A stretch of DNA of 64,000 nt from an uncultured Paracoccaceae bacterium. GTDB taxonomy: Bacteria; Pseudomonadota; Alphaproteobacteria; Rhodobacterales; Rhodobacteraceae. Shown in pieces: positions 1-64,000 of this stretch. The stretch covers positions 1-64,000 of the forward strand of contig CAKZOU010000064.1 of assembly GCA_937138255.1 (NCBI GenBank), written 5' to 3'. A program made the translations under genes and the position numbers. Within the stretch, counting starts at the first letter, position 1. Each line of letters starts with the position of its first letter. The notes under the pieces were generated by a model that saw only the letters and a program-made list of their open reading frames with translations, was not told the origin of the DNA and made no database searches.

Positions 1-352
1 ACCAAGTGCGCCCTAACTTAACCGGCGCGCCTGCCCGTCTCTGCCTCTGATTTTCACCGAACCTTCCGCGTTACCGCTTTCCGTCCGGGCCGTTGCAGCG
101 TCGCCGCCGCTTCGGTGAGGGGGTATTTACGTCCGGGGTTCGGGGGCCGCAAGGGGTTTTTTCGATAGAATGCGATTTTTTTGATTTTTGCCGAAAATCG
201 CTTGTTTTGAGGGTGTTAGGGTTTGATCGCTTCGTAGATGGTGGGCTTGGCGAAACAATATTACAGCCCGGCGCATCAATCTGGATCAATATCTTGGGTT
301 ATCCACAGAGCCATCCACTAGGGCGCAGGAATTCAGCCTGTCTGAGGCTGAT
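1..352. other. gene-free T-rich stretch with one DnaA box
   Basis: I find no convincing gene here; the open frames have no family resemblance and unusual composition. The stretch holds several T-runs around 155-205, two copies of ATCAAT at 275-289, and a perfect DnaA box at 299-307. This mix of T-rich DNA beside a DnaA box resembles part of a replication origin or a DnaA-regulated promoter, but one perfect box is not enough to call oriC. The neighbouring gene msrQ ends into this region from the right. Confidence 0.4.
299..307 (+). promoter_or_regulatory. DnaA box (TTATCCACA)
   Basis: The nine bases are an exact match to the consensus DnaA box. A weak second look-alike (CATCCACT) follows near 311-319. 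It lies just downstream of a T-rich stretch. Whether DnaA binds here is inference. Confidence 0.4.
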
Positions 353-955
353 TCATGCGGGAATCGGGCGGCGCTTCCACTTCAGACGCAGCGCCAGAAG
401 CCCGAGGATCACCAGAAGATAGAGCAAGGGGCGAATCTGAAAGCCCTTCACCAGCCAGATGAAGTGAAGCCCCGCAAGCACGGCGACCGGATAGGTCAGA
501 AGATGCAGCTTGCGCCACGCAGCGGCCCCGAGCTTGCGAAGGCTGCGATCATTGGAGGTGATCGCCAGCGGCAGCATCAGAACGAGCGAGGCCATACCGA
601 TCGTCACATAGGGCCGTTTGACGATGTCGGCCCAGACGCGGGCGAATGTCTGGACATCGAGAATGGCCCAGACGGCGAGATGCGCGACAACGACAAAGAA
701 GGCGCTGACGCCGATGGCGCGGCGGAAGCGCAGAAGGTTGAGGCCGGTCCATTTCCGCAGGGGCGTAATGAGCAGGATCGCGACGATGAGTTTCAGCGCA
801 TAGATGCCATAGGCGTGCTCCAGCGCCTTGATCGGCTCGGGGCCCATCCGGCCTGTTGCCGCCAGATAGAAGAGCCAGCCGCACCATGCGGCGCTCGCGA
901 CATAGATCGCCCAAGGCGGCACCCGGCGCAGCGGTTTGTTGAGAAAGCTCAGCAT
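353..955 (-). CDS. msrQ: MsrQ, heme-binding membrane subunit of the MsrPQ methionine-sulfoxide repair system
   Basis: Product of 200 aa with about six hydrophobic membrane segments of the ferric-reductase-like type (YedZ family). MsrQ passes electrons from the quinone pool or cytoplasmic flavin through heme b to the periplasmic molybdoenzyme MsrP, which repairs oxidised methionine in envelope proteins. Hydrophobic stretches run through WAIYVASAAWCGWLFYLA near the N-terminus and LLYLLVILGLLALRL near the C-terminus, and several membrane-located histidines could ligate heme. Its ATG overlaps the msrP stop codon by one base (TGATG), so the two are translationally coupled, as expected for an msrP-msrQ operon. 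Confidence 0.92.
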   Translation of the reverse strand: MLSFLNKPLRRVPPWAIYVASAAWCGWLFYLAATGRMGPEPIKALEHAYGIYALKLIVAILLITPLRKWTGLNLLRFRRAIGVSAFFVVVAHLAVWAILDVQTFARVWADIVKRPYVTIGMASLVLMLPLAITSNDRSLRKLGAAAWRKLHLLTYPVAVLAGLHFIWLVKGFQIRPLLYLLVILGLLALRLKWKRRPIPA

Positions 956-1857
956 CAGTAGAAGATCCGCAGGTCCATGCCATCATAGAGGCTGGCGACT
1001 TCTTCTTCATAGCCGTTGAACATCTGCGTCGGGACACGCTGCGAAAACAGGCCGCCGCCGATCTTGCGTTCGGTGGCTTGGGTCCAGCGCGGGTGATCCA
1101 CCTTGGGGTTCACATTACTATAGAAGCCGTATTCGCGCGGGTTGAGCATCGGCCAGCTGGCGGGCGGCTCGTCTGCGACAAGGCTGATCCGCACGATCGA
1201 CTTGATTGACTTGAAACCATATTTCCACGGCACGACCAGCCGGATCGGCGCGCCCGACTGGTTGGCGAGCTGTTTGCCATAGATGCCGGTGGCCAGTATC
1301 GCGAGCGGATGGCGCGCCTCGTCGAGGCGCAGGCCCTCGACATAGGGAAACGGCATCACCTTGCGGCGCACGCCGACCATGACATCGGGCTGCACCACCG
1401 TTTCAAAGGCGACATAGCGGGCCTCAGGCTTGACGCCGACACGATCCAGAACATCGTTCAACTCGACACCGTTCCACGGGACCACCATCGACCAGGCCTC
1501 GACACAGCGGAAACGATAGATCCGCTCCTCGAGATCAAGGCCACCGATCAGGTCGTCTATAGTATAGGTGCCGGGTCGTTCGACGAGGCCGTTCACCTCG
1601 ATCGACCACGGCGATGTGCGAAGGCCGCCGGCGTTGCGGGCAGGGTCGTCCTTGCCCACGCCAAATTCATAATAGTTGTTGTAGTTGGTGATCTCGTCCC
1701 AGCTGTTGGGCTCAAGCGCCTCGGCGCTGGCTTCGCTGCCAAGGAGCGCGGCAGCACCCGTTGCCCCCGCGCCAGCCAGAATCTGGCGTCGGTTAAGCCA
1801 GAGATGTTCGGGCGTCACGTCCGCCTGTGTCAGCGTATTGGTCCAACGTCGTGCCAT
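955..1857 (-). CDS. msrP: MsrP, periplasmic molybdopterin methionine-sulfoxide reductase catalytic subunit
   Basis: Product of 300 aa from the ATG at 1857; a longer frame upstream is ignored because this start leads directly into a twin-arginine signal. The N-terminus has the RRQILAGAGA Tat motif (residues ~22-31), as required for export of a folded molybdenum-cofactor protein. The middle contains the sulfite-oxidase-fold segments typical of YedY, including YRFRCVEAWSMVVPW with the conserved cysteine that ligates Mo. The protein reduces R- and S-methionine sulfoxide in periplasmic proteins with electrons from MsrQ, encoded just downstream with a one-base overlap. A TATAGT hexamer on the minus strand near 1890 could be a -10 element, but I see no strong -35. 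Confidence 0.93.
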   Translation of the reverse strand: MARRWTNTLTQADVTPEHLWLNRRQILAGAGATGAAALLGSEASAEALEPNSWDEITNYNNYYEFGVGKDDPARNAGGLRTSPWSIEVNGLVERPGTYTIDDLIGGLDLEERIYRFRCVEAWSMVVPWNGVELNDVLDRVGVKPEARYVAFETVVQPDVMVGVRRKVMPFPYVEGLRLDEARHPLAILATGIYGKQLANQSGAPIRLVVPWKYGFKSIKSIVRISLVADEPPASWPMLNPREYGFYSNVNPKVDHPRWTQATERKIGGGLFSQRVPTQMFNGYEEEVASLYDGMDLRIFY

Positions 1858-2081
1858 CGGGTCTTTCCTCTCATTTTTCGAGGACACTATAGACCAAGCG
1901 GTTGGGATGGTCCTTTCACGAGTGCGTAGGCGGGCCGTTATCAGCCGCGATGCACAATGAAATCGCTTGGAACGATCTCGCTTCTTCACAGTCGCTTGAA
2001 GGCTGCGCGATCAGATCGGGCTAATGGGCCTTTCTGGCTTGAGCCGCCCATCAACTCTGCCATTCGTCGGGCGCTTTGGCG

Positions 2082-2110
2082 TGATCCGCTCGGCACCAAC
2101 CCCCGTAACC
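2082..2110 (+). promoter_or_regulatory. predicted RpoE (ECF) promoter of the fasciclin gene
   Basis: TGATCC at 2082-2087 is followed after 18 bases by TAACC at 2106-2110. The same -35 hexamer and the same 18-base spacing occur in front of rpoE itself at 15400-15428 (TGATCC, then TATCG). TGATCC is the -35 described for Rhodobacter RpoE. The start codon at 2144 is about 30 bases downstream of the -10. Confidence 0.6.
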
Positions 2111-2143
2111 AGAGCACGATCAACACATGCTAGGGAGAAACCC

Positions 2144-2638
2144 ATGATCCGCAGAACTTTTGTAACATTTGCCTCCGCCGCCGCGATTTCGTCGGCCGTC
2201 GCAATCACCAGCTTTGCGAACGCCAGCGGCAATTCGATGGATATCGTCGACACCGCCGTCAACGCCGGCTCGTTCACCACGCTCGTCGCCGCGGTTCAGG
2301 CCGCGGGCCTTGTCGACACTCTCAAGAGCGAAGGCCCCTTCACCGTCTTCGCCCCGACCGACGAGGCCTTTGCCGCGCTGCCTGAAGGCACCGTCGAAGG
2401 CCTGCTGGCCGACCCCGAAGCCCTTGCCAAGATCCTCACATACCACGTCATCGCCGGCAAAGTGATGTCGACCGATCTTTCGGATGGCATGACCGTAGCC
2501 ACCGTGAACGGCGCGGAAGTGACCATCACCACCATGGGCGGCGTCAAGATCAACGGCGCCAATGTGATTTCCGCCGATATCGAAACCTCGAACGGCGTGA
2601 TCCATGTCATCGATCAGGTGATCCTGCCGCCGATGTAA
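2144..2638 (+). CDS. exported fasciclin-domain protein
   Basis: Product of 164 aa. The start at 2144 follows AGGGAG and begins with a Sec signal peptide (about residues 1-27, cleaved after FANA or ASG). The rest is a single fasciclin (FAS1/beta-Ig-H3) domain, with [15 protein letters not shown] near the start, [15 protein letters not shown] as the conserved H1-like block, LTYHVI in the middle and [14 protein letters not shown] at the C-terminus. FAS1 proteins act in adhesion or bind small ligands; the bacterial function is poorly defined. A TGATCC-N18-TAACC promoter upstream suggests control by the RpoE-ChrR pair encoded at 15.5-16.7 kb. I recall fasciclin proteins among singlet-oxygen-induced proteins in Rhodobacter but cannot verify it here. 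A hairpin follows the stop codon. Confidence 0.93.
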
Positions 2639-2648
2639 TCGGTGCCAG

Positions 2649-2675
2649 TGGCCCCGGGCGCAAAGTCCGGGGCCA
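2649..2675. terminator. hairpin between convergent genes
   Basis: A perfect 9-bp stem (TGGCCCCGG paired with CCGGGGCCA) encloses a nine-base loop between the fasciclin gene and the convergent acetyltransferase gene. There is no clear T-run on either side, so it may stop transcription in both directions only weakly. Confidence 0.5.
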
Positions 2676-2688
2676 ATACCGCAGCGCT

Positions 2689-3375
2689 TCAGGCGCGTTC
2701 GAATACCTGTGCGGCCAGAGTTCGCTGAGATTCAAATCCCAATCTGTGGTAAAAGTTTTCCACCTCGGGCTTGGTGGTTTCGACGTGGAGGAATGCATTG
2801 TCTCCCCGCGCCAGGATGCGAGCAATCAAGTGGCGGCAAAGCTGTTTTGCATAGCCTTTGCCACGGTGAGCCTCGTAAGTCGCCACGCCACTAATCTCGG
2901 TCAGGCCGGGCAATTTCATGCGTTCACCCGCCATCGCAACCAGTTGGCCATCAATCTTTATGCCCCAATACTCGCCCAACTCGTGCGTCCTCAACGCGAA
3001 GGGCCCCGGGTGCGCGTCGATGGCCAGTGCCAGCATCTGGTCGGCGTCTGCCGCACTCAGCCGCTCCAGCTTTGGGTCAATCTGCGCGAAAGAGGTATCC
3101 GTCAGATGCATTTGGTGAACGTAGAAGTGATGCACCATCTTGGCGCGGTCGGGGCAGGCAAACAGGCGGTCCTGAGCAATGACCACGCCGCCAAGTTCAG
3201 CGATCAGCGCCGATAAATCCGCAAGGCTTTGATCGCTTTCATCAGGAAGCCCGCCCAGCGGGCTGATCTGAGGCGAAAACCGCTTCGCCTTGCCTGCACC
3301 AAGTGCCTTGCCCGCGTGTCGCGTGACCAAGGTGCCCCAGATGGGATTGTCGAGGAAATGCACATCTGTAGTCAT
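2689..3375 (-). CDS. GNAT-family N-acetyltransferase
   Basis: Product of 228 aa. The C-terminal half carries the acetyl-CoA-binding GNAT motif A (VATYEAHRGKGYAKQLCRHL, about residues 170-190, with R/Q-x-x-G-x-G/A seen as RGKGYA) and a closing segment NFYHRLGFE typical of motif B. The N-terminal ~100 residues are less conserved and may define the substrate. The acceptor cannot be deduced. It lies directly downstream of the MarR-type regulator on the same strand (24-bp gap), so the regulator probably controls it. Base composition appears lower in GC than the core genes nearby, a hint of horizontal acquisition. Confidence 0.85.
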   Translation of the reverse strand: MTTDVHFLDNPIWGTLVTRHAGKALGAGKAKRFSPQISPLGGLPDESDQSLADLSALIAELGGVVIAQDRLFACPDRAKMVHHFYVHQMHLTDTSFAQIDPKLERLSAADADQMLALAIDAHPGPFALRTHELGEYWGIKIDGQLVAMAGERMKLPGLTEISGVATYEAHRGKGYAKQLCRHLIARILARGDNAFLHVETTKPEVENFYHRLGFESQRTLAAQVFERA

Positions 3376-3399
3376 GGCAGTGCCCTTTCGCGTTTTGCG

Positions 3400-3870
3400 C
3401 TAGATGCGATCCAGAAACGGCTTTTCGCGTAATTCGTCTTCGAGGTGATCTAGCTGTGAGAGGATCGGTCCCCGCTGGTCGTCTAGCATCTGGGCCACAC
3501 AGCCCTGAATCAGCGGCCAGACATTGGCCCTGCCATGTTCGACCAGCTCTTGTCCGTAGTCGGTCAGCGAAACGATCCTTTGGCGCTGGTCTACTGGGCC
3601 CGGCTCGGCCGAGACGACGCCCTTCTTGATCAACTGAGCCACAATGCGCGTTGCTCCAGGCTGGCTGATGCCCAGAGCCTCGGCGAGGTTGCCGATCGTC
3701 AGCGGACCGTTCTCGTCGATCGCCGCAAGGGTCGGATAGTGGTTGCCCTGTAGCGGCACTCCGTGGGCTTCCATGACAGATTGGGTTTCGGCCTGCAGCA
3801 TTTCACCGATGCGGCGCAACCGTGAGCCAAGCGTCAGATAACCCCTGCGGCGAACCAGATCCTCGATCAT
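3400..3870 (-). CDS. MarR-family transcriptional regulator
   Basis: Product of 156 aa, usual MarR length. A winged helix-turn-helix lies at about residues 55-115, with LTIGNLAEALGISQPGATRIVAQLIKKGVV as recognition region and the wing PVDQRQRIVSLTDYGQEL following. MarR proteins bind palindromes as dimers and release on small ligands or oxidation. The promoter just upstream contains an almost perfect 18-bp palindrome overlapping the -10, a strong sign of autoregulation. The GNAT gene follows in the same operon and is the likely target; the inducer is unknown. Confidence 0.9.
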   Translation of the reverse strand: MIEDLVRRRGYLTLGSRLRRIGEMLQAETQSVMEAHGVPLQGNHYPTLAAIDENGPLTIGNLAEALGISQPGATRIVAQLIKKGVVSAEPGPVDQRQRIVSLTDYGQELVEHGRANVWPLIQGCVAQMLDDQRGPILSQLDHLEDELREKPFLDRI

Positions 3871-3888
3871 CTCATTATTCCATGCATT

Positions 3889-3928
3889 GTTATATACCTA
3901 GTTATATACCCACGCATGGAAATGTCAA
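3889..3928 (-). promoter_or_regulatory. marR promoter with overlapping palindromic operator
   Basis: Read on the minus strand, TTGACA (3928-3923) and TATAAC (3906-3901) are separated by 16 bases. The -10 is embedded in an 18-bp near-palindrome at 3891-3908 centred on CTAG (16 of 18 positions symmetric). A second TATAAC lies at 3894-3889, 12 bp further, so the half-site is also a direct repeat. An outer inverted repeat CCATGC (3880-3885) / GCATGG (3914-3919) frames it. Confidence 0.65.
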
Positions 3929-3942
3929 CCGAGATGAAAACG

Positions 3943-3972
3943 CAAAGCCCCGCCGGTGAGGACGGGGCTTTG
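3943..3972 (-). terminator. rho-independent terminator of clpB
   Basis: CAAAGCCCCG (3943-3952) pairs with CGGGGCTTTG (3963-3972), a perfect 10-bp stem with a 10-base loop, followed on the minus strand by CGTTTTC. It lies 20 bp after the clpB stop codon. Confidence 0.8.
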
Positions 3973-3992
3973 ACGGCCACTTGCTGCGTTAT

Positions 3993-6608
<2,616 letters not shown>

Positions 6609-6684
6609 CGCATTCTCCTTTTCAAAGCGCCCTGTTTTCCGGTGCCCGACTTTGCGGCACACCCTCTTTCGGGCCTCTACTCTG

Positions 6685-6713
6685 AGATGGGAAGCCAGAT
6701 CGCCCGCTGCAAG
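6685..6713 (-). promoter_or_regulatory. predicted RpoH (heat-shock) promoter of clpB
   Basis: On the minus strand CTTGCA (6713-6708) is followed after 16 bases by CCCATCT (6691-6685). This matches the sigma-32 pattern CTTG(AA)...CCCCATnT. The -10 ends 76 bp before the clpB start codon. Heat-shock control of clpB is well known; its use here is inferred from the match. Confidence 0.65.
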
Positions 6714-6761
6714 TGTGCGTGGCAGAAAACCGATTCAAAACAGGGGCATTCGCCCCCACCC

Positions 6762-6790
6762 TTGACAGGGCCGCCCCGCGGGATCATGTG
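6762..6790 (+). promoter_or_regulatory. possible pyrF promoter
   Basis: A perfect TTGACA lies at 6762-6767. The hexamer 17 bases downstream (CATGTG, 6785-6790) is a poor -10, so only the -35 is convincing. It sits 31 bp before the pyrF start. Confidence 0.35.
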
Positions 6791-6820
6791 CCCCCGAACC
6801 CCGCAGAGAAAGGACCCACG

Positions 6821-7549
6821 ATGTCGAAGCCGCTTGCCGACGACCGCCTGATCGTTGCCCTTGACGTTCCCAACGCCCTTGAGGGTCTGAAACTGGCCGA
6901 GCAGCTGGGCGACGCTGTCAGCTTCTACAAGATCGGCCTCGGGATGCTGACCGGCGGCGGGCTTGCGCTTGCCAACGAGCTCAAGGGCGAGCACGGCAAG
7001 AAGATCTTCCTCGACATGAAGCTCTTCGACATTGGTGCAACCGTCGAGGCCGCCGTCCGCGGCCTTGCTCAGTTCGACCTCGATTTCCTGACCGTGCATG
7101 GCGATCCCCATGTGGTCCGCGCCGCCAAGGCGGGCGCGGGTGGCAAAGACCTCAGGATCCTCGCCGTGACGATCCTCACCTCGCTCGACCGCGCCGATCT
7201 TGACGCAAGCCTCATCAAAGAGGGCGCGCTGGCCGATCTGGTCGTCGAACGTGCGGGCCGCGCTTTCGAGGCCGGTGCCGATGGCGTTATTGCCTCGCCG
7301 CAAGAGGCCGCATTGATCCGCGCCCTGCCCGAGGCCAAGGGCAAGCTGATCGTGACCCCCGGCGTCCGCCCCGCAGGCGCGGCGCTTGGCGACCAGAAGC
7401 GCGTGATGACCCCTGCCGAAGCGATTGCCGCTGGCGCCGATCACGTCGTCGTTGGTCGCCCGATCTGGACCGCCCGCGATCCCCGCGCCGCAGCCGAGGC
7501 TGTCGTGGCCGAGATCAACTCGCCCCAAGCAAAGCGGCCGAACCACTAG
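6821..7549 (+). CDS. pyrF: orotidine 5'-phosphate decarboxylase
   Basis: Product of 242 aa, within family range. It decarboxylates OMP to UMP, the last step of de novo pyrimidine synthesis. The start at 6821 follows AGAAAGGA. Conserved blocks are LIVALDVPN (residues ~9-17), the catalytic Asp/Lys/Asp cluster in FLDMKLFDIGATV (~65-78), VTPGVRP (~180) and the phosphate-binding GADHVVVGRPI (~205-215). It diverges from clpB, with about 210 bp between starts. The next gene, dinB, begins 53 bp downstream and is functionally unrelated. Confidence 0.97.
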   Translation: MSKPLADDRLIVALDVPNALEGLKLAEQLGDAVSFYKIGLGMLTGGGLALANELKGEHGKKIFLDMKLFDIGATVEAAVRGLAQFDLDFLTVHGDPHVVRAAKAGAGGKDLRILAVTILTSLDRADLDASLIKEGALADLVVERAGRAFEAGADGVIASPQEAALIRALPEAKGKLIVTPGVRPAGAALGDQKRVMTPAEAIAAGADHVVVGRPIWTARDPRAAAEAVVAEINSPQAKRPNH

Positions 7550-7602
7550 CGCCAAGTCTTTCCATTGAAGGCATTGGGCGCAAGGCGTATCCTCTCCGGG
7601 CC

Positions 7603-8856
7603 ATGCCCGCCCTTTGCCGCGACTGCCTGACCACCTTTGATGCCGGCGCCCGCTGCCCGGCCTGCCGCAGCCCGCGTGTGTCCTCGCACCCCGAGCTTTT
7701 CGACCTCACGATCGCGCATATGGATTGCGACGCTTTCTATGCCAGCGTCGAGAAACGCGACAATCCCGAGCTGCGCGACAAGCCGATCATCATCGGCGGC
7801 GGCAAACGGGGGGTGGTTTCGACCGCCTGCTATGTGGCGCGTATCAAGGGCGTCAAATCGGCGATGCCGATGTTTCAGGCCTTGAAACTCTGCCCCGAGG
7901 CCATCGTCATCCGCCCGAGGATGGAGGCTTATGTCGAAGCCTCCCGCGCGGTTCGGGCGCTCATGGACGAGCTAACGCCGGTGGTCGAACCCCTCTCGCT
8001 CGACGAGGCCTTCATGGACCTCACCGGCACCGCCCGCCTGCATGGCGCGCCACCCGCCGTCATGCTGGCGCGGCTCGTGAAGCGGATGCAGAGCGAACTG
8101 GGCCTGACCGGTTCGATTGGCCTGTCGCACAACAAATTTCTCGCCAAGGTCGCCTCCGACCTCGACAAGCCGCGCGGCTTTTCGGTGATCGGCAAGGCGG
8201 AAACGGTCGAGTTTCTCCGGCACAAGCCCGTGCGCCTGATCTGGGGCATCGGCCCGGCCGCGCAGGAATCGCTCGAGGCGGCGGGCATCCGCACCTTCGA
8301 CGATCTTTCGCGCTGGGAGATCGATGCTCTGCGCCAGCGGTTCGGCGGCATGGGCGAGCGGCTTTGGCATCTGGCGCGGGGCGAGGATGCGCGGCGCGTA
8401 TCGGCACATACGCCGATCAAGAGCATCTCGAACGAGACGACCTTCTATGAGGACACTGCCAATCCCGTTATCCTCGACGGCCATATCTGGCGCCTGTCCG
8501 AGCAGGTCAGCGCCCGCGCCAAAGCCCGTGAATTGGCTGGCAATGTGGTGACGCTCAAGCTCAAGCGGGCCAACCACCGCTTGCTGTCCCGCCAGCTGGC
8601 CTTGCACCAACCGACCCAATTGGCCGACACGATCTATCGCACCGCCCGCGGCCTCTTTGATCAGGTCGGAGCGGAAGGGCCATACCGCCTCCTGGGCGTT
8701 GGCATTTCCGATCTGGTCCCGTCGAAAGACGCCGACCGCGAAGGCGATCTCCTCGATCCCGGAGCCGGGAGGCGTGCAGACGCGGAGAGAGCGGCGGACA
8801 AGATTCGCGCTAAATTCGGGAAGGACTCGATCGTGAAAGGCCGCGCGCTGCGCTAG
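7603..8856 (+). CDS. dinB: DNA polymerase IV (Y-family) with N-terminal zinc ribbon
   Basis: Product of 417 aa, longer than the ~350 aa of E. coli DinB. Translesion polymerase. Catalytic palm motifs are clear: MDCDAFYASVEKRDNPEL (~41-58) with the first metal-binding Asp, and LSLDEAFMDL (~127-136) with the second. Thumb and little-finger domains follow. The first 25 residues form a four-cysteine zinc ribbon (C5-x2-C8, C18-x2-C21), which E. coli DinB does not have; such a leader may be common in this family of Alphaproteobacteria. The C-terminal clamp-binding motif is not obvious. I found no alphaproteobacterial LexA box (GTTC-N7-GTTC) in the 53 bp upstream. Confidence 0.93.
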   Translation: MPALCRDCLTTFDAGARCPACRSPRVSSHPELFDLTIAHMDCDAFYASVEKRDNPELRDKPIIIGGGKRGVVSTACYVARIKGVKSAMPMFQALKLCPEAIVIRPRMEAYVEASRAVRALMDELTPVVEPLSLDEAFMDLTGTARLHGAPPAVMLARLVKRMQSELGLTGSIGLSHNKFLAKVASDLDKPRGFSVIGKAETVEFLRHKPVRLIWGIGPAAQESLEAAGIRTFDDLSRWEIDALRQRFGGMGERLWHLARGEDARRVSAHTPIKSISNETTFYEDTANPVILDGHIWRLSEQVSARAKARELAGNVVTLKLKRANHRLLSRQLALHQPTQLADTIYRTARGLFDQVGAEGPYRLLGVGISDLVPSKDADREGDLLDPGAGRRADAERAADKIRAKFGKDSIVKGRALR

Positions 8857-9720
8857 CTATTCGGCGGCCAAAGCATCTGGTTCAAATCGTCCGATGCGAG
8901 AGATTCGAGCGACAACGCCCGACATGATTTCCTGAAAGGATGCGAAGTCAGAGTTCATGGTGATCGTTGCTTCATCCATGTACAAAGAGCGATCTATCTC
9001 TATCTGGAGCGCCTGTTGGCCGCGAGAGGGGCGGCCATAGGTCTGGACGATATAGGCGCCAGCGAATGGGATGTTTCGCGCAACTCTCAGCCCTGCATCC
9101 CGGAAAATTTCCTCGACCTCATCGACCAGCTCGCGCGTCGCAGTCGAGCCGAACCTGTCGCCCAGCACGATCTCGGCTCGGGTGCCGCGAGAGCCGCCGA
9201 ACTGAGCGAGCGCATCATGCGGCATAGAGTGGCAGTCAATCAGGATTGCTTCGCCAAATGCCTTGAAATTCTCGTCGAGAAGCGTTTGCAGCGCATCGTG
9301 GTATGGCCGCCAATAGCCGTCGATGCGGGCGTGGGCTTCATCAATCGAAATTTTGCCTCGATAGATCGCGCGGCCGTTGGCCACGACGCGCGGGATCACC
9401 CCAAGGCCGCTGGCGACGCGCGGATTGCTGGATGCTCTGGCAATACCCTCGATCAGCGCTGGATCAAGCTCTTCGGGCGACCGGTTGAGATCGATGAACG
9501 CGCGCGGCGCCCGTGCAACAAGAAGGGCGGCCCCATGAACGGGAGCGCAGGCAAAGAGCCGATCGACATAGGCGTCCTCCGACGACCGAATCTCTGTCGC
9601 GCCAAGCTCGGCGGCCGAAAGAAAATCCGCCGGATAGTCGATGCCCGAATGCGGTGCGGCAAAAACCACGCTGGTGGAGCGAGCCTGCGGGAGTTCGATA
9701 TGGTACGCAGGATGCGTCAA
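8857..9720 (-). CDS. N-formylglutamate amidohydrolase family protein
   Basis: Product of 287 aa. Family enzymes hydrolyse N-formylglutamate to glutamate and formate (last step of one histidine route) or related N-acyl amino acids. Conserved features are FAAPHSGIDYPADF near the N-terminus (His as possible zinc ligand), FIDLNRSPEELDP, and ILIDCHSMPHD in the middle. The only good start is a TTG at 9720 preceded by AAAGGAG at 7-base spacing; there is no in-frame ATG nearby. It is convergent with dinB, with no gap between the stop codons. No hut genes are adjacent, so the substrate is uncertain. Confidence 0.88.
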   Translation of the reverse strand: MTHPAYHIELPQARSTSVVFAAPHSGIDYPADFLSAAELGATEIRSSEDAYVDRLFACAPVHGAALLVARAPRAFIDLNRSPEELDPALIEGIARASSNPRVASGLGVIPRVVANGRAIYRGKISIDEAHARIDGYWRPYHDALQTLLDENFKAFGEAILIDCHSMPHDALAQFGGSRGTRAEIVLGDRFGSTATRELVDEVEEIFRDAGLRVARNIPFAGAYIVQTYGRPSRGQQALQIEIDRSLYMDEATITMNSDFASFQEIMSGVVARISRIGRFEPDALAAE

Positions 9721-9774
9721 ATGCTGTCTCCTTTGCCTTTACGATAGAACACAAAAGAGATTTTCCAAAAGCCC

Positions 9775-9803
9775 TTGATCACCCCTCCGACTCCTTCTAT
9801 AGA
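9775..9803 (+). promoter_or_regulatory. sigma-70-type promoter of tRNA-Val
   Basis: TTGATC (9775-9780), a 17-base spacer and TATAGA (9798-9803) fit a housekeeping promoter. The transcript would start near 9810, about 60 bp before the tRNA. The leader contains an inverted repeat GACGCGG/CCGCGTC at 9814-9833. Confidence 0.55.
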
Positions 9804-9870
9804 CCCCACACCCGACGCGGATCAGCCCGCGTCCTTATTCGTTTAGGGATGCGCTGTTCGTTAGGGTCAT

Positions 9871-9945
9871 GGGCGGTTAGCTCAGCGGTAGAGCACTACG
9901 TTGACATCGTAGTGGCCACTGGTTCGATCCCAGTACCGCCCACCA
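9871..9945 (+). tRNA. tRNA-Val (anticodon GAC)
   Basis: Seventy-five bases including an encoded CCA end. The acceptor stem GGGCGGT (9871-9877) pairs with ACCGCCC (9935-9941), followed by discriminator A and CCA. The anticodon arm is CTACG/CGTAG with loop TTGACAT, so the anticodon is GAC (Val). The T arm has GGTTCGATCC. The D arm TAGCTCAGCGGTAGAGCA is canonical. Confidence 0.97.
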
Positions 9946-10020
9946 TGAATTCACCGGGCCGCTAGGCCTGAACCGAAACCCAAGGCGCAATCGCCGCGCC
10001 GCGACATTGGAGAGATGGAT

Positions 10021-10146
10021 ATGAAAGTCCGCAACTCGCTCCGCTCGCTCAAGCAGCGCCACCGCGATTGCCGCATCGTGCGCCGCAAGGGCCGCGTCTA
10101 CGTCATCAACAAGACGCAGCGCCGGTTCAAAGCCCGTCAGGGCTAA
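10021..10146 (+). CDS. rpmJ: 50S ribosomal protein L36
   Basis: Small gene of 41 aa beginning [17 protein letters not shown] and ending RRFKARQG. The length and the basic, arginine-rich sequence with [12 protein letters not shown] fit the 41-residue L36 form that has lost the four-ligand zinc site of the 37-38 aa version; only one cysteine (C17) remains. It is a component of the large ribosomal subunit. GGAGAG lies just before the start. It stands alone after tRNA-Val, away from the ribosomal protein operons, and is followed by a strong terminator. Confidence 0.96.
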
Positions 10147-10177
10147 CGAGCACCGGCCTCACAAGGCCGAAGGTTTC

Positions 10178-10213
10178 AAACCCCGCCCTAACCGGCGGGG
10201 TTTATCTTTTTCG
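10178..10213 (+). terminator. rho-independent terminator of rpmJ
   Basis: AAACCCCGCC (10178-10187) pairs perfectly with GGCGGGGTTT (10194-10203) around a six-base loop and is followed by ATCTTTTTCG. It starts 32 bp after the rpmJ stop codon. Confidence 0.88.
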
Positions 10214-10306
10214 TCAGGGATTTTTGAACTTTCCGGTTTCGGGTCTGGCCAGGCTGCGGGCCGAGGGCGTAGTCTTCGGCCAACCGCTTTTTCGGAGGGA
10301 CGCGAT

Positions 10307-11521
10307 ATGACAACCAAGACAATACGGGCCGGGGCAACATTGGCGCTTCTGCTTGGATCTGCATCCCCCCTGGCGGCCCAGAGCACTTGCGCGGGAATCG
10401 GCGACGATGGCGTCTGGATAGGTGGCGCCGAAACATCGTCTGACATTTCGAGTGCCGGCACTTATCAGGAACAGATGGCCTTGGTTCTGGGTGGCGGCGA
10501 ATACACGGCCCTCTTCACATTGTCGTCGCCGGCCGATCTTCGCATCGAAGCGGCGGGCCGCGGCGGCACCGATCCCGTGATGGATCTTTTCGACGAGGCC
10601 GGCACGCTCGTCGCCACCGACGACGATTCGGGTGGCAATGGGGCCGCAAGGATCGAAACCAGTCTCGAGCCGGGGTTCTACTGCGCCGTTGTGCGATCTT
10701 ACGACAACGCGCCAATGACAGCATTTGTCCGGGTCGGCCGGAGCGAACACGAGCCGCTCACCGAAGGCGCGAGCGGCGAGGAAATCTCGATCGACGACAG
10801 CGTCCGCCCTTGCGATTCAGATACCTACGCCGAATCCCTGACGCTTGGCGTGCCAGGCATCGCCTCCTCCTCGGAAGTCCCCTATTGGCGGTTTGATCTT
10901 CCAGAGGGCGGCGCACTGACGATCACCGCCGAGAATGAAGTCGCCGATCCCTTGATCACGCTCTTTGATGCGAGCGGCGCTTGGGTCGCCGAGAATGATG
11001 ATGCAATCGGCCTCAATTCGCGGCTCGACCTCGCCGATCCTCTGCCGCCCGGAAGCTATTGCATCGCAGTTCAGGCCCTCTCCGATGCAAGCGCACCTAT
11101 CACTCTGAAAGTTGGCGATTTTGATGCCACCGGCGCGATGCAGGTCCAGTTCGAGACAGGCAATATGGCCCCTCCTCTCGACGGCAGCTATCCTGTGATC
11201 AATGCGGGATCCCTCCAGACCCGCCTGCGCCAAGACGCCATGATCGACGGTGCGACCACCTGGTTCAGCTTTGACGTGCCGGAGTATGGCCTTGTCGTCG
11301 TCGAGGCGATTGCCGCCTCGGAAGGTGGCGATCCGCACCTCGTCCTCTTCGACGATCTGGGGCGCAAACTGACCGAGAATGACGACACCGGCGAGGGGCT
11401 CGATTCGATGGTTGCCGCGCGGCTCAATCGCGGAACCTATCTCTTCGGGGTCAAGGATATCGCCAGCTCGGCGCCAGTTCCGGTGCGTCTGGCGCTCGAG
11501 CGTTTCGTGCCTGCCGAATAG
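10307..11521 (+). CDS. secreted protein with repeated pre-peptidase C-terminal (PPC)-like beta domains
   Basis: Product of 404 aa with a Sec signal peptide (residues ~1-25, AxA site at LAAQ). The mature part has three related units, each closing on an LFD-x2-G core followed by an acidic Asp/Asn loop and an aromatic Y-C/L strand: LFDEAGTLVATDDDSG (~residue 95), LFDASGAWVAENDDA (~220) and LFDDLGRKLTENDDTG (~345). This pattern is that of PPC/DVUA0089-type beta-sandwiches found on secreted hydrolases, but no catalytic domain is present. The protein is very acidic, and the Asp-rich loops could bind calcium. It is convergent with the caspase-fold protein gene, with one base between the stop codons. 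Specific function is unknown. Confidence 0.8.
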   Translation: MTTKTIRAGATLALLLGSASPLAAQSTCAGIGDDGVWIGGAETSSDISSAGTYQEQMALVLGGGEYTALFTLSSPADLRIEAAGRGGTDPVMDLFDEAGTLVATDDDSGGNGAARIETSLEPGFYCAVVRSYDNAPMTAFVRVGRSEHEPLTEGASGEEISIDDSVRPCDSDTYAESLTLGVPGIASSSEVPYWRFDLPEGGALTITAENEVADPLITLFDASGAWVAENDDAIGLNSRLDLADPLPPGSYCIAVQALSDASAPITLKVGDFDATGAMQVQFETGNMAPPLDGSYPVINAGSLQTRLRQDAMIDGATTWFSFDVPEYGLVVVEAIAASEGGDPHLVLFDDLGRKLTENDDTGEGLDSMVAARLNRGTYLFGVKDIASSAPVPVRLALERFVPAE

Positions 11522-11522
11522 C

Positions 11523-13076
11523 CTAGCGGTTGATGGTGATGCCGGTATCCGCGAGGATTCGGATCAGCGTCGCTTCGTTCAAATAGCCGGTCACGGTAAG
11601 GTCTCGAGATGCCTGATACCGGCGCAGGGCGCGGCGGGTGCTATCATCGAACCGCCCGTCAACCGCACCCGGATCAAAGCCGAGGGTTTTTAGACGCGCC
11701 TCGACAAGGCGTGCGGTAATCGGATTGAGCTTGAGCCGCTGCTCCGCCTCGGCCGCCGCCGCGATTGACGAGGCATCCGCCTGCGACCGGTTGAGTTCGG
11801 TAATCTTGGCCCGGGCATCGCTTGCAAAAGCGCCATTAGGATAGAGCGTCAGATAATTCTGATAGGAGGTGACTGCATTGATCGCGCGGGCAGCATCCCA
11901 CGAGGCCCGCTCTTCTACCGAAACGTTCTGGCGCTTGGCGAGGGCAATCTCCTCAAGGGCGGCTTGCGCCTGCTCCGAATGGATCCCGTCGGGATAGCGT
12001 TCAAGATAGGCCCGCAGACCTACCTCGGTTCCGCGCGCTCCGGTTTCTTCCCAATAGGCTTCGTCAAGCCGCGCCTGCTCGGCCCGCTTGCGTTCCGCTT
12101 CGGCTTCAAGTTCGGCGGCGCGAACGCTCGCCTGTGCGTCAAGGCGCTGGATTTGCTCGGCGCTAAGGTAGGTCGTCTGTGGATAGCCGTTGACCTGCTG
12201 CCAATTGGCAATGGCGCGGCGGGTTCCCTGACCAAAGATGCCGTCGATACCGCGGGTGTTGTAATCAAGGATCGTGAGGTCGCGCTGAATCTCGCGGCGG
12301 GCATCGAGCGCCAGGCCGAGGCTGTCTTCAATCGCCTTGGGATCCGAGGGGTTGGGCTGCGGCAAGGGCGCCGGGGCTTGCGGTTGTGCTTGAACCGGCT
12401 GCTGAACCACCACGTTTTCCGGCTCGCCCGCGCTGATCCGCCAGGAAAGGGGCGCAAAGCCCGACAGGCTCAGCGACGAATTTTCCCGCGCCGCCGCCGC
12501 AATATCGGCGCCGGGCTCGATCAGGAAATCCTCGGCAAAATTGGCAAGCTCGCGCGGCTCGCCGCGGATGACCATGACGCCTTGCGGAATCTCTACCGCG
12601 CCGATCCCCTCGGAAAGCCAGGGATCCAGGCTGGCATCATCGTCGAAGCTGCCGATCATCAAAACGGCCCTGCCGGGCGCGGCCGAGAGAAGGCGAAGCA
12701 GGCTCTCAATCGAGACAGCGGTGCCTCCAAGCGAAAACAACCCCGGATCGCGGGCGTCTGTGGTCAAAAGCCAGCTTCTTGCGCCGTCGGTCACAAAATG
12801 CCCGGTTAGAATTATGACCACAGCATCGGCCCCAGCCGCGGCTTCGGAAAAATCGGCAAGGGCGCGGGCCGTATTGCCGGCCTCACCATCACTTAGCGCG
12901 AATACTTGAAAACCCAGATCGACGAGCCCTTCGCCCACCTCAAGCACATCGTCGCCACGGCTCACGCGGTCAAGATCTTCATAACGTTCGTTGCCAAGGA
13001 TCAACGCGGCGCCATCGGCCAGACCTGCCCCTGCCAAAAGAAAGGTCAGAGCGGTGGTGAGAAGCAGCTGTCGCAT
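11523..13076 (-). CDS. exported caspase-fold protein (catalytic Cys lost) with two peptidoglycan-binding domains
   Basis: Product of 517 aa from the ATG at 13076, which begins a clean signal peptide (residues ~1-20). Residues ~22-200 follow the C14 caspase-like fold: LILGNERYEDL, then VVIILTGHFV (H93 at the catalytic-His position) and GRAVLMIGSFDDDA where active family members have D-A-C-R. The cysteine is absent, so proteolysis is unlikely. Two PG_binding_1 repeats follow, with the signatures GIDGIFGQGTRRAIANWQ (~residues 275-295) and GAVDGRFDDSTRRALRRYQ (C-terminal). Between them lies a charged alpha-helical linker. A periplasmic, peptidoglycan-anchored scaffold or sensor is my inference. 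Confidence 0.82.
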   Translation of the reverse strand: MRQLLLTTALTFLLAGAGLADGAALILGNERYEDLDRVSRGDDVLEVGEGLVDLGFQVFALSDGEAGNTARALADFSEAAAGADAVVIILTGHFVTDGARSWLLTTDARDPGLFSLGGTAVSIESLLRLLSAAPGRAVLMIGSFDDDASLDPWLSEGIGAVEIPQGVMVIRGEPRELANFAEDFLIEPGADIAAAARENSSLSLSGFAPLSWRISAGEPENVVVQQPVQAQPQAPAPLPQPNPSDPKAIEDSLGLALDARREIQRDLTILDYNTRGIDGIFGQGTRRAIANWQQVNGYPQTTYLSAEQIQRLDAQASVRAAELEAEAERKRAEQARLDEAYWEETGARGTEVGLRAYLERYPDGIHSEQAQAALEEIALAKRQNVSVEERASWDAARAINAVTSYQNYLTLYPNGAFASDARAKITELNRSQADASSIAAAAEAEQRLKLNPITARLVEARLKTLGFDPGAVDGRFDDSTRRALRRYQASRDLTVTGYLNEATLIRILADTGITINR

Positions 13077-13253
13077 TGTTTCGTTCCTGTTTTGCACCCC
13101 AATGGGCAATGTCCGGCCGCCGAAAGGGCGGCCCCACAGGCACAGTCTCGCATGGATCAGGAGATATTCAATAACATCGCCCAATCAGGGGATGAATGCG
13201 TTGTCATTTGCCCCTCTTCGTCCTAGGTCAAAGGCTCGAGCAAGGAGCATCAG

Positions 13254-13898
13254 ATGGGCACGATCACCCTCGTCCGACACGGCCAGGCCAATTCCTCGGC
13301 CAAAACCGAAGAAGACTATGACCGCCTCTCGCCCCTTGGCCATCAGCAGGCGGCTTGGCTTGGCGACTGGCTCGCGCAGGGCGGGGAAGGGTTTGATCTG
13401 GTTCTCAGCGGCAGCCTGCGGCGCCACATCGAAACCGCCGAAGGCATGGGGCACAAGACGCCCCAGATCGACACGCGATTGAACGAGCTCGACTATTTCA
13501 ATCTCGGCAAGGCGCTGGAAGACAACCACGGCATCCCGATGCCCGATGGTTCGGGCTTTGCCGAGCATATGCCAAAGGTCATGGAGGCCTGGCACCGCGC
13601 CGAGATCATGGGAAACGAGACCTTCGCCGATTTCGAGAGCCGGGTGGTAGGCGTTTTGCAGGAGGCCGTGCAGCCGGGGCGCAATATCCTGTGCATTACC
13701 TCGGGCGGCGTTATTTCGATGATGGTTCGGCACTTGCTCGAACTCGATCCGCGCCGCATGGCCCATATTGCCCTGCCGATCTACAACACCTCGCTGCACC
13801 GGGTGCACGTCAGCCCGGTCGGGCCGATCCTTGCAGGGTTCAACGCGATCCCGCATCTGGAAGACCACGACCGGCGCACGGCGCGGACGCATTTCTAG
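13254..13898 (+). CDS. histidine phosphatase family protein
   Basis: Product of 214 aa. The phosphohistidine motif LVRHGQA is at residues 6-12 and supplies the nucleophilic His and phosphate-binding Arg. LVLSGSLRRHIETAEGM (~residues 48-64) holds a second Arg, and ILCITSGGVISMMVRHLL (~145-162) carries the region where the second catalytic His normally lies, although here it reads SGG instead of SHG. Families of this type include phosphoglycerate mutases and SixA-like phosphatases; the substrate is unknown. AAGGAG precedes the start. Only 9 bp separate it from the saccharopine dehydrogenase gene, so the two are likely co-transcribed. Confidence 0.88.
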   Translation: MGTITLVRHGQANSSAKTEEDYDRLSPLGHQQAAWLGDWLAQGGEGFDLVLSGSLRRHIETAEGMGHKTPQIDTRLNELDYFNLGKALEDNHGIPMPDGSGFAEHMPKVMEAWHRAEIMGNETFADFESRVVGVLQEAVQPGRNILCITSGGVISMMVRHLLELDPRRMAHIALPIYNTSLHRVHVSPVGPILAGFNAIPHLEDHDRRTARTHF

Positions 13899-13907
13899 GA
13901 GAGAGCC

Positions 13908-14948
13908 ATGACGCATATCTGGGTCCGCGCCGAAGAGCGCCCGCACGAGGAACGCTGCGGGGCTACGCCAGAAGGCGTCGCGAGGCTTTTGGCCGCTGGC
14001 TACCAAGTCACCGTCGAGGAAAGCCGCCAGAGAGCCATTCCGATCGACGGCTACCGCGCAACAGGGGCCACGATCGCACCGGAAGGAAGCTGGCGAACCG
14101 CGCCGCAGGACGCGATCATCTTTGGCCTCAAAGAGCTTCCCGACGACGGCACGCCCCTGCCGCACCGCCACATCATGTTTGGCCATGCCTACAAGGGCCA
14201 GCCTGCGGGCAAGGTGCTTTTGGACCGGTTCCACGCAGGCGGCGGGGCGCTCTACGATTTGGAGTATCTGACCGACGACAGCGGACGCCGTGTCGCGGCA
14301 TTCGGCTACTGGGCAGGGTTTGCAGGCGCGGCTGTGGCGGCTCTCTGCTGGGCGGCACAGGCGAAAGGCGGGATCGCCGCGCCGGTTTCGACCTTTCCGA
14401 ACTCGGACGCTTTGATTGCCCATGTCGCTAAAGAAATTGGTTCCGGTCGGCCGGACGTTCTGATCATCGGCGCGCTGGGCCGGGTTGGCACGGGCGCGGC
14501 CGAGCTTTGCGAGCAGGTCGGCCTGTCTGTCACCAAATGGGACATGGCCGAGACCCAAAGCGGCGGGCCTTTCCCCGAGGTTCTTGCCCATGGCATCTTC
14601 CTGAACTGCATCCTCGCCCGCCCCGGCACCCCTGTCTTCCTACCGAAATCGGCGCTCACGGCACCCCGCGATCTGCGGGTGATCGGCGATATCGCCTGCG
14701 ACCCCGACAGCGATTTCTCGCCCATCAAGGTCTATGATCGGGTGACGGATTGGGAACACCCAGCCCTGCGCGTCTGCGATGATCCGGTGCTAGACGTGAC
14801 CGCGATCGACAACCTGCCGTCGCTTCTTCCCAAGGAAAGCTCAGAGGATTTTGCAGGCCAGCTTCTGCCGCATCTTCGGGCGCTCGATGCCATCGATTCA
14901 GGCGTCTGGGGCCGTGCGCGGGCGATCTTCGACGATCACCTGCGGTAA
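13908..14948 (+). CDS. saccharopine dehydrogenase (NAD+, L-lysine-forming type)
   Basis: Product of 346 aa, the length of the fungal LYS1-type enzyme. It interconverts saccharopine with lysine and 2-oxoglutarate. Characteristic blocks: VRAEERPHEERCGATPEGV at the N-terminus, IIFGLKELPDDGTPLPHRHIMFGHAYKGQ (~residues 67-96) with the catalytic Lys/His pair, LYDLEYLTD, and a Rossmann segment VLIIGALGRVGTGAAELC (~185-202). It is unclear whether it degrades or makes lysine here; dapB at 26.3 kb shows the diaminopimelate route is present. Its 3' end overlaps the convergent DUF3775 gene by 13 bp. Confidence 0.88.
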   Translation: MTHIWVRAEERPHEERCGATPEGVARLLAAGYQVTVEESRQRAIPIDGYRATGATIAPEGSWRTAPQDAIIFGLKELPDDGTPLPHRHIMFGHAYKGQPAGKVLLDRFHAGGGALYDLEYLTDDSGRRVAAFGYWAGFAGAAVAALCWAAQAKGGIAAPVSTFPNSDALIAHVAKEIGSGRPDVLIIGALGRVGTGAAELCEQVGLSVTKWDMAETQSGGPFPEVLAHGIFLNCILARPGTPVFLPKSALTAPRDLRVIGDIACDPDSDFSPIKVYDRVTDWEHPALRVCDDPVLDVTAIDNLPSLLPKESSEDFAGQLLPHLRALDAIDSGVWGRARAIFDDHLR

Positions 14949-15259
14949 AGCTCGTCCTCTTCGTCGGAACTGTCGATGCCAAGCGCCTCGAGGCCAGCTT
15001 CGAGATGGTCGGGCAAATGGGGCGACCCTTTGAGGTATTCGGCGGTCGGCGTCGTCGCCTCGTTTAGTGCGGTCTCGATGGCGTCGGGCAACTCTTCCGG
15101 CTCATAGGTGCCACGGCCGATCCAGAAGATTGCCACAAGGCAGGCCTGCTCTTCGACATTCAATCGCTCGATAAAAGCGTCGAACTCGGCCTCCGCTCGG
15201 TCCAGCTCTCGGGCGAGGATGATAACCTCGGCAACCTTGTCTGCAGTAATATCGAGCAT
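14936..15259 (-). CDS. DUF3775 family small protein
   Basis: Product of 107 aa from the ATG at 15259, preceded by AAAGAGG; the frame remains open far upstream, but this start gives the family length. The sequence is acidic and helical, beginning MLDITADKVAEVIILAREL and containing the signature WIGRGTYEPEELPDAIETA. Proteins of this type are common and short in Alphaproteobacteria; no function is known to me. It diverges from rpoE and shares the 279-bp region that carries the rpoE promoter. Confidence 0.82.
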   Translation of the reverse strand: MLDITADKVAEVIILARELDRAEAEFDAFIERLNVEEQACLVAIFWIGRGTYEPEELPDAIETALNEATTPTAEYLKGSPHLPDHLEAGLEALGIDSSDEEDELYRR

Positions 15260-15399
15260 TTTGACCTCTTTCGAACGACAGCTTTGAGCATTTTGTACAA
15301 ATGTTCGGGTCGCTCTTTGATACAGCGCAAACCGCGGCGTCTTCGAATCCCAGTTTGGCAGATTTCGGCAGAAACTCGACTCAAAACGAGTCCCGCAAC

Positions 15400-15428
15400 T
15401 GATCCGGTTCCTATTCTGCTGCGTATCG
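15400..15428 (+). promoter_or_regulatory. autoregulatory RpoE promoter of rpoE-chrR
   Basis: TGATCC (15400-15405) and TATCG (15424-15428) are separated by 18 bases. The -35 is the one described for Rhodobacter RpoE targets, including its own operon. The predicted start lies near 15435, about 100 bases before the chosen TTG start codon. A short inverted repeat (ACTCG...CGAGT, 15374-15391) lies just upstream. Confidence 0.7.
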
Positions 15429-15538
15429 GTGCCATGAACATTCAGATGAACATCGTTGGTAAAACGGGTGCACAGGCAGCTTTGGGCTCCTATAGTGCAA
15501 ATCATAGTCTGTGTGTTCGTGTGCCGGGGAAGGTTCAA

Positions 15539-16090
15539 TTGACCGAAAAGGATCAGAGCGCGTCGCCCCAATGGGCCACCGAAATCTTGGCCATTCGCGA
15601 CCGTCAGGATCAGGTTGCATTTGCCCGGCTATTTCAACATTTCGCGCCTCGGATTAAGGGCTTCCTGATAAAGTCCGGCAGCCCCGCCGATGTGGCGGAA
15701 GACTGCGCCCAAGAGGTCATGGCGACGGTCTGGCGCAAAGCCGCGCTGTTTGATCCCAGCCGCGCCAGTGCATCGACCTGGATCTTCACGATCGCCCGAA
15801 ACAAAAGGATCGACGTTGTCCGCCGCGAGCGTCGGCCCGAGCCCGAAGACCTTCCCTGGGGGCCAGAAGCCGAGGCCGATCAGGAAGACGCCCTCGCCCT
15901 TGAGCAGGAAACCGAAAGGCTGAGCAAAGCCATTTCCGCGCTTCCCGAAAAGCAAAGGGCCCTTATTCAACGCGCCTATTATGGCGATCTCAGCCACCGC
16001 GAGCTTGCCGAGGAAACCGGCCTTCCGCTCGGCACCATCAAATCCCGTATCCGTCTGGCGCTTGACCGTTTGCGCCACGAAATGAAGTAG
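15539..16090 (+). CDS. rpoE: RpoE, group-IV (ECF) sigma factor of the singlet-oxygen response
   Basis: Product of 183 aa from a TTG at 15539. I chose it because GGGGAAGG precedes it at 5-6 bases, it lies downstream of the predicted promoter, and it gives an N-terminus (TEKDQSASPQWATEILAIRD) like Rhodobacter RpoE; an earlier ATG at 15434 would fall on the predicted transcription start. Sigma-2 covers about residues 25-95, with LFQHFAPRIKGFL and STWIFTIARNKRIDVVRRE. Sigma-4 covers ~120-180, with PEKQRALIQRAYYGDLSHRELAEETGLPLGTIKSR. ChrR, encoded five bases downstream, holds it inactive until singlet oxygen or organic hydroperoxide appears. Confidence 0.92.
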   Translation: MTEKDQSASPQWATEILAIRDRQDQVAFARLFQHFAPRIKGFLIKSGSPADVAEDCAQEVMATVWRKAALFDPSRASASTWIFTIARNKRIDVVRRERRPEPEDLPWGPEAEADQEDALALEQETERLSKAISALPEKQRALIQRAYYGDLSHRELAEETGLPLGTIKSRIRLALDRLRHEMK

Positions 16091-16095
16091 CCACC

Positions 16096-16746
16096 ATGTC
16101 CCAGATCAATCATCACCTCACCGACGCACTCTTGATGGCCTATTCGGCCGGCACGCTCCCCGAAGCGTTCAGCCTTGTTGTCGCGACCCATATCTCCATG
16201 TGCGACGAATGCCGTGCGCAAGCCGGATCGTTTGATTCCGTTGGCGGCCAGATTCTTGACGACGCCACCAGCGAAGCCATTTCGGACGACGCCCTTGCCG
16301 CCACCCTTCGCCTGATCGGCGGCGCAGCACCCGAACCACGGGCGCCCTCGACCCGACGGGCGCCTTCGACCTTCCCGCTGCCGCTTCAGGATTATGTCGG
16401 CGGAGATGTCGATGCCGTGCGTTGGAAGCGCCTTGGCGGCGGGGTGCGGCAGATGATCCTGCCCTCCTCGAGCGAGGCCAGCGTGCGCCTTCTCTATATC
16501 CCCGGCGGTGCGGCAGTGCCCGATCACGGCCACCGAGGAACCGAGCTGACTATTGTCCTGCAAGGGGCCTTCCGCGACGAGACCGACCGTTTCGGCGTGG
16601 GCGACATTGAGGTCGCGACCGAGGATCTTGAGCATAAGCCGGTGGCCGAACCGGGTGTGGCTTGCATCTGCCTTGCCGCGACCGACGCGCCGTTGAAGTT
16701 CAACAGCGTGATCCCGCGGATGCTTCAGCCTCTCTTCAAGATATAG
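16096..16746 (+). CDS. chrR: ChrR, zinc-dependent anti-sigma factor
   Basis: Product of 216 aa. The N-terminal anti-sigma domain has the zinc pattern H6, H32-x3-C36-x2-C39 (THISMCDEC), as in Rhodobacter ChrR. A proline/arginine-rich linker (~80-100) leads to a C-terminal cupin with the metal-binding-type cluster PDHGHRGTELTIVLQG (~141-156) and LEHKP (~180). The N-domain alone sequesters RpoE; the cupin is needed for the singlet-oxygen response in the known system. It is co-transcribed with rpoE (5-bp gap). Its 3' end overlaps the convergent hutD-like gene by 11 bp. Confidence 0.93.
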   Translation: MSQINHHLTDALLMAYSAGTLPEAFSLVVATHISMCDECRAQAGSFDSVGGQILDDATSEAISDDALAATLRLIGGAAPEPRAPSTRRAPSTFPLPLQDYVGGDVDAVRWKRLGGGVRQMILPSSSEASVRLLYIPGGAAVPDHGHRGTELTIVLQGAFRDETDRFGVGDIEVATEDLEHKPVAEPGVACICLAATDAPLKFNSVIPRMLQPLFKI

Positions 16747-17233
16747 CCAGCCAGACAGCAATAGCCGGAAGTTCAGCCACCTCTACCGCTTCGTCGGTGA
16801 GCAGAAGGCGGGCGAATTCCGGCCAATAGACCGCAAGAATTCCGGTATCTGGGTCGAGCAACCGCCGACCAGCGACAACTTCGACCGTTGGTCTTGGCAG
16901 GCTCCGGTCGGTCATCACGTTGAAATCGTCCGAAGGGGCGGCGACGCCCGAAGCAGCGACCGGAACATCCCCCGGAAAGGCGACCGGACTATAGGCCCGC
17001 GCCTCAAGAGAAATCCCGTCTCCAGTGAGGCTAAAGCCCGGACCGGTCAGCACCGTCAGATTCCGTTCGATGCCAGGAAAGATCGAGAACGGGCCATCCT
17101 CGACCACGCTCGCCCGTGACAAGCGCCAAAGCATCCGGCCTTCGCGATCCTCGCGGGCAAGTTCGGTCGTTATCCCCTTGCCATTGGCCCAAGGCATCTG
17201 CCGGAAATCTTCCGGCCCGAGGATGCGCCTCAT
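16736..17233 (-). CDS. HutD/Ves family protein
   Basis: Product of 165 aa. The N-terminal block PEDFRQMPWANGKGITTEL is the hallmark of HutD/Ves cupin-fold proteins, followed by WRLSRASVVEDGPFSIFPGIERNLTVLTG. HutD has been proposed to limit formiminoglutamate build-up in histidine use, but no hut genes adjoin here. Its ATG overlaps the rmuC stop codon (ATGA), making it the last gene of a mutL-rmuC-hutD run. Confidence 0.88.
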   Translation of the reverse strand: MRRILGPEDFRQMPWANGKGITTELAREDREGRMLWRLSRASVVEDGPFSIFPGIERNLTVLTGPGFSLTGDGISLEARAYSPVAFPGDVPVAASGVAAPSDDFNVMTDRSLPRPTVEVVAGRRLLDPDTGILAVYWPEFARLLLTDEAVEVAELPAIAVWLAIS

Positions 17234-18402
17234 TCGGCGGCCTCGGGGCCGAGTTGCGGAAGGCTGTCGCTTGCGGGCGCAAGTTCTTCGAAATCGAAAT
17301 TGTCGAGTTTGGCGGCCCGCTTTCCTGCCCGCTCGGCGGCGGTAGAAATCCCCTCAAGGTCGGCCCGCGCCTGCCCGAAATGCGTATTCAGCTTGTCGAC
17401 CCGCTCGGCCACCAGCTCCACGTCGCGGTGCAGAAGGCGCAAGGTGGTGCGGATCGCGCCCGCCTGTTCACGCATCCGCGCATCCTTGAGGATCGCCCGC
17501 ATGGTATTCAGCGTCGCCATGCAGGTGGTGGGCGAGACGATCCAGACCCGCGCCGTGAACCCCTCGCGCACCAGCTCGGGGAAATTGGCGTGAAGCTCAG
17601 CATAGACTGCCTCGGACGGCAGGAACATCAGCGCCCCGTCTGCCGTTTCACCCTCGATGATGTACTTCTCAGAAATGGCCTTGATGTGGGTCTTCACCGC
17701 CGTTCGCAGCTCGCGCGCGGCGGCAGCCAGATCGCTATCTGCCTTGGCGGCGCGCAGGCGCTCGTAGGGTTCCAGCGGGAATTTGCTGTCGATCACGATG
17801 GGGCCGGGCGGGTTGGGCAAATGGATCAGGCAATCGGCCCGTTTCCCGTTTGAGAGCGTGTGCTGGAAGGAATAGCTGTCGGACGGAAGCGCCTTGGAGA
17901 CGATATCGTTAAGCTGGATTTCGCCGAAAGCGCCACGGGTCTGTTTGTTGGACAGGATATCCTGCAAAGACAGAACATCGCCCGAAAGCTTGGTGATATT
18001 CTCCTGCGCCTTGTCGATGGTCTTGAGCCGCTGCTGCAATTCGCCAAGCGACTGGGCCGTGTTGCGGGCCGAACTTGTGAGGTTTTGGTTAAGGCTTTCG
18101 GTCACAGCCTGAAGCCGCTTTTCCATAAGATGGATCGTCTTGGCCTGCTGCTGCGCTTGGGCTTCGGAGACGGAGGTGAGGCCGCCGAAAAGCTGATGCT
18201 GACCGTCGGAAAGGGCCTGCACCCGCTGCGCCATGCCGCCCATCTGCTGCGCGAGGATTTCAGCCACATCCGCCGACCGCCCCGCGCGGCGCATGACCGA
18301 CAGAAGAAGGAGGATCAACAGAAGAAGGCCGCCCGCCCCGACGAGCGCGACGATCACCAAGGGATCGCTGAAGGAATAGCTCTGCTCGCCAATCTGGATC
18401 AT
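17230..18402 (-). CDS. rmuC: RmuC, putative DNA recombination-limiting nuclease-like protein
   Basis: Product of 390 aa from the ATG at 18402 ([10 protein letters not shown]), which overlaps the mutL stop codon. A single N-terminal membrane helix ([19 protein letters not shown], residues ~14-33) is followed by a long coiled coil (~45-150) and the RmuC domain, containing [33 protein letters not shown] and [13 protein letters not shown]. The core has restriction-endonuclease-fold features. RmuC limits inversions between short repeats in E. coli. Coupling to mutL fits a DNA-maintenance operon. Confidence 0.95.
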
Positions 18403-20222
18403 GTGCGCCCGAAAAGCCTCTCGATATCGGAAAGCTTCAGTTCCACATAGGTCGGCCGTCCGTGGTTGCACTGGCCCGAAAGGGGCGTGGCTTCCATCTC
18501 GCGCAGAAGCGCGTTCATCTCTTCGGCCCGCATCCGCCGCCCCGACCGGATCGAGCCATGGCAGGCCACGCGGCTCAGGATCGCGTCGATCCGCGCGCGC
18601 AGGTTGCCGCTTTCTTCAAGGTCGGACAGCTCGTCGAGAATGTCCTGCAAAAGGCCCTTGGCATCCACCTCGCCCAACATCGCGGGCGTCTCGCGCACTG
18701 CGATGGCTCCGCCGCCGAAGGGCTCGATCACGAGGCCGAGGTGGGCAAGGTCGTCCGCCAGATCGAGAAGGCGTCCGGCCTCAGCAGGCGACATTTCGAC
18801 GATATCGGGAATGAGAAGCGCCTGCGAGGCGATGCCCGTTTCCGCGTATTGCGCTTTGAGCCGTTCATAGACCAGCCGCTCGTGCGCCGCGTGTTGATCG
18901 ACGATAACGATGCCGGTTTCGGTCTGGGCGATGATGTAGTTTTCGTGCACCTGCGCCCGCGCCGCGCCGAGGGGGAGCGTTTCGCTCTCTTCAGCTTCAA
19001 CGGGCGCAGGCTCGAACCGCGCCGAAGGGGCGGTCATCTCGGCAAAGCCGGGGGTCTGCGCCTGATAGGCGGCGGCGCGGCCAAGCTGGGAGGGGCGGTC
19101 CATCTGGTAGATGCGCGCCGAGGCCGGTTCGGACCGGAGGGCGTTGAGCGTGGCTGCGCCAACGGTCGTCGAGGCGCGGTGGCCGGCGCTGGCAAGCGCG
19201 TGGCGCAGGCCCGAGACGATCAGGCCGCGCACAAGCGCCGGTTCGCGAAAGCGGACCTCGGATTTCGCGGGATGCACGTTGACGTCCACGAGCTGCGGAT
19301 CGCAGGTGATGAAAAGCGCGGCAGCGGGATGCCGGTCGCGGCTCAGCACATCCATATAAGCCGCGCGCAGGGCACCGATCAAAAGTTTGTCGCGCACGGG
19401 GCGGCCGTTGACGAAAAGGAACTGCGTCACCGCCGAGCCGCGCGAATAGGTGGGCAAGGCGGCATAGCCGGTGAGGCGCACGCCATCTCGCAGGGCATCC
19501 ACAGGCACGCCGTTGTCGGCAAATTCGCGGCCCAGAATCTCGGCCAGCCGCGCCTCGGTCGCGCCGAAGAAATCGCCCTGCTCGGCGTTGAGGCGGATCA
19601 CGTCGCGGGCCTCGCCGCCCGAGGCATCGCGCAGGACAAAGCCCACTGTCGGCTCGGCCATGGCAAGGCGGCGCACCACATCGGCCACGGCCTGCGCCTC
19701 GGCCCTGTCGGTTCGCAGGAACTTGAGCCGCGCGGGCGTGGCGAAAAACAGGTCTTTCAGCTCGACCACGGTGCCGCCCGAAAGCGCCGCAGGGCGCACC
19801 GGCTCGATCCGGCCACCCGTGACCGCGATCACGGCCGCCTCTTCGCCTTCGGCGCGGCTGGTGATCGTGAGCCGCCCGACCGCGCCGAGCGACGGGAGCG
19901 CCTCGCCGCGGAAGCCGAAGGAGCGGATATCGAGAAGGTCGGAGCCGTCGATCTTGGAGGTCGCGTGGCGCGAGAGGGCCAGCGGCAGGTCGTCCGGCGT
20001 CATGCCGCAGCCATTGTCTGTGACCCGGATCAGCGTCTTGCCGCCATCGGCGATGACCACCTCGATGCGCGTGGCCCCCGCATCCAGCGCATTCTCGACA
20101 AGCTCCTTCACCGCTGAGGCTGGCCGCTCCACGACCTCACCCGCCGCGATCCGGTTGACGGCAGCATCGTCCAGCTGCCGAATGATCGGGCGCGGGCGCA
20201 TCTTGAGGTCGGTCTGAGCCAT
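18399..20222 (-). CDS. mutL: MutL, DNA mismatch repair protein
   Basis: Product of 607 aa. The N-terminal GHKL ATPase has [12 protein letters not shown] (~38-49), DNGCGM (~68-73), ATSKI and GFRGEALPS (~100-108). The C-terminal half contains [12 protein letters not shown] (~440-451), the DQHA-x2-E-x4-E metal-binding motif, plus ACHGSIR and GQCNHGRPT, so this MutL should be an endonuclease that nicks the daughter strand, as in bacteria without MutH. It is first in an ATGA-coupled run with rmuC. Confidence 0.97.
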
Positions 20223-20279
20223 GCCACAATCCCTAGCATGGCACTGGCCGATTCTGCGAGGGATTAAATGCTGCGCGCG

Positions 20280-20789
20280 CTAGTTGGCGGGGGGCGCTGA
20301 AGGGGTCTGCACACCGGCCGCGCGGAAGCGGAGAAGCTCGGCAAATGCGTCAAGCGCCTGCTGGGCGTAGACCTTGAAATAGGAGCTGCGCGTGATGAAA
20401 CCGATGAAGCCGCCATCGGTTGCGCGCTTCAATAGCGGGGCGTCCTCGGAGGCCACAACCGCGCGGATATCGGCCGGGACGCCATAGCGCGAAACCGCAG
20501 CCACGAGGGCGGCGTCAGAGGCCGGTACGCCGCCAGCACTCGCCGCTGACGGTCGCCCGCCTAGGGCCGCAATCGCGTCGGCGCCGGGGTTGGGGTCGGT
20601 GATATTCGTCCCGCCGGGCGTTGGCGCAGGTAGGGCAGAATAGCTCTCGGGCATTTCAAGCGGACGGGCGGGCAGGACCGAGAACTCGTCGGGGCCCTGA
20701 TTGATGGCGTCCTTGTCGACAGAGTTCGACGCACGGCTGCAAGCAGCCATAACGATCAGTGCCATCAGGGCGATTTTCGCTCCGTGCAT
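20280..20789 (-). CDS. DUF3035 (BamF-like) lipoprotein
   Basis: Product of 169 aa with a lipoprotein signal peptide ending in the lipobox VMAAC (Cys ~17). The mature part begins in a proline-rich region with QGPDEFSVLPARPLEMPESY, the DUF3035 signature, and is otherwise low complexity with helical C-terminal sequence. In Caulobacter a protein of this type associates with the outer-membrane assembly (BAM) complex. It follows lspA, the prolipoprotein signal peptidase, on the same strand (54-bp gap), which makes a cell-envelope role plausible. Confidence 0.87.
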   Translation of the reverse strand: MHGAKIALMALIVMAACSRASNSVDKDAINQGPDEFSVLPARPLEMPESYSALPAPTPGGTNITDPNPGADAIAALGGRPSAASAGGVPASDAALVAAVSRYGVPADIRAVVASEDAPLLKRATDGGFIGFITRSSYFKVYAQQALDAFAELLRFRAAGVQTPSAPPAN

Positions 20790-20843
20790 ACCTTCCCCCC
20801 CTCGGGTCGCCTGCCCCCTGTGTAGCGCGTGACCCGAGGCTCG

Positions 20844-21326
20844 TCACGGGGTCTTGTGCCCTTGGCGCGATTCATCCTTGCCGCCAAAGATCACAAGCAG
20901 GATCGCCCCGAGGAAGATGCCCGCGTCCGCAAGGTTGAACGCATAGGGATTGTCGATGCCGCAACAGGACATATTGAGGAAGTCAGCGACCGCCCCATAG
21001 ATGATCCGGTCGATCACATTGCCCAGCGCCCCACCGGCCAATAGCCCGGCACCGATCTGCGCCCAACGGTTGCCTCCTTCGCGACGGACCCAGATCAGAA
21101 CGGCAGCTGTGATCACCAGAGCGACGGCAATCAGAACCCAGCGCATATCGGCCCCCGACAGAAGGCCGAAGTTCACGCCCGTGTTCCAAGCCATCCGAAA
21201 GACAAGGAAAGGTGGAAGAACCTCGATCCTGCCAACATTGGCAAGATCGAGTGTATGAACGACCAGATATTTCGACAGCTGGTCGATGAGGAACACCCAA
21301 AAACCGGTCCAGAAGGTCAGGCGCAT
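20844..21326 (-). CDS. lspA: signal peptidase II (prolipoprotein signal peptidase)
   Basis: Product of 160 aa with four membrane segments. The catalytic aspartates lie in GNVIDRIIYGAVADF (~residues 108-122) and FNLADAGIFLG (~133-143). LspA removes signal peptides from diacylglyceryl-modified prolipoproteins in the inner membrane. It lies 16 bp downstream of purH and upstream of a lipoprotein gene, so it probably belongs to the purH run. Confidence 0.96.
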   Translation of the reverse strand: MRLTFWTGFWVFLIDQLSKYLVVHTLDLANVGRIEVLPPFLVFRMAWNTGVNFGLLSGADMRWVLIAVALVITAAVLIWVRREGGNRWAQIGAGLLAGGALGNVIDRIIYGAVADFLNMSCCGIDNPYAFNLADAGIFLGAILLVIFGGKDESRQGHKTP

Positions 21327-21342
21327 GGATGGTCCTTTCTCA

Positions 21343-22932
21343 TCAGTGACGGAAGTGGCGCATTCCGGTGAAAACCATGGCGATGCCCGCCTCGTCGGCA
21401 GCGGCGATCACCTCGTCGTCGCGCATCGAGCCGCCCGGCTGGATGACACATGTCGCCCCTGCGGCGGCGGCTTCGAGAAGGCCGTCGGCAAAGGGGAAGA
21501 AGGCATCGGAGGCCACGGCCGATCCCTTGGTCAGCGGCTCCGGCAGGCCCAGCGCCTCGGCCATGCGCTCGGCCTTCTTGGCGGCGATCAGCGCGGAATC
21601 GAGGCGGCTCATCTGGCCCGCGCCCACGCCCACGGTCGCGCCGGCCTTGGCATAGACGATGGCGTTGGATTTGACGTGCTTGGCGACCTTCCAGGCGAAA
21701 AGGAGGTCGGCCATCTGCTCGTCGGTCGGCGCCCTCTTGGTCACGAACTTGAGGTCAGACAGATCGACATGGCCGCTATCCTTATCCTGCACGAGCAGAC
21801 CACCCGAAACCTGACGGATCGCAAGGCCGGCCTCTTGCGGGTTGGGCAGGCTGTCGGTGGTCAAAAGGCGCAGGTTCTTCTTGGCGGCGAAGATTTCCTT
21901 GGCCTCGTCGCTGGCGCCGGGGGCAATCACCACTTCGGTAAAGATACCGGTGATCTCGCGCGCGGTTTCGGCGTCGAGTGGCATATTCAGCGCAACGATC
22001 CCGCCGAAGGCGCTGGTTCGGTCGCAATCGAAGGCGGCCCTATAGGCCTCGAGCATGGTCTTGCCACGCGCCACGCCGCAGGGGTTGGCGTGTTTGATGA
22101 TCGCGCAGGCGGGGCCGTCTTTGGGATTGAACTCCGACACAAGCTCGAAGGCGGCGTCGGTGTCGTTGATGTTGTTATAGCTCAGCTCCTTGCCCTGAAG
22201 CTGAACCGCGGTCGCAACGCCGGGGCGGTTCGAGCCATCGGTGTAGAAGGCGGCCTTCTGGTGCGGGTTTTCGCCATAACGGAGGGTCTGCGCCAGGGTG
22301 CCAGCAAAAGCGCGCCGGCGCGGGGCTCCGACGCCAATCGCGCGCGCCATCCATGTGCTCACCGCCGCGTCATAGGCCGCGGTGCGGGCATAGGCGATCT
22401 GCGCCAGCTTCTTGCGGAACTTACGGCAGGTCGCGCCGTTGTGCTGATCCATGTCGCCGATAAGGCGCTCATAGTCCTCAACATCTGTGACAACGGTCAC
22501 AAACGCATGGTTCTTGGCCGCCGCGCGGATCATCGCCGGGCCGCCGATATCGATGTTTTCGATGCAGGTGTCATAGTCGGCACCGGCGGCGACGGTGGCC
22601 TCGAACGGATAAAGGTTGACGACCAGCAGGTCGATCGGCGCGATGCCATGCTCGGTCATCGCCTGAACGTGGCCCGCATCGTCGCGCAGCGCCAGAAGGC
22701 CGCCGTGAACCTTGGGGTGGAGCGTCTTGACGCGGCCATCCATCATCTCGGGGAAACCGGTCACGTCCGACACATCCTTGACCTTCAGCCCCGCCTCGCG
22801 CAGCGCCTTGGCCGAGCCGCCGGTCGACAGAAGCTCGACCCCGCGCGCATCGAGCGCCTTGGCCAGATCAATGAGTCCGGTCTTGTCGGAGACGGAAAGA
22901 AGGGCGCGACGGATGGGGAGCGGTTCGGTCAT
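21343..22932 (-). CDS. purH: bifunctional AICAR transformylase / IMP cyclohydrolase
   Basis: Product of 529 aa, normal length. Residues ~1-200 form the IMP cyclohydrolase (MGS-like) domain, with [10 protein letters not shown] near the N-terminus and [21 protein letters not shown] (~58-78). The C-terminal part is the AICAR formyltransferase, with NPCGVA and [16 protein letters not shown]. It catalyses the last two steps of IMP synthesis. It lies 12 bp downstream of the heparinase-like gene and 16 bp upstream of lspA, all on the minus strand. Confidence 0.98.
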
Positions 22933-22944
22933 GGGATCCTCGGG

Positions 22945-24699
22945 TCAGTCCTGATCTGCGTCCGCCGCGTCGTCTTCCACAAGATCCCGAAGGACATTGG
23001 GCGTATCCTGCGCCTTGGTCAGCGACCAGCGAACGCGGGTCGCATATGACATCGTGCGGCCAGATAAAACTATCTGTTGTGTCGCACGGGGCTTGAGCCG
23101 CCCGTTTTCCAGATAAACCGATGGCTCGAGGGTCATCTCAGCGGTGCCGTCATGCCGGAACACCCAGATTTCCCCGCTTTTCAGCGTCAGCGAAATTGCC
23201 GCCCCGCCCAGATCGACCTGGGGGTCGGCCTCGGGGTGAAGATGGAAGCGGAGCGAAAAGGCGATTCCCTGAAGGCCCGCCCTGTCCATCGCCCGATCAA
23301 ACCTAAGCTGATCGGCATCAGACAGGGTCGCCAAAAGTTCTTCTCCGGCAAGACCACGGCCATCGGAAATCAGATCGAATATCCGGGCATGGGTCAGGCC
23401 GTGGGTACGGCGATAGCCGTCATGGGCAACCTCGAGCCGGGTTCCATCGTCGAGGGCGCTGAACTCGACCGGCACCTTGGACGGCGTGTCGGCCAACAAT
23501 TCGCCCCTCAATCCGTCGAGCCGGCTCGGAGCGCCGAGGCGCGACGAGGAATACCCGTCGAGTGCCAAGGTAGAGTGGCTTCCGGTCGCTCGGCCTGCAC
23601 GCCGCCACTCGGCGCCGAAGCTGCGGCCAGAGCCGCAATTGACGATTACCGGCCGCCGCCCCGAGGTCAGCTCGAACGCTAGGGTCGAGGCATGGGCGTC
23701 ATAGCTCGCTTCGCCCTTGGGCGGCGGCGAGGCATCGACGATAATATTCGTCCGGCCCGCCTGAAGCCGGGCATAGCCCATATGCAAGCCCTCGGCGGGC
23801 CGCGTCTTGATCCCTGATGAGGCCAGCGCGTGGTCGAGCCGCCCTTCGATCCCGCGCCCGCCGCCATGAAACCGCGCCAGTCCGCCGTCGGTATGACGAA
23901 GCGCCCGCAGCGTGGGCGCGATCCGCGAAATGGCCGAAATCAGCGCCTCGGGCGGATGCCTGTCGGATTCGTTCAGCGCCTGTGCCGCCCATGTGAGCAG
24001 GGTGAAGACGTCCAAAAGCTCTTCGGGATTGCGGGTGGGAATGCCGCCTTGGGCATCAACCTGCGTCCGGCAGTCCTCTTCGAGAGCGGTAATCGCCTGA
24101 TCCACATGGCCCGACATTCCTTCGAGCGACAGGCCCGCATAGATCATTCCGGTCAGCGCTTCAAACCGTGGAAGGCCGGGGCGCGCCGTTTTCCAGCGGC
24201 GCGACAAAAAGAGGGTCTGGCGAGCAAGAGACAGGAAAAAACGGTCTGTCGCCTCGCGATCCTTGCCGCGCAGGATCAGAAAGCCGTGGTTGATCCAGCG
24301 GATCAGGCGGCGGCCGGTGAGGTCCGGTGTCCAGCCGGGGCCTGTCCCGTTGCCGTAGAGATCAATCCACTCGAAAACCCAAGCCTGCGCCCGTGCCCGC
24401 GCCTTGGCATCTGCTACGGCGGCGAGATCATCGAGCCATCCACAGCCTTGCAGCTCGTCGATCACATGAGGCGCCTCGGCTGCGATGCTCCAGATCGAAT
24501 CTCCGGGGGCTTCGATCAGGTAGCCGGAGAACAGGAAATTCCCGGCGATCAACTGCCGACCCTTGGCATAAAGGCCGATCGAACGGGGCTCGGGCTGTGA
24601 GACAAAGCCTGTGGGCAGCTTGGCGCGCGAGGCACGGCGGGCGTGCCAACGGTGCATGAATGCCGTCTGCCGGGCACGCCATGTCTGCGGTCTGGCCAA
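22945..24699 (-). CDS. heparinase II/III family protein
   Basis: The frame extends to a TTG at 24765; I place the start at a TTG at 24699 that has GAGG upstream (584 aa), but an ATG at 24657 is also possible. An alpha-helical toroid (roughly residues 60-330, with GMIYAGLSLEGMSGHVDQAI) precedes the heparinase II/III beta-sandwich (from ~345), with LHMGYARLQAGRTNIIVDASPPP and a HSTLALDGYSSSRLG block containing the conserved His. Family enzymes are polysaccharide lyases acting on uronic-acid polymers. Its place between rsmB-like and purH genes seems to be conserved in this group, arguing for a housekeeping envelope role over heparin use, but that is inference. Confidence 0.82.
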   Translation of the reverse strand: MARPQTWRARQTAFMHRWHARRASRAKLPTGFVSQPEPRSIGLYAKGRQLIAGNFLFSGYLIEAPGDSIWSIAAEAPHVIDELQGCGWLDDLAAVADAKARARAQAWVFEWIDLYGNGTGPGWTPDLTGRRLIRWINHGFLILRGKDREATDRFFLSLARQTLFLSRRWKTARPGLPRFEALTGMIYAGLSLEGMSGHVDQAITALEEDCRTQVDAQGGIPTRNPEELLDVFTLLTWAAQALNESDRHPPEALISAISRIAPTLRALRHTDGGLARFHGGGRGIEGRLDHALASSGIKTRPAEGLHMGYARLQAGRTNIIVDASPPPKGEASYDAHASTLAFELTSGRRPVIVNCGSGRSFGAEWRRAGRATGSHSTLALDGYSSSRLGAPSRLDGLRGELLADTPSKVPVEFSALDDGTRLEVAHDGYRRTHGLTHARIFDLISDGRGLAGEELLATLSDADQLRFDRAMDRAGLQGIAFSLRFHLHPEADPQVDLGGAAISLTLKSGEIWVFRHDGTAEMTLEPSVYLENGRLKPRATQQIVLSGRTMSYATRVRWSLTKAQDTPNVLRDLVEDDAADADQD

Positions 24700-24766
24700 A
24701 TCTACTGCCTCTGTTGCGTCTTGCTTGCGTCTTTTGCCGGCATGATAGGGAGGCCAGCGGTTCAAG

Positions 24767-26041
24767 TCACGCAGGCTTTCGCAACAGGATCATGTAAAAG
24801 CCGTCCATGCCGCCGAGATCGGGCCAGAAGTCGGGCCGAAGGCGCAGGCCCCCTTCGGCGGTGATCCATGCCGGATCAATGCCGTCGATTTCGAGCGCGG
24901 CGGGATCGGCGGCAAGCCCTTCGTGCCGCTCCAGCGCCTCGTCGGCCTGCACCTCGCCTTCGTCGGGCAGAAGCGAACAGGTGCAGAAAAGAAGCCGCCC
25001 GCCCGGTTTGAGGAGGGTCAGCGCGTGGTCGATCATCTCGGCCTGAAGGTCGATCAGGGCGCCGAATTCGCTACCATCCTTGGCGTAGGGCAAATCGGGA
25101 TGGCGGCGGATCGTGCCGGTGGCAGAGCAGGGCGCGTCGAGAAGGATCGCATCCCATCCGCCCTCGGCAACCTCAAGCGCATCGCCAGCCACGACCTCGG
25201 CCGTCAGGGCCGTCCGAACGAGATTCTCGGACACCCGCTCGAGCCGCCGTTCCGACAGATCGAGCGCCGTGACCTTCGCCCCCGCTGCGGCGAGCTGCAT
25301 CGTCTTGCCGCCGGGAGCGGCGCACAGATCAAGGATCTTTTCGCCTTTCTTGGGGGCAAGCACTTTCACCGGCAGGGCGGCTGCGGCATCCTGAACCCAC
25401 CAGTTGCCCTCGGCATAGCCGGGAAGGGCCGAGACTTGTGCGGAGCCTTGGAGCCGGACCGATCCGGTCGGCAAGACAGTGCCGCCAACGGCCGTTGCCA
25501 CCGACTGAGGATCGCCCTTCGGCGTCAGATCGAGCGACGCGCCCGCGAAATGCGCGTCTTCCATGCCTTCGACCGCCGGCTTGCCCCAAGCCTCGATCAT
25601 CGGCCCCCTCAACCAATCGGGCAGGCGCGGAACCGGAAGCCGATCCCACGCGCCGGGGCGCTCTTCGGAGATGCGGCGGAGCACGGCATTCACCAAGCCC
25701 TTCATGCCTTGGGTGTGCTTGTCTTGCCCGACGATGTTGACACAGGCATTCACCACCCCGTGCGCCGCCTCGCCCGACCAGATCTCGATCGTCCCCATCC
25801 GCAAGACGTTGCAAACCGTCAGCGGCGGGCGCTTTTGCAGGAAGGGTTTGAGCATCCGGTCGGCGCGGTCCATCCCGCGCAGGGTTTGCAGTGCGAGCCT
25901 TTGGGCGCGGGCGCGGTCTTCGGGGGCGAGGCGCGCAAGCGTGCCGGTGGCCAGAGCCTCGGACAACAGAAGGCCATCGATCGTCACCTGATCGACGAGA
26001 TCATGGGCGGCGCGGCGGGCGGCTAGTCCGGGTTCGGTCAT
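24767..26041 (-). CDS. RsmB/NOP family rRNA (cytosine-C5) methyltransferase
   Basis: Product of 424 aa. The N-terminal ~135 residues form a NusB-like RNA-binding domain (HGVVNACVNIVGQ, KGLVNAVLRRI). The C-terminal methyltransferase has SAM-binding ILDLCAAPGGKTMQLA (~235-250) and two cysteines characteristic of m5C enzymes, LLDAPCSATGTIRRHPD (~308) and LFCTCSLLPDEGE (~360). RsmB methylates C967 of 16S rRNA in E. coli; target assignment here is by similarity. It starts the run rsmB-like, heparinase-like, purH, lspA, DUF3035, and diverges from the DUF1674 gene. Confidence 0.92.
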   Translation of the reverse strand: MTEPGLAARRAAHDLVDQVTIDGLLLSEALATGTLARLAPEDRARAQRLALQTLRGMDRADRMLKPFLQKRPPLTVCNVLRMGTIEIWSGEAAHGVVNACVNIVGQDKHTQGMKGLVNAVLRRISEERPGAWDRLPVPRLPDWLRGPMIEAWGKPAVEGMEDAHFAGASLDLTPKGDPQSVATAVGGTVLPTGSVRLQGSAQVSALPGYAEGNWWVQDAAAALPVKVLAPKKGEKILDLCAAPGGKTMQLAAAGAKVTALDLSERRLERVSENLVRTALTAEVVAGDALEVAEGGWDAILLDAPCSATGTIRRHPDLPYAKDGSEFGALIDLQAEMIDHALTLLKPGGRLLFCTCSLLPDEGEVQADEALERHEGLAADPAALEIDGIDPAWITAEGGLRLRPDFWPDLGGMDGFYMILLRKPA

Positions 26042-26107
26042 CTGGTCCTCTTGAGCTGATGGCTCCTGCCCTATAACACCGGATCATCCGGGACAAGGAA
26101 CGCCAGC

Positions 26108-26284
26108 ATGACCGACAGTGATCCCACCCTGCCCCCTGCCGCCCAGCGCGCGCTGGCCGAGGCGGCCGAGCGGCGCAAGAAGGCGAAAGAAGCGGAGCGC
26201 CCGATCGAGCTTGGCGGGCGCGATGGCCCTGATCCCGTGCGCTTTGGCGACTGGGAGAAAAAGGGCATCGCGATCGACTTCTAG
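26108..26284 (+). CDS. DUF1674 / succinate dehydrogenase assembly factor 4-like protein
   Basis: A small gene of 58 aa starting [16 protein letters not shown] and ending [17 protein letters not shown]. The C-terminal block [23 protein letters not shown]-like ending is the conserved DUF1674 motif. Eukaryotic SDHAF4 proteins of this family bind flavinylated SdhA and protect it during complex II assembly. No sdh genes adjoin. It diverges from the rsmB-like gene (66 bp between starts) and its stop lies 4 bp from the convergent dapB stop. Confidence 0.85.
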
Positions 26285-26288
26285 GGTC

Positions 26289-27098
26289 TCAAAGCCCCAG
26301 AACGTCGACCATATCGTATTCGCCTGGCGCCTGGTTCTGCCCCCAGAGCGCGGCCTTGAGCGCGCCACGGGCGAAGACCGCCCGATCCGTCGCCACATGA
26401 CGCAAGATGATCCGCTCGCCCGCGGCGGCGAAAATCACGTCATGCTCGCCCACGATGTCGCCCCCGCGGATCGCGGAAAAGCCGATATCGCCCCGCTTGC
26501 GGGCGCCGGTGATCCCATCACGGCCACGGTCGGACACCTCGTCAAGCGATACGCCCCGCCCTTCGGCAGCGGCTTCGCCCAGCATCAGGGCGGTGCCCGA
26601 GGGCGCATCGACCTTCCGGCTGTGATGGGCCTCAACGATTTCGATATCGAAATCGGCGTCGAGGGCGGCGGCGACCTTCTTGGTCAGCTGGGTCAAGAGG
26701 TTGACCCCGAGCGACATATTCCCCGCGCGGATGATCACCGCGTGGCGGGCGGCGGCGTTGATCGCCGCCAGATCCGTGCCGCTGAGGCCGGTGGTGCCGA
26801 TCACATGAATGGCGCGGGCCTGCGCGGCGAGGCCGGCAAATTCGACTGTGGCGGCGGGTGCGGTGAAATCAATGACAGCCTGCGCCTTGGCGAAGGCCTC
26901 GATCGCATCGTCGGTGACAGTCACCCCCAGCGGCGCACCGCCCATCGCCTCGCCCACATCGCGGCCGACCCAAGCGTGGCCCTTACGCTCGACCGCGCCG
27001 ACCAGATGGCAAACCTCAGATTCGCTGATGGTTCGGATCAGCATCTGCCCCATGCGCCCCGAGGCGCCTGTAACCACGATTCCCGGTGTCTGCGACAT
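26289..27098 (-). CDS. dapB: 4-hydroxy-tetrahydrodipicolinate reductase
   Basis: Product of 269 aa from the ATG at 27098. The N-terminal nucleotide-binding loop is [13 protein letters not shown] (~residues 8-20), and the catalytic region is [17 protein letters not shown] (~152-168) with the active His and Lys. It reduces the heterocyclic product of DapA in lysine/diaminopimelate synthesis. It diverges from rbfA, with 87 bp between the start codons. Confidence 0.97.
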
Positions 27099-27185
27099 GG
27101 TCTGTCTCCGCGTTTTTCGGCTGGTCCCTGCCTGCACTCCAAAGCCTCGCTTGGCAAGGGGGCGGAACCGGCATATGTGCAGCGC

Positions 27186-27581
27186 ATGGCAAAGAACAGG
27201 TTCTCAACGGGCTCAGGCCCTTCGCAGCGGCAGCTTCGCGTTGGTGAAGTCATCAGGCGTGCGCTTTCAGACGTCCTCACCCGTGGTGACGTTCACGACC
27301 CCGATCTTTCGCGGATGTCGATCACCGTGGGAGAGGTGCGCTGTTCGCCCGACCTCAAGCAGGCAACCGCCTATGTCCTGCCGCTTGGCGGGCAGGGCAA
27401 GGACGTGGCGCTGGCCGCCCTTCGCCGCAACAAGGCCGAGATCCGGCACCTTGTGACCAAGGGAATGACCTTGAAATTCGCGCCCGATCTGCGGTTCGAG
27501 ATCGACGAAACTTTCGACAAGATGGACGAGGCTCGCCGTCTGTTCGCGGACGAACACGTTCGGCAGGACCTCGACGACTGA
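27186..27581 (+). CDS. rbfA: ribosome-binding factor A
   Basis: Product of 131 aa from the ATG at 27186 ([23 protein letters not shown]). The frame is open far upstream, but only this start gives the RbfA length and N-terminus. The KH-type fold shows in [23 protein letters not shown] and the conserved [13 protein letters not shown] and [18 protein letters not shown]. RbfA matures the 16S rRNA 5' end and the 30S subunit, especially in cold. Its stop overlaps the start of the DUF2233 gene by one base (TGATG). Confidence 0.96.
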
Positions 27582-28294
27582 TGTTCCGCCTCGCCGCCCT
27601 GCTGGTGCTTTTGGCAGGACAGGCCGCTGCGCTTTCCTGTGAGCAGGTTGAATGGCAGGACGCGCGCTTCTCTCTCTGTCGGGTTGATCCGGCCACGGAT
27701 GACTTGAGGCTATTCCATTCCGGCGCGGATGGCGCACCTCTTGGCGATTTCTCCCGCATCGGGGCCGAGACGGGCCGCACCCTTGCCTTCGCGATGAATG
27801 CGGGGATGTATCACGACGATCTGCGCCCCGTGGGCTATTACCTCGAGAACGGCGAAGAGAAGATGTGGCTGGTGACGCAGGCCGGCCCCGGCAATTTCGG
27901 ACTTCTGCCCAACGGTGTCCTCTGTATCGGCGAGAGCACCGCACGGGTCATCGAAACACTGGCTTTCAAGGTAGAAGCGCCCGACTGCGCCTATGCCACC
28001 CAATCCGGCCCGATGCTGGTGATCGACGGCCAGCTGCATCCCCGCTTCCTCGCAAGCGGCACCTCGCGCCTTATCCGTAACGGCGTCGGCACCAGTGCCG
28101 ATGGCAGCGAGGCGATCTTTGTCATGTCTGACACGCCGGTGAATTTTCACCTCTTCGCCAGCTTCTTTCGCGATTACCTCGGCCTGCCGCAGGCGCTCTA
28201 TTTCGATGGCCGTGTCTCGCGCCTCTTTGCGCCTTCGCTCGGCCGGTCTGACATAGGTTTCCGCATGGGGCCGATGGTCGGCGTGCTGGAATAG
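27581..28294 (+). CDS. exported phosphodiester glycosidase family (DUF2233) protein
   Basis: Product of 237 aa with a signal peptide (residues ~1-18, cleaved near QAAA). The NAGPA/DUF2233 domain is visible as FAMNAGMYHDDLRPVGYYLENGE (~67-89), SGPMLVIDGQLHP (~145-157), RNGVG and ALYFDGRVSRLF. Eukaryotic members remove GlcNAc from phosphodiester-linked mannose; bacterial substrates are unknown. It is translationally coupled to rbfA and lies upstream of truB, an odd place for a periplasmic enzyme. Confidence 0.87.
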   Translation: MFRLAALLVLLAGQAAALSCEQVEWQDARFSLCRVDPATDDLRLFHSGADGAPLGDFSRIGAETGRTLAFAMNAGMYHDDLRPVGYYLENGEEKMWLVTQAGPGNFGLLPNGVLCIGESTARVIETLAFKVEAPDCAYATQSGPMLVIDGQLHPRFLASGTSRLIRNGVGTSADGSEAIFVMSDTPVNFHLFASFFRDYLGLPQALYFDGRVSRLFAPSLGRSDIGFRMGPMVGVLE

Positions 28295-28351
28295 GTTGAC
28301 CGCGCCCGCCCGCTTCGGCTAGCAGCGCCTCTCACGAAAACGGAGCGAACC

Positions 28352-29254
28352 ATGGGCAAGCGCAAGGGCCGCGATATATCGGGCTGGCTGATCGTCGACA
28401 AACCGGCGGGCATCACCTCGACGGCGGTCGTCAACAAGGTGCGCTGGGCTTTGGACGCCAAGAAGGCGGGCCACGCGGGCACCCTCGATCCCGAGGCGAC
28501 CGGCGTTCTGGCCGTGGCGCTGGGCGAGGCGACCAAGACCGTGCCTTTCGTGACCGACAGCCTCAAGGCCTATGCCTTCATGGTCAAACTTGGCGAGGCG
28601 ACGAATACCGACGACGCAGAGGGCGAAGTGATCGCCCGCTCGGATACGCGCCCAAGCGACGACGCCATCAAGGCCGCCCTCGGCGCCTTTGTCGGCGATA
28701 TCATGCAGGTTCCGCCCAAGTTCTCGGCCGTGAAGATCGACGGCGAGCGCGCCTACAAGCTCGCCCGCGACGACGAAGAGTTCGAGATTGCCGCCCGCCC
28801 GCTTTGGGTCGAGGAACTGGTGATGACCGACCGGCCGGATGCCGATCGCGTGGCGCTCGAGATGACCTGCGGCAAGGGCGGTTATGTCCGCGCCATTGCC
28901 CGCGATCTGGGCGCGGCGCTTGGCTGTTATGGACATGTTCAGTGGCTGCGCCGCGTCTGGTCGGGCCCGTTCCGCGCCGAAGAGGGCATCACCCTTGACG
29001 AGATCGACCGTCTGGCCCGCTCGCCCGAGCTCGATGCGCGGCTTCTGCCGACCGAAGTTGGCCTTGCCGATCTGCCCGAAGTCCGCTGCCCGCCCGAAAG
29101 CATCGCCAAGCTGCGCAACGGCAATCCGGCGATGGTTTTCGCGCATGGGCTTGAGTATGGCGACGAATGCTGGGCGAGCTTCGAGGGCCAGCCCGTCGCC
29201 GTCGGCAGCTATCGCGGCGGCGAATTGCACCCGAGCCGGGTCTTCAATCTCTAG
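28352..29254 (+). CDS. truB: tRNA pseudouridine(55) synthase
   Basis: Product of 300 aa. The catalytic aspartate lies in [18 protein letters not shown] (~residues 43-60), with [20 protein letters not shown] next and the RNA-binding loop after. The C-terminal TruB domain ends with SRVFNL. It makes psi-55 in the tRNA T-loop. It follows rbfA and DUF2233; rbfA-truB-rpsO-pnp is the ancestral order, so the genes between are insertions. Confidence 0.97.
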
Positions 29255-29289
29255 AAACGTGCGGCGAATGCGGCTACCACCGCAGGGCC

Positions 29290-29802
29290 ATGATCACGCG
29301 TGAATTCCTCAAGGGCGATGCCCATTCGACCGCCATCTATTCGGATTGCGAGAGGTATCGCTATCTGCTGACCCGCGTCTGGGAGCCTGCGGGGCGCAAG
29401 GCGCTTTTCGTTATGCTCAACCCCTCGACCGCGACCGAGGTTCAAAACGATCCCACCGTCGAGCGCTGCGAACGGCGGGCGCGGACCTTGGGCTTTGGCG
29501 CCTTCCGCGTGACCAATATTTTCGCCTGGCGCGACACCGATCCGCGCAAAATGCGGGCGGCTGCCGATCCGGTGGGGCCGGAGAATGACAATTCGATCCT
29601 TCAATCGGTCGGCTGGGCAGATCAGGTGATCTGTGCCTGGGGCACGCATGGGAGCCACCTCGAGCGCGGCCCTGCGGTCGAGGCCCTCTTGCGCGAAACC
29701 GGCGAGCCGCTGTTCACGCTGGGCCTGACCAAGGACGGCCACCCCAAGCACCCGCTCTATATCGGTTATGCCGAACAGCCCAAAGGATGGCCTGCCCCAT
29801 GA
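29290..29802 (+). CDS. DUF1643 domain-containing protein
   Basis: Product of 170 aa from the ATG at 29290. The DUF1643 core is seen in YRYLLTRVWEPAGRKALFVMLNPSTATE (~residues 22-49), DPTVERCERRARTLGFGAFRVTNIFAWRDTDP and CAWGTHGSH, then LGLTKDGHPKHPLYI. No biochemical function is known to me. It lies 35 bp after truB and overlaps the dehalogenase-like gene (ATGA), so the three genes probably share a transcript. Confidence 0.88.
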   Translation: MITREFLKGDAHSTAIYSDCERYRYLLTRVWEPAGRKALFVMLNPSTATEVQNDPTVERCERRARTLGFGAFRVTNIFAWRDTDPRKMRAAADPVGPENDNSILQSVGWADQVICAWGTHGSHLERGPAVEALLRETGEPLFTLGLTKDGHPKHPLYIGYAEQPKGWPAP

Positions 29803-30689
29803 TCGAAGGTTTCACGCAAAGCCGCGTCTCTTGCGGCGAGGTCGAGCTTTCGGTCCATCGCGGCGGCAAAGGCGAGCCGCTGATCCTGCTTCATGGCTAT
29901 CCGCAGAACCACCACTGCTGGGAACGCGTCGCGCCCGAGTTCGCCAAGGAATTCGACGTGATCGTGCCCGATCTGCGCGGCTATGGCGAGAGCGACGCAC
30001 CGGCCGATGACGAAGGCCACACCGTCTATTCCAAGCGGCAGATGGCGCAGGATATCGTTGCCCTGATGGATGCGCTCGGCATCCCTTCGGCGCATATCCT
30101 CGGCCATGACCGCGGTGCTCGGGTGTCCTATCGCCTTGCGCTGGATCACCCCGCCCGCGTGCGTCGCCTTGGCATCATCGAGATCGTCCCTACGGGGGAT
30201 TTCTGGGCCAACTGGAACGCCGATCTTGCGATGAAGGCCTATCACTGGACCTTTCTCGCCCAACCCCACCCCTTGCCCGAAAACATGATCGGTGCAGACT
30301 CCGATGCCTATCTCAGTTGGACCCTCTCCGCATGGACCCGCGCCAAATCGGTCTCGGCCTTCTCCGAGAAGGCACTCGCCGCCTATCTCGCGCAAGGGCG
30401 CGACCCGGCTCACCTGCATGCCATGTGCGCCGACTATCGCGCCGGGGCGACGTTTGACCGGGCGCTCGACGAGGCCGACCGCACCGCCGGACGCAAGATC
30501 GCAGCGCCGGTCTATTTCCTCTGGTCCGATATCGGCTTTCCCGCGCAGACCGCCGATCCCCTCGACCTTTGGCGCGCTTGGGCCGATGATGTGCAAGGCA
30601 TTTCCTGCACGGGCGCGGGGCATTTCGTGATGGAGGAAAACCCGCAAGCGGTTCTCGATGCCTTTCTGCCTTTCTTCCGCGAAGGCTAG
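29799..30689 (+). CDS. alpha/beta hydrolase resembling fluoroacetate dehalogenase
   Basis: Product of 296 aa from the ATG at 29799, which overlaps the DUF1643 stop. The nucleophile elbow GHDRGARVSYR gives Asp104 (not Ser), Arg105 and Arg108; Arg pairs at these places bind the carboxylate in haloacetate dehalogenases. His149-Trp150 in AYHWTFLAQP match the fluoride-pocket pair, Tyr213 follows in ADYRAG, and the catalytic His is 275 (GAGHFVMEENP). The acid position that is Asp in FAc-DEX-type enzymes (128) appears to be Glu here. Enzymes of this subfamily hydrolyse haloacetates to glycolate; others are epoxide hydrolases. Activity on fluoroacetate is inference. Confidence 0.85.
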   Translation: MIEGFTQSRVSCGEVELSVHRGGKGEPLILLHGYPQNHHCWERVAPEFAKEFDVIVPDLRGYGESDAPADDEGHTVYSKRQMAQDIVALMDALGIPSAHILGHDRGARVSYRLALDHPARVRRLGIIEIVPTGDFWANWNADLAMKAYHWTFLAQPHPLPENMIGADSDAYLSWTLSAWTRAKSVSAFSEKALAAYLAQGRDPAHLHAMCADYRAGATFDRALDEADRTAGRKIAAPVYFLWSDIGFPAQTADPLDLWRAWADDVQGISCTGAGHFVMEENPQAVLDAFLPFFREG

Positions 30690-30834
30690 AGCCCCAGAAT
30701 CTCCTTTTCTTCAAAGGGAATTGCCTCTATAGGCACGCATCCGCAAAGGGAATCCCTTGGCGGACCCCTCCATGGGCCCTGCTGGACGACATCCCGGCTT
30801 GCGCCATAACCCTTTGATCCGAAAGGAGACCCCG

Positions 30835-31104
30835 ATGTCGATTACTGTGGAAGAAAAAGCCCGCCTGATGAAGGAATTCGCAACCAAGGAAGGCGACACC
30901 GGTTCGCCCGAAGTTCAGGTTGCCATTCTCACCTCGCGGATCTCGACCCTGACCGAGCACTTCAAGACCCACAAGAAGGACAACCACGGCCGCCGTGGCC
31001 TTCTGATGATGGTCGCCCAGCGCCGCAAGCTTCTGGATTATGTCAAAGGCAAGGATGAGGCCCGCTATCAGAGCCTGATCGAGCGCCTCGGCATCCGCCG
31101 CTAA
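30835..31104 (+). CDS. rpsO: 30S ribosomal protein S15
   Basis: Product of 89 aa, exact family length. It begins [32 protein letters not shown] and contains [25 protein letters not shown], the rRNA-binding region. S15 nucleates the central domain of 16S rRNA. AAGGAG precedes the start. A possible -10 TATAGG lies at 30728-30733. A hairpin follows, then a DUF1508 gene in the opposite direction separates it from pnp. Confidence 0.98.
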
Positions 31105-31129
31105 GCGATACAGGTTCGCGAAAACGATG

Positions 31130-31153
31130 CGCCCGCCCCAATTGAGGCGGGCG
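31130..31153. terminator. hairpin between rpsO and the convergent DUF1508 gene
   Basis: CGCCCGCC (31130-31137) pairs with GGCGGGCG (31146-31153) around an eight-base loop. Only a weak T-run follows (TTGTCGATT), so termination may be partial. It could serve both flanking convergent genes. Confidence 0.55.
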
Positions 31154-31175
31154 TTGTCGATTCTGGACGTGTCTA

Positions 31176-31517
31176 TTAGGCGTCGTCGGTCAGATCGACG
31201 ATCTTGGCCTCGGGCGCGTTCTTCTTGACCGATTCAATTCCGTTGTCGCGGGCAGAGGCGCTGGAATAGGCCTCGGAGGTGCCGATCACCTGTCCGTTCG
31301 TGGCCTTGAGATTAAACATCTCATTGCCTGCCTTGTTGGCCTTGCGCTCATAGCGATCGTCGTTAGGCGCATTCCGCTTTACAGAAGCGATCCCGTTCTC
31401 CGCGCTGGCACGGGCCTTATAGCCCTCGCTGGCCAAGATCGGCTCTCCGTTGCCTGCCTTGAGGCGAAAACGAAATTCGCCTGCCTTATCCTTATAAAGC
31501 TCAAACTTCCCAGCCAT
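31176..31517 (-). CDS. YegP-family protein with two DUF1508 repeats
   Basis: Product of 113 aa from the ATG at 31517, with AAGGAG upstream. Two tandem DUF1508 units are clear: KFELYKDKAGEFRFRLKAGNGEPILASEGY (~residues 3-32) with ENGIASVKRNAP, and MFNLKATNGQVIGTSEAY (~65-82) with DNGIESVKKNAP. Each folds as a small beta-beta-alpha unit. The biochemical role is unknown. It lies between rpsO and pnp but on the opposite strand, interrupting the usual operon. Confidence 0.92.
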   Translation of the reverse strand: MAGKFELYKDKAGEFRFRLKAGNGEPILASEGYKARASAENGIASVKRNAPNDDRYERKANKAGNEMFNLKATNGQVIGTSEAYSSASARDNGIESVKKNAPEAKIVDLTDDA

Positions 31518-31793
31518 CAAAAACTCCTTTTTCGGTCAAAACATATTGGGTGCCCATTTGTCCGACAGGCGGCAGGTTCGGGCAACCGAAAATTTCGGTA
31601 GAAGGGCCATTTCCGCCGATTTACCCCGAAAACAGACTTCTTTCCAAACCAGCCATTCCCATGTATAGGCCGCCCATCTGTGACGTGAGCCCTGCCCCCG
31701 GGCGCATGCGAAGGATTGGGGGCGGCGGCAATGGGGCCGCCATATCAACGGGAGACCCGGAGGGCCGGGAGCGCTCCCTAGAGGAAACGATTG

Positions 31794-33935
31794 ATGTTTA
31801 ACGAAGTGAAAAAATCCATCCAGTGGGGCGAGGAAACGCTGACACTGGAAACCGGCAAGGTTGCGCGTCAGGCTGACGGCACCGTGATTGCCACCCTTGG
31901 CGAAACCTCGGTCATGGCCAACGTGACGTTCGCCAAAGAACCGAAGCCGGGCCAGGACTTCTTCCCGCTGACAGTTCACTACCAAGAGAAATACTATGCC
32001 GCCGGCAAGGTTCCGGGCGGCTTCTTCAAGCGCGAGGCGCGTCCCACTGAGAAGGAAACGCTGACCGCGCGCCTGATCGACCGTCCGATCCGCCCGCTGT
32101 TCGTCTCGGGCTTCAAGCACGAAGTCCTCGTGATGTGCACCGTGCTGAGCCACGATCTTGTCAACGATCCCGACGTTGTTGCGATGATCGCCGCTTCCGC
32201 CGCGCTGACCATTTCGGGCGTTCCGTTCATGGGCCCGATCGCCGGCTGCCGCGTTGGCTTTGTCGATGGCGACTATGTGCTGAACCCGACCGTCGACGAT
32301 ATGCAGGGCCTGCGCAACAACCCCGAGCAGCGGCTCGATCTCGTTGTCGCCGGCACCAAAGACGCCGTGATGATGGTTGAATCGGAAGCCTATGAGCTGA
32401 CCGAAGACGAAATGCTGGGCGCTGTCGTGTTTGCCCACGAGCAGATCCAGCCGGTCATCGACCTGATCATCTCGCTGGCCGAGACCTCGGCCAAAGAGCC
32501 GTTCGACTTTTCGCCGCCGGATTACTCGGCGCTCTATGAGACGGTCAAAGGCCTTGGCGAGGCGCAAATGCGCGCTGCCTACTCGATCCTCGACAAGCAA
32601 CAGCGCGTTGCCGCTGTTGCCGCCGCGAAAGAGGCCATCAAGGCCGCCTTGAGCGAAGAGCAGCTGGCCGATGCCAACCTCGGCACCGCGCTCAAGAAGC
32701 TCGAGTCGAGCGTTCTGCGTGGCTCGGTCGTCAAGGACAAGAAGCGTATCGACGGCCGCGCCCTCGACAAGGTCCGTTCCATCGTGTCGGAAACCGGCCT
32801 TCTGCCGCGCACCCACGGCTCGGCGCTCTTCACCCGCGGTGAGACGCAGGCTCTGGTCGTGACCACGCTCGGCACCGGCGATGATGAGCAGATCATCGAC
32901 GCCCTGCACGGCAACTTCCGTTCGAACTTCCTGCTGCACTACAACTTCCCGCCCTATTCGGTCGGCGAAGTTGGCCGCGTGGGTTCGCCGGGCCGCCGCG
33001 AAATCGGCCACGGCAAGCTTGCCTGGCGCGCGCTTCAGGCGGTTCTGCCGGCTGCGACCGATTTCCCCTACACGATCCGCGTCGTGTCGGAGATCACCGA
33101 GTCGAACGGCTCGTCGTCGATGGCCTCGGTCTGCGGCGGCTCACTGTCGATGATGGACGCCGGCGTTCCGCTCAAGGCGCCCGTTGCCGGTGTGGCCATG
33201 GGTCTGGTGCTGGAAGACGACGGCTCCTATGCCGTGCTGACCGATATCCTTGGCGACGAAGATCACCTCGGCGACATGGACTTCAAGGTAGCAGGCACCG
33301 CCGAAGGCATCACCTCGCTGCAGATGGACATCAAGGTTGCCGGTATCACGCCGGAAATCATGAAGCAGGCTCTGTCGCAGGCCAAAGACGGCCGGATGCA
33401 CATCCTTGGCGAGATGTCGAAAGCGCTGAGTAGCGCCAACGCCTTCTCGGTCCACGCACCGCGCATCGAGACCATGCAGATCCCGACCGACAAGATCCGC
33501 GAAGTGATCGGCTCGGGCGGCAAGGTCATCCGCGAGATCGTCGAGGTTTCGGGTGCCAAGGTCGACATCAACGACGACGGCGTGATCAAGATCGCCTCGT
33601 CGAATGGCGATGCCATCCAGAAGGCCTATGACATGATCTATTCGATCGTGGCCGAGCCGGAAGAAGGCAAGGTTTACAAGGGCAAGGTCGTCAAGCTCGT
33701 CGACTTTGGCGCCTTTGTTAACTTCTTCGGCAAGCGTGACGGCCTCGTGCACGTCAGCCAGATCGAGAACCGCCGCCTGAACCATCCCTCGGATGTTCTG
33801 AAGGAAGGTCAGGAAGTTTGGGTCAAGCTTCTGGGCTTTGACGATCGCGGCAAGGTCCGCCTGTCGATGAAGATCGTCGATCAGGAGACCGGTCTCGAGA
33901 TGCCGAAAGAAGACAAGGCCGACGCCGAGGAGTAA
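31794..33935 (+). CDS. pnp: polyribonucleotide nucleotidyltransferase (PNPase)
   Basis: Product of 713 aa from the ATG at 31794; a TTG three bases earlier is less likely. GAGGAAACG provides the ribosome-binding site. Two RNase PH domains (~10-230 and ~310-545), the second with [20 protein letters not shown], are followed by a KH domain ([20 protein letters not shown], ~565-585) and an S1 domain ([21 protein letters not shown], ~620-640). It degrades RNA from the 3' end by phosphorolysis and works with RNase E. It is followed by a strong terminator. Confidence 0.98.
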
Positions 33936-33957
33936 TCCCCGCGCATGGCAAGGATTG

Positions 33958-33990
33958 GGCCCCGGTGGAAACACCGGGGCCTTTTCGTTT
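33958..33990 (+). terminator. rho-independent terminator of pnp
   Basis: GGCCCCGGTG (33958-33967) pairs perfectly with CACCGGGGCC (33972-33981) across a GAAA tetraloop, followed by TTTTCGTTT. It starts 22 bp after the pnp stop codon and ends at the stop codon of the convergent hydrolase gene. Confidence 0.92.
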
Positions 33991-35036
33991 CAGATGATCT
34001 CGTCTTCGTCGAAGAGGGGCTGTGCTTCGAGCTGTTCGGCAAGCGCCCCAACCGCCGCCTCGGCCTTGGCGGGATCGGGCATCTCGGCGATGTGGAAAAG
34101 GGCGTCGCCCTCGTTGACCACCGGAAGGTTGGCGCGGCCAACGATGATGCCGCCTTCGGTCGCCACGACCTCGGTTTCATTCTCGCCGAAGGGATCGGAG
34201 ATTACGCCGATCACATCGCCCGGCACCACCTTGTCGCCCGACTGTCGGAACATACGGATGAGGCCCCCGGCGGGCGCACGAAGCCACGAGGACTTGCGGC
34301 AGAGAATCGGCTTGACCCTCGGCTTGGCAATGCCCTTGGCGCCGATCATGCCAAGTTCGTGCATCACCCGCAGGATGCCCATGACACCCGTGCGCGCGCC
34401 GTATTCGTCAAACCGAAGCCCTTCGCCCGCCTCATAAAGCAGCATATCGACCCCCGCCTCGCCCGCCGAAAGCCGCAGCGAACCATCGCGCTTTTTCGAG
34501 GTGATGATCACCGGCGCGCCGAAAACCTCGGCCATATGGCGCATCCGGTCGCTGCCGGGGCTGATGCGGACTTGGGGCAGGTTGGTGCGGTGGATGGCGG
34601 CGGAATGCAGGTCGATGCCGAAATCGGACCGCCCGACGATCTCGGTCAGGAAGAGATTGGCGAGGCGCGCGGCCAGTGAACCTGCCGCCGAGCCGGGAAA
34701 GACCCGGTTGAGATCGCGGCGGTCGGGCAGATAGCGGCTCTGGTTGAGAAAACCAAAGGTGTTGACGATCGGAATGGCGAGAAGCGTCCCCGCCATCCGG
34801 TCGAGCGTCGGCGTGCGCAACAGGCGGCGCACGATCTCGACGCCGATCACCTCGTCGCCGTGGATCGCCGCCGAGACAAACATCACCGGCCCCGGCTTTT
34901 TCCCGTGGATCACATGGACCGACATGGTGACGGGCGTGTGGTCGGTCAGCGTGCTGACCGGAAGGTCCACCGTCATCCTCTGGCCGGGCGCAATCCGCCG
35001 CCCGGCGATCTCGAATGGCTTGCGAATGTCCGGCAT
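33990..35036 (-). CDS. succinylglutamate desuccinylase/aspartoacylase (M14-type) family zinc hydrolase
   Basis: Product of 348 aa. Zinc-binding pattern AAIHGDEVIGVE (~residues 56-67, H-x2-E) and a third ligand His in GIDLHSAAIHRTN (~146-158) are present. A C-terminal beta-barrel (~265-325, SSWLRAPAGGLIRMF and GDVIGVISDPFGE) resembles a biotinyl/lipoyl-type cap. The fold relates to carboxypeptidases, so it could trim glutamyl residues. Its ATG overlaps the rimK stop by one base (TGATG), and rimK is in turn coupled to a RimB-type protease. Acting on RimK-made glutamate tails is my inference. Confidence 0.88.
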   Translation of the reverse strand: MPDIRKPFEIAGRRIAPGQRMTVDLPVSTLTDHTPVTMSVHVIHGKKPGPVMFVSAAIHGDEVIGVEIVRRLLRTPTLDRMAGTLLAIPIVNTFGFLNQSRYLPDRRDLNRVFPGSAAGSLAARLANLFLTEIVGRSDFGIDLHSAAIHRTNLPQVRISPGSDRMRHMAEVFGAPVIITSKKRDGSLRLSAGEAGVDMLLYEAGEGLRFDEYGARTGVMGILRVMHELGMIGAKGIAKPRVKPILCRKSSWLRAPAGGLIRMFRQSGDKVVPGDVIGVISDPFGENETEVVATEGGIIVGRANLPVVNEGDALFHIAEMPDPAKAEAAVGALAEQLEAQPLFDEDEII

Positions 35037-35941
35037 CAGCCCTTGCCCTTGGTCCGGGTGCTGTTGGGCTTGGCGTTCTTTTCGATGAACTCGATGATCT
35101 TGCCGGCAATGTCGATGCCGGTCGCGTTCTCGACCCCTTCGAGGCCCGGCGAGGAATTGACCTCCATCACCACCGGCCCGTGGTTGGAGCGCAGCATATC
35201 GACGCCACAGACATTGAGGCCCATCGACTTGGCCGCGCGGATCGCCGTCGCCCGTTCCTCGGGGCTGATCTTGATCGACATGGCCGATCCGCCACGATGC
35301 AGGTTGGAGCGAAACTCGCCCTCTGCTCCGGTGCGCTTCATCGCCGCGACGACCTTGCCGCCCACCACAAGCGCACGGATATCCGTGCCGCCCGCTTCCT
35401 TGATGAACTCTTGCACCATGATGTTCACATCCGCCCCGCGGAAGGCCTCGATCACCGATTTCGCGCTGCGCTCGGTATCGGCAAGCACGACGCCAATGCC
35501 TTGCGTGCCTTCGAGGAGCTTCACCACCACCGGCGCGCCGCCGGCGAGGCGGATCACCTCTTCGGTTTGCTTGGGATCATGGGCGAAGGTCGTGACCGGC
35601 AGGCCGATCCCATCCCGCGCCAGAAGCTGCATCGAGCGGAGCTTGTCACGGCTGCGGCCGATGCCCACGGATTCGTTCAGGGGATAGACCCCCATCATCT
35701 CGAACTGACGCAGAACGGCGAGGCCGTAGAAGGTCACGCTCGCGCCGATCCGGGGGATCACGGCATCATAGAGGGGCAGCTTTTCGCCGTTGTAATAGAT
35801 TTCGGGCCTGCGGCTGACGATGTTCATATAGCAGCGCAGGGTGTTGATGATGTCGAGCGTATGCCCCCGCGCCTCGGCGGCCTCTTTCAGGCGCCGATGG
35901 GAATAGAGGTTGGCGTTGCGGGCCAGCATTGCGATCTTCAT
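35036..35941 (-). CDS. rimK: RimK-type alpha-L-glutamate ligase
   Basis: Product of 301 aa, matching E. coli RimK, from the ATG at 35941 ([18 protein letters not shown]); another ATG six bases earlier is possible. The ATP-grasp domain has [15 protein letters not shown] (~140-154) and [18 protein letters not shown] (~195-212), and the metal-binding end is [15 protein letters not shown] (~270-284). E. coli RimK adds glutamates to ribosomal protein S6 and makes poly-alpha-glutamate. It overlaps the RimB-like gene (ATGA) and the M14 gene (TGATG), giving a tight three-gene unit. Confidence 0.94.
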
Positions 35942-36399
35942 CGGCATTCCTTTCCAGCGGGCGCGACCAGAAACGAGCGGCCCGGGTTAACAAGTATACC
36001 GCGCTTGCGGATGGCCGTCCTGCCCAGAATGAGGGGCATCGACATGGCGGCGCGGTCAGCCAGAGAGACGTCAATCGTCCACTTGCGGCCGCCGAGGGCA
36101 AGGCGGGTCGAGATGACCAGCCGTTCCTCGGGAACGCCGCTTGTGTTCTTGATCTCGCGGCTGTCGACCAGCGGCGCTTCACAGTCCACCGCCTCGGCCA
36201 GCCCGGCATGGGGCACATGGAAACGGACCCACGGCGCACCGTCGCGCTCGAAATGGCGGATGCGCGTGGCGTGAAGCGCCGAGGTGCGGGCGCCCGTGTC
36301 GATCTTGGCCACCGCCTCGGCGATGCCAAGGTCGGGCAGCGCGACGGTCTCGCGCCAGCCGATCATCATCGGAACAGGTTTTTGTTTCGTCGTTTTCAT
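35938..36399 (-). CDS. RimB-like retropepsin-fold protease
   Basis: Product of 153 aa. The retropepsin-like active site shows as [14 protein letters not shown] (~residues 30-43, D-T-G-A), with [32 protein letters not shown] and [19 protein letters not shown], the second flap-like block. Databases call this group ATP-dependent zinc protease, although the D-T-G motif suggests an aspartic protease fold. In Pseudomonas, RimB lies beside RimK and modulates its activity on S6. It is first in a coupled RimB-RimK-M14 unit. Confidence 0.88.
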
Positions 36400-36546
36400 T
36401 CAAACCTTTCGGGCGATTTGAGCCCTGCCGCCCATGTTGCGTTTCCCAAGACAAAAGGAAAGCCTGCAGGTGCAGGCCATAGGGTTGAAATTTCGCATCT
36501 CGAGCACGACCTTGCAAATCGCAGGCGCCAGTGGCAGTGTGCGTCG

Positions 36547-36560
36547 AATTTGATCAAATT
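36547..36560. promoter_or_regulatory. perfect 14-bp palindrome before the aldehyde dehydrogenase gene
   Basis: AATTTGATCAAATT reads the same on both strands and lies just before the ribosome-binding site (GGAGAG) and 14 bp before the start codon. The position suits an operator for a dimeric repressor. It is AT-rich in a GC-rich genome, so chance is unlikely. Confidence 0.5.
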
Positions 36561-36574
36561 ACCGGAGAGTCGTC

Positions 36575-38014
36575 ATGATCGAAAAGCGCGAGTTCTATAT
36601 CAACGGCAATTGGGTCGCTCCGGCCAAAGCCCGCGACTGTGCCGTGATTGATCCTTCAACCGAAGATGCCTGCGCCGTCATCAGCCTTGGTGATCAGGCC
36701 GATACCGATGCCGCCGTTGCCGCCGCCAAGGCCGCCTTCCCGGCTTGGGCCGCGACCGATCCGCAGGTGCGCCTTGGCTATGTGAAGGGCATCCTCGAGC
36801 AATATGAAAAGCGCGCCGACGAGATGGCGCAAGCAATCTCGATCGAGATGGGCGCACCGATCGACATGAGCCGCGACGATCAGGCCGAATGCCTGCCGTG
36901 GCACCTCAAGAATTTCCTAGCCGCGTTCGAACATATGGAATGGGTCCGCCCGCTGCGCCCCGACACCCCGAACGACATGATCGCGCTCGAGCCCATCGGC
37001 GTGGTCGGCCTCATCACACCGTGGAACTGGCCGATGAATCAGGTCACGCTCAAGGTGATCCCGGCGCTTCTTGCGGGCTGCACCTGCATCCTGAAGCCCT
37101 CGGAGGAATCGCCGCTCTCGTCGATGCTCTTTGCCGAGTTCGTCCACGATGCGGGCGTGCCTGCCGGCGTGTTCAACCTCGTCAACGGCGATGGGATGGG
37201 CGTAGGCAGCCAGCTGTCGAGCCACCCGGATGTTGAGATGATCTCCTTCACCGGCTCGACCCGCGCCGGCCGTGCGATTTCGGTGGCCGCTGCCGCTACG
37301 CTCAAGCGCGTGACGCTTGAGCTGGGCGGCAAGGGCGCCAACCTGATCTTCGCGGATGCCGATCCCAACGCGGTCAAGCGCGGGGTTCGCCACATGATGA
37401 ACAACTCGGGCCAGAGCTGTAATGCGCCCTCGCGGATGCTGGTCGAGCGGTCGATCTACGATCAGACCGTCGAAGCCGCCGCCGAGATCGCCAGTTCGAT
37501 CAAGGTCGGCCCGGCGAGCGAGCATGGCCGCCATATCGGCCCCGTGGTCAACAAGCGCCAGTGGGAGCAGATTCAGGGCTATATCCAGAAGGGCATCGAC
37601 GAAGGCGCCCGCCTTGTCGCCGGTGGCCTCGGCCTGCCGGAAGGGATGAACAAGGGCTTCTACGTTCGCCCGACCGTCTTTGCCGATGTCAAACCCGGCA
37701 TGACCATCGAGCGCGAGGAAATCTTCGGGCCGGTCCTGTCGATCATTCCCTTCGATACCGAAGAAGAGGCCGTCCGCATCGCCAACGACACGCCCTATGG
37801 CCTGACCAACTATGTCCAGTCCGAGGACGGCGCACGCCGCAACCGGCTTGCCCGCCAGCTTCGGTCCGGCATGGTCGAGATGAACGGCAAGAGCCGCTCG
37901 GCTGGCGCGCCCTTTGGCGGCATCAAGGCCTCGGGCCGCGCGCGCGAGGGCGGAACATGGGGCCTTGAGGAATTTCTCGAGGTCAAGGCCATCTCCGGCT
38001 GGGCCGCCGAGTAA
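36575..38014 (+). CDS. aldehyde dehydrogenase family protein
   Basis: Product of 479 aa. NAD(P)-dependent oxidation of an aldehyde to the acid. The catalytic Cys lies in NNSGQSCNAPSRM (~283), the general-base Glu in TLELGGKGANL (~249), with FTGSTRAGR (~228) and the PWNWP block (~150) for cofactor. EIFGPVLSI is near the C-terminus. The substrate is not evident. A perfect palindrome just upstream suggests local repression, and a strong terminator follows, so it is probably a single-gene transcript. Confidence 0.94.
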   Translation: MIEKREFYINGNWVAPAKARDCAVIDPSTEDACAVISLGDQADTDAAVAAAKAAFPAWAATDPQVRLGYVKGILEQYEKRADEMAQAISIEMGAPIDMSRDDQAECLPWHLKNFLAAFEHMEWVRPLRPDTPNDMIALEPIGVVGLITPWNWPMNQVTLKVIPALLAGCTCILKPSEESPLSSMLFAEFVHDAGVPAGVFNLVNGDGMGVGSQLSSHPDVEMISFTGSTRAGRAISVAAAATLKRVTLELGGKGANLIFADADPNAVKRGVRHMMNNSGQSCNAPSRMLVERSIYDQTVEAAAEIASSIKVGPASEHGRHIGPVVNKRQWEQIQGYIQKGIDEGARLVAGGLGLPEGMNKGFYVRPTVFADVKPGMTIEREEIFGPVLSIIPFDTEEEAVRIANDTPYGLTNYVQSEDGARRNRLARQLRSGMVEMNGKSRSAGAPFGGIKASGRAREGGTWGLEEFLEVKAISGWAAE

Positions 38015-38020
38015 GAAATC

Positions 38021-38057
38021 CGGGCGCCCGCATAATCACGGGCGCCCGTTTCGATTT
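38021..38057 (+). terminator. rho-independent terminator of the aldehyde dehydrogenase gene
   Basis: CGGGCGCCCG (38021-38030) repeats after eight bases at 38039-38048; each is self-complementary and they pair with each other, followed by TTTCGATTT. It begins six bases after the stop codon. Confidence 0.85.
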
Positions 38058-38143
38058 ATGCGCGCACAGAAACGGTGCGCTGCTGCCGGTTACATCGGCG
38101 CCTGAATCTCTTATCTTGCGATCAAAGCAGAAAGAGAGCTCCC

Positions 38144-39070
38144 ATGCTGAACCAGATCCAGGGCATCCACCACGTCACATCGCTGGCCTCCTCGCCCGTT
38201 GCCAACAACCGCTTCTTCACCGAAGCGCTGGGGCTGCGGCGGGTCAAGACGACCGTCAATTTCGACGCGCCCGAGGTCTATCACCTCTATTACGGCGACG
38301 AGGTTGGCACGCCCGGCAGCGTGATGACCTATTTCCCCCGCCCCAACTCGGCCCGAGGCAAGGCAGGGGTCGGCGAGATCGGGACCACGTCTTTTGTCAT
38401 CCCTGTCGGGACTTCGGGTGCATGGCAAAAGCGCCTTGCCGAGTTTCGCGTTGCCGGCATCTCCAGCGATACCCGCTTTGGCGAGGCGCGCGTTCTTTTC
38501 TCTGGCCCCGATGGCGAAAGCCTCGCGCTTGTCGAGCGCGACGACAGCCGCACGCCTTGGACCGGCGGTGGCGTGAGCCAAGACATGGCGATCCGTGGCT
38601 TTCACTCGGCCTCTATGCGCCTGCGCGATGGCGGCGCCTCGGCCGAGCTTTTGCGCTTCATGGGCTATGAAGAGATTGGGACCGAGGGCACCGTGACGCG
38701 CTTTGCTATCGCGGGCGGCAATCCCGCCAATGCGATCGACATCGAGACAGTCGCAGGCGGCAAGCGTGCCAAACAGGGCGCAGGATCCGTGCATCACATC
38801 GCCTTTTCGGTGGCAAACGCCGAGGCCCAACGGGCGGTGCGCAAGGCGCTGATCGAAACAGGCTATCAGGTGACCCCGTCGATCGACCGGGATTACTTTC
38901 AGGCGATCTATTTCCGCAGCCCCGGTGGCATCCTCTTCGAGGTGGCGACCGACGAGCCTGGCTTTGACCGCGACGAAGATCGCGCAAGCCTTGGCACCGC
39001 GCTCAAGCTGCCCAAGCAGCACGAGCATCTGCGCGCCGAGCTTGAGGCAGAGCTCGAGCCGCTCGACTAG
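38144..39070 (+). CDS. VOC-family ring-cleaving dioxygenase-like protein
   Basis: Product of 308 aa from the ATG at 38144 (AAAGAGAGC upstream). Two vicinal-oxygen-chelate units: residues ~1-150 beginning GIHHVTSLASSPVANNRFF with a metal-ligand His, and ~155-305 with GSVHHIAFSVANAEAQRAV and the Glu ligand in PGGILFEVATDEPGF. This pattern resembles hydroquinone dioxygenases (MhqO/LinE type), which open hydroquinone or catechol rings. No other aromatic-degradation genes are near, so its role is uncertain. It is convergent with the RluA-like gene. Confidence 0.88.
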   Translation: MLNQIQGIHHVTSLASSPVANNRFFTEALGLRRVKTTVNFDAPEVYHLYYGDEVGTPGSVMTYFPRPNSARGKAGVGEIGTTSFVIPVGTSGAWQKRLAEFRVAGISSDTRFGEARVLFSGPDGESLALVERDDSRTPWTGGGVSQDMAIRGFHSASMRLRDGGASAELLRFMGYEEIGTEGTVTRFAIAGGNPANAIDIETVAGGKRAKQGAGSVHHIAFSVANAEAQRAVRKALIETGYQVTPSIDRDYFQAIYFRSPGGILFEVATDEPGFDRDEDRASLGTALKLPKQHEHLRAELEAELEPLD

Positions 39071-39071
39071 G

Positions 39072-39728
39072 CTAGAACGGCGCCTTGGCGGTAAAGCGCA
39101 CGCCTGCCCCGCCATCGGGATGGCGGAATTGCAGCGTCTCGGAATGCAGCATCATCCGCGGGTAATCGCGTGCTGGGCCCGTTGCATAGAACGGATCGCC
39201 AAGGATCGGGTGGCCGATCTCTTTCATATGGACGCGCAGCTGATGCGAACGCCCCGTTTTGGGATAAAGCCGCACGCGGCTTTCGCCGCCGCCGGTTCGC
39301 ACCACCCGATAATCCGTCAGCGCAGGCTTGCCGTTGACATGATCGACGTGCTGTAGGGGCCGGTTCGGCCAATCGACGATCAGCGGTAGGTCAATCGTGC
39401 CGGTCTTGGTCGTCATCTCGCCCCAGACGCGGGCGACATAGGTTTTTTTGGTATAGCGCTTCTCGAATTGCAGCCCGAGGTGCCGCTGGGCGTGGGGCGT
39501 GAGCGCAAAGACCATGACCCCCGAGGTGTCGCGGTCGAGCCGGTGGACGAGGAGCGCCGTGGGAAATACCGCCTCGATCCGGCTCATCAGACAATCGGCC
39601 AGATGCTCGCCCTTGCCCGGTACGGAAAGAAGCCCCGCCGGTTTGTCGACGATCAGGATCTCGTGGTCCTGATGCAGGATTACCAAAGGATCCTGCGGCG
39701 GGTCATAGCCTTCGAGCGGCCCGGTCAT
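39072..39728 (-). CDS. RluA-family pseudouridine synthase
   Basis: Product of 218 aa from the ATG at 39728, which overlaps the rarD stop codon (ATGA); a longer open frame upstream runs inside rarD in another frame and is not used. Catalytic Asp is in VHRLDRDTSGVMVFAL (~residues 70-85). [40 protein letters not shown] and RMMLHSETLQF are typical. The N-terminal S4 domain is lacking, as in RluA itself, which modifies 23S rRNA U746 and tRNA U32. Confidence 0.93.
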   Translation of the reverse strand: MTGPLEGYDPPQDPLVILHQDHEILIVDKPAGLLSVPGKGEHLADCLMSRIEAVFPTALLVHRLDRDTSGVMVFALTPHAQRHLGLQFEKRYTKKTYVARVWGEMTTKTGTIDLPLIVDWPNRPLQHVDHVNGKPALTDYRVVRTGGGESRVRLYPKTGRSHQLRVHMKEIGHPILGDPFYATGPARDYPRMMLHSETLQFRHPDGGAGVRFTAKAPF

Positions 39729-40624
39729 CTGGTCCGCCGGAAGATCGAATAGAGATAGATCGCGACCGAGGCCCAGATCAGCGGGAAGGCAATCGCCCGC
39801 GCCGCGCCGAAGGGCTCTCCGAAGATGAACACTGCGGTCAGGAAGATCATCGTCGGCGCGATATATTGCAGGATGGCGATGGTCGAAAGCCGCAGGCGCT
39901 TGGCCCCGTTGGCATAGAGCATCAGGGGGCCGGCGGTGACTGCGCCAAGGCCGAGGAGCATCAGCGTGTCGAAGGTTGTCCCGCCGAAATGGCCTTCTCC
40001 CGACAGGGTGAGCTTGGCCAGATACACAAGGGCGAAAGGCAGAAGGATCAGGACTTCCAGCAGGAACCCCTGATTGGGGCCGATGGGCAGCCGCCGCTTG
40101 AGAAGGGCGTAGATCCCCCATGTGAAGGTCATCCCGAGCGCGACCCAAGGCGCCTTGCCTGCCGCGACAGTCAGGACGATCACGCCAGCCGCCGCGACGG
40201 CTATGGCGATCCATTGCAGCCGCTTCAGCTTCTCGCGCAGGATGATTGCGCCGAGCAGAATGCTGAAGAGCGGATTGATGTAATAGCCCAGCGCCGCCTC
40301 GATGGCGTGTCCCGAGCCGATCGACCAGACATAGAGCCCCCAGTTGACCGAAATGAACGCGGCAGGAGCCGCTGCCATCAGGATCAACTTGGGAGAGGTC
40401 AGCGCCGCGCGGATATCCGAGGTGCGGCGCAAGAGGATCAGCACGACGAGCGCGAAAGGCACCGACCAGAGGATGCGGTGCGCCACCACTTCCACCGGCG
40501 AGATATGCCCGACCGCCTTCATATAGAGCGGCAAGAATCCCCAGAGGAAATAGGCCGAGACCGCGAAGGCAAGGCCAGCAGGGGAATCTTCGTGTTCGGA
40601 GGCGCGGGGGGCGGCATCTGTCAT
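39725..40624 (-). CDS. rarD: RarD, EamA/DMT-family permease
   Basis: Product of 299 aa with ten hydrophobic segments arranged as two EamA halves. The N-terminal GLAFAVSAYFLWGFLPLYMKAVG is a RarD hallmark. Chloramphenicol-related drug export was proposed for RarD, but the substrate is unsettled. It is downstream of the FAD/GcvT enzyme gene (44-bp gap) and overlaps the RluA-like gene, so it may end the long minus-strand operon. Confidence 0.92.
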   Translation of the reverse strand: MTDAAPRASEHEDSPAGLAFAVSAYFLWGFLPLYMKAVGHISPVEVVAHRILWSVPFALVVLILLRRTSDIRAALTSPKLILMAAAPAAFISVNWGLYVWSIGSGHAIEAALGYYINPLFSILLGAIILREKLKRLQWIAIAVAAAGVIVLTVAAGKAPWVALGMTFTWGIYALLKRRLPIGPNQGFLLEVLILLPFALVYLAKLTLSGEGHFGGTTFDTLMLLGLGAVTAGPLMLYANGAKRLRLSTIAILQYIAPTMIFLTAVFIFGEPFGAARAIAFPLIWASVAIYLYSIFRRTR

Positions 40625-40668
40625 GATGCCGCCTCCCTGCCTGAAACACCGCCCCGCCGCAAGCGGCG

Positions 40669-43116
40669 TTAGGCCTTGGTCCGCTCGGCGCTGGGATCAT
40701 ACATCGGCTTGAGCGATACCTCCGCCCTGACCCGCGTGCCCATCACATCGACCTCGTAGGTCGAGCCAAGCACATCCGCCGCGCTTTCGCCCGCGCAAGG
40801 AATGTAGGACATACCCATCGCGCCGCCGAGGTGGTGGCCATATGCGCCAGAGGAGATGTAGCTGACGATCTTGCCGTCCCGCAGAACCGGCTCGTTGTGA
40901 TAGAGCAAAGGCTCGGGGTCGGTCAGCCGAAGCTGCACCATCCGTTTCTTGAGGCCCGCTTCCTTCTTCTTCAGCACCGCCTCGCGCCCGATGAAATCGG
41001 CCTTGTTCATGCCCACGGCAAAGCCGAGGCCCGCCTCGAGCACATGGTCTTCCGAGGTGATGTCGTGGCCGAAGTGGCGGAAGGCCTTTTCGATGCGGCA
41101 GCAGTCCATGACATGCATCCCGCAAAGCTTGAGCCCCATGCCCTCGCCCGCCTCGTAGAGTGTCTCGAAGGCGTGGCCCGCCATGTCGGAAGAGACATAG
41201 ATCTCCCAGCCGAGCTCGCCCACATAAGAGACGCGGTGCACACGGGCGAGGCCCATACCAAGCTCGATATTCTGCGCCGTGCCAAAGGGATTGACGGCAT
41301 TCGAGAAATCGTTGGGCGAGACCTTTTGCATCAGATCGCGCGCCTTTGGCCCCATGATGGCCAGCACCGCCTCGCCCGCCGTCACATCGGTGATGACGAC
41401 GTGCTCGTCGCGCAGATGGCGGCGCATCCATGTCTCGTCGGCCAGCCGCGCGATCGCGGGGGTGACGACAAGATAGGCTGTCTCGGAAAGGCGGGTGACG
41501 GTCACATCCGCCTCGATCCCGCCGTTGCGGTTAAGGAACTGGGTATAAACGATCTTGCCGGCCGGCACCGAAACATCCGCTCCACAGATCCGGTTGAGGA
41601 AGCTTTCCGCGTCGCGCCCCTCGACCCGGAGCTTGCCGAATGAGGACATGTCATACATGCCCAATCCGGTGCGGATTGCCTTGTGTTCCTCGGCCACGTT
41701 GTCGAAGAAGTTCTGCCGCCGCCATGAGTAGCGATACTCGCGCTCTTGGCCCTCGCGGGCGTACCAGTTGGCCCGCTCCCAACCGCCCAGTTCGCCAAAG
41801 ACCGCGCCGCGCTCGGCAAGGTGATGGTGGAAGGGCGTGCGCCGCACGCCGCGGGCGGTGGCCTTCTGGCGATAGGGGAAGTGATCGGCATAGAGAAGGC
41901 CGAGGGTCTCTTTCGAGCGTTCGAAGAGATATTTCTTGTTGCCCTGAAACGGCTGCATCCGCGAGATATTCACATCGCCGATGTCGAAGGGCTTTTCGCC
42001 CGTATCCATCCACTGGCTGAGGACCATGCCCGCGCCACCGGCCGACTGGATGCCGATCGAGTTGAAACCGGCGGCGACCCAGACGTTGTCCATCTCGGGC
42101 GCAAGGCCAAGGTGATAGGCATCGTCGGGGGTAAAGCTTTCGGGGCCGTTGAAGAACGTATGGATGCCCGCCGAGCCCAGAAGCGGGAAGCGGTTCACGG
42201 CCTTCTCGAGGATCGGCTCGAAGTGGTCGAAATCCTCGGGCAGTTGGTCAAACTCAAAGCTCTCGGCGATGCCGTTCATGCCCCACGGCTTGGCGTGCGG
42301 CTCGAAGGCGCCCACGAGCATCTTGCCCGCGTCTTCCTTGTAATAGGTGCACTCGTCGGTGACGCGCAGCACCGGCAGTTGCTTGAGCCCCTCGATCGGC
42401 TCGGTCACGATGTAGAAATGCTCGCAGGCATGGAGCGGCACGTTGACGCCCGCCATCCGGCCAACCTCGTGCCCCCACATCCCCGCGCAATTGACGATCA
42501 TCTCGCAAGCGATGTGGCCGGTGGCGCCATCTCCATCCGCCCAATCAACGCCCGTCACACGGCGCCCCTCTTTGGCAATGCCGGTGACCTTGGTGCGCTC
42601 GCGCACAATCGCGCCGCCCATGCGGGCGCCCTTGGCCATCGCCAGCGCGATATTGGCCGGATCGCCCTGGCCGTCGGTCGGCAGCCAAACCCCCGCCTTG
42701 ACCCCGTCGATATTGAGATGCTCGTAGCGGTTCTTGACCTCGGCAGGCGAGATTTCCTCGACCGGAACGCCAAAGGCCCGCGCCATGGCGGCGCTGCGGA
42801 ACAGTTCTTCCTTGCGGTCCTCGGTCAGCGCGACCGAGATCGAGCCGACCTGCCGCATCCCCGTGGCCACGCCCGTTTCCGCCTCGAGCCCGCGGTAAAG
42901 CTCGGCCGAATAGCGGGCGAGGCGGGTCATGTTGGCGGTGGCGCGCAACTGGCCTATCAGGCCCGCGGCGTGCCATGTGGTGCCGCTGGTCAGTTGCTTG
43001 CGCTCCAGCAGGACAACGTCTTTCCAGCCGAGTTTGGTCAGGTGATAGGCCACCGAACAGCCGATAACGCCGCCACCGATGATGACAACGCGGGCGTGAG
43101 TGGGAAGGTCGCTCAT
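40669..43116 (-). CDS. FAD-dependent oxidoreductase/GcvT fusion (dimethylglycine or sarcosine dehydrogenase-like), copy 1
   Basis: Product of 815 aa. Residues ~1-390 are a DAO-type FAD domain, with dinucleotide motif [17 protein letters not shown] (~9-25) and [10 protein letters not shown] (~44-53), where the His matches the covalent-FAD His of dimethylglycine dehydrogenase. Residues ~430-810 form the GcvT/aminomethyltransferase part, with [14 protein letters not shown] and ASGAYG-like C-terminal sequence. Such enzymes oxidise N-methyl groups and pass the one-carbon unit to tetrahydrofolate. A paralogue of identical length lies two genes upstream. It overlaps the MDR dehydrogenase gene (ATGA). 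The exact methylamine substrate is not shown by the sequence. Confidence 0.9.
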
Positions 43117-44180
43117 TGGGGGATCTCCGGGGGTATGAGAACGAGTTTTCCAGGGTATGTCTTGCTCATGAAATCGGCCTGTGCAGTGCCGATCTCGCGG
43201 AGCGGATAGGTTTTGGAAACCAGCGGGCGCACTTGGCCCGCGTTGATCATTAAGACCAGCGCCGCAAAGACCTCGGGCGGCTGATATGTGCAGCCATGCA
43301 AGGTTATGTCGCGCAAGTAGATGCGCCGAAGATCGGCCTCGACCATGGGACCGGCAATCGCACCAGAAACGGCGTAGTGACCGCCGGGCCTGAGCGAGTC
43401 GATCAACCCCATCCAGCCGGGGCCGCCAACCACGTCGATCACGATATCGAAGCTGTCTTTCGGCAAGGGTTCACCCCGCGCGATTGTGGCTTCGGCTCCA
43501 GCTTTGCCAACGGCGCCCGACTTGGTAGCTGCGCAGATCCCTGTGACTGTAGCGCCGAGAGCTTTGGCAAGCGCGACCGCTGCTAACCCAACACCACCCG
43601 AGGCTCCGGTAATCAGTATCCTTGACCCCGCGCTTGCGCCGGCACGGGACAAGAGGTTGGCGGCGGTCCCGAAGGCGCAGGGCATCGCGGCGAGTTCGAT
43701 ATCGCTCAGGGGCGAGGTGGTGACGTCATAGAGCTGATCCACCGACACGCAGCAAAACTGGGCGAATGCGCCGTCATACTCAGACCCGATCGCAACAAAT
43801 CCAAAGGGATTATCAGCGGTCGGGCGGGCCTGATTGGTCGGACAGATCACACGCGCTCCGAGAGCGGGACCAACGGTATCTTCACCCAGCGCGACAACAT
43901 GGCCGCAGAGGTCCGCGCCCTGAATGCGCGGAAACTCCAACGCACCTGCCCATCCACCGCTTTCCGCTGTCGCGCCTTCTTCTGTCGGGCCGCTGACGTC
44001 AGGAGAATACCACCCGGTTCGAGTGTTGATATCCGTATTGTTCACCCCAGCCGCAGCGACGCGGATGAGAGCCTCACCGCACTTGGGGCGCGGAACCGCG
44101 ATCGTGTCGGACCAGACGAGCGCCTCCGGGCCGCCGTGGGCGACCAGAAGTATTCCACTCATCTGCTCCGGCAGAGTCAT
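43113..44180 (-). CDS. zinc-type/MDR family alcohol dehydrogenase or quinone reductase
   Basis: Product of 355 aa. The catalytic half has [24 protein letters not shown] and a [17 protein letters not shown] segment; the Rossmann half has [25 protein letters not shown] (~residues 185-210). The typical structural-zinc cysteines are missing, so a quinone-reductase-like MDR is more likely than a classical alcohol dehydrogenase. Codon usage looks slightly less GC-rich than its neighbours. It is sandwiched by ATGA overlaps between the homocysteine methyltransferase and the copy-1 FAD/GcvT gene, so it belongs to the same pathway, function unknown. Confidence 0.88.
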
Positions 44181-45076
44181 GCTTCGATCTCGTGTCCGGC
44201 CTCGCGCAGGCGGCGGGCGACTTCGGTGATATGGGCGGGGCCAACCTCGCAGCAGCCGCCGACGATGGTCGCGCCCTGATTGACCCAGCCCATGACGAAG
44301 TTGGCGTAGGTCTCGGGGCCGAGGTCGCGGCGGGGGCTCAGGGCGTCGACGGTCGGGGACTCCTTGAGGAAATCCTTGGTGATCATCGTAAAGCCGTTGG
44401 CATAGGCCCCGAAGGGCAGGCCCGCGGTCTTGATGACATCAAGCGCCGCTTCCATCGCCTCGGGGGCCGAGCAATTCGCCAGAAGCGCATCCGCGCCGCC
44501 CTCCTTGGCTATGCCGACAACCTCGGCCACAGGTTCGCCCGAGCGCAGGCGCGCGCCGTCTTCGTCATCTACCGTCACTGAAAGCCAGACGGGTTTGCCC
44601 GCCGTTTTGGCGCCTTCGAGGATCGAGCGGGCATGGGCCACGGAGGCGACCGTTTCGCACAAGAGAAAGTCGACGTGCGGCGCGAGCTTCCGCGCCACCT
44701 CGGCATATTTCGCCACGGCCTCGTCATGCGGCGGATGCACGTCGGGGCGATAGCTGGCCACCAAGGGGCCGATCGAGCCCGCGATCTTGCCATGTCCTGC
44801 CGCCTTGCGCGCGGCCTTGGCCTCTTCCACCGCCGCCTCGTGCAGCTCTTCAAACTTGCCGTCGATGCCGGTTTTCACCAGCCGGTCGTGGTGGATGCAG
44901 TAGGTGTTGGTCGTGGCAATGCCCGAGCCTGCGCGGAAATAATCCTCATGCACGGCCTCGACCATGCCGGGGTGATCCATCATCACCTGCGTCGACCAAA
45001 GCGGCGTGGGCCTGTCGCCCGCGCGGTGGATAAGCTCTTGCCCCATGCCACCATCGAGAAGTGTGATCTTGGTCAT
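44177..45076 (-). CDS. betaine/homocysteine S-methyltransferase family protein
   Basis: Product of 299 aa from the ATG at 45076 (MTKITLLDGGMGQEL). The zinc site of the family is complete: first Cys in ALLANCSAPEAME (~205) and the double-Cys motif VGGCCEVGPAHI (~272-283). Such enzymes move a methyl group from betaine or S-methylmethionine to homocysteine, giving methionine. The gene overlaps both neighbours by ATGA and lies between two dimethylglycine-dehydrogenase-like genes, which fits betaine as methyl donor and dimethylglycine as product. Confidence 0.9.
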   Translation of the reverse strand: MTKITLLDGGMGQELIHRAGDRPTPLWSTQVMMDHPGMVEAVHEDYFRAGSGIATTNTYCIHHDRLVKTGIDGKFEELHEAAVEEAKAARKAAGHGKIAGSIGPLVASYRPDVHPPHDEAVAKYAEVARKLAPHVDFLLCETVASVAHARSILEGAKTAGKPVWLSVTVDDEDGARLRSGEPVAEVVGIAKEGGADALLANCSAPEAMEAALDVIKTAGLPFGAYANGFTMITKDFLKESPTVDALSPRRDLGPETYANFVMGWVNQGATIVGGCCEVGPAHITEVARRLREAGHEIEA

Positions 45077-47520
45077 GCGCGGATCCTTTCGTTCGTGGCA
45101 TCCCACAACGGCTGGTCTTCCTGAACCACCGCGCGGCAGCGTTCGCCATAGATTTCAACTTCGATCTCGGTGCCGGGCACGGCAAGCTCGGTCCGCAGCA
45201 TCCCGAAGGCGATCGAAGCATTCACCCGATAGCCCCAGCCGCCGCTCGTCGTCTCGCCGACGATCTTACCATCGTGCCAGAGGGTCGACATATAGGGCGC
45301 GTCGGCCTCGCCCGCGTCAACAACGAGGGTGACAAAGCGTTTCTTGCTGCCCCGCTGCTTCTCGGCCAAAAGCGCCGACTTGCCGGGGAAATCCTGCGGC
45401 TTGTCGAACTTGACGAAGCGGTCGAGCCCACCTTCCAGAAGGCTGTAGTCGGTCGAAAGATCGCCTTTCCAAGCGCGATAGCCTTTCTCGAGGCGGAGCG
45501 AGTTCAGCGCCCACATCCCGAAGGGCTTGGCACCAGCAGCCAAGATCGCCTCATAGATCGCGGGCTGATCGGCATTGGCGCAATGCACCTCCCAGCCAAG
45601 CTCGCCAGCAAAGCTGACACGAACGAGTGTGCAGGGCTTGCCAGCAACCATCGCCTTTTGATGGCTCAGCCAAGGCAGGGCGAGATCGGCGTCAGATCCG
45701 ATCTCTTCAAAAAGGGCCCGCGCCCGTGGCCCGGTGACGATCATCGTTCCAACCTCGCGGGTGTGATCGGTCAGGGTCAGGCCCGCAGGGAGCGCCTTTT
45801 GCAGAAGCTCGAAATCATGCCATTGCGCCGCGCCAGCGGTAATGAGGGTAAACTCGTCCTCGCCATGCCGCATGACCGACATCTCGGTCAGGATGCGGCC
45901 ACGGCTGTCGGGGAAATAGGCAAGGTTGATCCGCCCCTCTTTGGGGAGCGCCCCGGCAATCATCCCGCGCAGCCATTCGGCCGCACCAGCGCCCGATAGG
46001 TCAAACCGGCTAAAGCCCGGCAGATCGAGAACGCCAACGCCATCGCGCACCGCCTCGCATTCCTCGCGGATGCGCTCGGCCCAAGGGCCCGCGCGGTTCC
46101 ACGTCTGGGTGCTTTCCTCGCTCAGATCGTCGCCCGGCTTGGCAAACCAGTTGGCCCGCTCCCACCCGTTATAGGCGCCCATGACGCCGCCGAGGTCTTT
46201 GACCTTGGCATGGACCGGCGAGTGCTTGCGGTCGGCGCCAGCCGGCCAGCGGTGCCACGGGAAGTGCATGGCGTATTCGTGGCCATAAATCTCCATCCCC
46301 CGTTCAACGCAATAGTCGTGGTCGGTATAGTCGGTGAACCGGCGCGGATCGCAGGACCACATATCCCACTCGGTCTGGCCTTCGGTGATCCACTCGGCCA
46401 AGACCTTGCCAGCCCCGCCGCCCTGGGCGATGCCGAAGGTAAAGACGCAGGCCTCGAACGCATTGGGCACACCCGGCATCGGGCCGATCAGGGGATTGCC
46501 ATCGGGGGCATAGGGGATTGGACCGTTGATAACCCGCGCAACGCCAGCCTCGGCCAGAAGCGGAACCCGCGCCATGGCGTCTTCGATATAGTATTCCAGA
46601 CGGTCAAGATCGTCGGGATAAAGCTGGAACGAGAAATCATCCGGCATCGGATCGGTGGGCGTTGCCCAATGGGCGCGGCAGTTGCGCTCGTAGGGGCCGA
46701 GGTTGAAGCCGTTCTTTTCCTGACGGAGGTAGTAGGAGGTATCCACATCGCGCAGAAGCGGGAGCTTCTTGCCCGACCCTTCCGACCATTTCTTGATCTC
46801 GGGCACCTCGTCGAAAACCATATACTGGTGGCTCATCACCATCATCGGCACGGTGCGCCCGCCATAGGGTTTGAACCATTCGCCCACCCGCTGGGCATAA
46901 TAGCCCGCCGCGTTGACCACATATTCACAGCGGATATCGCCCTTCTCGGTATGGACGATCCATTCGCCATTCTCGCGGCTGACGCCGGTCGCAGGCGTAA
47001 AGCGCAGGATCGTCGCGCCCAGATCGCGTGCACCCTTGGCAAGCGCTTGGGTCAACTGCGCGGGGTCGATATCGCCATCTGCGGGATCATAGAGCGCGCC
47101 CTTGAGGTCGTGCGTCTCGATGAAGGGATATTTGGCCCTGATCTCGTCGGGCGAGAGAATGTCGATCTCCATCCCCTGATAGAGGCCCATACCCTTGGCG
47201 CGCTGAAATTCCTGCATCCGCTCTTTCGAATGGGCGAGGCGGATCGAGCCGGTGACGTGGTAGTTCATCGGGTAATCGACGGCCTCTCCCAGCCCGCGAT
47301 AGAGCTCGGTCGAATAGCGCTGCATATTCATCAGCGACCACGAGGTCGAAAAGGTCGGGACGTTGCCGGCGGCGTGCCATGTGCTGCCTGCGGTCAGTTC
47401 GTTCTTCTCGAGGAGAACACAGTCGCTCCACCCTGCCTTGGCAAGGTGATAGAGCGCCGAGACACCGACGACCCCGCCGCCAATGATCACAACCCGCGCT
47501 GTTGTCGGAAAATCTGCCAT
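45073..47520 (-). CDS. FAD-dependent oxidoreductase/GcvT fusion (dimethylglycine or sarcosine dehydrogenase-like), copy 2
   Basis: Product of 815 aa, same length and architecture as copy 1. FAD motif [21 protein letters not shown] (~9-29), covalent-FAD-type His in AGSTWHAAGNVPTFS (~46), FAD domain to ~residue 390, then GcvT domain with SFAGELGWEVHCAN (~655) and a C-terminal EVEIYGERCRAVV. Identity with copy 1 is partial, so they are divergent paralogues, likely with different N-methyl substrates (for example dimethylglycine versus sarcosine). It is followed by the homocysteine methyltransferase (overlap) and preceded by the GFA gene (9-bp gap). Confidence 0.9.
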   Translation of the reverse strand: MADFPTTARVVIIGGGVVGVSALYHLAKAGWSDCVLLEKNELTAGSTWHAAGNVPTFSTSWSLMNMQRYSTELYRGLGEAVDYPMNYHVTGSIRLAHSKERMQEFQRAKGMGLYQGMEIDILSPDEIRAKYPFIETHDLKGALYDPADGDIDPAQLTQALAKGARDLGATILRFTPATGVSRENGEWIVHTEKGDIRCEYVVNAAGYYAQRVGEWFKPYGGRTVPMMVMSHQYMVFDEVPEIKKWSEGSGKKLPLLRDVDTSYYLRQEKNGFNLGPYERNCRAHWATPTDPMPDDFSFQLYPDDLDRLEYYIEDAMARVPLLAEAGVARVINGPIPYAPDGNPLIGPMPGVPNAFEACVFTFGIAQGGGAGKVLAEWITEGQTEWDMWSCDPRRFTDYTDHDYCVERGMEIYGHEYAMHFPWHRWPAGADRKHSPVHAKVKDLGGVMGAYNGWERANWFAKPGDDLSEESTQTWNRAGPWAERIREECEAVRDGVGVLDLPGFSRFDLSGAGAAEWLRGMIAGALPKEGRINLAYFPDSRGRILTEMSVMRHGEDEFTLITAGAAQWHDFELLQKALPAGLTLTDHTREVGTMIVTGPRARALFEEIGSDADLALPWLSHQKAMVAGKPCTLVRVSFAGELGWEVHCANADQPAIYEAILAAGAKPFGMWALNSLRLEKGYRAWKGDLSTDYSLLEGGLDRFVKFDKPQDFPGKSALLAEKQRGSKKRFVTLVVDAGEADAPYMSTLWHDGKIVGETTSGGWGYRVNASIAFGMLRTELAVPGTEIEVEIYGERCRAVVQEDQPLWDATNERIRA

Positions 47521-47529
47521 GTCTGTCTC

Positions 47530-47907
47530 CTAGTCCTGTCTTTGCGGAAGCCCGTCCGCGAGTTCGTAATAATCGCCCTTGAAGCCCACGAAGATGTGGC
47601 CCGCGAGCATGGTTCCGGTCGGCCCGTCGATCGAGCCGGGGGCCACTTCGATGATGTCATGGCCCAGCGGCTTGAAGAAAAGCGAGGCGCCGCATTCCTT
47701 GCAAAAGCCGCGCTCGGCCCACTCCGACGAGCGATACCACTTGAGGCCGCGATCCTCGGTGAAGCGGAAATCGGCGTTGGCAACCGGAAAGGCCGACCAG
47801 TAGTGCCCGCCCGACTTGCGGCAGGCGGTGCAATGGCAGGCGCGATAGCTTTCCGGGATCTTGTCGACCTCGAACGCCACGGCCCCGCAAAGGCAGCTTC
47901 CCTTCAT
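47530..47907 (-). CDS. GFA (glutathione-dependent formaldehyde-activating-like) family protein
   Basis: Product of 125 aa from the ATG at 47907 (MKGSCLCGAVAFEVD). Zinc-binding cysteines: C5-x-C7 (SCLCGAV), C-x-C-x2-C in ACHCTACRKSGG (~29-34) and FCKECGASLFF (~72-75). The family includes Gfa, which was thought to condense formaldehyde with glutathione, but many members have unknown function. Placement just before a demethylase that may release formaldehyde makes a detoxification role attractive. The start lies one base after the lysE stop codon. Confidence 0.9.
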   Translation of the reverse strand: MKGSCLCGAVAFEVDKIPESYRACHCTACRKSGGHYWSAFPVANADFRFTEDRGLKWYRSSEWAERGFCKECGASLFFKPLGHDIIEVAPGSIDGPTGTMLAGHIFVGFKGDYYELADGLPQRQD

Positions 47908-47908
47908 C

Positions 47909-48532
47909 TCAGACCCTCCCTGATGCGAAATTGGCGGAGCCGAGCAGGGCTCCGTAGATGACGAAACAGATCGCCATGCCGCGCCGCACCCAGGTATGGC
48001 CGACAGCGCCCAGCGCCGCGCGGCCAAGAAGCGCGCCAAGCGCGGTGTAGGTCGCGTAGCTGAGGCTCGTGAGCGTCAGCGCGGTTGGCACGATCACCCA
48101 CATCTGCTGGCCGATCGGCACGTCGGGCTGAACGAACTGGCTGAAGGCGGCGAGATAGCCTGCAACGCTCTTGGGGTTGATCGTCGCGATGGCGAGAGCG
48201 CGGCCATAGATCGAATGGGCGTGGCTGGCTCCCTGTTTGAGGGGCTTTGCGGCGTTGATCCAGCCGCGAATGCCAAGCCAGACCAGCACAGCCGCGCCGA
48301 GATACTGGAGGATCGAGAAGGCAAAGGGCGAAGCCTTGATGAGCGCGGTGATGCCCAAGGCCGAAAGGCCAAGAAACAGGCTCGCCTGCGTCAGTATCGC
48401 CAAAACGCCCCAAAGCGAACGGCCAAAGCCGTGGGTCATGCCGTTGTTGATGCAATTGACGGCATTGGGGCCCGGCGTGGTCACGAAGACCAGCCAGAAA
48501 AGCGCGAATATGGTCCAGGCCTCAAAGCTCAT
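47909..48532 (-). CDS. LysE-family amino-acid exporter
   Basis: Product of 207 aa with about six membrane segments. The RhtB/LysE signature is visible at the N-terminus as FVTTPGPNAVNCINNGMTHG (~residues 17-36), then LGITALIKASPFAFSILQYLGAAVLVWLGIRGW. Members export basic amino acids, homoserine, threonine or related compounds. Its stop lies just before the GFA start and its own start is 9 bp after the XRE regulator stop, so the three are co-transcribed. An exporter for glycine or another product is possible. Confidence 0.9.
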   Translation of the reverse strand: MSFEAWTIFALFWLVFVTTPGPNAVNCINNGMTHGFGRSLWGVLAILTQASLFLGLSALGITALIKASPFAFSILQYLGAAVLVWLGIRGWINAAKPLKQGASHAHSIYGRALAIATINPKSVAGYLAAFSQFVQPDVPIGQQMWVIVPTALTLTSLSYATYTALGALLGRAALGAVGHTWVRRGMAICFVIYGALLGSANFASGRV

Positions 48533-48541
48533 GGCCAGCCC

Positions 48542-49114
48542 CTAATAGACCGGCGGCGCGATCACCCAGATCGCGACGGCAGGTTCGTCATAGGGGTTTT
48601 CCCAGCGGTGCGGCTCACCCCGGATGCGAAAGCTGTCGCCGGGGCCAACAGTGAAGCGGGCGCCGCCGATTTCGAGGTCGAGCCTGCCCGAGACGACAAA
48701 GGCCACTTCTTGGGTCGGGCGGGTCACGGTTTCGCCGATGCTTGAATGGGGCGCGAAGGTGGAATGGACCATCTCGAAATCGTCGGTCAGGTCGGGAGAC
48801 AACAACTCTTCAACAAGCCCGCCATCGCCTGAGCCGATCGACCGCCGCGCGCCTTTGCGGACGATCAGTCCCGCCTCCTCGGCGGGTGCGCCGGGCTGGC
48901 CGAAAAGGATCGAGATCGGAACCTTGAAGAACCGCGCCATGCGGCGCAGGTCGTCGACCGAAGGGGCGGAGAGATCGCGCTCGACCTGACTGATCCAGCC
49001 GACCGAGCGGCCAAGATAGTCGGCCAGCGCCTGAAGCGTGACCCCGCGCGCCTTGCGCAGGGCGCGGATATCCGCCCCCAGAGTGCGCGCTTTGGTTGGA
49101 GAATCGTGTTTCAT
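48542..49114 (-). CDS. XRE-family regulator with C-terminal cupin
   Basis: Product of 190 aa. The helix-turn-helix lies at residues ~13-70, with VTLQALADYLGRSVGWISQVE (recognition helix GRSVGWIS) and RMARFFKVPISILFG. A C-terminal cupin_2 barrel (~105-190) has EVAFVVSGRLDLEIGGARFTVGPGDSFRIRGEPHRWENP. Such regulators sense small carboxylates or amines through the cupin and often autoregulate. It is first in the long minus-strand run and is preceded by four copies of a GAATTTCACG-type half-site. Confidence 0.93.
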   Translation of the reverse strand: MKHDSPTKARTLGADIRALRKARGVTLQALADYLGRSVGWISQVERDLSAPSVDDLRRMARFFKVPISILFGQPGAPAEEAGLIVRKGARRSIGSGDGGLVEELLSPDLTDDFEMVHSTFAPHSSIGETVTRPTQEVAFVVSGRLDLEIGGARFTVGPGDSFRIRGEPHRWENPYDEPAVAIWVIAPPVY

Positions 49115-49120
49115 GGCTCG

Positions 49121-49187
49121 CGTGAAAAAACCGGTTCGAATTTCACGATGCCATGCGGCCGTGAAATTTCAAAGCGGAATTTCACGG
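49121..49187 (-). promoter_or_regulatory. cluster of GAATTTCACG half-sites in the XRE operon promoter
   Basis: Three copies of one motif alternate in orientation: GAATTTCACG at 49138-49147, the inverted form CGTGAAATTTC at 49160-49170, and GAATTTCACG at 49177-49186. A fourth partial copy CGTGAAA is at 49121-49127. All fall in the 78 bp between the XRE regulator start and the next gene, so they are the likely operator and promoter zone. Confidence 0.6.
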
Positions 49188-49192
49188 AGTGT

Positions 49193-49645
49193 TCAGCGCC
49201 CGAAGACCTCGCGCAGAATCCGGCTCAGGCCCTTGTCATCCGCCTCGTCAAAGGCGTCTGGCTGATCGCTGTCGATATCGAAAACGCCCAAGAGCGAGCC
49301 ATCCTTGCGCCAGACCGGCAAGACGATTTCCGAGCGGGTCGAGCTGGAACAAGCGATATGGCCGGGGAAAGCCTCTACATCCGGCACAAGCTGGGTCTCG
49401 CCCGTCCGCGCCACCGCGCCGCAAACGCCGCGGGAAAAGGGGATCACAAGGCAGCCATGACCGCCCTGATAAGGGCCGATCTTGAGGAGCTCGGGCGCGA
49501 CAACGCGATAGAAGCCGGTCCAGTCGAAGCGGTTGTCGGCGTTGTGAACCTCGCAGACAACCGTCGCCATGAGGGCAACCTCGTCGGTCTCGCCCTCGGT
49601 CAGGGCGGCGATGGCCTTGGAAAGCTCGGTGTAATCGACCCGCAT
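49193..49645 (-). CDS. msrC: free methionine-R-sulfoxide reductase (GAF domain)
   Basis: Product of 150 aa, a single GAF domain. Conserved residues of fRMsr are present: GGHGCLVIPFSRGVCGAVARTG (~residues 80-101) and HIACSSSTRSEIVLPV (~115-130), carrying the three cysteines that act in catalysis and the STRSEI substrate loop. It reduces free methionine-R-sulfoxide with thioredoxin. One base separates its ATG from the thiolase stop, so the two are coupled, although the functions seem unrelated. Confidence 0.94.
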   Translation of the reverse strand: MRVDYTELSKAIAALTEGETDEVALMATVVCEVHNADNRFDWTGFYRVVAPELLKIGPYQGGHGCLVIPFSRGVCGAVARTGETQLVPDVEAFPGHIACSSSTRSEIVLPVWRKDGSLLGVFDIDSDQPDAFDEADDKGLSRILREVFGR

Positions 49646-49646
49646 C

Positions 49647-50819
49647 CTAGCCCCTTTCTATGGCAATGGCGGTGCCTTCGCCGCCGCCAATGCAGATCGC
49701 CGCTACGCCCCGCTTGGCGCCTCGGGCTTCCATCGCGTGCAGAAGCGTGACGATGATCCGTGCACCCGAGGCGCCGATCGGGTGGCCGAGCGCACAGGCG
49801 CCGCCGTTGACGTTGATCTTGTCGCGGGGCACGCCCATCTCGCGCATGAAGGCCATGGGCACCACGGCGAAGGCTTCGTTGACCTCCCAGAGATCGACAT
49901 CGGCCACTGACCAACCCAGACGATCAAGCAGTTTGCGCGCCGCCGGAACCGGCGCGGTGGTGAACCAGCCCGGTTCTTGCGCGTGGCTCTGATGGCCGCG
50001 GATCACGGCACGAACAGGCATCCCCGCCGCCTCGGCCGCACCGCGGGAGGCGACAATGAGCGCCGCAGCGCCATCCGAGATCGACGAGGAGTTGGCCGCT
50101 GTCACTGTGCCATCCTTGCGGAAGGCGGGCTTGAGCGTCGGGATCTTCTCTGGCCGTGCTTTGCCCGGCTGTTCGTCTTCGGCCACGATCACATCCCCCG
50201 CCCGAGTGCGGGCCGTGACAGCGGCGACCTCGGTCGCGAAAGCGCCCGACTCGATGGCCCTTAGCGCATTGGAGAGCGAGCCAAGCGCATAGGCATCCTG
50301 ATCCTCGCGGGTGAACTGAAAAGTCTCGGCGCAATCTTCGGCAAAGGTGCCCATCAGGCGGCCCTTGTCATAGGCATCCTCAAGCCCATCAAGGAACATC
50401 GAATCCTGCACCTGCTGGTGCCCGATCCGCGCCCCGCCGCGCATCTTAGGCAAGAGATAGGGCGCGTTGGTCATGCTCTCCATGCCGCCCGCCGCGATCA
50501 CATTGGCGCCGCCCATGGCGATCTGGTCGTGGGCCATCATCACGGCCTTCATGCCAGAGCCGCACATTTTGTTGAGCGTGGTGGCCGGAACTTCTTGCCC
50601 TAGCCCAGCGGCAAACCCCGCCTGCCGCGCCGGCGCCTGCCCTTGGCCAGCGGGCAAAACGCAACCCATGAGCACCTCGTCCACCGTCGAAATCCCCGCG
50701 CGCTCCATGGCTGCACGAATAGCTGCGCCGCCAAGGTCGGCGGCGGGCACGTCCGACAAGGCACCCTGAAATCCGCCCATCGGCGTGCGGGCCGCGGCCA
50801 CAATTACGACATCATGCAT
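49647..50819 (-). CDS. acetyl-CoA C-acyltransferase (thiolase)
   Basis: Product of 390 aa from the ATG at 50819 (MHDVVIV), with AGGAGG seven bases upstream; an earlier ATG 21 bases upstream lacks this. The nucleophilic Cys86 is in LNKMCGSGMKAVMMAH, the His in WEVNEAFAVVP and NGGACALGHPIGASGAR, and the second Cys in CIGGGEGTAIA near the end. It either joins two acetyl-CoA or cleaves 3-ketoacyl-CoA. No beta-oxidation genes flank it. It is the first gene of a thiolase-msrC unit. Confidence 0.94.
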   Translation of the reverse strand: MHDVVIVAAARTPMGGFQGALSDVPAADLGGAAIRAAMERAGISTVDEVLMGCVLPAGQGQAPARQAGFAAGLGQEVPATTLNKMCGSGMKAVMMAHDQIAMGGANVIAAGGMESMTNAPYLLPKMRGGARIGHQQVQDSMFLDGLEDAYDKGRLMGTFAEDCAETFQFTREDQDAYALGSLSNALRAIESGAFATEVAAVTARTRAGDVIVAEDEQPGKARPEKIPTLKPAFRKDGTVTAANSSSISDGAAALIVASRGAAEAAGMPVRAVIRGHQSHAQEPGWFTTAPVPAARKLLDRLGWSVADVDLWEVNEAFAVVPMAFMREMGVPRDKINVNGGACALGHPIGASGARIIVTLLHAMEARGAKRGVAAICIGGGEGTAIAIERG

Positions 50820-51035
50820 TCTGCATCCTCCTGTTTCCATTCAGGATACGCTTTCGCGCGTCAGGTGCAATTGGATGCAAATGCCGCAAAAGCGTCTGAA
50901 TGAGTCCGTGATGCTGCCGGAATGGAATCAGAGAGTGGCCCTGTAGCTGCAAAGGCTTCCCTCGGCATCGCGCACGTTATTAGCCCCCACCCAGTTGTGC
51001 GATGTCGAGGACTTTGCTGCTCCGCCAAAAGGCGG

Positions 51036-51365
51036 TCAGTTCATCTGGAAATGAAGCGGATAGTGGCCGTCTTCGAAGGCGCCGAAAAGGTCCGGCAGAT
51101 CGGGATGCTGTACCGGTTCACCCGAGTAATCGGCGACAAGGTTTTGTTCGGAAACGTAGGCCACATAGTAGCTCTGATCATTTTCGGCCAGCAGATGGTA
51201 GAAAGGCTGATCCTTTGAGGGACGGCTCTCTTCGGGGATCGCTTCATACCATTCGTCGGTATTGCTGAAGATCGCATCCACATCGAAAACGACACCACGA
51301 AACGGATGCTTCCGGTGGCGGACGATCTGGCCGAGATGGTATTTTGCACGAGTCTTAAGCATCAT
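51036..51365 (-). CDS. hspQ: HspQ heat-shock/hemimethylated-DNA-binding protein
   Basis: Product of 109 aa. The start is one of two adjacent ATGs (51365 or 51362), preceded by GGGGGAAG. The YccV-like domain is complete, with RAKYHLGQIVRHRKHPFRGVVFDVDA at the N-terminus and YHLLAENDQSYYVAYVSEQNLVADYSGEP. HspQ is a specificity enhancer of the Lon protease and binds hemimethylated DNA in E. coli. I saw no clear RpoH promoter upstream. It diverges from the transglycosylase gene. Confidence 0.95.
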   Translation of the reverse strand: MMLKTRAKYHLGQIVRHRKHPFRGVVFDVDAIFSNTDEWYEAIPEESRPSKDQPFYHLLAENDQSYYVAYVSEQNLVADYSGEPVQHPDLPDLFGAFEDGHYPLHFQMN

Positions 51366-51497
51366 GTGGCTTCCCCCACCACATTTGATACCAATTTTCG
51401 CCACAAAAAGTCCACGATTCACCTGCGATTCGTTTGGAAACAGTCTGTCGAATCATACCCGACAAAGCAGAGCCGGCCTTGCCAGCGCGTTTGCCCG

Positions 51498-51526
51498 TTT
51501 TCAGATCCGGGTCTTTCGGCTAGACT
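51498..51526 (+). promoter_or_regulatory. sigma-70-type promoter of the lytic transglycosylase gene
   Basis: TTTTCA (51498-51503), a 17-base spacer and TAGACT (51521-51526). Each hexamer matches consensus at four of six positions. The -10 ends 25 bp before the start codon. Confidence 0.5.
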
Positions 51527-51551
51527 GAAAGAAAATAAAAGCGAGAGGCAG

Positions 51552-52139
51552 ATGAGCAGACTCTTTCTCGCGGTGATGCTAGTGGCGGTGTTGGGTAGCT
51601 GTGGCGCCCGCAACGGCTCGGCGCCGCGCAATCTGGACAATGCGTGCACCATCTTGATGGAACGGTCGGACTTCGTCCGCGCCTTCCGCGATGCTGATCG
51701 CAGATGGGGCGTCGAGCCTCATGTGCTGATGGCGATGATCTATCAGGAGAGCAAGTTCAAGGCCAACGCGCGGACCCCGCACCAATATGCGCTGGGCGTG
51801 ATCCCGCTCGGTCGGCAATCGTCGGCCTACGGCTATCCTCAGGCGCTCGACTCGACTTGGGAGGAATACCAGAAGGCAACGGGCAGCAGGGGCGCCCGGC
51901 GTGACGATATCCGTGACGCGGCCGATTTCATGGGCTGGTATATGTCGAAGACGACCGAAGTCACAGGCGTCAGCCTTGGCGACGTCCGCAACCAGTATCT
52001 CGCCTATCATGAGGGGCGCGGCGGATTCCAGCGCGGCACCTACAAGGCCAAGTCCTGGCTCCTGCGAATTGCCGCCGAGGTCGCCGACCGGGCGCAGGTC
52101 TACAAGAGCCAGCTTTCAAGCTGCAAGGTGCGCCTCTAG
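51552..52139 (+). CDS. lytic transglycosylase SLT-domain lipoprotein
   Basis: Product of 195 aa from the ATG at 51552. The signal peptide ends in the lipobox AVLGSC (Cys ~17), so it should be anchored in the outer membrane. The lysozyme-like domain has the catalytic Glu in MAMIYQESKFKANARTP (~residues 60-76), followed by SAYGYPQALDSTWEEYQ and a late NQYLAYHEGRGGFQRG. It cleaves peptidoglycan between MurNAc and GlcNAc to a 1,6-anhydro end. It is convergent with lolA. Confidence 0.93.
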   Translation: MSRLFLAVMLVAVLGSCGARNGSAPRNLDNACTILMERSDFVRAFRDADRRWGVEPHVLMAMIYQESKFKANARTPHQYALGVIPLGRQSSAYGYPQALDSTWEEYQKATGSRGARRDDIRDAADFMGWYMSKTTEVTGVSLGDVRNQYLAYHEGRGGFQRGTYKAKSWLLRIAAEVADRAQVYKSQLSSCKVRL

Positions 52140-52142
52140 CGC

Positions 52143-52754
52143 CTAGCCGTTGCTTTCGCGCCGGGCGATCTCGGCGCGGATGTTGAAGATACGGTCGTCC
52201 ACCCTCATTCCGGTTTCCACGGAATCGAGGAGGATCGTCGTCTCTCCACCGCCGCCATCGGTCAGAACCCATTGGCGCAGCATGATCGGCGCATCGGTAA
52301 AGACGAGGCGGATCTCGCCGTATTCGGGATGCTCGGGATCTTCGAGGCTGACGATGGTTACATCAGCGTCCGACTCGATCCCCTTGACCATGTCGCTGGC
52401 GGCGAAGTCCACATCGCGATCAAGCACAACCCGAAGGGGCGTCTGCCAGAGTGGATAGCGCTCGGGGCCGGAATTGGAGCGCGGATCGAAGATCGCGAGC
52501 GACCCCCCACCGACGATCACCAGAGGGGCTTCCTCTCCTTCGTATTCAAACCGGATGCGGCCGGGGCGGTGCATCGTCAGCAGGCCGCTGACGATCGAGC
52601 CGTCCTGATGCACCTGCGTAAAGGGGCTTTGCAGGGTCTCGGTGGCGTTGAGCCAGGCCGAGATATCATCAAGCGTCAGCGGGTCGGCCATAGCGCCGCC
52701 CCCGGCCAGAAGGCCGAAAGCCAGAGTTGAAAGCCAGAGGCGCGGTTTGTTCAT
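52143..52754 (-). CDS. lolA: LolA, periplasmic lipoprotein carrier
   Basis: Product of 203 aa with a Sec signal peptide (cleaved around GGGAMA, residue ~23). The LolA fold is indicated by LQSPFTQVHQDGSIVSGLLTMHRPGRIRFEYE (~42-73), and VIVGGGSLAIFDPRS. LolA ferries lipoproteins from LolCDE across the periplasm to the outer membrane. It follows ftsK on the same strand with a 99-bp gap, a pairing usual in this bacterial group. Confidence 0.94.
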   Translation of the reverse strand: MNKPRLWLSTLAFGLLAGGGAMADPLTLDDISAWLNATETLQSPFTQVHQDGSIVSGLLTMHRPGRIRFEYEGEEAPLVIVGGGSLAIFDPRSNSGPERYPLWQTPLRVVLDRDVDFAASDMVKGIESDADVTIVSLEDPEHPEYGEIRLVFTDAPIMLRQWVLTDGGGGETTILLDSVETGMRVDDRIFNIRAEIARRESNG

Positions 52755-52853
52755 CGGTTGGCCTTTCAGAGGTCTGCCCTATGAGATGGCATCACTCCGG
52801 CAGGTTTTGAAGCGCTAGGCGATAACACGAGCGTGCAACGGCCTAACCGCCGT

Positions 52854-55652
52854 TCAATGCTGCTCGGGCACGAGGATCTCGCGCTTGCCGACATGGTTGG
52901 CCGAACTGACAACGCCCTCGTCCTCCATCTGCTCCACCAGACGCGCGGCCTTGTTATAGCCGATCGCCAGCTTGCGCTGGATGTAGGAGGTCGAGCATTT
53001 GCGATCCTTGATCACAATGGCCACGGCCTGATCGTAGAGTGCATCTTCGCCATCGGTATTGCCGCCAAGCCCCAGCACCAGATCAATATCCGATTCCTGA
53101 TCCTCGGCCGGGCCTTCGACAACGCCCGACATATATTCGGGCGGGCCAAAGCCCTTGAGGAAGTTGACGATTTCCTCGACCTCTTCATCAGAGACAAAGG
53201 GCCCGTGCACGCGGGTGATCTTGGCGCCGCCAGCCATGTAGAGCATATCGCCCATGCCCAGAAGCTGCTCGGCGCCTTGCTCGCCAAGGATCGTGCGGCT
53301 GTCGATCTTGGAGGTGACCTGAAAGGAAATCCGGGTCGGGAAGTTGGCCTTGATCGTGCCGGTGATCACGTCGACCGAAGGCCGCTGGGTCGCCATGATG
53401 AGGTGAATGCCCGAGGCGCGGGCCATCTGCGCGAGGCGCTGAATGCAGGCCTCGATCTCTTTGCCAGCAACCATCATCAAATCGGCCATCTCGTCGACGA
53501 TGACGACGATATAGGGCATCTTCTCGGGCGCGAATTCCTCGGTCTCGAAGACCGGATCGCCGGTTTCCTCGTCAAAGCCGGTCTGAACCGTGCGGCTGAA
53601 CATCTCGCCCTTGCCGAGCGCGTCAGCCACGCGGCTGTTGTAGCCTTCGATGTTGCGCACGCCCATCTTCGACATCTTGCGATAGCGCTCTTCCATCTCG
53701 CCCACGGTCCACTTGAGCGCGACGACCGCCTTCTTGGGATCGGTCACAACGGGGGAAAGGAGATGCGGGATGCCGTCATAGACGGAAAGTTCAAGCATCT
53801 TGGGGTCGATCATGATGAGCCGGCATTCCTCGGGCGTGAGCTTGTAGAGGAGCGACAGGATCATCGTATTGATCGCAACAGATTTGCCCGAACCGGTGGT
53901 GCCGGCGATCAGGAGGTGGGGCATCTTGGCAAGGTTGGCGATCACAGGATCGCCGCCGATATCCTTGCCCAGCGCCAAGGGCAGCTTCATGTTGCTATCG
54001 CCGAAATCGCGGGCGGCGAGGATCTCGCGCAGGACAACCTTTTCGCGGTTGACGTTGGGCAATTCGATGCCGATCACGCTGCGGCCCGGAACGGTCGAAA
54101 CGCGAGCGGACAGAGCCGACATCGAGCGGGCAATATCGTCCGACAGGCCGATCACACGGCTGGCCTTGAGGCCCGGCGCAGGCTCGAGTTCATACATCGT
54201 AACAACGGGGCCGGGGCGGACCGAGACGATCTCGCCCTTCACGCCGTAGTCGTCGAGCACGCTCTCGAGCATCCGCGCGTTTTCCTCGAGCGCCTCGTCC
54301 GAAAGGTGATGGCGCTGAATCTCGATGGGGTTCATCAAAAGGCTGAGCGGGGGGCATTCGTAATCCGACGGGCTGTCGTCAAACTTGAGGCGCGGCTGCG
54401 CCTCGGCGCGGGCCTGACGCGAAGGAGCGGCCTGCCGCTTGGTGCTGTGCTGGACAACCTTGCGCGCCTCGGGCGCTTCGGTCTCGAAAAGCGGGCGGGC
54501 CAGCATCGGCTCTGGCTGATAGTTATCGTCAAGGATCACAGCCTCGTCGAGTTCGTCGTCGCTCTCGAAAGCGCTCGGTCCCTGATCGACGATCAGTGGC
54601 TTCGGACCGCGCATGACCGGCGGCTCGGAGCGCGGGGCGTCTGCGGCAGAACGATTGCGGATCGCGTCCGAAATGCGGGCGCGGATGCGGTCGCCGTCTA
54701 CGGCACCGTCAAACATCGGCGGCTCGGCGGTCACGAGCTCGGCCTCGGGCATCGGCTCGGCCTTGTGTCGGAGCGACGGCATGAATCCAAAGAACCCACC
54801 CGATCTTGTGGGCTCCACCCGTTCACGAACCGGCGCAACAAGCGGCATCTTGGGCGGCATTGTATGGTCGGTCGGCATCGCGGGGTTGGCCCGCACGACC
54901 GAGGCGACGCGCTGCTTTTCGGCTTCGCTCACCACCACGGCATCGGCGCGACGGGCCTGAACGGCGGCCACACCGCCTTGCGCCGCGCGCAGCGAGGCGC
55001 TGGCGCTGCGGCCGATCAGCTTCAGCACCAGCGAATAGATCAGGATCGTTCCGATCAGCAGGAACCGCCCGATCGCCTTCAGCTCGCGCTTGTCGAAGCC
55101 AAGAACAAAGGCAGCGGCGGCAATGGTCAGGACACCAATCAGAAGCGACGCGACCTTCACGGCAATCGCGGCCTGCACGGGCACCAGGGTCAGAAGAATT
55201 GCCAGCACCGTATCGCCGAACAGCCCGCCAACGCCAAAGCTGTGGACCCAGTTCGCCGAAGGAGCGAGGGTCGACGCATAGACAGCGGCAAAAGCGATGG
55301 CGATGGGGACAAAGATCACCCGCCCGAGCGCACGATCGGCCCCGCGATGCAGGGCAAAACGGCCTCCCCACACAACAAAGCTGGCCGAAATGCCCCAAGC
55401 CGCCCAGCCAATGATCATCACCAGCGGCGCGGCAAGCGAGGCACCGAACGACCCGAGCCAATTCTGGATCGGCGCATCCGAGGCCAGCATCCAGTTCGGA
55501 TCCTCAGGGCTGTAGGAAGCCAGCATCATTCCAGCCATCACGCCCAGAACCATGAGGCCGATCCCCAAAAGCTCTTTGCCGCGTTTCTCGATCGCGGCCT
55601 GCATGTTGCTGTCCAGAAGCGGATCACGCTGTCGGGTGGTGTATGACGCCAT
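52854..55652 (-). CDS. ftsK: FtsK/SpoIIIE DNA translocase
   Basis: Product of 932 aa. The N-terminal ~190 residues hold four or five membrane helices ([18 protein letters not shown] first) that anchor it at the division septum. A low-complexity acidic linker (~200-440) follows. The alpha/beta motor has Walker [13 protein letters not shown] (~585) and Walker B-like [12 protein letters not shown], and the C-terminal gamma domain ([27 protein letters not shown]) reads KOPS-type polar sequences to direct the motor to dif. It clears chromosomes at division and activates XerCD. Confidence 0.97.
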
Positions 55653-55664
55653 AGGCTCGTTCCC

Positions 55665-56843
55665 TCACTGATACAGGCAGTCGCGGAGAAGGGTCAGCCC
55701 GCGCTGCATTTCTTGTGTTGGGGCCACCATGGCGACCCGGATATATCCCTCGCCGGGGGTCTTGCCCCCGACCTCGCGGGCGAGATAGGCGCCGGGCAGA
55801 ACCCGCACCCCCGTCTCGCGCCAAAGCCTCAGCGCCGCCGCTTCGCCATCCTCGACCGGCAGCCAAAGGAAGAATCCCGCCTGCGGCGACATATAGCCCG
55901 GCACCTTGCCGAGAATACGGTCGGCGACCTCGTATTTCTGATGATAGAGCGCCCGGTTCTCGATGACGTGGGTCTCGTCGGCCCAGACCTTCTCGGCCAC
56001 TTTCTGCAAGGGCAGCGGCAAGGGCGCGCCGGCATAGTTGCGAAGCTGGCGGATACGGGCGATCGACTGTTTGCCACCGGCACAAAAGCCAGAGCGCAGG
56101 CCCGGCAGGTTGGACCGCTTGGACAGCGAATGGAAGATCACCACGCGTTCGGGATCCGCGCCCATCCGCGCGGCCACCTCGAGCGCGCCGACGGGGGGCG
56201 CATCGCGGTAGATCTCGGAATAGCACTCGTCAGCGAAGATGCGGAAATCGTGCTTTTCGGCCAGCGCGATCAGGGTGCGCCAATAGTCCTCGCTCGCCAC
56301 CGCGCCCTGCGGGTTGGCGGGCGAGCAGATATAGGCGATCGAGGTGCGCGACAGGATCTCGTCGGGCAGAGCTGCATAGTCGGGCAAGTGCCCTGTCTCT
56401 TCGGTCGCGGCCACATAGACCGGCTCGGCCGAAACCGAAAGCGCCGCCACGGCATAGACCTGATAGAAGGGGTTCGGCATGAGGACGACCGGTTGCTGGC
56501 CGTTCTTCGTCTCGGGGCAAAGCGCCATCGCCGCGTTGTAAAGCCCCTCGCGGGTGCCATTCAGCGCCATGATCTGATCCGGCGTGACCGAAACCCCATA
56601 GCGCGTGGCGATCCAGCCCGCGATGGCCGCCAAAAGCTCGGGCGTGCCTTCGTTGGGCGGGTATTTCGCGAAACCAGACAGGTTGGCCGCAAGCACATCG
56701 CCCACCCAAGAAGGGAAGGCGTGTTGCGGCTCGCCAATGGTCATATGAATGGGATCGCCGCCCGCTTCATGGACGTCGAGAAGCTTCCGCAGGCGCGGAA
56801 ACGCGTATTCCGGTAGGTTCGAAAACCGCTCGGGAAAATCCAT
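55665..56843 (-). CDS. class I/II aminotransferase (DapC-like)
   Basis: Product of 392 aa from the ATG at 56843 (MDFPERFSNLPEYAFPRL); the frame extends further upstream with no family likeness. The PLP-binding Lys is in IFHSLSKRSNLPGLRSGF (~residues 238-255) and the aminotransferase Asp/Tyr pair in FADECYSEIYRD (~205). It resembles N-succinyldiaminopimelate aminotransferases, and adjacency to ftsK in this group supports a DapC role in lysine/peptidoglycan synthesis, but another amino-acid substrate cannot be excluded. The stop is 12 bp before ftsK. Confidence 0.9.
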   Translation of the reverse strand: MDFPERFSNLPEYAFPRLRKLLDVHEAGGDPIHMTIGEPQHAFPSWVGDVLAANLSGFAKYPPNEGTPELLAAIAGWIATRYGVSVTPDQIMALNGTREGLYNAAMALCPETKNGQQPVVLMPNPFYQVYAVAALSVSAEPVYVAATEETGHLPDYAALPDEILSRTSIAYICSPANPQGAVASEDYWRTLIALAEKHDFRIFADECYSEIYRDAPPVGALEVAARMGADPERVVIFHSLSKRSNLPGLRSGFCAGGKQSIARIRQLRNYAGAPLPLPLQKVAEKVWADETHVIENRALYHQKYEVADRILGKVPGYMSPQAGFFLWLPVEDGEAAALRLWRETGVRVLPGAYLAREVGGKTPGEGYIRVAMVAPTQEMQRGLTLLRDCLYQ

Positions 56844-56961
56844 CACTGCCTCAATGCGCGGGATCGTTTTCGCCCCGCTTTGCCCGAACATAGGGCCAAG
56901 GCGGCCCGCCTGTCCAGAAAAAGCGGAAGGAATCAGGGGCTTGGGGCGGGGTTTGTGGCTT

Positions 56962-58287
56962 TTAGGCCAAGGCCTGTTCGGCAGCCGCAGCAAGGCGCAA
57001 CAGGCGTCCCTCTTGGCCCGCCTGCCCATTGAACATGATCCCGCAGCCCGGAACACCGGTTGGCAGGGTGATCGAACAGAGGCCCATGAGGTTGCCGACC
57101 CGTGTATTGCGAAGGGCCATGAGGTTGGACGAGACGAAATAGGCGTCGTCCTTGGCCAACCGCTCCAGGTTCGGCGCCATGATCGGCATCGTCGGCAGGA
57201 TCACCGCGTCAAACCCTGCCGTCGCGGCGGCATATTCGGCGCGAATTTCCTCAAGACGCGCCCAGTTGGCGATGTAATCGGCCGCCAGAACCTCGCCGCC
57301 GGGGCGGATGCGCTTGAGGATCTGGTGATACATCAGATCTGGCCGCGCCTCGATCGTCTCGCGCCAATAGGCATAGGCATCGGCGGTGAAGAGGCCGCCG
57401 GCCATCGCAAAGGCCTCCCGCAGGGGCTCGAACGTGATGTGGCTGATTTCCGCCCCCGCATCGTTGAGCCGCGCCACGGCGGAGCGGAACGCTGCGCGGG
57501 GCTCGTCCTCGAGGTCTTCGGTGCCGATGGTGTCGAGAACGGCCAGCCGCACGCGGCTCAGATCGGCGCCGTCCAGACCGACGGCATCGCCGCCCAAGAT
57601 ATCCCAAAAAAGCGCCGCGTCTTCGACCGTTCGGCAGAGCGGGCCGACAGTGTCGAAGGTCTTGCAGAGCGGCACCACGCCCTCGAGCGACAGACGGCCA
57701 TGCGTGGTTTTCAGACCGACAAGATCGTTCCACCCCGAAGGCACCCGCACCGACCCGCCGGTATCCGAGCCTATGCCAGCGGCGGCAAGGCCGAAGGCAA
57801 CAGAAGCCGCAGCACCGGAAGACGAACCGCCCGGAACCGCCTCGGGATCGACCTTGTTGGGCGGCGTGGCGGTGATCGGGTTGTAGCCAAGACCCGAGAA
57901 AGCGATCTCGGTCATGTGGGTTTTACCGAGGCAAACCAATCCCTTGCCAGTGGCAAGGCGCAGAACCTCGGCATCCTGCTCGGGCGTGCGCCCCTTGAGA
58001 TAGGCCGTCCCGGCTTCGGTGGCGATGCCGGCGGTATCGAAGAGGTCTTTCCAAGAGATCGGCACGCCGTCCAAGGGCGAAAGGCGGTGGCCAGACTTGG
58101 CGCGGGCGCTCGCGGCGCGGGCCTCGGCCATGGCGCGATCCGCTGTGACTCGAGCATAGATGCGGTCGCGCATGGGGTGGGCGGCAATGGCATCGAGATA
58201 GGTCCGTGCCAGATCGACCGGATCAATCTCGCCCTTGCCGATCCCGCGCCCAAGCTCTGCCGCGCTTTTCCAAAGCCATTCCTGCAT
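56962..58287 (-). CDS. amidase-signature family hydrolase
   Basis: Product of 441 aa from the ATG at 58287, with GGGAGG upstream. The catalytic triad Lys-Ser-Ser is complete: Lys in VPISWKDLFDTAG (~residues 75-87), cis-Ser in PGGSSSGAAASVA (~150-162) and nucleophilic Ser in GSDTGGSVRVPSGWN (~173-187). Amidase-signature enzymes cleave amides, for example indoleacetamide or allophanate; the GatA type would have an adjacent gatB and gatC, which are missing here. Substrate unknown. It diverges from the UbiH-like gene. Confidence 0.92.
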   Translation of the reverse strand: MQEWLWKSAAELGRGIGKGEIDPVDLARTYLDAIAAHPMRDRIYARVTADRAMAEARAASARAKSGHRLSPLDGVPISWKDLFDTAGIATEAGTAYLKGRTPEQDAEVLRLATGKGLVCLGKTHMTEIAFSGLGYNPITATPPNKVDPEAVPGGSSSGAAASVAFGLAAAGIGSDTGGSVRVPSGWNDLVGLKTTHGRLSLEGVVPLCKTFDTVGPLCRTVEDAALFWDILGGDAVGLDGADLSRVRLAVLDTIGTEDLEDEPRAAFRSAVARLNDAGAEISHITFEPLREAFAMAGGLFTADAYAYWRETIEARPDLMYHQILKRIRPGGEVLAADYIANWARLEEIRAEYAAATAGFDAVILPTMPIMAPNLERLAKDDAYFVSSNLMALRNTRVGNLMGLCSITLPTGVPGCGIMFNGQAGQEGRLLRLAAAAEQALA

Positions 58288-58365
58288 CCGATCCTCCCTG
58301 ATTGCCGCGACGGTAGCGGCACTGCCGCGCATGGACAATCCCGGCCGATTGGGGATAGTGCCCTC

Positions 58366-59580
58366 ATGGCTCCGGAACATGACATCCTGATCGTCGGCGG
58401 CGGGCTTAATGGCCCCGCCCTTGCCCTTGCCTTGGCGCAGGCAGGCTTTCGTGTTGGCGTGATCGACAGCCTCCCCCTCGATACCCGCAAGGACCCCGGC
58501 TTTGACGGCCGCGCCTATGCGCTGGCGCTTGCTTCGCAGCGCCTTCTAAAGGCGATTGGCGTCTGGAAAGCCATCGCCTCCGAGGCCGAGCCAATGCTCG
58601 AGATCAAGGTCACCGACGGGATCGCCGGCCAAGGGCCGAGCCCCTGGATGATGCACTTCGATCACGCCGAGATCGAAGAAGGCCCGATGGGCTATATGGT
58701 CGAAGACCGCTTCCTGCGCCGCGCCTTCCTTGATGCGATGGCGGCGGAAGAACGGATCACCCAATACCCCTCGGAGACCGTGGTGGCGCAGTCGGTCATT
58801 GATGGCGCCGTGCGCGTCACGCTGGCTTCCGGCAAAGAGCTTTCCGCCCTTCTCCTGATCGGCTGCGATGGTCGCAAATCCGGCACAGCCGAGCGCGCGG
58901 GGATCGGCCGGACCGGCTGGGGATATGGCCAGACCGCCATCGTCTGCGCCGTGGCCCACGAAAAGCCGCACCGCGGCATCGCGCATCAGTTCTTCATGCC
59001 GCACGGCCCCTTGGCGATCCTGCCCTTGCCGGGCAACCGCAGCTCGATCGTCTGGAGCGAGACCGACGCCCGCGCTGCCGACTGCGCCAAGATGGACGAC
59101 GAGACCTTCCTTCAGGCGCTGCGCCCCGCTTTCGGATCGTTCCTCGGCGAGATCAGCCTCGAAGGCGCACGGTTCACCTATCCCCTGAACCTCACCCTCG
59201 CCAACAGCTTCATCGCCCCGCGCCTCGCCCTCGTCGGCGACGCCGCCCACGGGATGCACCCCATTGCAGGCCAGGGCCTCAACGCTGGCCTGCGCGATGT
59301 GGCGGCCTTGGCCGAAACCCTCTCGGAAGCCCGCCAGCGCGGCGAGGATATCGGCAGCGATCAGGTTCTGAAGCGCTATCAACAGTGGCGCCGCTTCGAC
59401 ACGGCAACCCTGGCCATCGCGACAGATACCTTCAACAAGCTGTTTTCAAACGACAATCCGCTTCTTCGCGCGGCCCGCGATGTCGGCATGGGCGTGGTCA
59501 ACGCAATCCCCGCCCTGCGCCGTGGCTTTGTCCGCGAGGCGGCGGGCCTGACGGGCGAGTTGCCGCGCCTGATGCGCTAG
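58366..59580 (+). CDS. UbiH/UbiF/COQ6-family FAD-dependent hydroxylase
   Basis: Product of 404 aa from the ATG at 58366 ([21 protein letters not shown]); the large frame to the left is open but lies opposite the amidase gene. FAD binding: [17 protein letters not shown] (~10-26), the DG motif in [17 protein letters not shown] (~165), and [22 protein letters not shown] (~290-311), the family signature. It adds a hydroxyl to the ubiquinone ring during biosynthesis; whether at C4, C5 or C6 cannot be told. It is convergent with the Trm112-like gene (4-bp overlap). Confidence 0.93.
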
Positions 59581-59759
59581 AGATCCAGCCGCCGCGCCTC
59601 GTCGACCAGCATGATCGGAATGCCATTGCGGACCGGAAAGGCCATCTTGGCGGCCTTTGAGACCAGCTCCCGCTTTTCCGCGTCATAGCTCAGCGTCGTC
59701 TGGGTGACAGGGCAGACCAGCGCCTCGAGCATCTTGGGATCAAACTCGGTCTCGCTCAT
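59577..59759 (-). CDS. Trm112/YcaR family small protein
   Basis: Product of 60 aa beginning [21 protein letters not shown] and ending [16 protein letters not shown]. The [13 protein letters not shown] block and the end [16 protein letters not shown] are the Trm112p-like signature; only one of the typical cysteines remains. Eukaryotic Trm112 activates methyltransferases; bacterial YcaR proteins have no settled role. The start overlaps the stop of the LON-domain gene (ATGA). Confidence 0.92.
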
Positions 59760-60385
59760 TGCAGTCTTTCCTCTCCACCGCCCGCCAGGGCAAATTCGAT
59801 CAGGGCCACCAGCGTCTCGCGCCGCGTTTCCAGCGTTGGCGCCTCAAGAAGCGCCTGTTTATCTTCGGGCTCAAAGGGGCAAAGAATCGAGAGCGAATTG
59901 ATCAAGAGCTCGTCCTCGGCCGATCGCATCGCCTCCCAGTCGGTCGACAAATCCCGCGCCTCGAAGAACCGCGACAGAAGCGAGATCAGCGCATCCCGAT
60001 TACAGGCCGGGTCGCTCTCTGCAACGCCCAGATCGGCCTCGAACCCTTGCCAGCCAATATTGGCGCGGCGATAGGGTGTGAAACCCTCAGTCTCGCTCAA
60101 AAGCCGGAACCGCGACACGCCAGAAAGCGTGATCATGTAGCGCCCGTCATCCGTCTCAGCGAAACTCGACACCCGCCCGGCACAGCCGATCTTGTGAAGC
60201 TCGTCGCGCCCCTCGAATGGCTGGATCATCCCGATCAGCCTGTTGTTTGTCTTCAACACATCATCCAGCATCGCCAGATAGCGCGGCTCGAAGATCTGCA
60301 ACGGAAGCCGCGACCGGGGCAGCAGGAGCGCCCCGGGCAGCGGGAATAGCGGGATCGTGTCGGGCAGATCAGCGGCCTTGATCAT
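59756..60385 (-). CDS. LON peptidase substrate-binding (N-terminal) domain protein
   Basis: Product of 209 aa with a single LON_substr_bdg domain (PF02190-type): [33 protein letters not shown] (~residues 11-43) and [29 protein letters not shown] (~68-96). The ATPase and protease domains of Lon are lacking, so it is a stand-alone adaptor-like protein. It follows the CnoX-type thioredoxin gene by 27 bp and overlaps the Trm112-like gene, so the three form a probable operon. Confidence 0.92.
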
Positions 60386-60412
60386 GACCCAGACCTATCA
60401 CGCCGCCCATTT

Positions 60413-61330
60413 TCAGGCAAAGATCATCGACGACAGCTTGCGCCGCCCGTTCAGCGCCACAGGATCGGTCGCTTTCAGAGAGTTGAAGATCTCGAACAGC
60501 TGCGCCTTGGCCGCGCCATCGTTCCATTCGCGGTCACGCCGGAAGAGATCGAGAAGCTCGTTCACAGCCTCCTCGACCTTGCCCGACGCATGAAGCGCGG
60601 TGGCAAGATCGAACCGGGCCTGATGATCGGCCGGATTGGCCTCGAGCTTGGCCCGCAACGCATCGACCGGCCCCGCCTTTTCGGCCTTGCGGGCAAGCGC
60701 GAGCGCCGCGCGTGCAGCCTCAACCTCGGCAGTGGTGGCGATTTCGGCCGGCGCGCCGTTGAGGATCGCCTCGGCCTGATCAATATCCTTCATTGCAAGG
60801 TAGGCACGCACCAGCCCGCCGTAGGCCGCCGCATTGGCCGATTCTTCCTGAAGGATCGCCGCAAAGGTCTCGGCCGCATCGGCGGCCGCGCCTTCTTCAA
60901 GCATCTGCTCGGCTGCTTCGATTGCCGCGCTCAGATCCTCGTCCTCACCCGCCGCACCATTGCCCATTCCGGCAATCTTGGCGACAAACTGATCAACCTG
61001 GCTCGGCGGAAGCGCCCCCTGAAAGCCGTCCACCGGCTGACCCTGCCAGAAGGCATAGACCGTGGGGATGGACTGCACACGCAGCTGGCCCGCATAGGCC
61101 TGATTCCGGTCAACGTCGATCTTGACCATCTTGACCGCGCCCTTGGACTTGGTCACCGCCGCCTCGAGAGCCGGACCAAGCGTCCGGCAGGGGCCACACC
61201 ACGTCGCCCAGAAATCCACGATAACCGGAACCGTCTTTGACGCCTCGATCACATCGTCCATGAAGGTCGCGTCGCTGCCTTCCTTGATCAGATCGCCCGC
61301 CGGGGCCGCTTTGGGGTCGAGCTCGAGCAT
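60413..61330 (-). CDS. thioredoxin/TPR co-chaperone (CnoX/YbbN type) with active CxxC
   Basis: Product of 305 aa from the ATG at 61330. The N-terminal thioredoxin domain (~18-115) has VDFWATWCGPCRTLGPALE, with Cys45 and Cys48 forming a CGPC redox centre, followed by KIDVDRNQAYAGQLRVQSIPTVYAF with the cis-Pro. The remaining ~190 residues are TPR-like helices. E. coli YbbN/CnoX has SQHC in place of CGPC and only holds proteins, whereas Caulobacter-type versions are redox-active. It likely transfers unfolded clients to GroEL/DnaK and reduces disulfides. Immediately followed by the LON-domain gene. Confidence 0.93.
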   Translation of the reverse strand: MLELDPKAAPAGDLIKEGSDATFMDDVIEASKTVPVIVDFWATWCGPCRTLGPALEAAVTKSKGAVKMVKIDVDRNQAYAGQLRVQSIPTVYAFWQGQPVDGFQGALPPSQVDQFVAKIAGMGNGAAGEDEDLSAAIEAAEQMLEEGAAADAAETFAAILQEESANAAAYGGLVRAYLAMKDIDQAEAILNGAPAEIATTAEVEAARAALALARKAEKAGPVDALRAKLEANPADHQARFDLATALHASGKVEEAVNELLDLFRRDREWNDGAAKAQLFEIFNSLKATDPVALNGRRKLSSMIFA

Positions 61331-61455
61331 GGCTGCTCTCCTTTGCGAAAACTTTGCCCCTATATGTGGCCGCCCGCCCCCGACTCCAAGAGGCAATTTC
61401 ATTGCATTGTCGCGACACTCCGTCCAGTTTCGGCTGAAAATGCGGAGGCTGCCCA

Positions 61456-62094
61456 ATGCCCACAATCCTCACCTACGGCGATAGCAACACCCACGGCACA
61501 CCGCCCACCCCGAGCGCCGACCTCTATCTCCGCCTCGGGCCAGAAGACCGCTGGCCCTGCGTCATGCAGCGCGCGCTCGGGCCCGATTGCACCCTGATCG
61601 AAGAGGGCCTGCCGGGGCGGACCACCGTGTTCAACGATCCGGTCACCGGCCCCACGATGAACGGCCTCCTCGGCCTGCCGATGGCACTCAGAAGCCACGG
61701 GCCCATCGATTGGCTGACGATCATGCTCGGCACCAACGATTGTCAGATCCACCACGGCGCCACCGCCGAACAGATCACCGGCGGCCTCGCCGCGCTCATC
61801 GCCTTCGCCCTCTCCCCCGAAATGCAGACCCGCCACGCCGGCTTCCGCATCCTCCTGATCGCCCCGCCGCCGGTCGTCGAAATTGGCACATGGGCCGCCG
61901 ATTTCCACCGGGGCGCCGCCAAATCCCAAGCCATGATCCCGCTCTACCGCGATCTTGCCGCCTCGCGCGGCCTCGCATTCCTCGACGCGAGCCAACACAT
62001 CGCCGTCAGCCCCGTCGACGGCGTCCATTTTGACGCCACAGCCCACCACCGCCTCGGGCAAGAGGTGGCCAAGGCCATCGCCAAAGCGGGCTAA
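61456..62094 (+). CDS. SGNH/GDSL hydrolase (arylesterase-like)
   Basis: Product of 212 aa. Block I is ILTYGDSNTHGTPP (~residues 4-17) with the nucleophilic Ser in GDSNT; block III is IMLGTNDCQ (~90-98) with the oxyanion Asn; the catalytic Asp/His are in DGVHFDATAHHRLG (~190-203). Such enzymes hydrolyse esters or acyl chains. No signal peptide, so cytoplasmic. It diverges from the thioredoxin-like gene with 125 bp between starts. Confidence 0.9.
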   Translation: MPTILTYGDSNTHGTPPTPSADLYLRLGPEDRWPCVMQRALGPDCTLIEEGLPGRTTVFNDPVTGPTMNGLLGLPMALRSHGPIDWLTIMLGTNDCQIHHGATAEQITGGLAALIAFALSPEMQTRHAGFRILLIAPPPVVEIGTWAADFHRGAAKSQAMIPLYRDLAASRGLAFLDASQHIAVSPVDGVHFDATAHHRLGQEVAKAIAKAG

Positions 62095-62130
62095 CCCCTT
62101 CTTTTGGCCTCAAATACTCTCGGGGGTGAA

Positions 62131-62171
62131 TGCGCGGCCCAAGCCGCGCAGAGGGGGCAGACAGCCCCCTT
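62131..62171 (+). terminator. tandem hairpins after the GDSL hydrolase gene
   Basis: TGCGCGGC (62131-62138) pairs with GCCGCGCA (62143-62150) around a CCAA loop, followed at once by GGGGGC (62153-62158) pairing with GCCCCC (62164-62169), then TTATTC. It lies between two convergent genes and may stop transcription from either side. The sequence around 62098-62130 together with these hairpins looks like a dispersed intergenic element. Confidence 0.55.
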
Positions 62172-62173
62172 AT

Positions 62174-62956
62174 TCATAAATCAAACGACGCGAAAACCGG
62201 CGCGTGGTCGCTCGGCTGCTCCCAACCCCGCGCCTCGCGCAAGACATAGCTGCCGTGCCCCGCGTTCGAGATATCCGGCGTCGCCCAAACATGATCGAGC
62301 CTGCGCCCCTTGTCCGCCGCATCCCAATCCGCCGCGCGATAGGACCACCAGCTATAGAGAAGCCCCTCGGGTATATCCTGCCGGGTGATATCGACCCAAG
62401 CCCCCGCCTCTTGCGTCTGCTCCAGATGCTCCACCTCGATCGGCGTATGGCTGACGATCTTGAGAAGGTTCTTGTGATTCCACACATCATCCTCGCGCGG
62501 CGCGATGTTGAGATCGCCCACAAGGACCGCCTTTTGCGGCTTCTCCTTGCGGAAATGGTCGCGCATCTCGGTCAGATAATCGAGCTTCTGGCCAAACTTG
62601 TCGTTCACCTCGCGATCCGGCACATCGCCCCCCGCCGGCACATAAAAATTGTGGATCGTGAGCCCATTCTCGAGCTGCCCCGCAATATGGCGGGCATGGC
62701 CAAGGCTGGCGAAATCCTCAGATCCCACCTCCCGGATCGGCGTTTTCGACAGGATCGCTACGCCGTTATAGCCCTTCTGCCCGTTGGCAATCATGTGGCG
62801 ATAGCCAAGCTCGGCAAAGCCGTCGGTCGGGATCTTCTCGACCGGGCTCTTGCACTCCTGAAGGCACAAAACGTCCGGCGCCTCCTGCGCCAGAAGCTTC
62901 AGAACCAGCGGCTCGCGCAGCCGCACCGAATTGATGTTCCATGTGCAGATCTTCAT
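62174..62956 (-). CDS. xth: exodeoxyribonuclease III / AP endonuclease
   Basis: Product of 260 aa from the ATG at 62956 (MKICTWNINSVRLREP). Catalytic residues of the EEP fold: N7, E34 in CLQECKSPVEK, Y/D/N in HNFYVPAGGDVPD and LVGDLNIAPREDDVWN (~147-160), and the final SDHAPVFASF. It removes abasic sites and has 3'-5' exonuclease activity. It ends opposite the GDSL hydrolase gene, with tandem hairpins in between. Confidence 0.96.
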   Translation of the reverse strand: MKICTWNINSVRLREPLVLKLLAQEAPDVLCLQECKSPVEKIPTDGFAELGYRHMIANGQKGYNGVAILSKTPIREVGSEDFASLGHARHIAGQLENGLTIHNFYVPAGGDVPDREVNDKFGQKLDYLTEMRDHFRKEKPQKAVLVGDLNIAPREDDVWNHKNLLKIVSHTPIEVEHLEQTQEAGAWVDITRQDIPEGLLYSWWSYRAADWDAADKGRRLDHVWATPDISNAGHGSYVLREARGWEQPSDHAPVFASFDL

Positions 62957-63016
62957 GGCAGCCCCCGTGTTTCGCGAACATATCGCATCCGGTGCGACGA
63001 TGGACCAGAGCCGGTC

Positions 63017-63051
63017 CAAAAATAAAAGCCCCGGCAGGGAGGTGCCGGGGC
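63017..63051 (-). terminator. rho-independent terminator between the response regulator and xth
   Basis: On the minus strand GCCCCGGCA (63051-63043) pairs with TGCCGGGGC (63036-63028) around a CCTCCC loop and is followed by TTTTATTTTT. It lies 80 bp after the regulator stop codon and 60 bp before the xth start. The CCTCCC loop is complementary to a Shine-Dalgarno sequence. Confidence 0.88.
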
Positions 63052-63120
63052 CAGAAACAGGGAGTTGAGGCACAATTCGTTGCCACACCTACCGTCTAGA
63101 CAGGAGTCACCAGACGATCT

Positions 63121-63134
63121 TTGACCTAGATCAA
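63121..63134. promoter_or_regulatory. FNR-like box (TTGAC-CTAG-ATCAA)
   Basis: TTGACCTAGATCAA is a near-perfect match to the FNR/FnrL consensus TTGAT-N4-ATCAA. It overlaps the response-regulator stop codon on the minus strand and lies 70 bp before the terminator. Use as a regulatory site is inferred. Confidence 0.45.
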
Positions 63135-63817
63135 GCGACCAAACGATAGCCGCCGGATTCCGTGACAAGGATCTGCGCGTTCGAAGGATCGGGCTCGATC
63201 TTCTGCCGCAGGCGATAGATGTGTGTCTCAAGCGTATGGGTCGTCACCCCTGCGTTATAGCCCCAGACCTCGTGCAGCAGCACGTCACGCGGCACCACGC
63301 GCTCGGAAGCGCGATAAAGGAACTTGAGGATATTGGTTTCCTTCTCGGTGAGCCTCACCTTCTTGTCGTTCTCGGTGACAAGCATCTTCTGCGCCGGCTT
63401 GAACGTATAGGGCCCAAGCTGGAACACAGCGTCTTCCGATTGCTCATGCGTCCGAAGCTGCGCGCGAATGCGGGCGAGAAGCACGGGGAACTTGAACGGT
63501 TTGGTCACATAGTCATTGGCGCCCGCGTCAAGGCCGAGGATCGTGTCGGCATCGGTGTCATGGCCGGTCAGCATCAGAACGGGGCATTTGACCCCCTGCT
63601 TTCGCATCAACTTGCACAACTCGCGCCCATCCGTATCCGGCAGGCCCACATCGAGGATCACCAGATCATAAAGCTCGCCCTTGACCCGAGACATCGCCTC
63701 GGACCCGCTGGCCGCTTCAAAAACGTCAAAGTCTTGGGTCATGACAAGTTGCTCACCCAGTGCCTCGCGCAGGATGTCGTCGTCGTCGACCAGAAGAATC
63801 TTTCTCAGTTGTGCCAT
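63131..63817 (-). CDS. OmpR-family response regulator (CenR-like)
   Basis: Product of 228 aa. The receiver domain has KILLVDDDDILREAL (~residues 6-20), the phospho-Asp in LVILDVGLPDTDGREL (~52-67), and a Lys in DYVTKPFKFPVLLARIRAQLR (~102-122). The C-terminal winged helix has LTEKETNILKFLYRASERVVPRDVLLHEVWGY and THTLETHIYRLRQKIE. It closely resembles CenR, an essential cell-envelope regulator of Caulobacter and Rhodobacter, from memory only. No histidine kinase gene is next to it, consistent with CenR's distant kinase. Confidence 0.93.
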   Translation of the reverse strand: MAQLRKILLVDDDDILREALGEQLVMTQDFDVFEAASGSEAMSRVKGELYDLVILDVGLPDTDGRELCKLMRKQGVKCPVLMLTGHDTDADTILGLDAGANDYVTKPFKFPVLLARIRAQLRTHEQSEDAVFQLGPYTFKPAQKMLVTENDKKVRLTEKETNILKFLYRASERVVPRDVLLHEVWGYNAGVTTHTLETHIYRLRQKIEPDPSNAQILVTESGGYRLVA

Positions 63818-63972
63818 CTTGGCCTCCCTTGCCTGATGACGATGAGATGAGGGCTTATCACCCTTGCGGCAAGATTTGCGACAATCGCTTCACGCCGAGT
63901 TGTCGAAACCGCGCCGAATGTTTCAATCCGACACGGAAACCGCTATCTGGGCAGAAACACTTGGCGGATTTC

Positions 63973-64000
63973 ATGGCCTTTGCACCGGACATCAACGAAA
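63973..64000 (+). CDS. start of a gene cut by the window edge
   Basis: An ATG at 63973, with GGCGGA just upstream, begins MAFAPDINE and runs off the window. The only support is the start signal and the divergent position 155 bp from the response regulator. Nothing can be said of function. Confidence 0.35.

Follow-up and report, generated by a model that had tools for sequence, protein, structure and literature searches.

A ten-kilobase run of genes in an uncultured Paracoccaceae bacterium, centered on two genes for 815-aa FAD/GcvT proteins (FAD2 and FAD1), raises the question of which methylated amine the encoded enzymes would demethylate and where the first demethylation would take place. 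The run lies in the window, by which we mean the whole 64,000-nucleotide stretch of DNA that was analyzed.

A compact and recurrent gene cluster

The genes listed in an earlier note on this DNA were all found on the minus strand within positions 39072-49114, in the order XRE-cupin, LysE, GFA-like, FAD2, homocysteine S-methyltransferase (HMT), MDR, FAD1, RarD, RluA (Table 1). That note described them as mostly overlapping. The spacing is indeed tight, but true overlaps, each a 4-nt ATGA, occur at only four of the eight junctions (FAD2-HMT, HMT-MDR, MDR-FAD1 and RarD-RluA), with gaps of 9 nt (XRE-LysE), 1 nt (LysE-GFA), 9 nt (GFA-FAD2) and 44 nt (FAD1-RarD) at the others. A scan for sigma-70 promoters and terminators gave no more matches than expected by chance. 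At the left edge, the 542-aa open reading frame (40700-39072) results from mechanical extension of the RluA gene, which itself encodes 218 aa. RluA falls just below two models (PRK10158, 240 against 286; rluA_subfam, 190.6 against 192.7 bits) and is probably a conserved but functionally unrelated neighbor; RarD also neighbors the cluster, and its relevance to the pathway is uncertain.

Table 1. Features of the cluster and its upstream flank (window coordinates).
Feature	Position	Strand	Domains or remarks
RluA pseudouridine synthase, 218 aa	39072..39728	-	PF00849 above cut-off
RarD/EamA-like membrane protein	39725..40624	-	by eye from translation
FAD1, 815-aa FAD/GcvT demethylase, second subgroup	40669..43116	-	same four domains as FAD2
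MDR oxidoreductase	43113..44180	-	ADH_N/ADH_zinc_N family
HMT, homocysteine S-methyltransferase, nearest MmuM not Bhmt	44177..45076	-	PF02574
FAD2, 815-aa DMGDH-like FAD/GcvT demethylase	45073..47520	-	DAO+FAO_M+GCV_T+GCV_T_C
GFA/CENP-V-type small protein, not canonical Gfa	47530..47907	-	PF04828
LysE-family exporter (putative)	47909..48532	-	PF01810
XRE-cupin regulator	48542..49114	-	HTH_31/HTH_3 + Cupin_2
Operator copy 1, GTGAAA-N13-TTTCAC	49122..49146		
Operator copy 2	49161..49185		39 bp from copy 1
GAF-domain protein, between thiolase and operators	49193..49645	-	PF13185/PF01590

The complete gene order is also present in another genome of the same genus (L118), and in 88 of 100 loci FAD1 is found no more than 9 kb from FAD2, on the same strand; the cluster is therefore more than a chance assembly. 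It is a genuine cluster, and many related bacteria have it. Several of its members come and go. HMT is near FAD2 in 46 of the 100 loci, while GFA (34 loci), LysE (30) and MDR (15) are found within 9 kb on the same strand, the GFA count taking in distant family members and the LysE count members down to 25-30% identity. The earlier note called the inclusion of LysE, GFA and MDR unusual, which these counts do not bear out. Together with HMT they are patchy yet recurrent, as lineage-variable accessories are, and their roles would be accessory ones. Homologs of RarD and of the GAF-domain protein, which by eye resembles free-Met-sulfoxide reductase, occur within 9 kb in 24 and 26 loci, respectively.

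Two proteins with the domains and residues of demethylases

Both 815-aa proteins contain DAO, FAO_M, GCV_T and GCV_T_C in one chain, all above the Pfam cut-offs. The best PDB match of FAD2 is mitochondrial dimethylglycine dehydrogenase (DMGDH; 580 bits), and domain order, covalent-FAD histidine and His/Tyr dyad are common to this enzyme, Arthrobacter dimethylglycine oxidase (DMGO) and the window proteins. The histidine, His91 in human DMGDH (PMC5082570), is kept within a WHAAG motif in FAD2 (His49) and in FAD1, and the His225/Tyr259 dyad of DMGO corresponds to His231/Tyr264 of FAD2 and to equivalent residues of FAD1. With four domains and the catalytic residues in both proteins, the earlier reading of a methylated-amine operon with two successive tetrahydrofolate-type FAD/GcvT demethylases holds well. 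FAD2 is 36-37% identical to human DMGDH, where it has Arg68 in place of His109, and 29% identical to the Arthrobacter oxidase. Three paralogs in the source genome are 37-39% identical to human DMGDH and FAD2 is no closer, so that naming FAD2 as the DMGDH on similarity was rejected.

A palindromic operator in front of the regulator gene

A palindrome of the type RTGAAA-N13-TTTCAY stands ahead of XRE in every one of 61 loci (at most two mismatches) and is often doubled, as it is in the window. Besides the operator before XRE, one locus (L114) has a copy in front of an MttB-family (MTTB) gene and another where the FAD1 reading frame begins. This arrangement suggests that the XRE-cupin protein, which scores 54 on the nearest NCBIfam model, PuuR (cut-off 211), controls the operon at the twin operator. 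A fourth operator-like site in the source genome lies at G000:C65:40604. An extension of the XRE regulon to a beta-hydroxyacid dehydrogenase beyond the genus was rejected, since none of 11 other genomes had a site beside the homolog.

A divergent MttB subfamily accompanies the pair

Removal of the first methyl group is probably the work of a vitamin-B12 enzyme whose gene lies outside the cluster. Subfamily-IIa MTTB was found in 22 of the 25 family genomes with FAD2 and in 1 of the 12 without it (Fisher p 4.6e-6, uncorrected for relatedness), while class I MTTB was present in 36 of 37 whether or not FAD2 was there. The MTTB that tracks FAD2 is a divergent subfamily, a difference from the MtgBCD system. 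In 27 of 100 loci, FAD2 has an MTTB gene on its own strand no farther than 9 kb away, arranged as FAD2-FAD1-MTTB or a close variant and in some loci as one operon; the other 73 have no same-strand MTTB gene in that range. Five MTTB genes are present in the source genome; the subfamily-IIa gene, whose identity to the single class I MTTB used for comparison is ∼28%, is on a different contig from the cluster (G000:C28), adjoins a class I aminotransferase gene and has no operator copy with zero or one mismatch in the C28 stretch around it.

PMC12478193 describes betaine demethylation by MtgBCD together with a split methionine synthase, MtgCDE. By comparison, the source genome has no PF02965 MetH match and has an MtgE-like gene with genes for B12-binding and DUF1638 proteins nearby; the B12-binding protein is nearest MtgC (186 bits, cut-off 370). 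The Mtg-like genes of the source genome are on other contigs than the cluster.

Betaine-derived or taurine-derived substrates

The most likely substrate series is betaine-derived dimethylglycine and sarcosine, to which we would give about even odds. The cluster appears to be present in Ruegeria pomeroyi DSS-3 as SPO3396-SPO3400: three Ruegeria loci read FAD2-MDR-HMT-GlxA-FAD1 (L064, L065 and L071, the first two with a cupin gene after FAD2), and SPO3400, SPO3398 and SPO3396 fit this order, orthology being judged from order and annotation. In the window, by contrast, HMT precedes MDR, and the two demethylase genes have no GlxA-type regulator gene between them. SPO3400 and SPO3396 are called dimethylglycine and sarcosine dehydrogenases in the available part of PMC4744692, and "predicted" dimethylglycine and sarcosine demethylation proteins rise on betaine in PMC12478193, whose accessible text gives no locus tags for them. 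The glycine series is also favored by 5 of 112 loci (L052, L222, L223, L076 and L101), in which the pair is accompanied by genes for carnitine dehydrogenase, for a Rieske protein closest to GbcA, or for both. Counting against this reading, another bioinformatic study, in the portion available, attributed the use of betaine by Rhodobacteraceae to Bhmt1, DgcA and SoxBDAG (PMC7574528); SoxBA-like genes seem, by eye, to be present on contig C54 of the source genome. Homarine catabolism was discarded, the word occurring only in the reference list within the accessible text of PMC4744692.

A serious alternative, tentative and somewhat less probable, is that a pathway of the same type acts on taurine betaine, dimethyltaurine and N-methyltaurine, or on the beta-alanine series, and that a transaminase then deaminates the taurine or beta-alanine product. 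Xsc genes turned up in 6 of the 112 fetched loci (L073, L109, L114, L125, L130 and L221; the four copies that were scanned all pass the equivalog cut-off), against none in control loci totaling 0.76 Mb. In L130 and L221, genes for a TauABC-like transporter stand ahead of FAD2 on its strand. L073 has the one-strand order aminotransferase-MocR-XRE-FAD2-MTTB-FAD1-Xsc-acetate kinase, and in five plasmid loci the gene directly after FAD1 encodes an AptA-type aminotransferase (two of them partial matches; the single one scanned passes the AptA cut-off). The aminotransferase beside MTTB-IIa in the source genome would also fit. However, taurine genes are close to those six loci only, the substrate-binding proteins score 147-172 bits against a taurine cut-off of 304, and the carnitine/betaine contexts exist as well. 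In L073, moreover, the MocR protein passes the PdxR cut-off and the aminotransferase passes no model cut-off, "Tpa" and "TauR" being labels given by eye. Our literature search on bacterial taurine betaine catabolism found nothing relevant among the matches listed, which, with most subscription papers outside its coverage, is no proof of absence. On balance, dimethylglycine and sarcosine are somewhat favored over N-methylated taurine or beta-alanine. What is new here is the palindromic operator and the two kinds of gene context, carnitine/betaine and taurine.

The homocysteine methyltransferase is nearest MmuM

HMT could replace MttB by a cobalamin-free first step on another quaternary amine or sulfonium. 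Among the 75 loci with enough flank, HMT occurs in 3 of 25 MTTB-bearing clusters and in 31 of 50 others (p 5e-5), but phylogenetic pairing, which takes relatedness into account, leaves no significant exclusion (median p 0.625), and MTTB-IIa is also present in 15 of the 19 family genomes that have such an HMT. With the raw signal lost under phylogenetic pairing, an in-operon replacement of MttB was rejected as very unlikely.

Slightly less probable still is the scheme of the earlier note, in which HMT converts betaine to dimethylglycine and the two FAD/GcvT enzymes do the remainder. The gene is placed suggestively, near FAD2 in many loci and here between both demethylase genes with ATGA overlaps, and the protein retains BHMT's three zinc cysteines as well as its Asp26, Trp44 and Glu159 positions; the P. 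inhibens enzyme Bmt, a homocysteine methyltransferase other than HMT, converts betaine to methionine in vitro (PMC12366255). Against this, HMT scores only 72-78 bits on the Bhmt model (NF005718, cut-off 338). The window protein has Cys and Thr at the positions of Tyr77 and Tyr160 of human-type Bhmt, which we take to be the betaine-site tyrosines, and neither tyrosine occurs in any of the 46 cluster HMTs. Moreover, according to PMC12478193, deletion of mtgC or mtgD, which encode corrinoid-system proteins, leaves R. pomeroyi unable to grow on betaine even when methionine is supplied, although SPO3398, annotated as a homocysteine S-methyltransferase, sits between SPO3400 and SPO3396. On model score, residues and published genetics, HMT was rejected as a Bhmt. 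Of the betaine series proposed earlier, the demethylase pair stands, the HMT step falls, and the substrates are possible rather than proved.

The nearest model is MmuM (NF007020), on which HMT reaches 145 bits, under the cut-off of 215. E. coli MmuM is also its best PDB match, with a common Cys-Glu-Thr at the donor site. The likeliest identity of HMT is an MmuM-type sulfonium:homocysteine methyltransferase that would aid methionine/SAM balance.

The GFA-like protein (PDB match 8ajq_A, E 2.4e-9) scores 19 bits on the canonical Gfa model (NF003829, cut-off 249), and on this score a role as formaldehyde trap was rejected, along with the earlier suggestion that it captures the one-carbon unit. LysE scores 89 on its nearest NCBIfam model (RhtB-type, cut-off 209), and MDR, read by eye, has Asn at the catalytic-zinc Cys position.

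Proposed pathway and significance

Our preferred reading, with a probability of roughly 0.72 that applies to the pathway type and not to the substrate, is that the genes of the cluster specify the oxidative half of an N-demethylation pathway that proceeds stepwise. The initial demethylation, that of a quaternary amine, would fall to a corrinoid-dependent MttB-family enzyme, in the source genome probably the subfamily-IIa gene product acting with a separate corrinoid protein. FAD2 would then oxidize the dimethyl product (tertiary to secondary amine) and FAD1 the monomethyl product (secondary to primary amine), leaving a primary amino acid. The one-carbon unit of each step would pass to tetrahydrofolate as 5,10-methylene-THF, and the electrons of both FAD enzymes may pass to ETF: genes for ETF alpha and beta, FolD and PurU accompany 6 of 12 plasmid loci, while in the other 100 loci ETF genes were found in none and ETF-QO in one.

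A more speculative possibility, which we consider doubtful, is that FAD2-FAD1 and MttB-IIa form a portable cassette for omega-amino acids carrying N-methyl groups, chiefly taurine betaine and the N-methylated taurines, besides or in place of the betaine-dimethylglycine-sarcosine series. The roseobacter dimethylglycine/sarcosine dehydrogenase operon would then be a new sulfonate-osmolyte pathway under XRE-cupin control at RTGAAA-N13-TTTCAY.

With the HMT result, a first step that was tempting but poorly supported drops out, and the operator allows the regulon to be mapped directly and the inducer to be sought. Dimethylglycine and sarcosine demethylation genes serve as markers of oceanic betaine turnover, according to PMC12478193. 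If the pair tracks one MttB subfamily and, in several lineages, sits in taurine clusters, part of that betaine signal may report another osmolyte.

Organization of the operon

On the minus strand, the genes for an XRE-cupin regulator (XRE), LysE, a GFA/CENP-V-type small protein (GFA), the FAD/GcvT demethylase FAD2, a homocysteine methyltransferase (HMT), an ADH-family oxidoreductase (MDR), the second FAD/GcvT demethylase FAD1, RarD and RluA follow one another as the earlier note had listed them. Its description of these genes as mostly overlapping holds for four junctions with ATGA overlaps (FAD2-HMT, HMT-MDR, MDR-FAD1 and RarD-RluA) and fails at the others, which have gaps of 9, 1, 9 and 44 nt. 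The 542-aa reading frame at the left edge corresponds to RluA, mechanically extended. Elsewhere in the window, a 93-nt tRNA-Asp with an odd anticodon (atc) was called by ARAGORN, possibly falsely.

Coordinates of the features discussed (G000, genome assembly of the window; C, its contigs)
Feature	Location	Strand	Remark
XRE to RluA operon	window 49114-39072	minus	
GAF protein	window 49193-49645		between thiolase and XRE
tRNA-Asp call	window 15165-15257	minus	
Beta-hydroxyacid dehydrogenase (L199)	L199 11602-12513 (locus on G000:C1)		relaxed operator at its start
Relaxed operator site	G000:C65:40604-40628		
One-mismatch operator-like site	G000:C47:60821-60845		
MttB subfamily IIa gene	C28:37721-39211		adjoins class I aminotransferase

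FAD2 and FAD1, both 815 aa long, have the domains DAO, FAO_M, GCV_T and GCV_T_C. Their best matches among solved structures are mitochondrial dimethylglycine dehydrogenase (DMGDH), at 580 bits for FAD2 and 450 for FAD1, and dimethylglycine oxidase (DMGO), at 310 and 425 bits, respectively. The covalent-FAD histidine (His91 of human DMGDH in an excerpt of PMC5082570) and the His/Tyr dyad (His225/Tyr259 of DMGO, from a title in the reference list of PMC5082570) are retained in both enzymes (His49, His231 and Tyr264 in FAD2), whereas human DMGDH His109 corresponds to Arg68 in FAD2. The assembly (2.85 Mb, 79 contigs) encodes five more full-length FAD/GcvT paralogs. Because these residues are common to all seven and FAD2 does not rank as the closest to DMGDH, the substrate of FAD2 and FAD1 cannot be read from similarity.

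Conservation of the cluster and its operator

The 100 loci compared comprise the 80 best named ones among at least 593 relatives, matched in a scan built on 20 aligned FAD2 sequences, and a further 20 from unnamed relatives, with near-duplicates possible. Among the matches listed, the nearest named FAD2 loci are mostly from Rhodobacteraceae. Within 9 kb of FAD2 on the same strand, FAD1 was found in 88 loci, XRE in 61, HMT in 46, GFA in 34, LysE in 30, MTTB in 27 and MDR in 15, with several loci cut by contig ends; where the flanks reach at least 2.5 kb upstream and 6 kb downstream (75 loci), FAD1 is present in 72. Of two prominent layouts, one is FAD2-FAD1-MTTB, with a nearby same-strand GFA or LysE in 0 of 25 loci of this subset. 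The other, that of the window, is thiolase-GAF-XRE-LysE-GFA-FAD2-HMT-(MDR)-(GlxA)-FAD1-RarD-RluA. Given these counts and layouts, LysE, GFA and MDR are a recurrent accessory set, not the unusual inclusion they had been taken for. The GAF protein, whose place is conserved, appears by eye to be free-methionine-sulfoxide reductase-like.

Two perfect GTGAAA-N13-TTTCAC palindromes spaced 39 bp apart precede XRE and are the only exact matches genome-wide. Within 180 bases ahead of the matched XRE start, an exact copy is present in 43 of 61 loci, a copy with no more than one mismatch in 59 and one with no more than two in 60; in the 61st (L106) an exact operator lies about 210 bases before the start, beyond this stretch. 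A second copy is common, most frequently at 39 bp (24 of 40 site pairs). As controls, matches at up to two mismatches were found in 0.5% of 2903 stretches taken from the same loci and 0.9% of 6100 shuffles, and other spacers (8-19) gave 0 or 1 of 61 loci at one mismatch. Within the window alone the two-mismatch pattern shows no excess over chance (3 observed, 1.4 expected); what marks the operator is the exact pair, together with its conservation.

The relaxed form (RTGAAA-N13-TTTCAY) occurs at four sites genome-wide: two before XRE, one on C65 and one directly before the C1 dehydrogenase gene. This last arrangement is present in all 4 searched genomes of the genus and in 0 of 11 genomes outside it that have a homolog. 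Dehydrogenase homologs (nine at least 73% identical, one 46%) occur in 10 of the 100 FAD2 loci, all ten also with MTTB. By eye, the C1 gene adjoins a glycerate kinase-like gene. In locus L114 the relaxed operator also stands before MTTB and at the point where the FAD1 reading frame is predicted to begin, and in L066 and L111, with no XRE gene detected, the relaxed operator stands before FAD2. The C47 site precedes a FAD/GcvT paralog by about 12 bp.

The first demethylation step

The betaine-homocysteine methyltransferase (BHMT) family model gives 606 bits for a gene on C51, near genes for a B12-binding protein and a DUF1638 protein, versus 72 bits for the window HMT (78 in a separate scan). 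Of the BHMT positions compared, Asp26, Trp44 and Glu159 are kept in 46 cluster HMTs, the window's included, as are the zinc cysteines with a single exception at Cys217; Tyr77 and Tyr160 are present in none of the 46. The MetH domain PF02965 has no match in the genome, and the C51 layout resembles the split methionine synthase described in PMC12478193 for P. inhibens and R. pomeroyi. There, the counterpart of the C51 gene is MtgE, the route that demethylates betaine consists of MtgB, MtgC and MtgD, and mtgC and mtgD mutants fail to grow on betaine even when methionine is supplied (PMC12478193). Counting against this simple picture, purified P. inhibens Bmt, of the MtgE type, is reported to form methionine in vitro from both betaine and DMSP (PMC12366255, excerpt). 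Judged by its sequence, the window HMT is distinct from the MtgE/Bmt type.

In R. pomeroyi, SPO3398, a homocysteine S-methyltransferase in an excerpted listing (PMC4809877), lies between SPO3400 and SPO3396, dimethylglycine and sarcosine dehydrogenases by name (PMC4744692, excerpt). Three Ruegeria loci match this order, and by order and annotation the SPO genes would be orthologs of the window cluster. The SPO3398 annotation and the mtgC and mtgD mutants together suggest that R. pomeroyi, apparently with a window-type HMT, needs the corrinoid route anyway. This dependence, the low BHMT-model score and the missing tyrosines argue against the earlier proposal that HMT converts betaine to dimethylglycine. 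Elsewhere, betaine use in Rhodobacteraceae has been assigned by homology to Bhmt1, DgcA and SoxBDAG (PMC7574528, excerpt).

Association with MttB subfamily IIa

Among 37 family genomes (the window's and 36 relatives), 25 have FAD2 orthologs (at least 68% identity, some partial), and MttB subfamily IIa (MTTB-IIa; at least 50% identity to the L125 gene) is found in 22 of these but in a single one of the remaining 12 (Fisher p 4.6e-6, with no correction for relatedness). Removal of four window congeners leaves 18 of 21 versus 1 of 12. Absence from FAD2-less genomes was judged by PF06253 score, with one gene compared directly: their MTTBs score at least 610 bits versus 339-387 for IIa, G034 being the exception. 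FAD2 occurs without MTTB-IIa in G029, G032 and G033, and class I MTTB is present in 36 of 37 genomes irrespective of FAD2. Relatives (45-55% identity) of the C28 aminotransferase stand between FAD2 and FAD1 in L062, L075, L079, L080, L083, L094 and L120.

Within clusters of the 75-locus subset, HMT and MTTB apparently exclude each other (HMT in 3 of 25 MTTB-bearing loci versus 31 of 50 others). That HMT replaces MTTB is not claimed, the paired comparison on the FAD2 tree giving a median p of 0.625. In a second arrangement, seen in L177, L184, L185, L191 and L192, a FAD/GcvT gene forms a divergently oriented pair with an MTTB gene (38-43% identical to IIa), which hints at further quaternary-amine modules.

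Electron acceptor, one-carbon unit and substrate

Twelve plasmid loci were fetched of 15 hits at 60-80% identity. Genes for ETF beta and alpha, FolD and PurU adjoin FAD2-FAD1 in 6 of them, 5 of these with ETF-QO; the same probes found ETF, FolD and PurU in none of the other 100 loci and ETF-QO in 1. This context, from a minority of loci, supports a scheme in which electrons would pass to ETF and the one-carbon unit would go via methylene-THF to formate.

Several neighbors point to the glycine series: carnitine 3-dehydrogenase (L052, L222, L223; above cut-off in both copies scanned), a Rieske oxygenase nearest to GbcA (L076, L101, L222, L223; 257 bits versus a cut-off of 670 in the one scanned) and a GlxA-type regulator nearest to GbdR (124 versus 480 bits in the one scanned; homolog near 9 of 100 loci). 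For the window, dimethylglycine and sarcosine are the favored substrates, with a probability of about 0.5. Taurine or beta-alanine derivatives come second, as a less likely but serious alternative. On the taurine side, Xsc is encoded in or beside the FAD2-FAD1 loci L073, L109, L114, L125, L130 and L221, 5 of these 6 with a TauA-like gene, whereas 0.76 Mb of control loci, for the most part taken from the same genomes, had no Xsc; in L130, TauABC-like genes directly precede FAD2, with xsc and pta convergent. An AptA-type omega-aminotransferase gene right after FAD1 in five Rhizobiaceae plasmid loci (L220, L224, L227, L228, L229; matches partial in L224 and L228) argues for omega-amino acids more widely. 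Other amines are the least probable substrates. Because carnitine/betaine, taurine and aminotransferase contexts all occur, the FAD2-FAD1 pair looks like a cassette serving more than one pathway.
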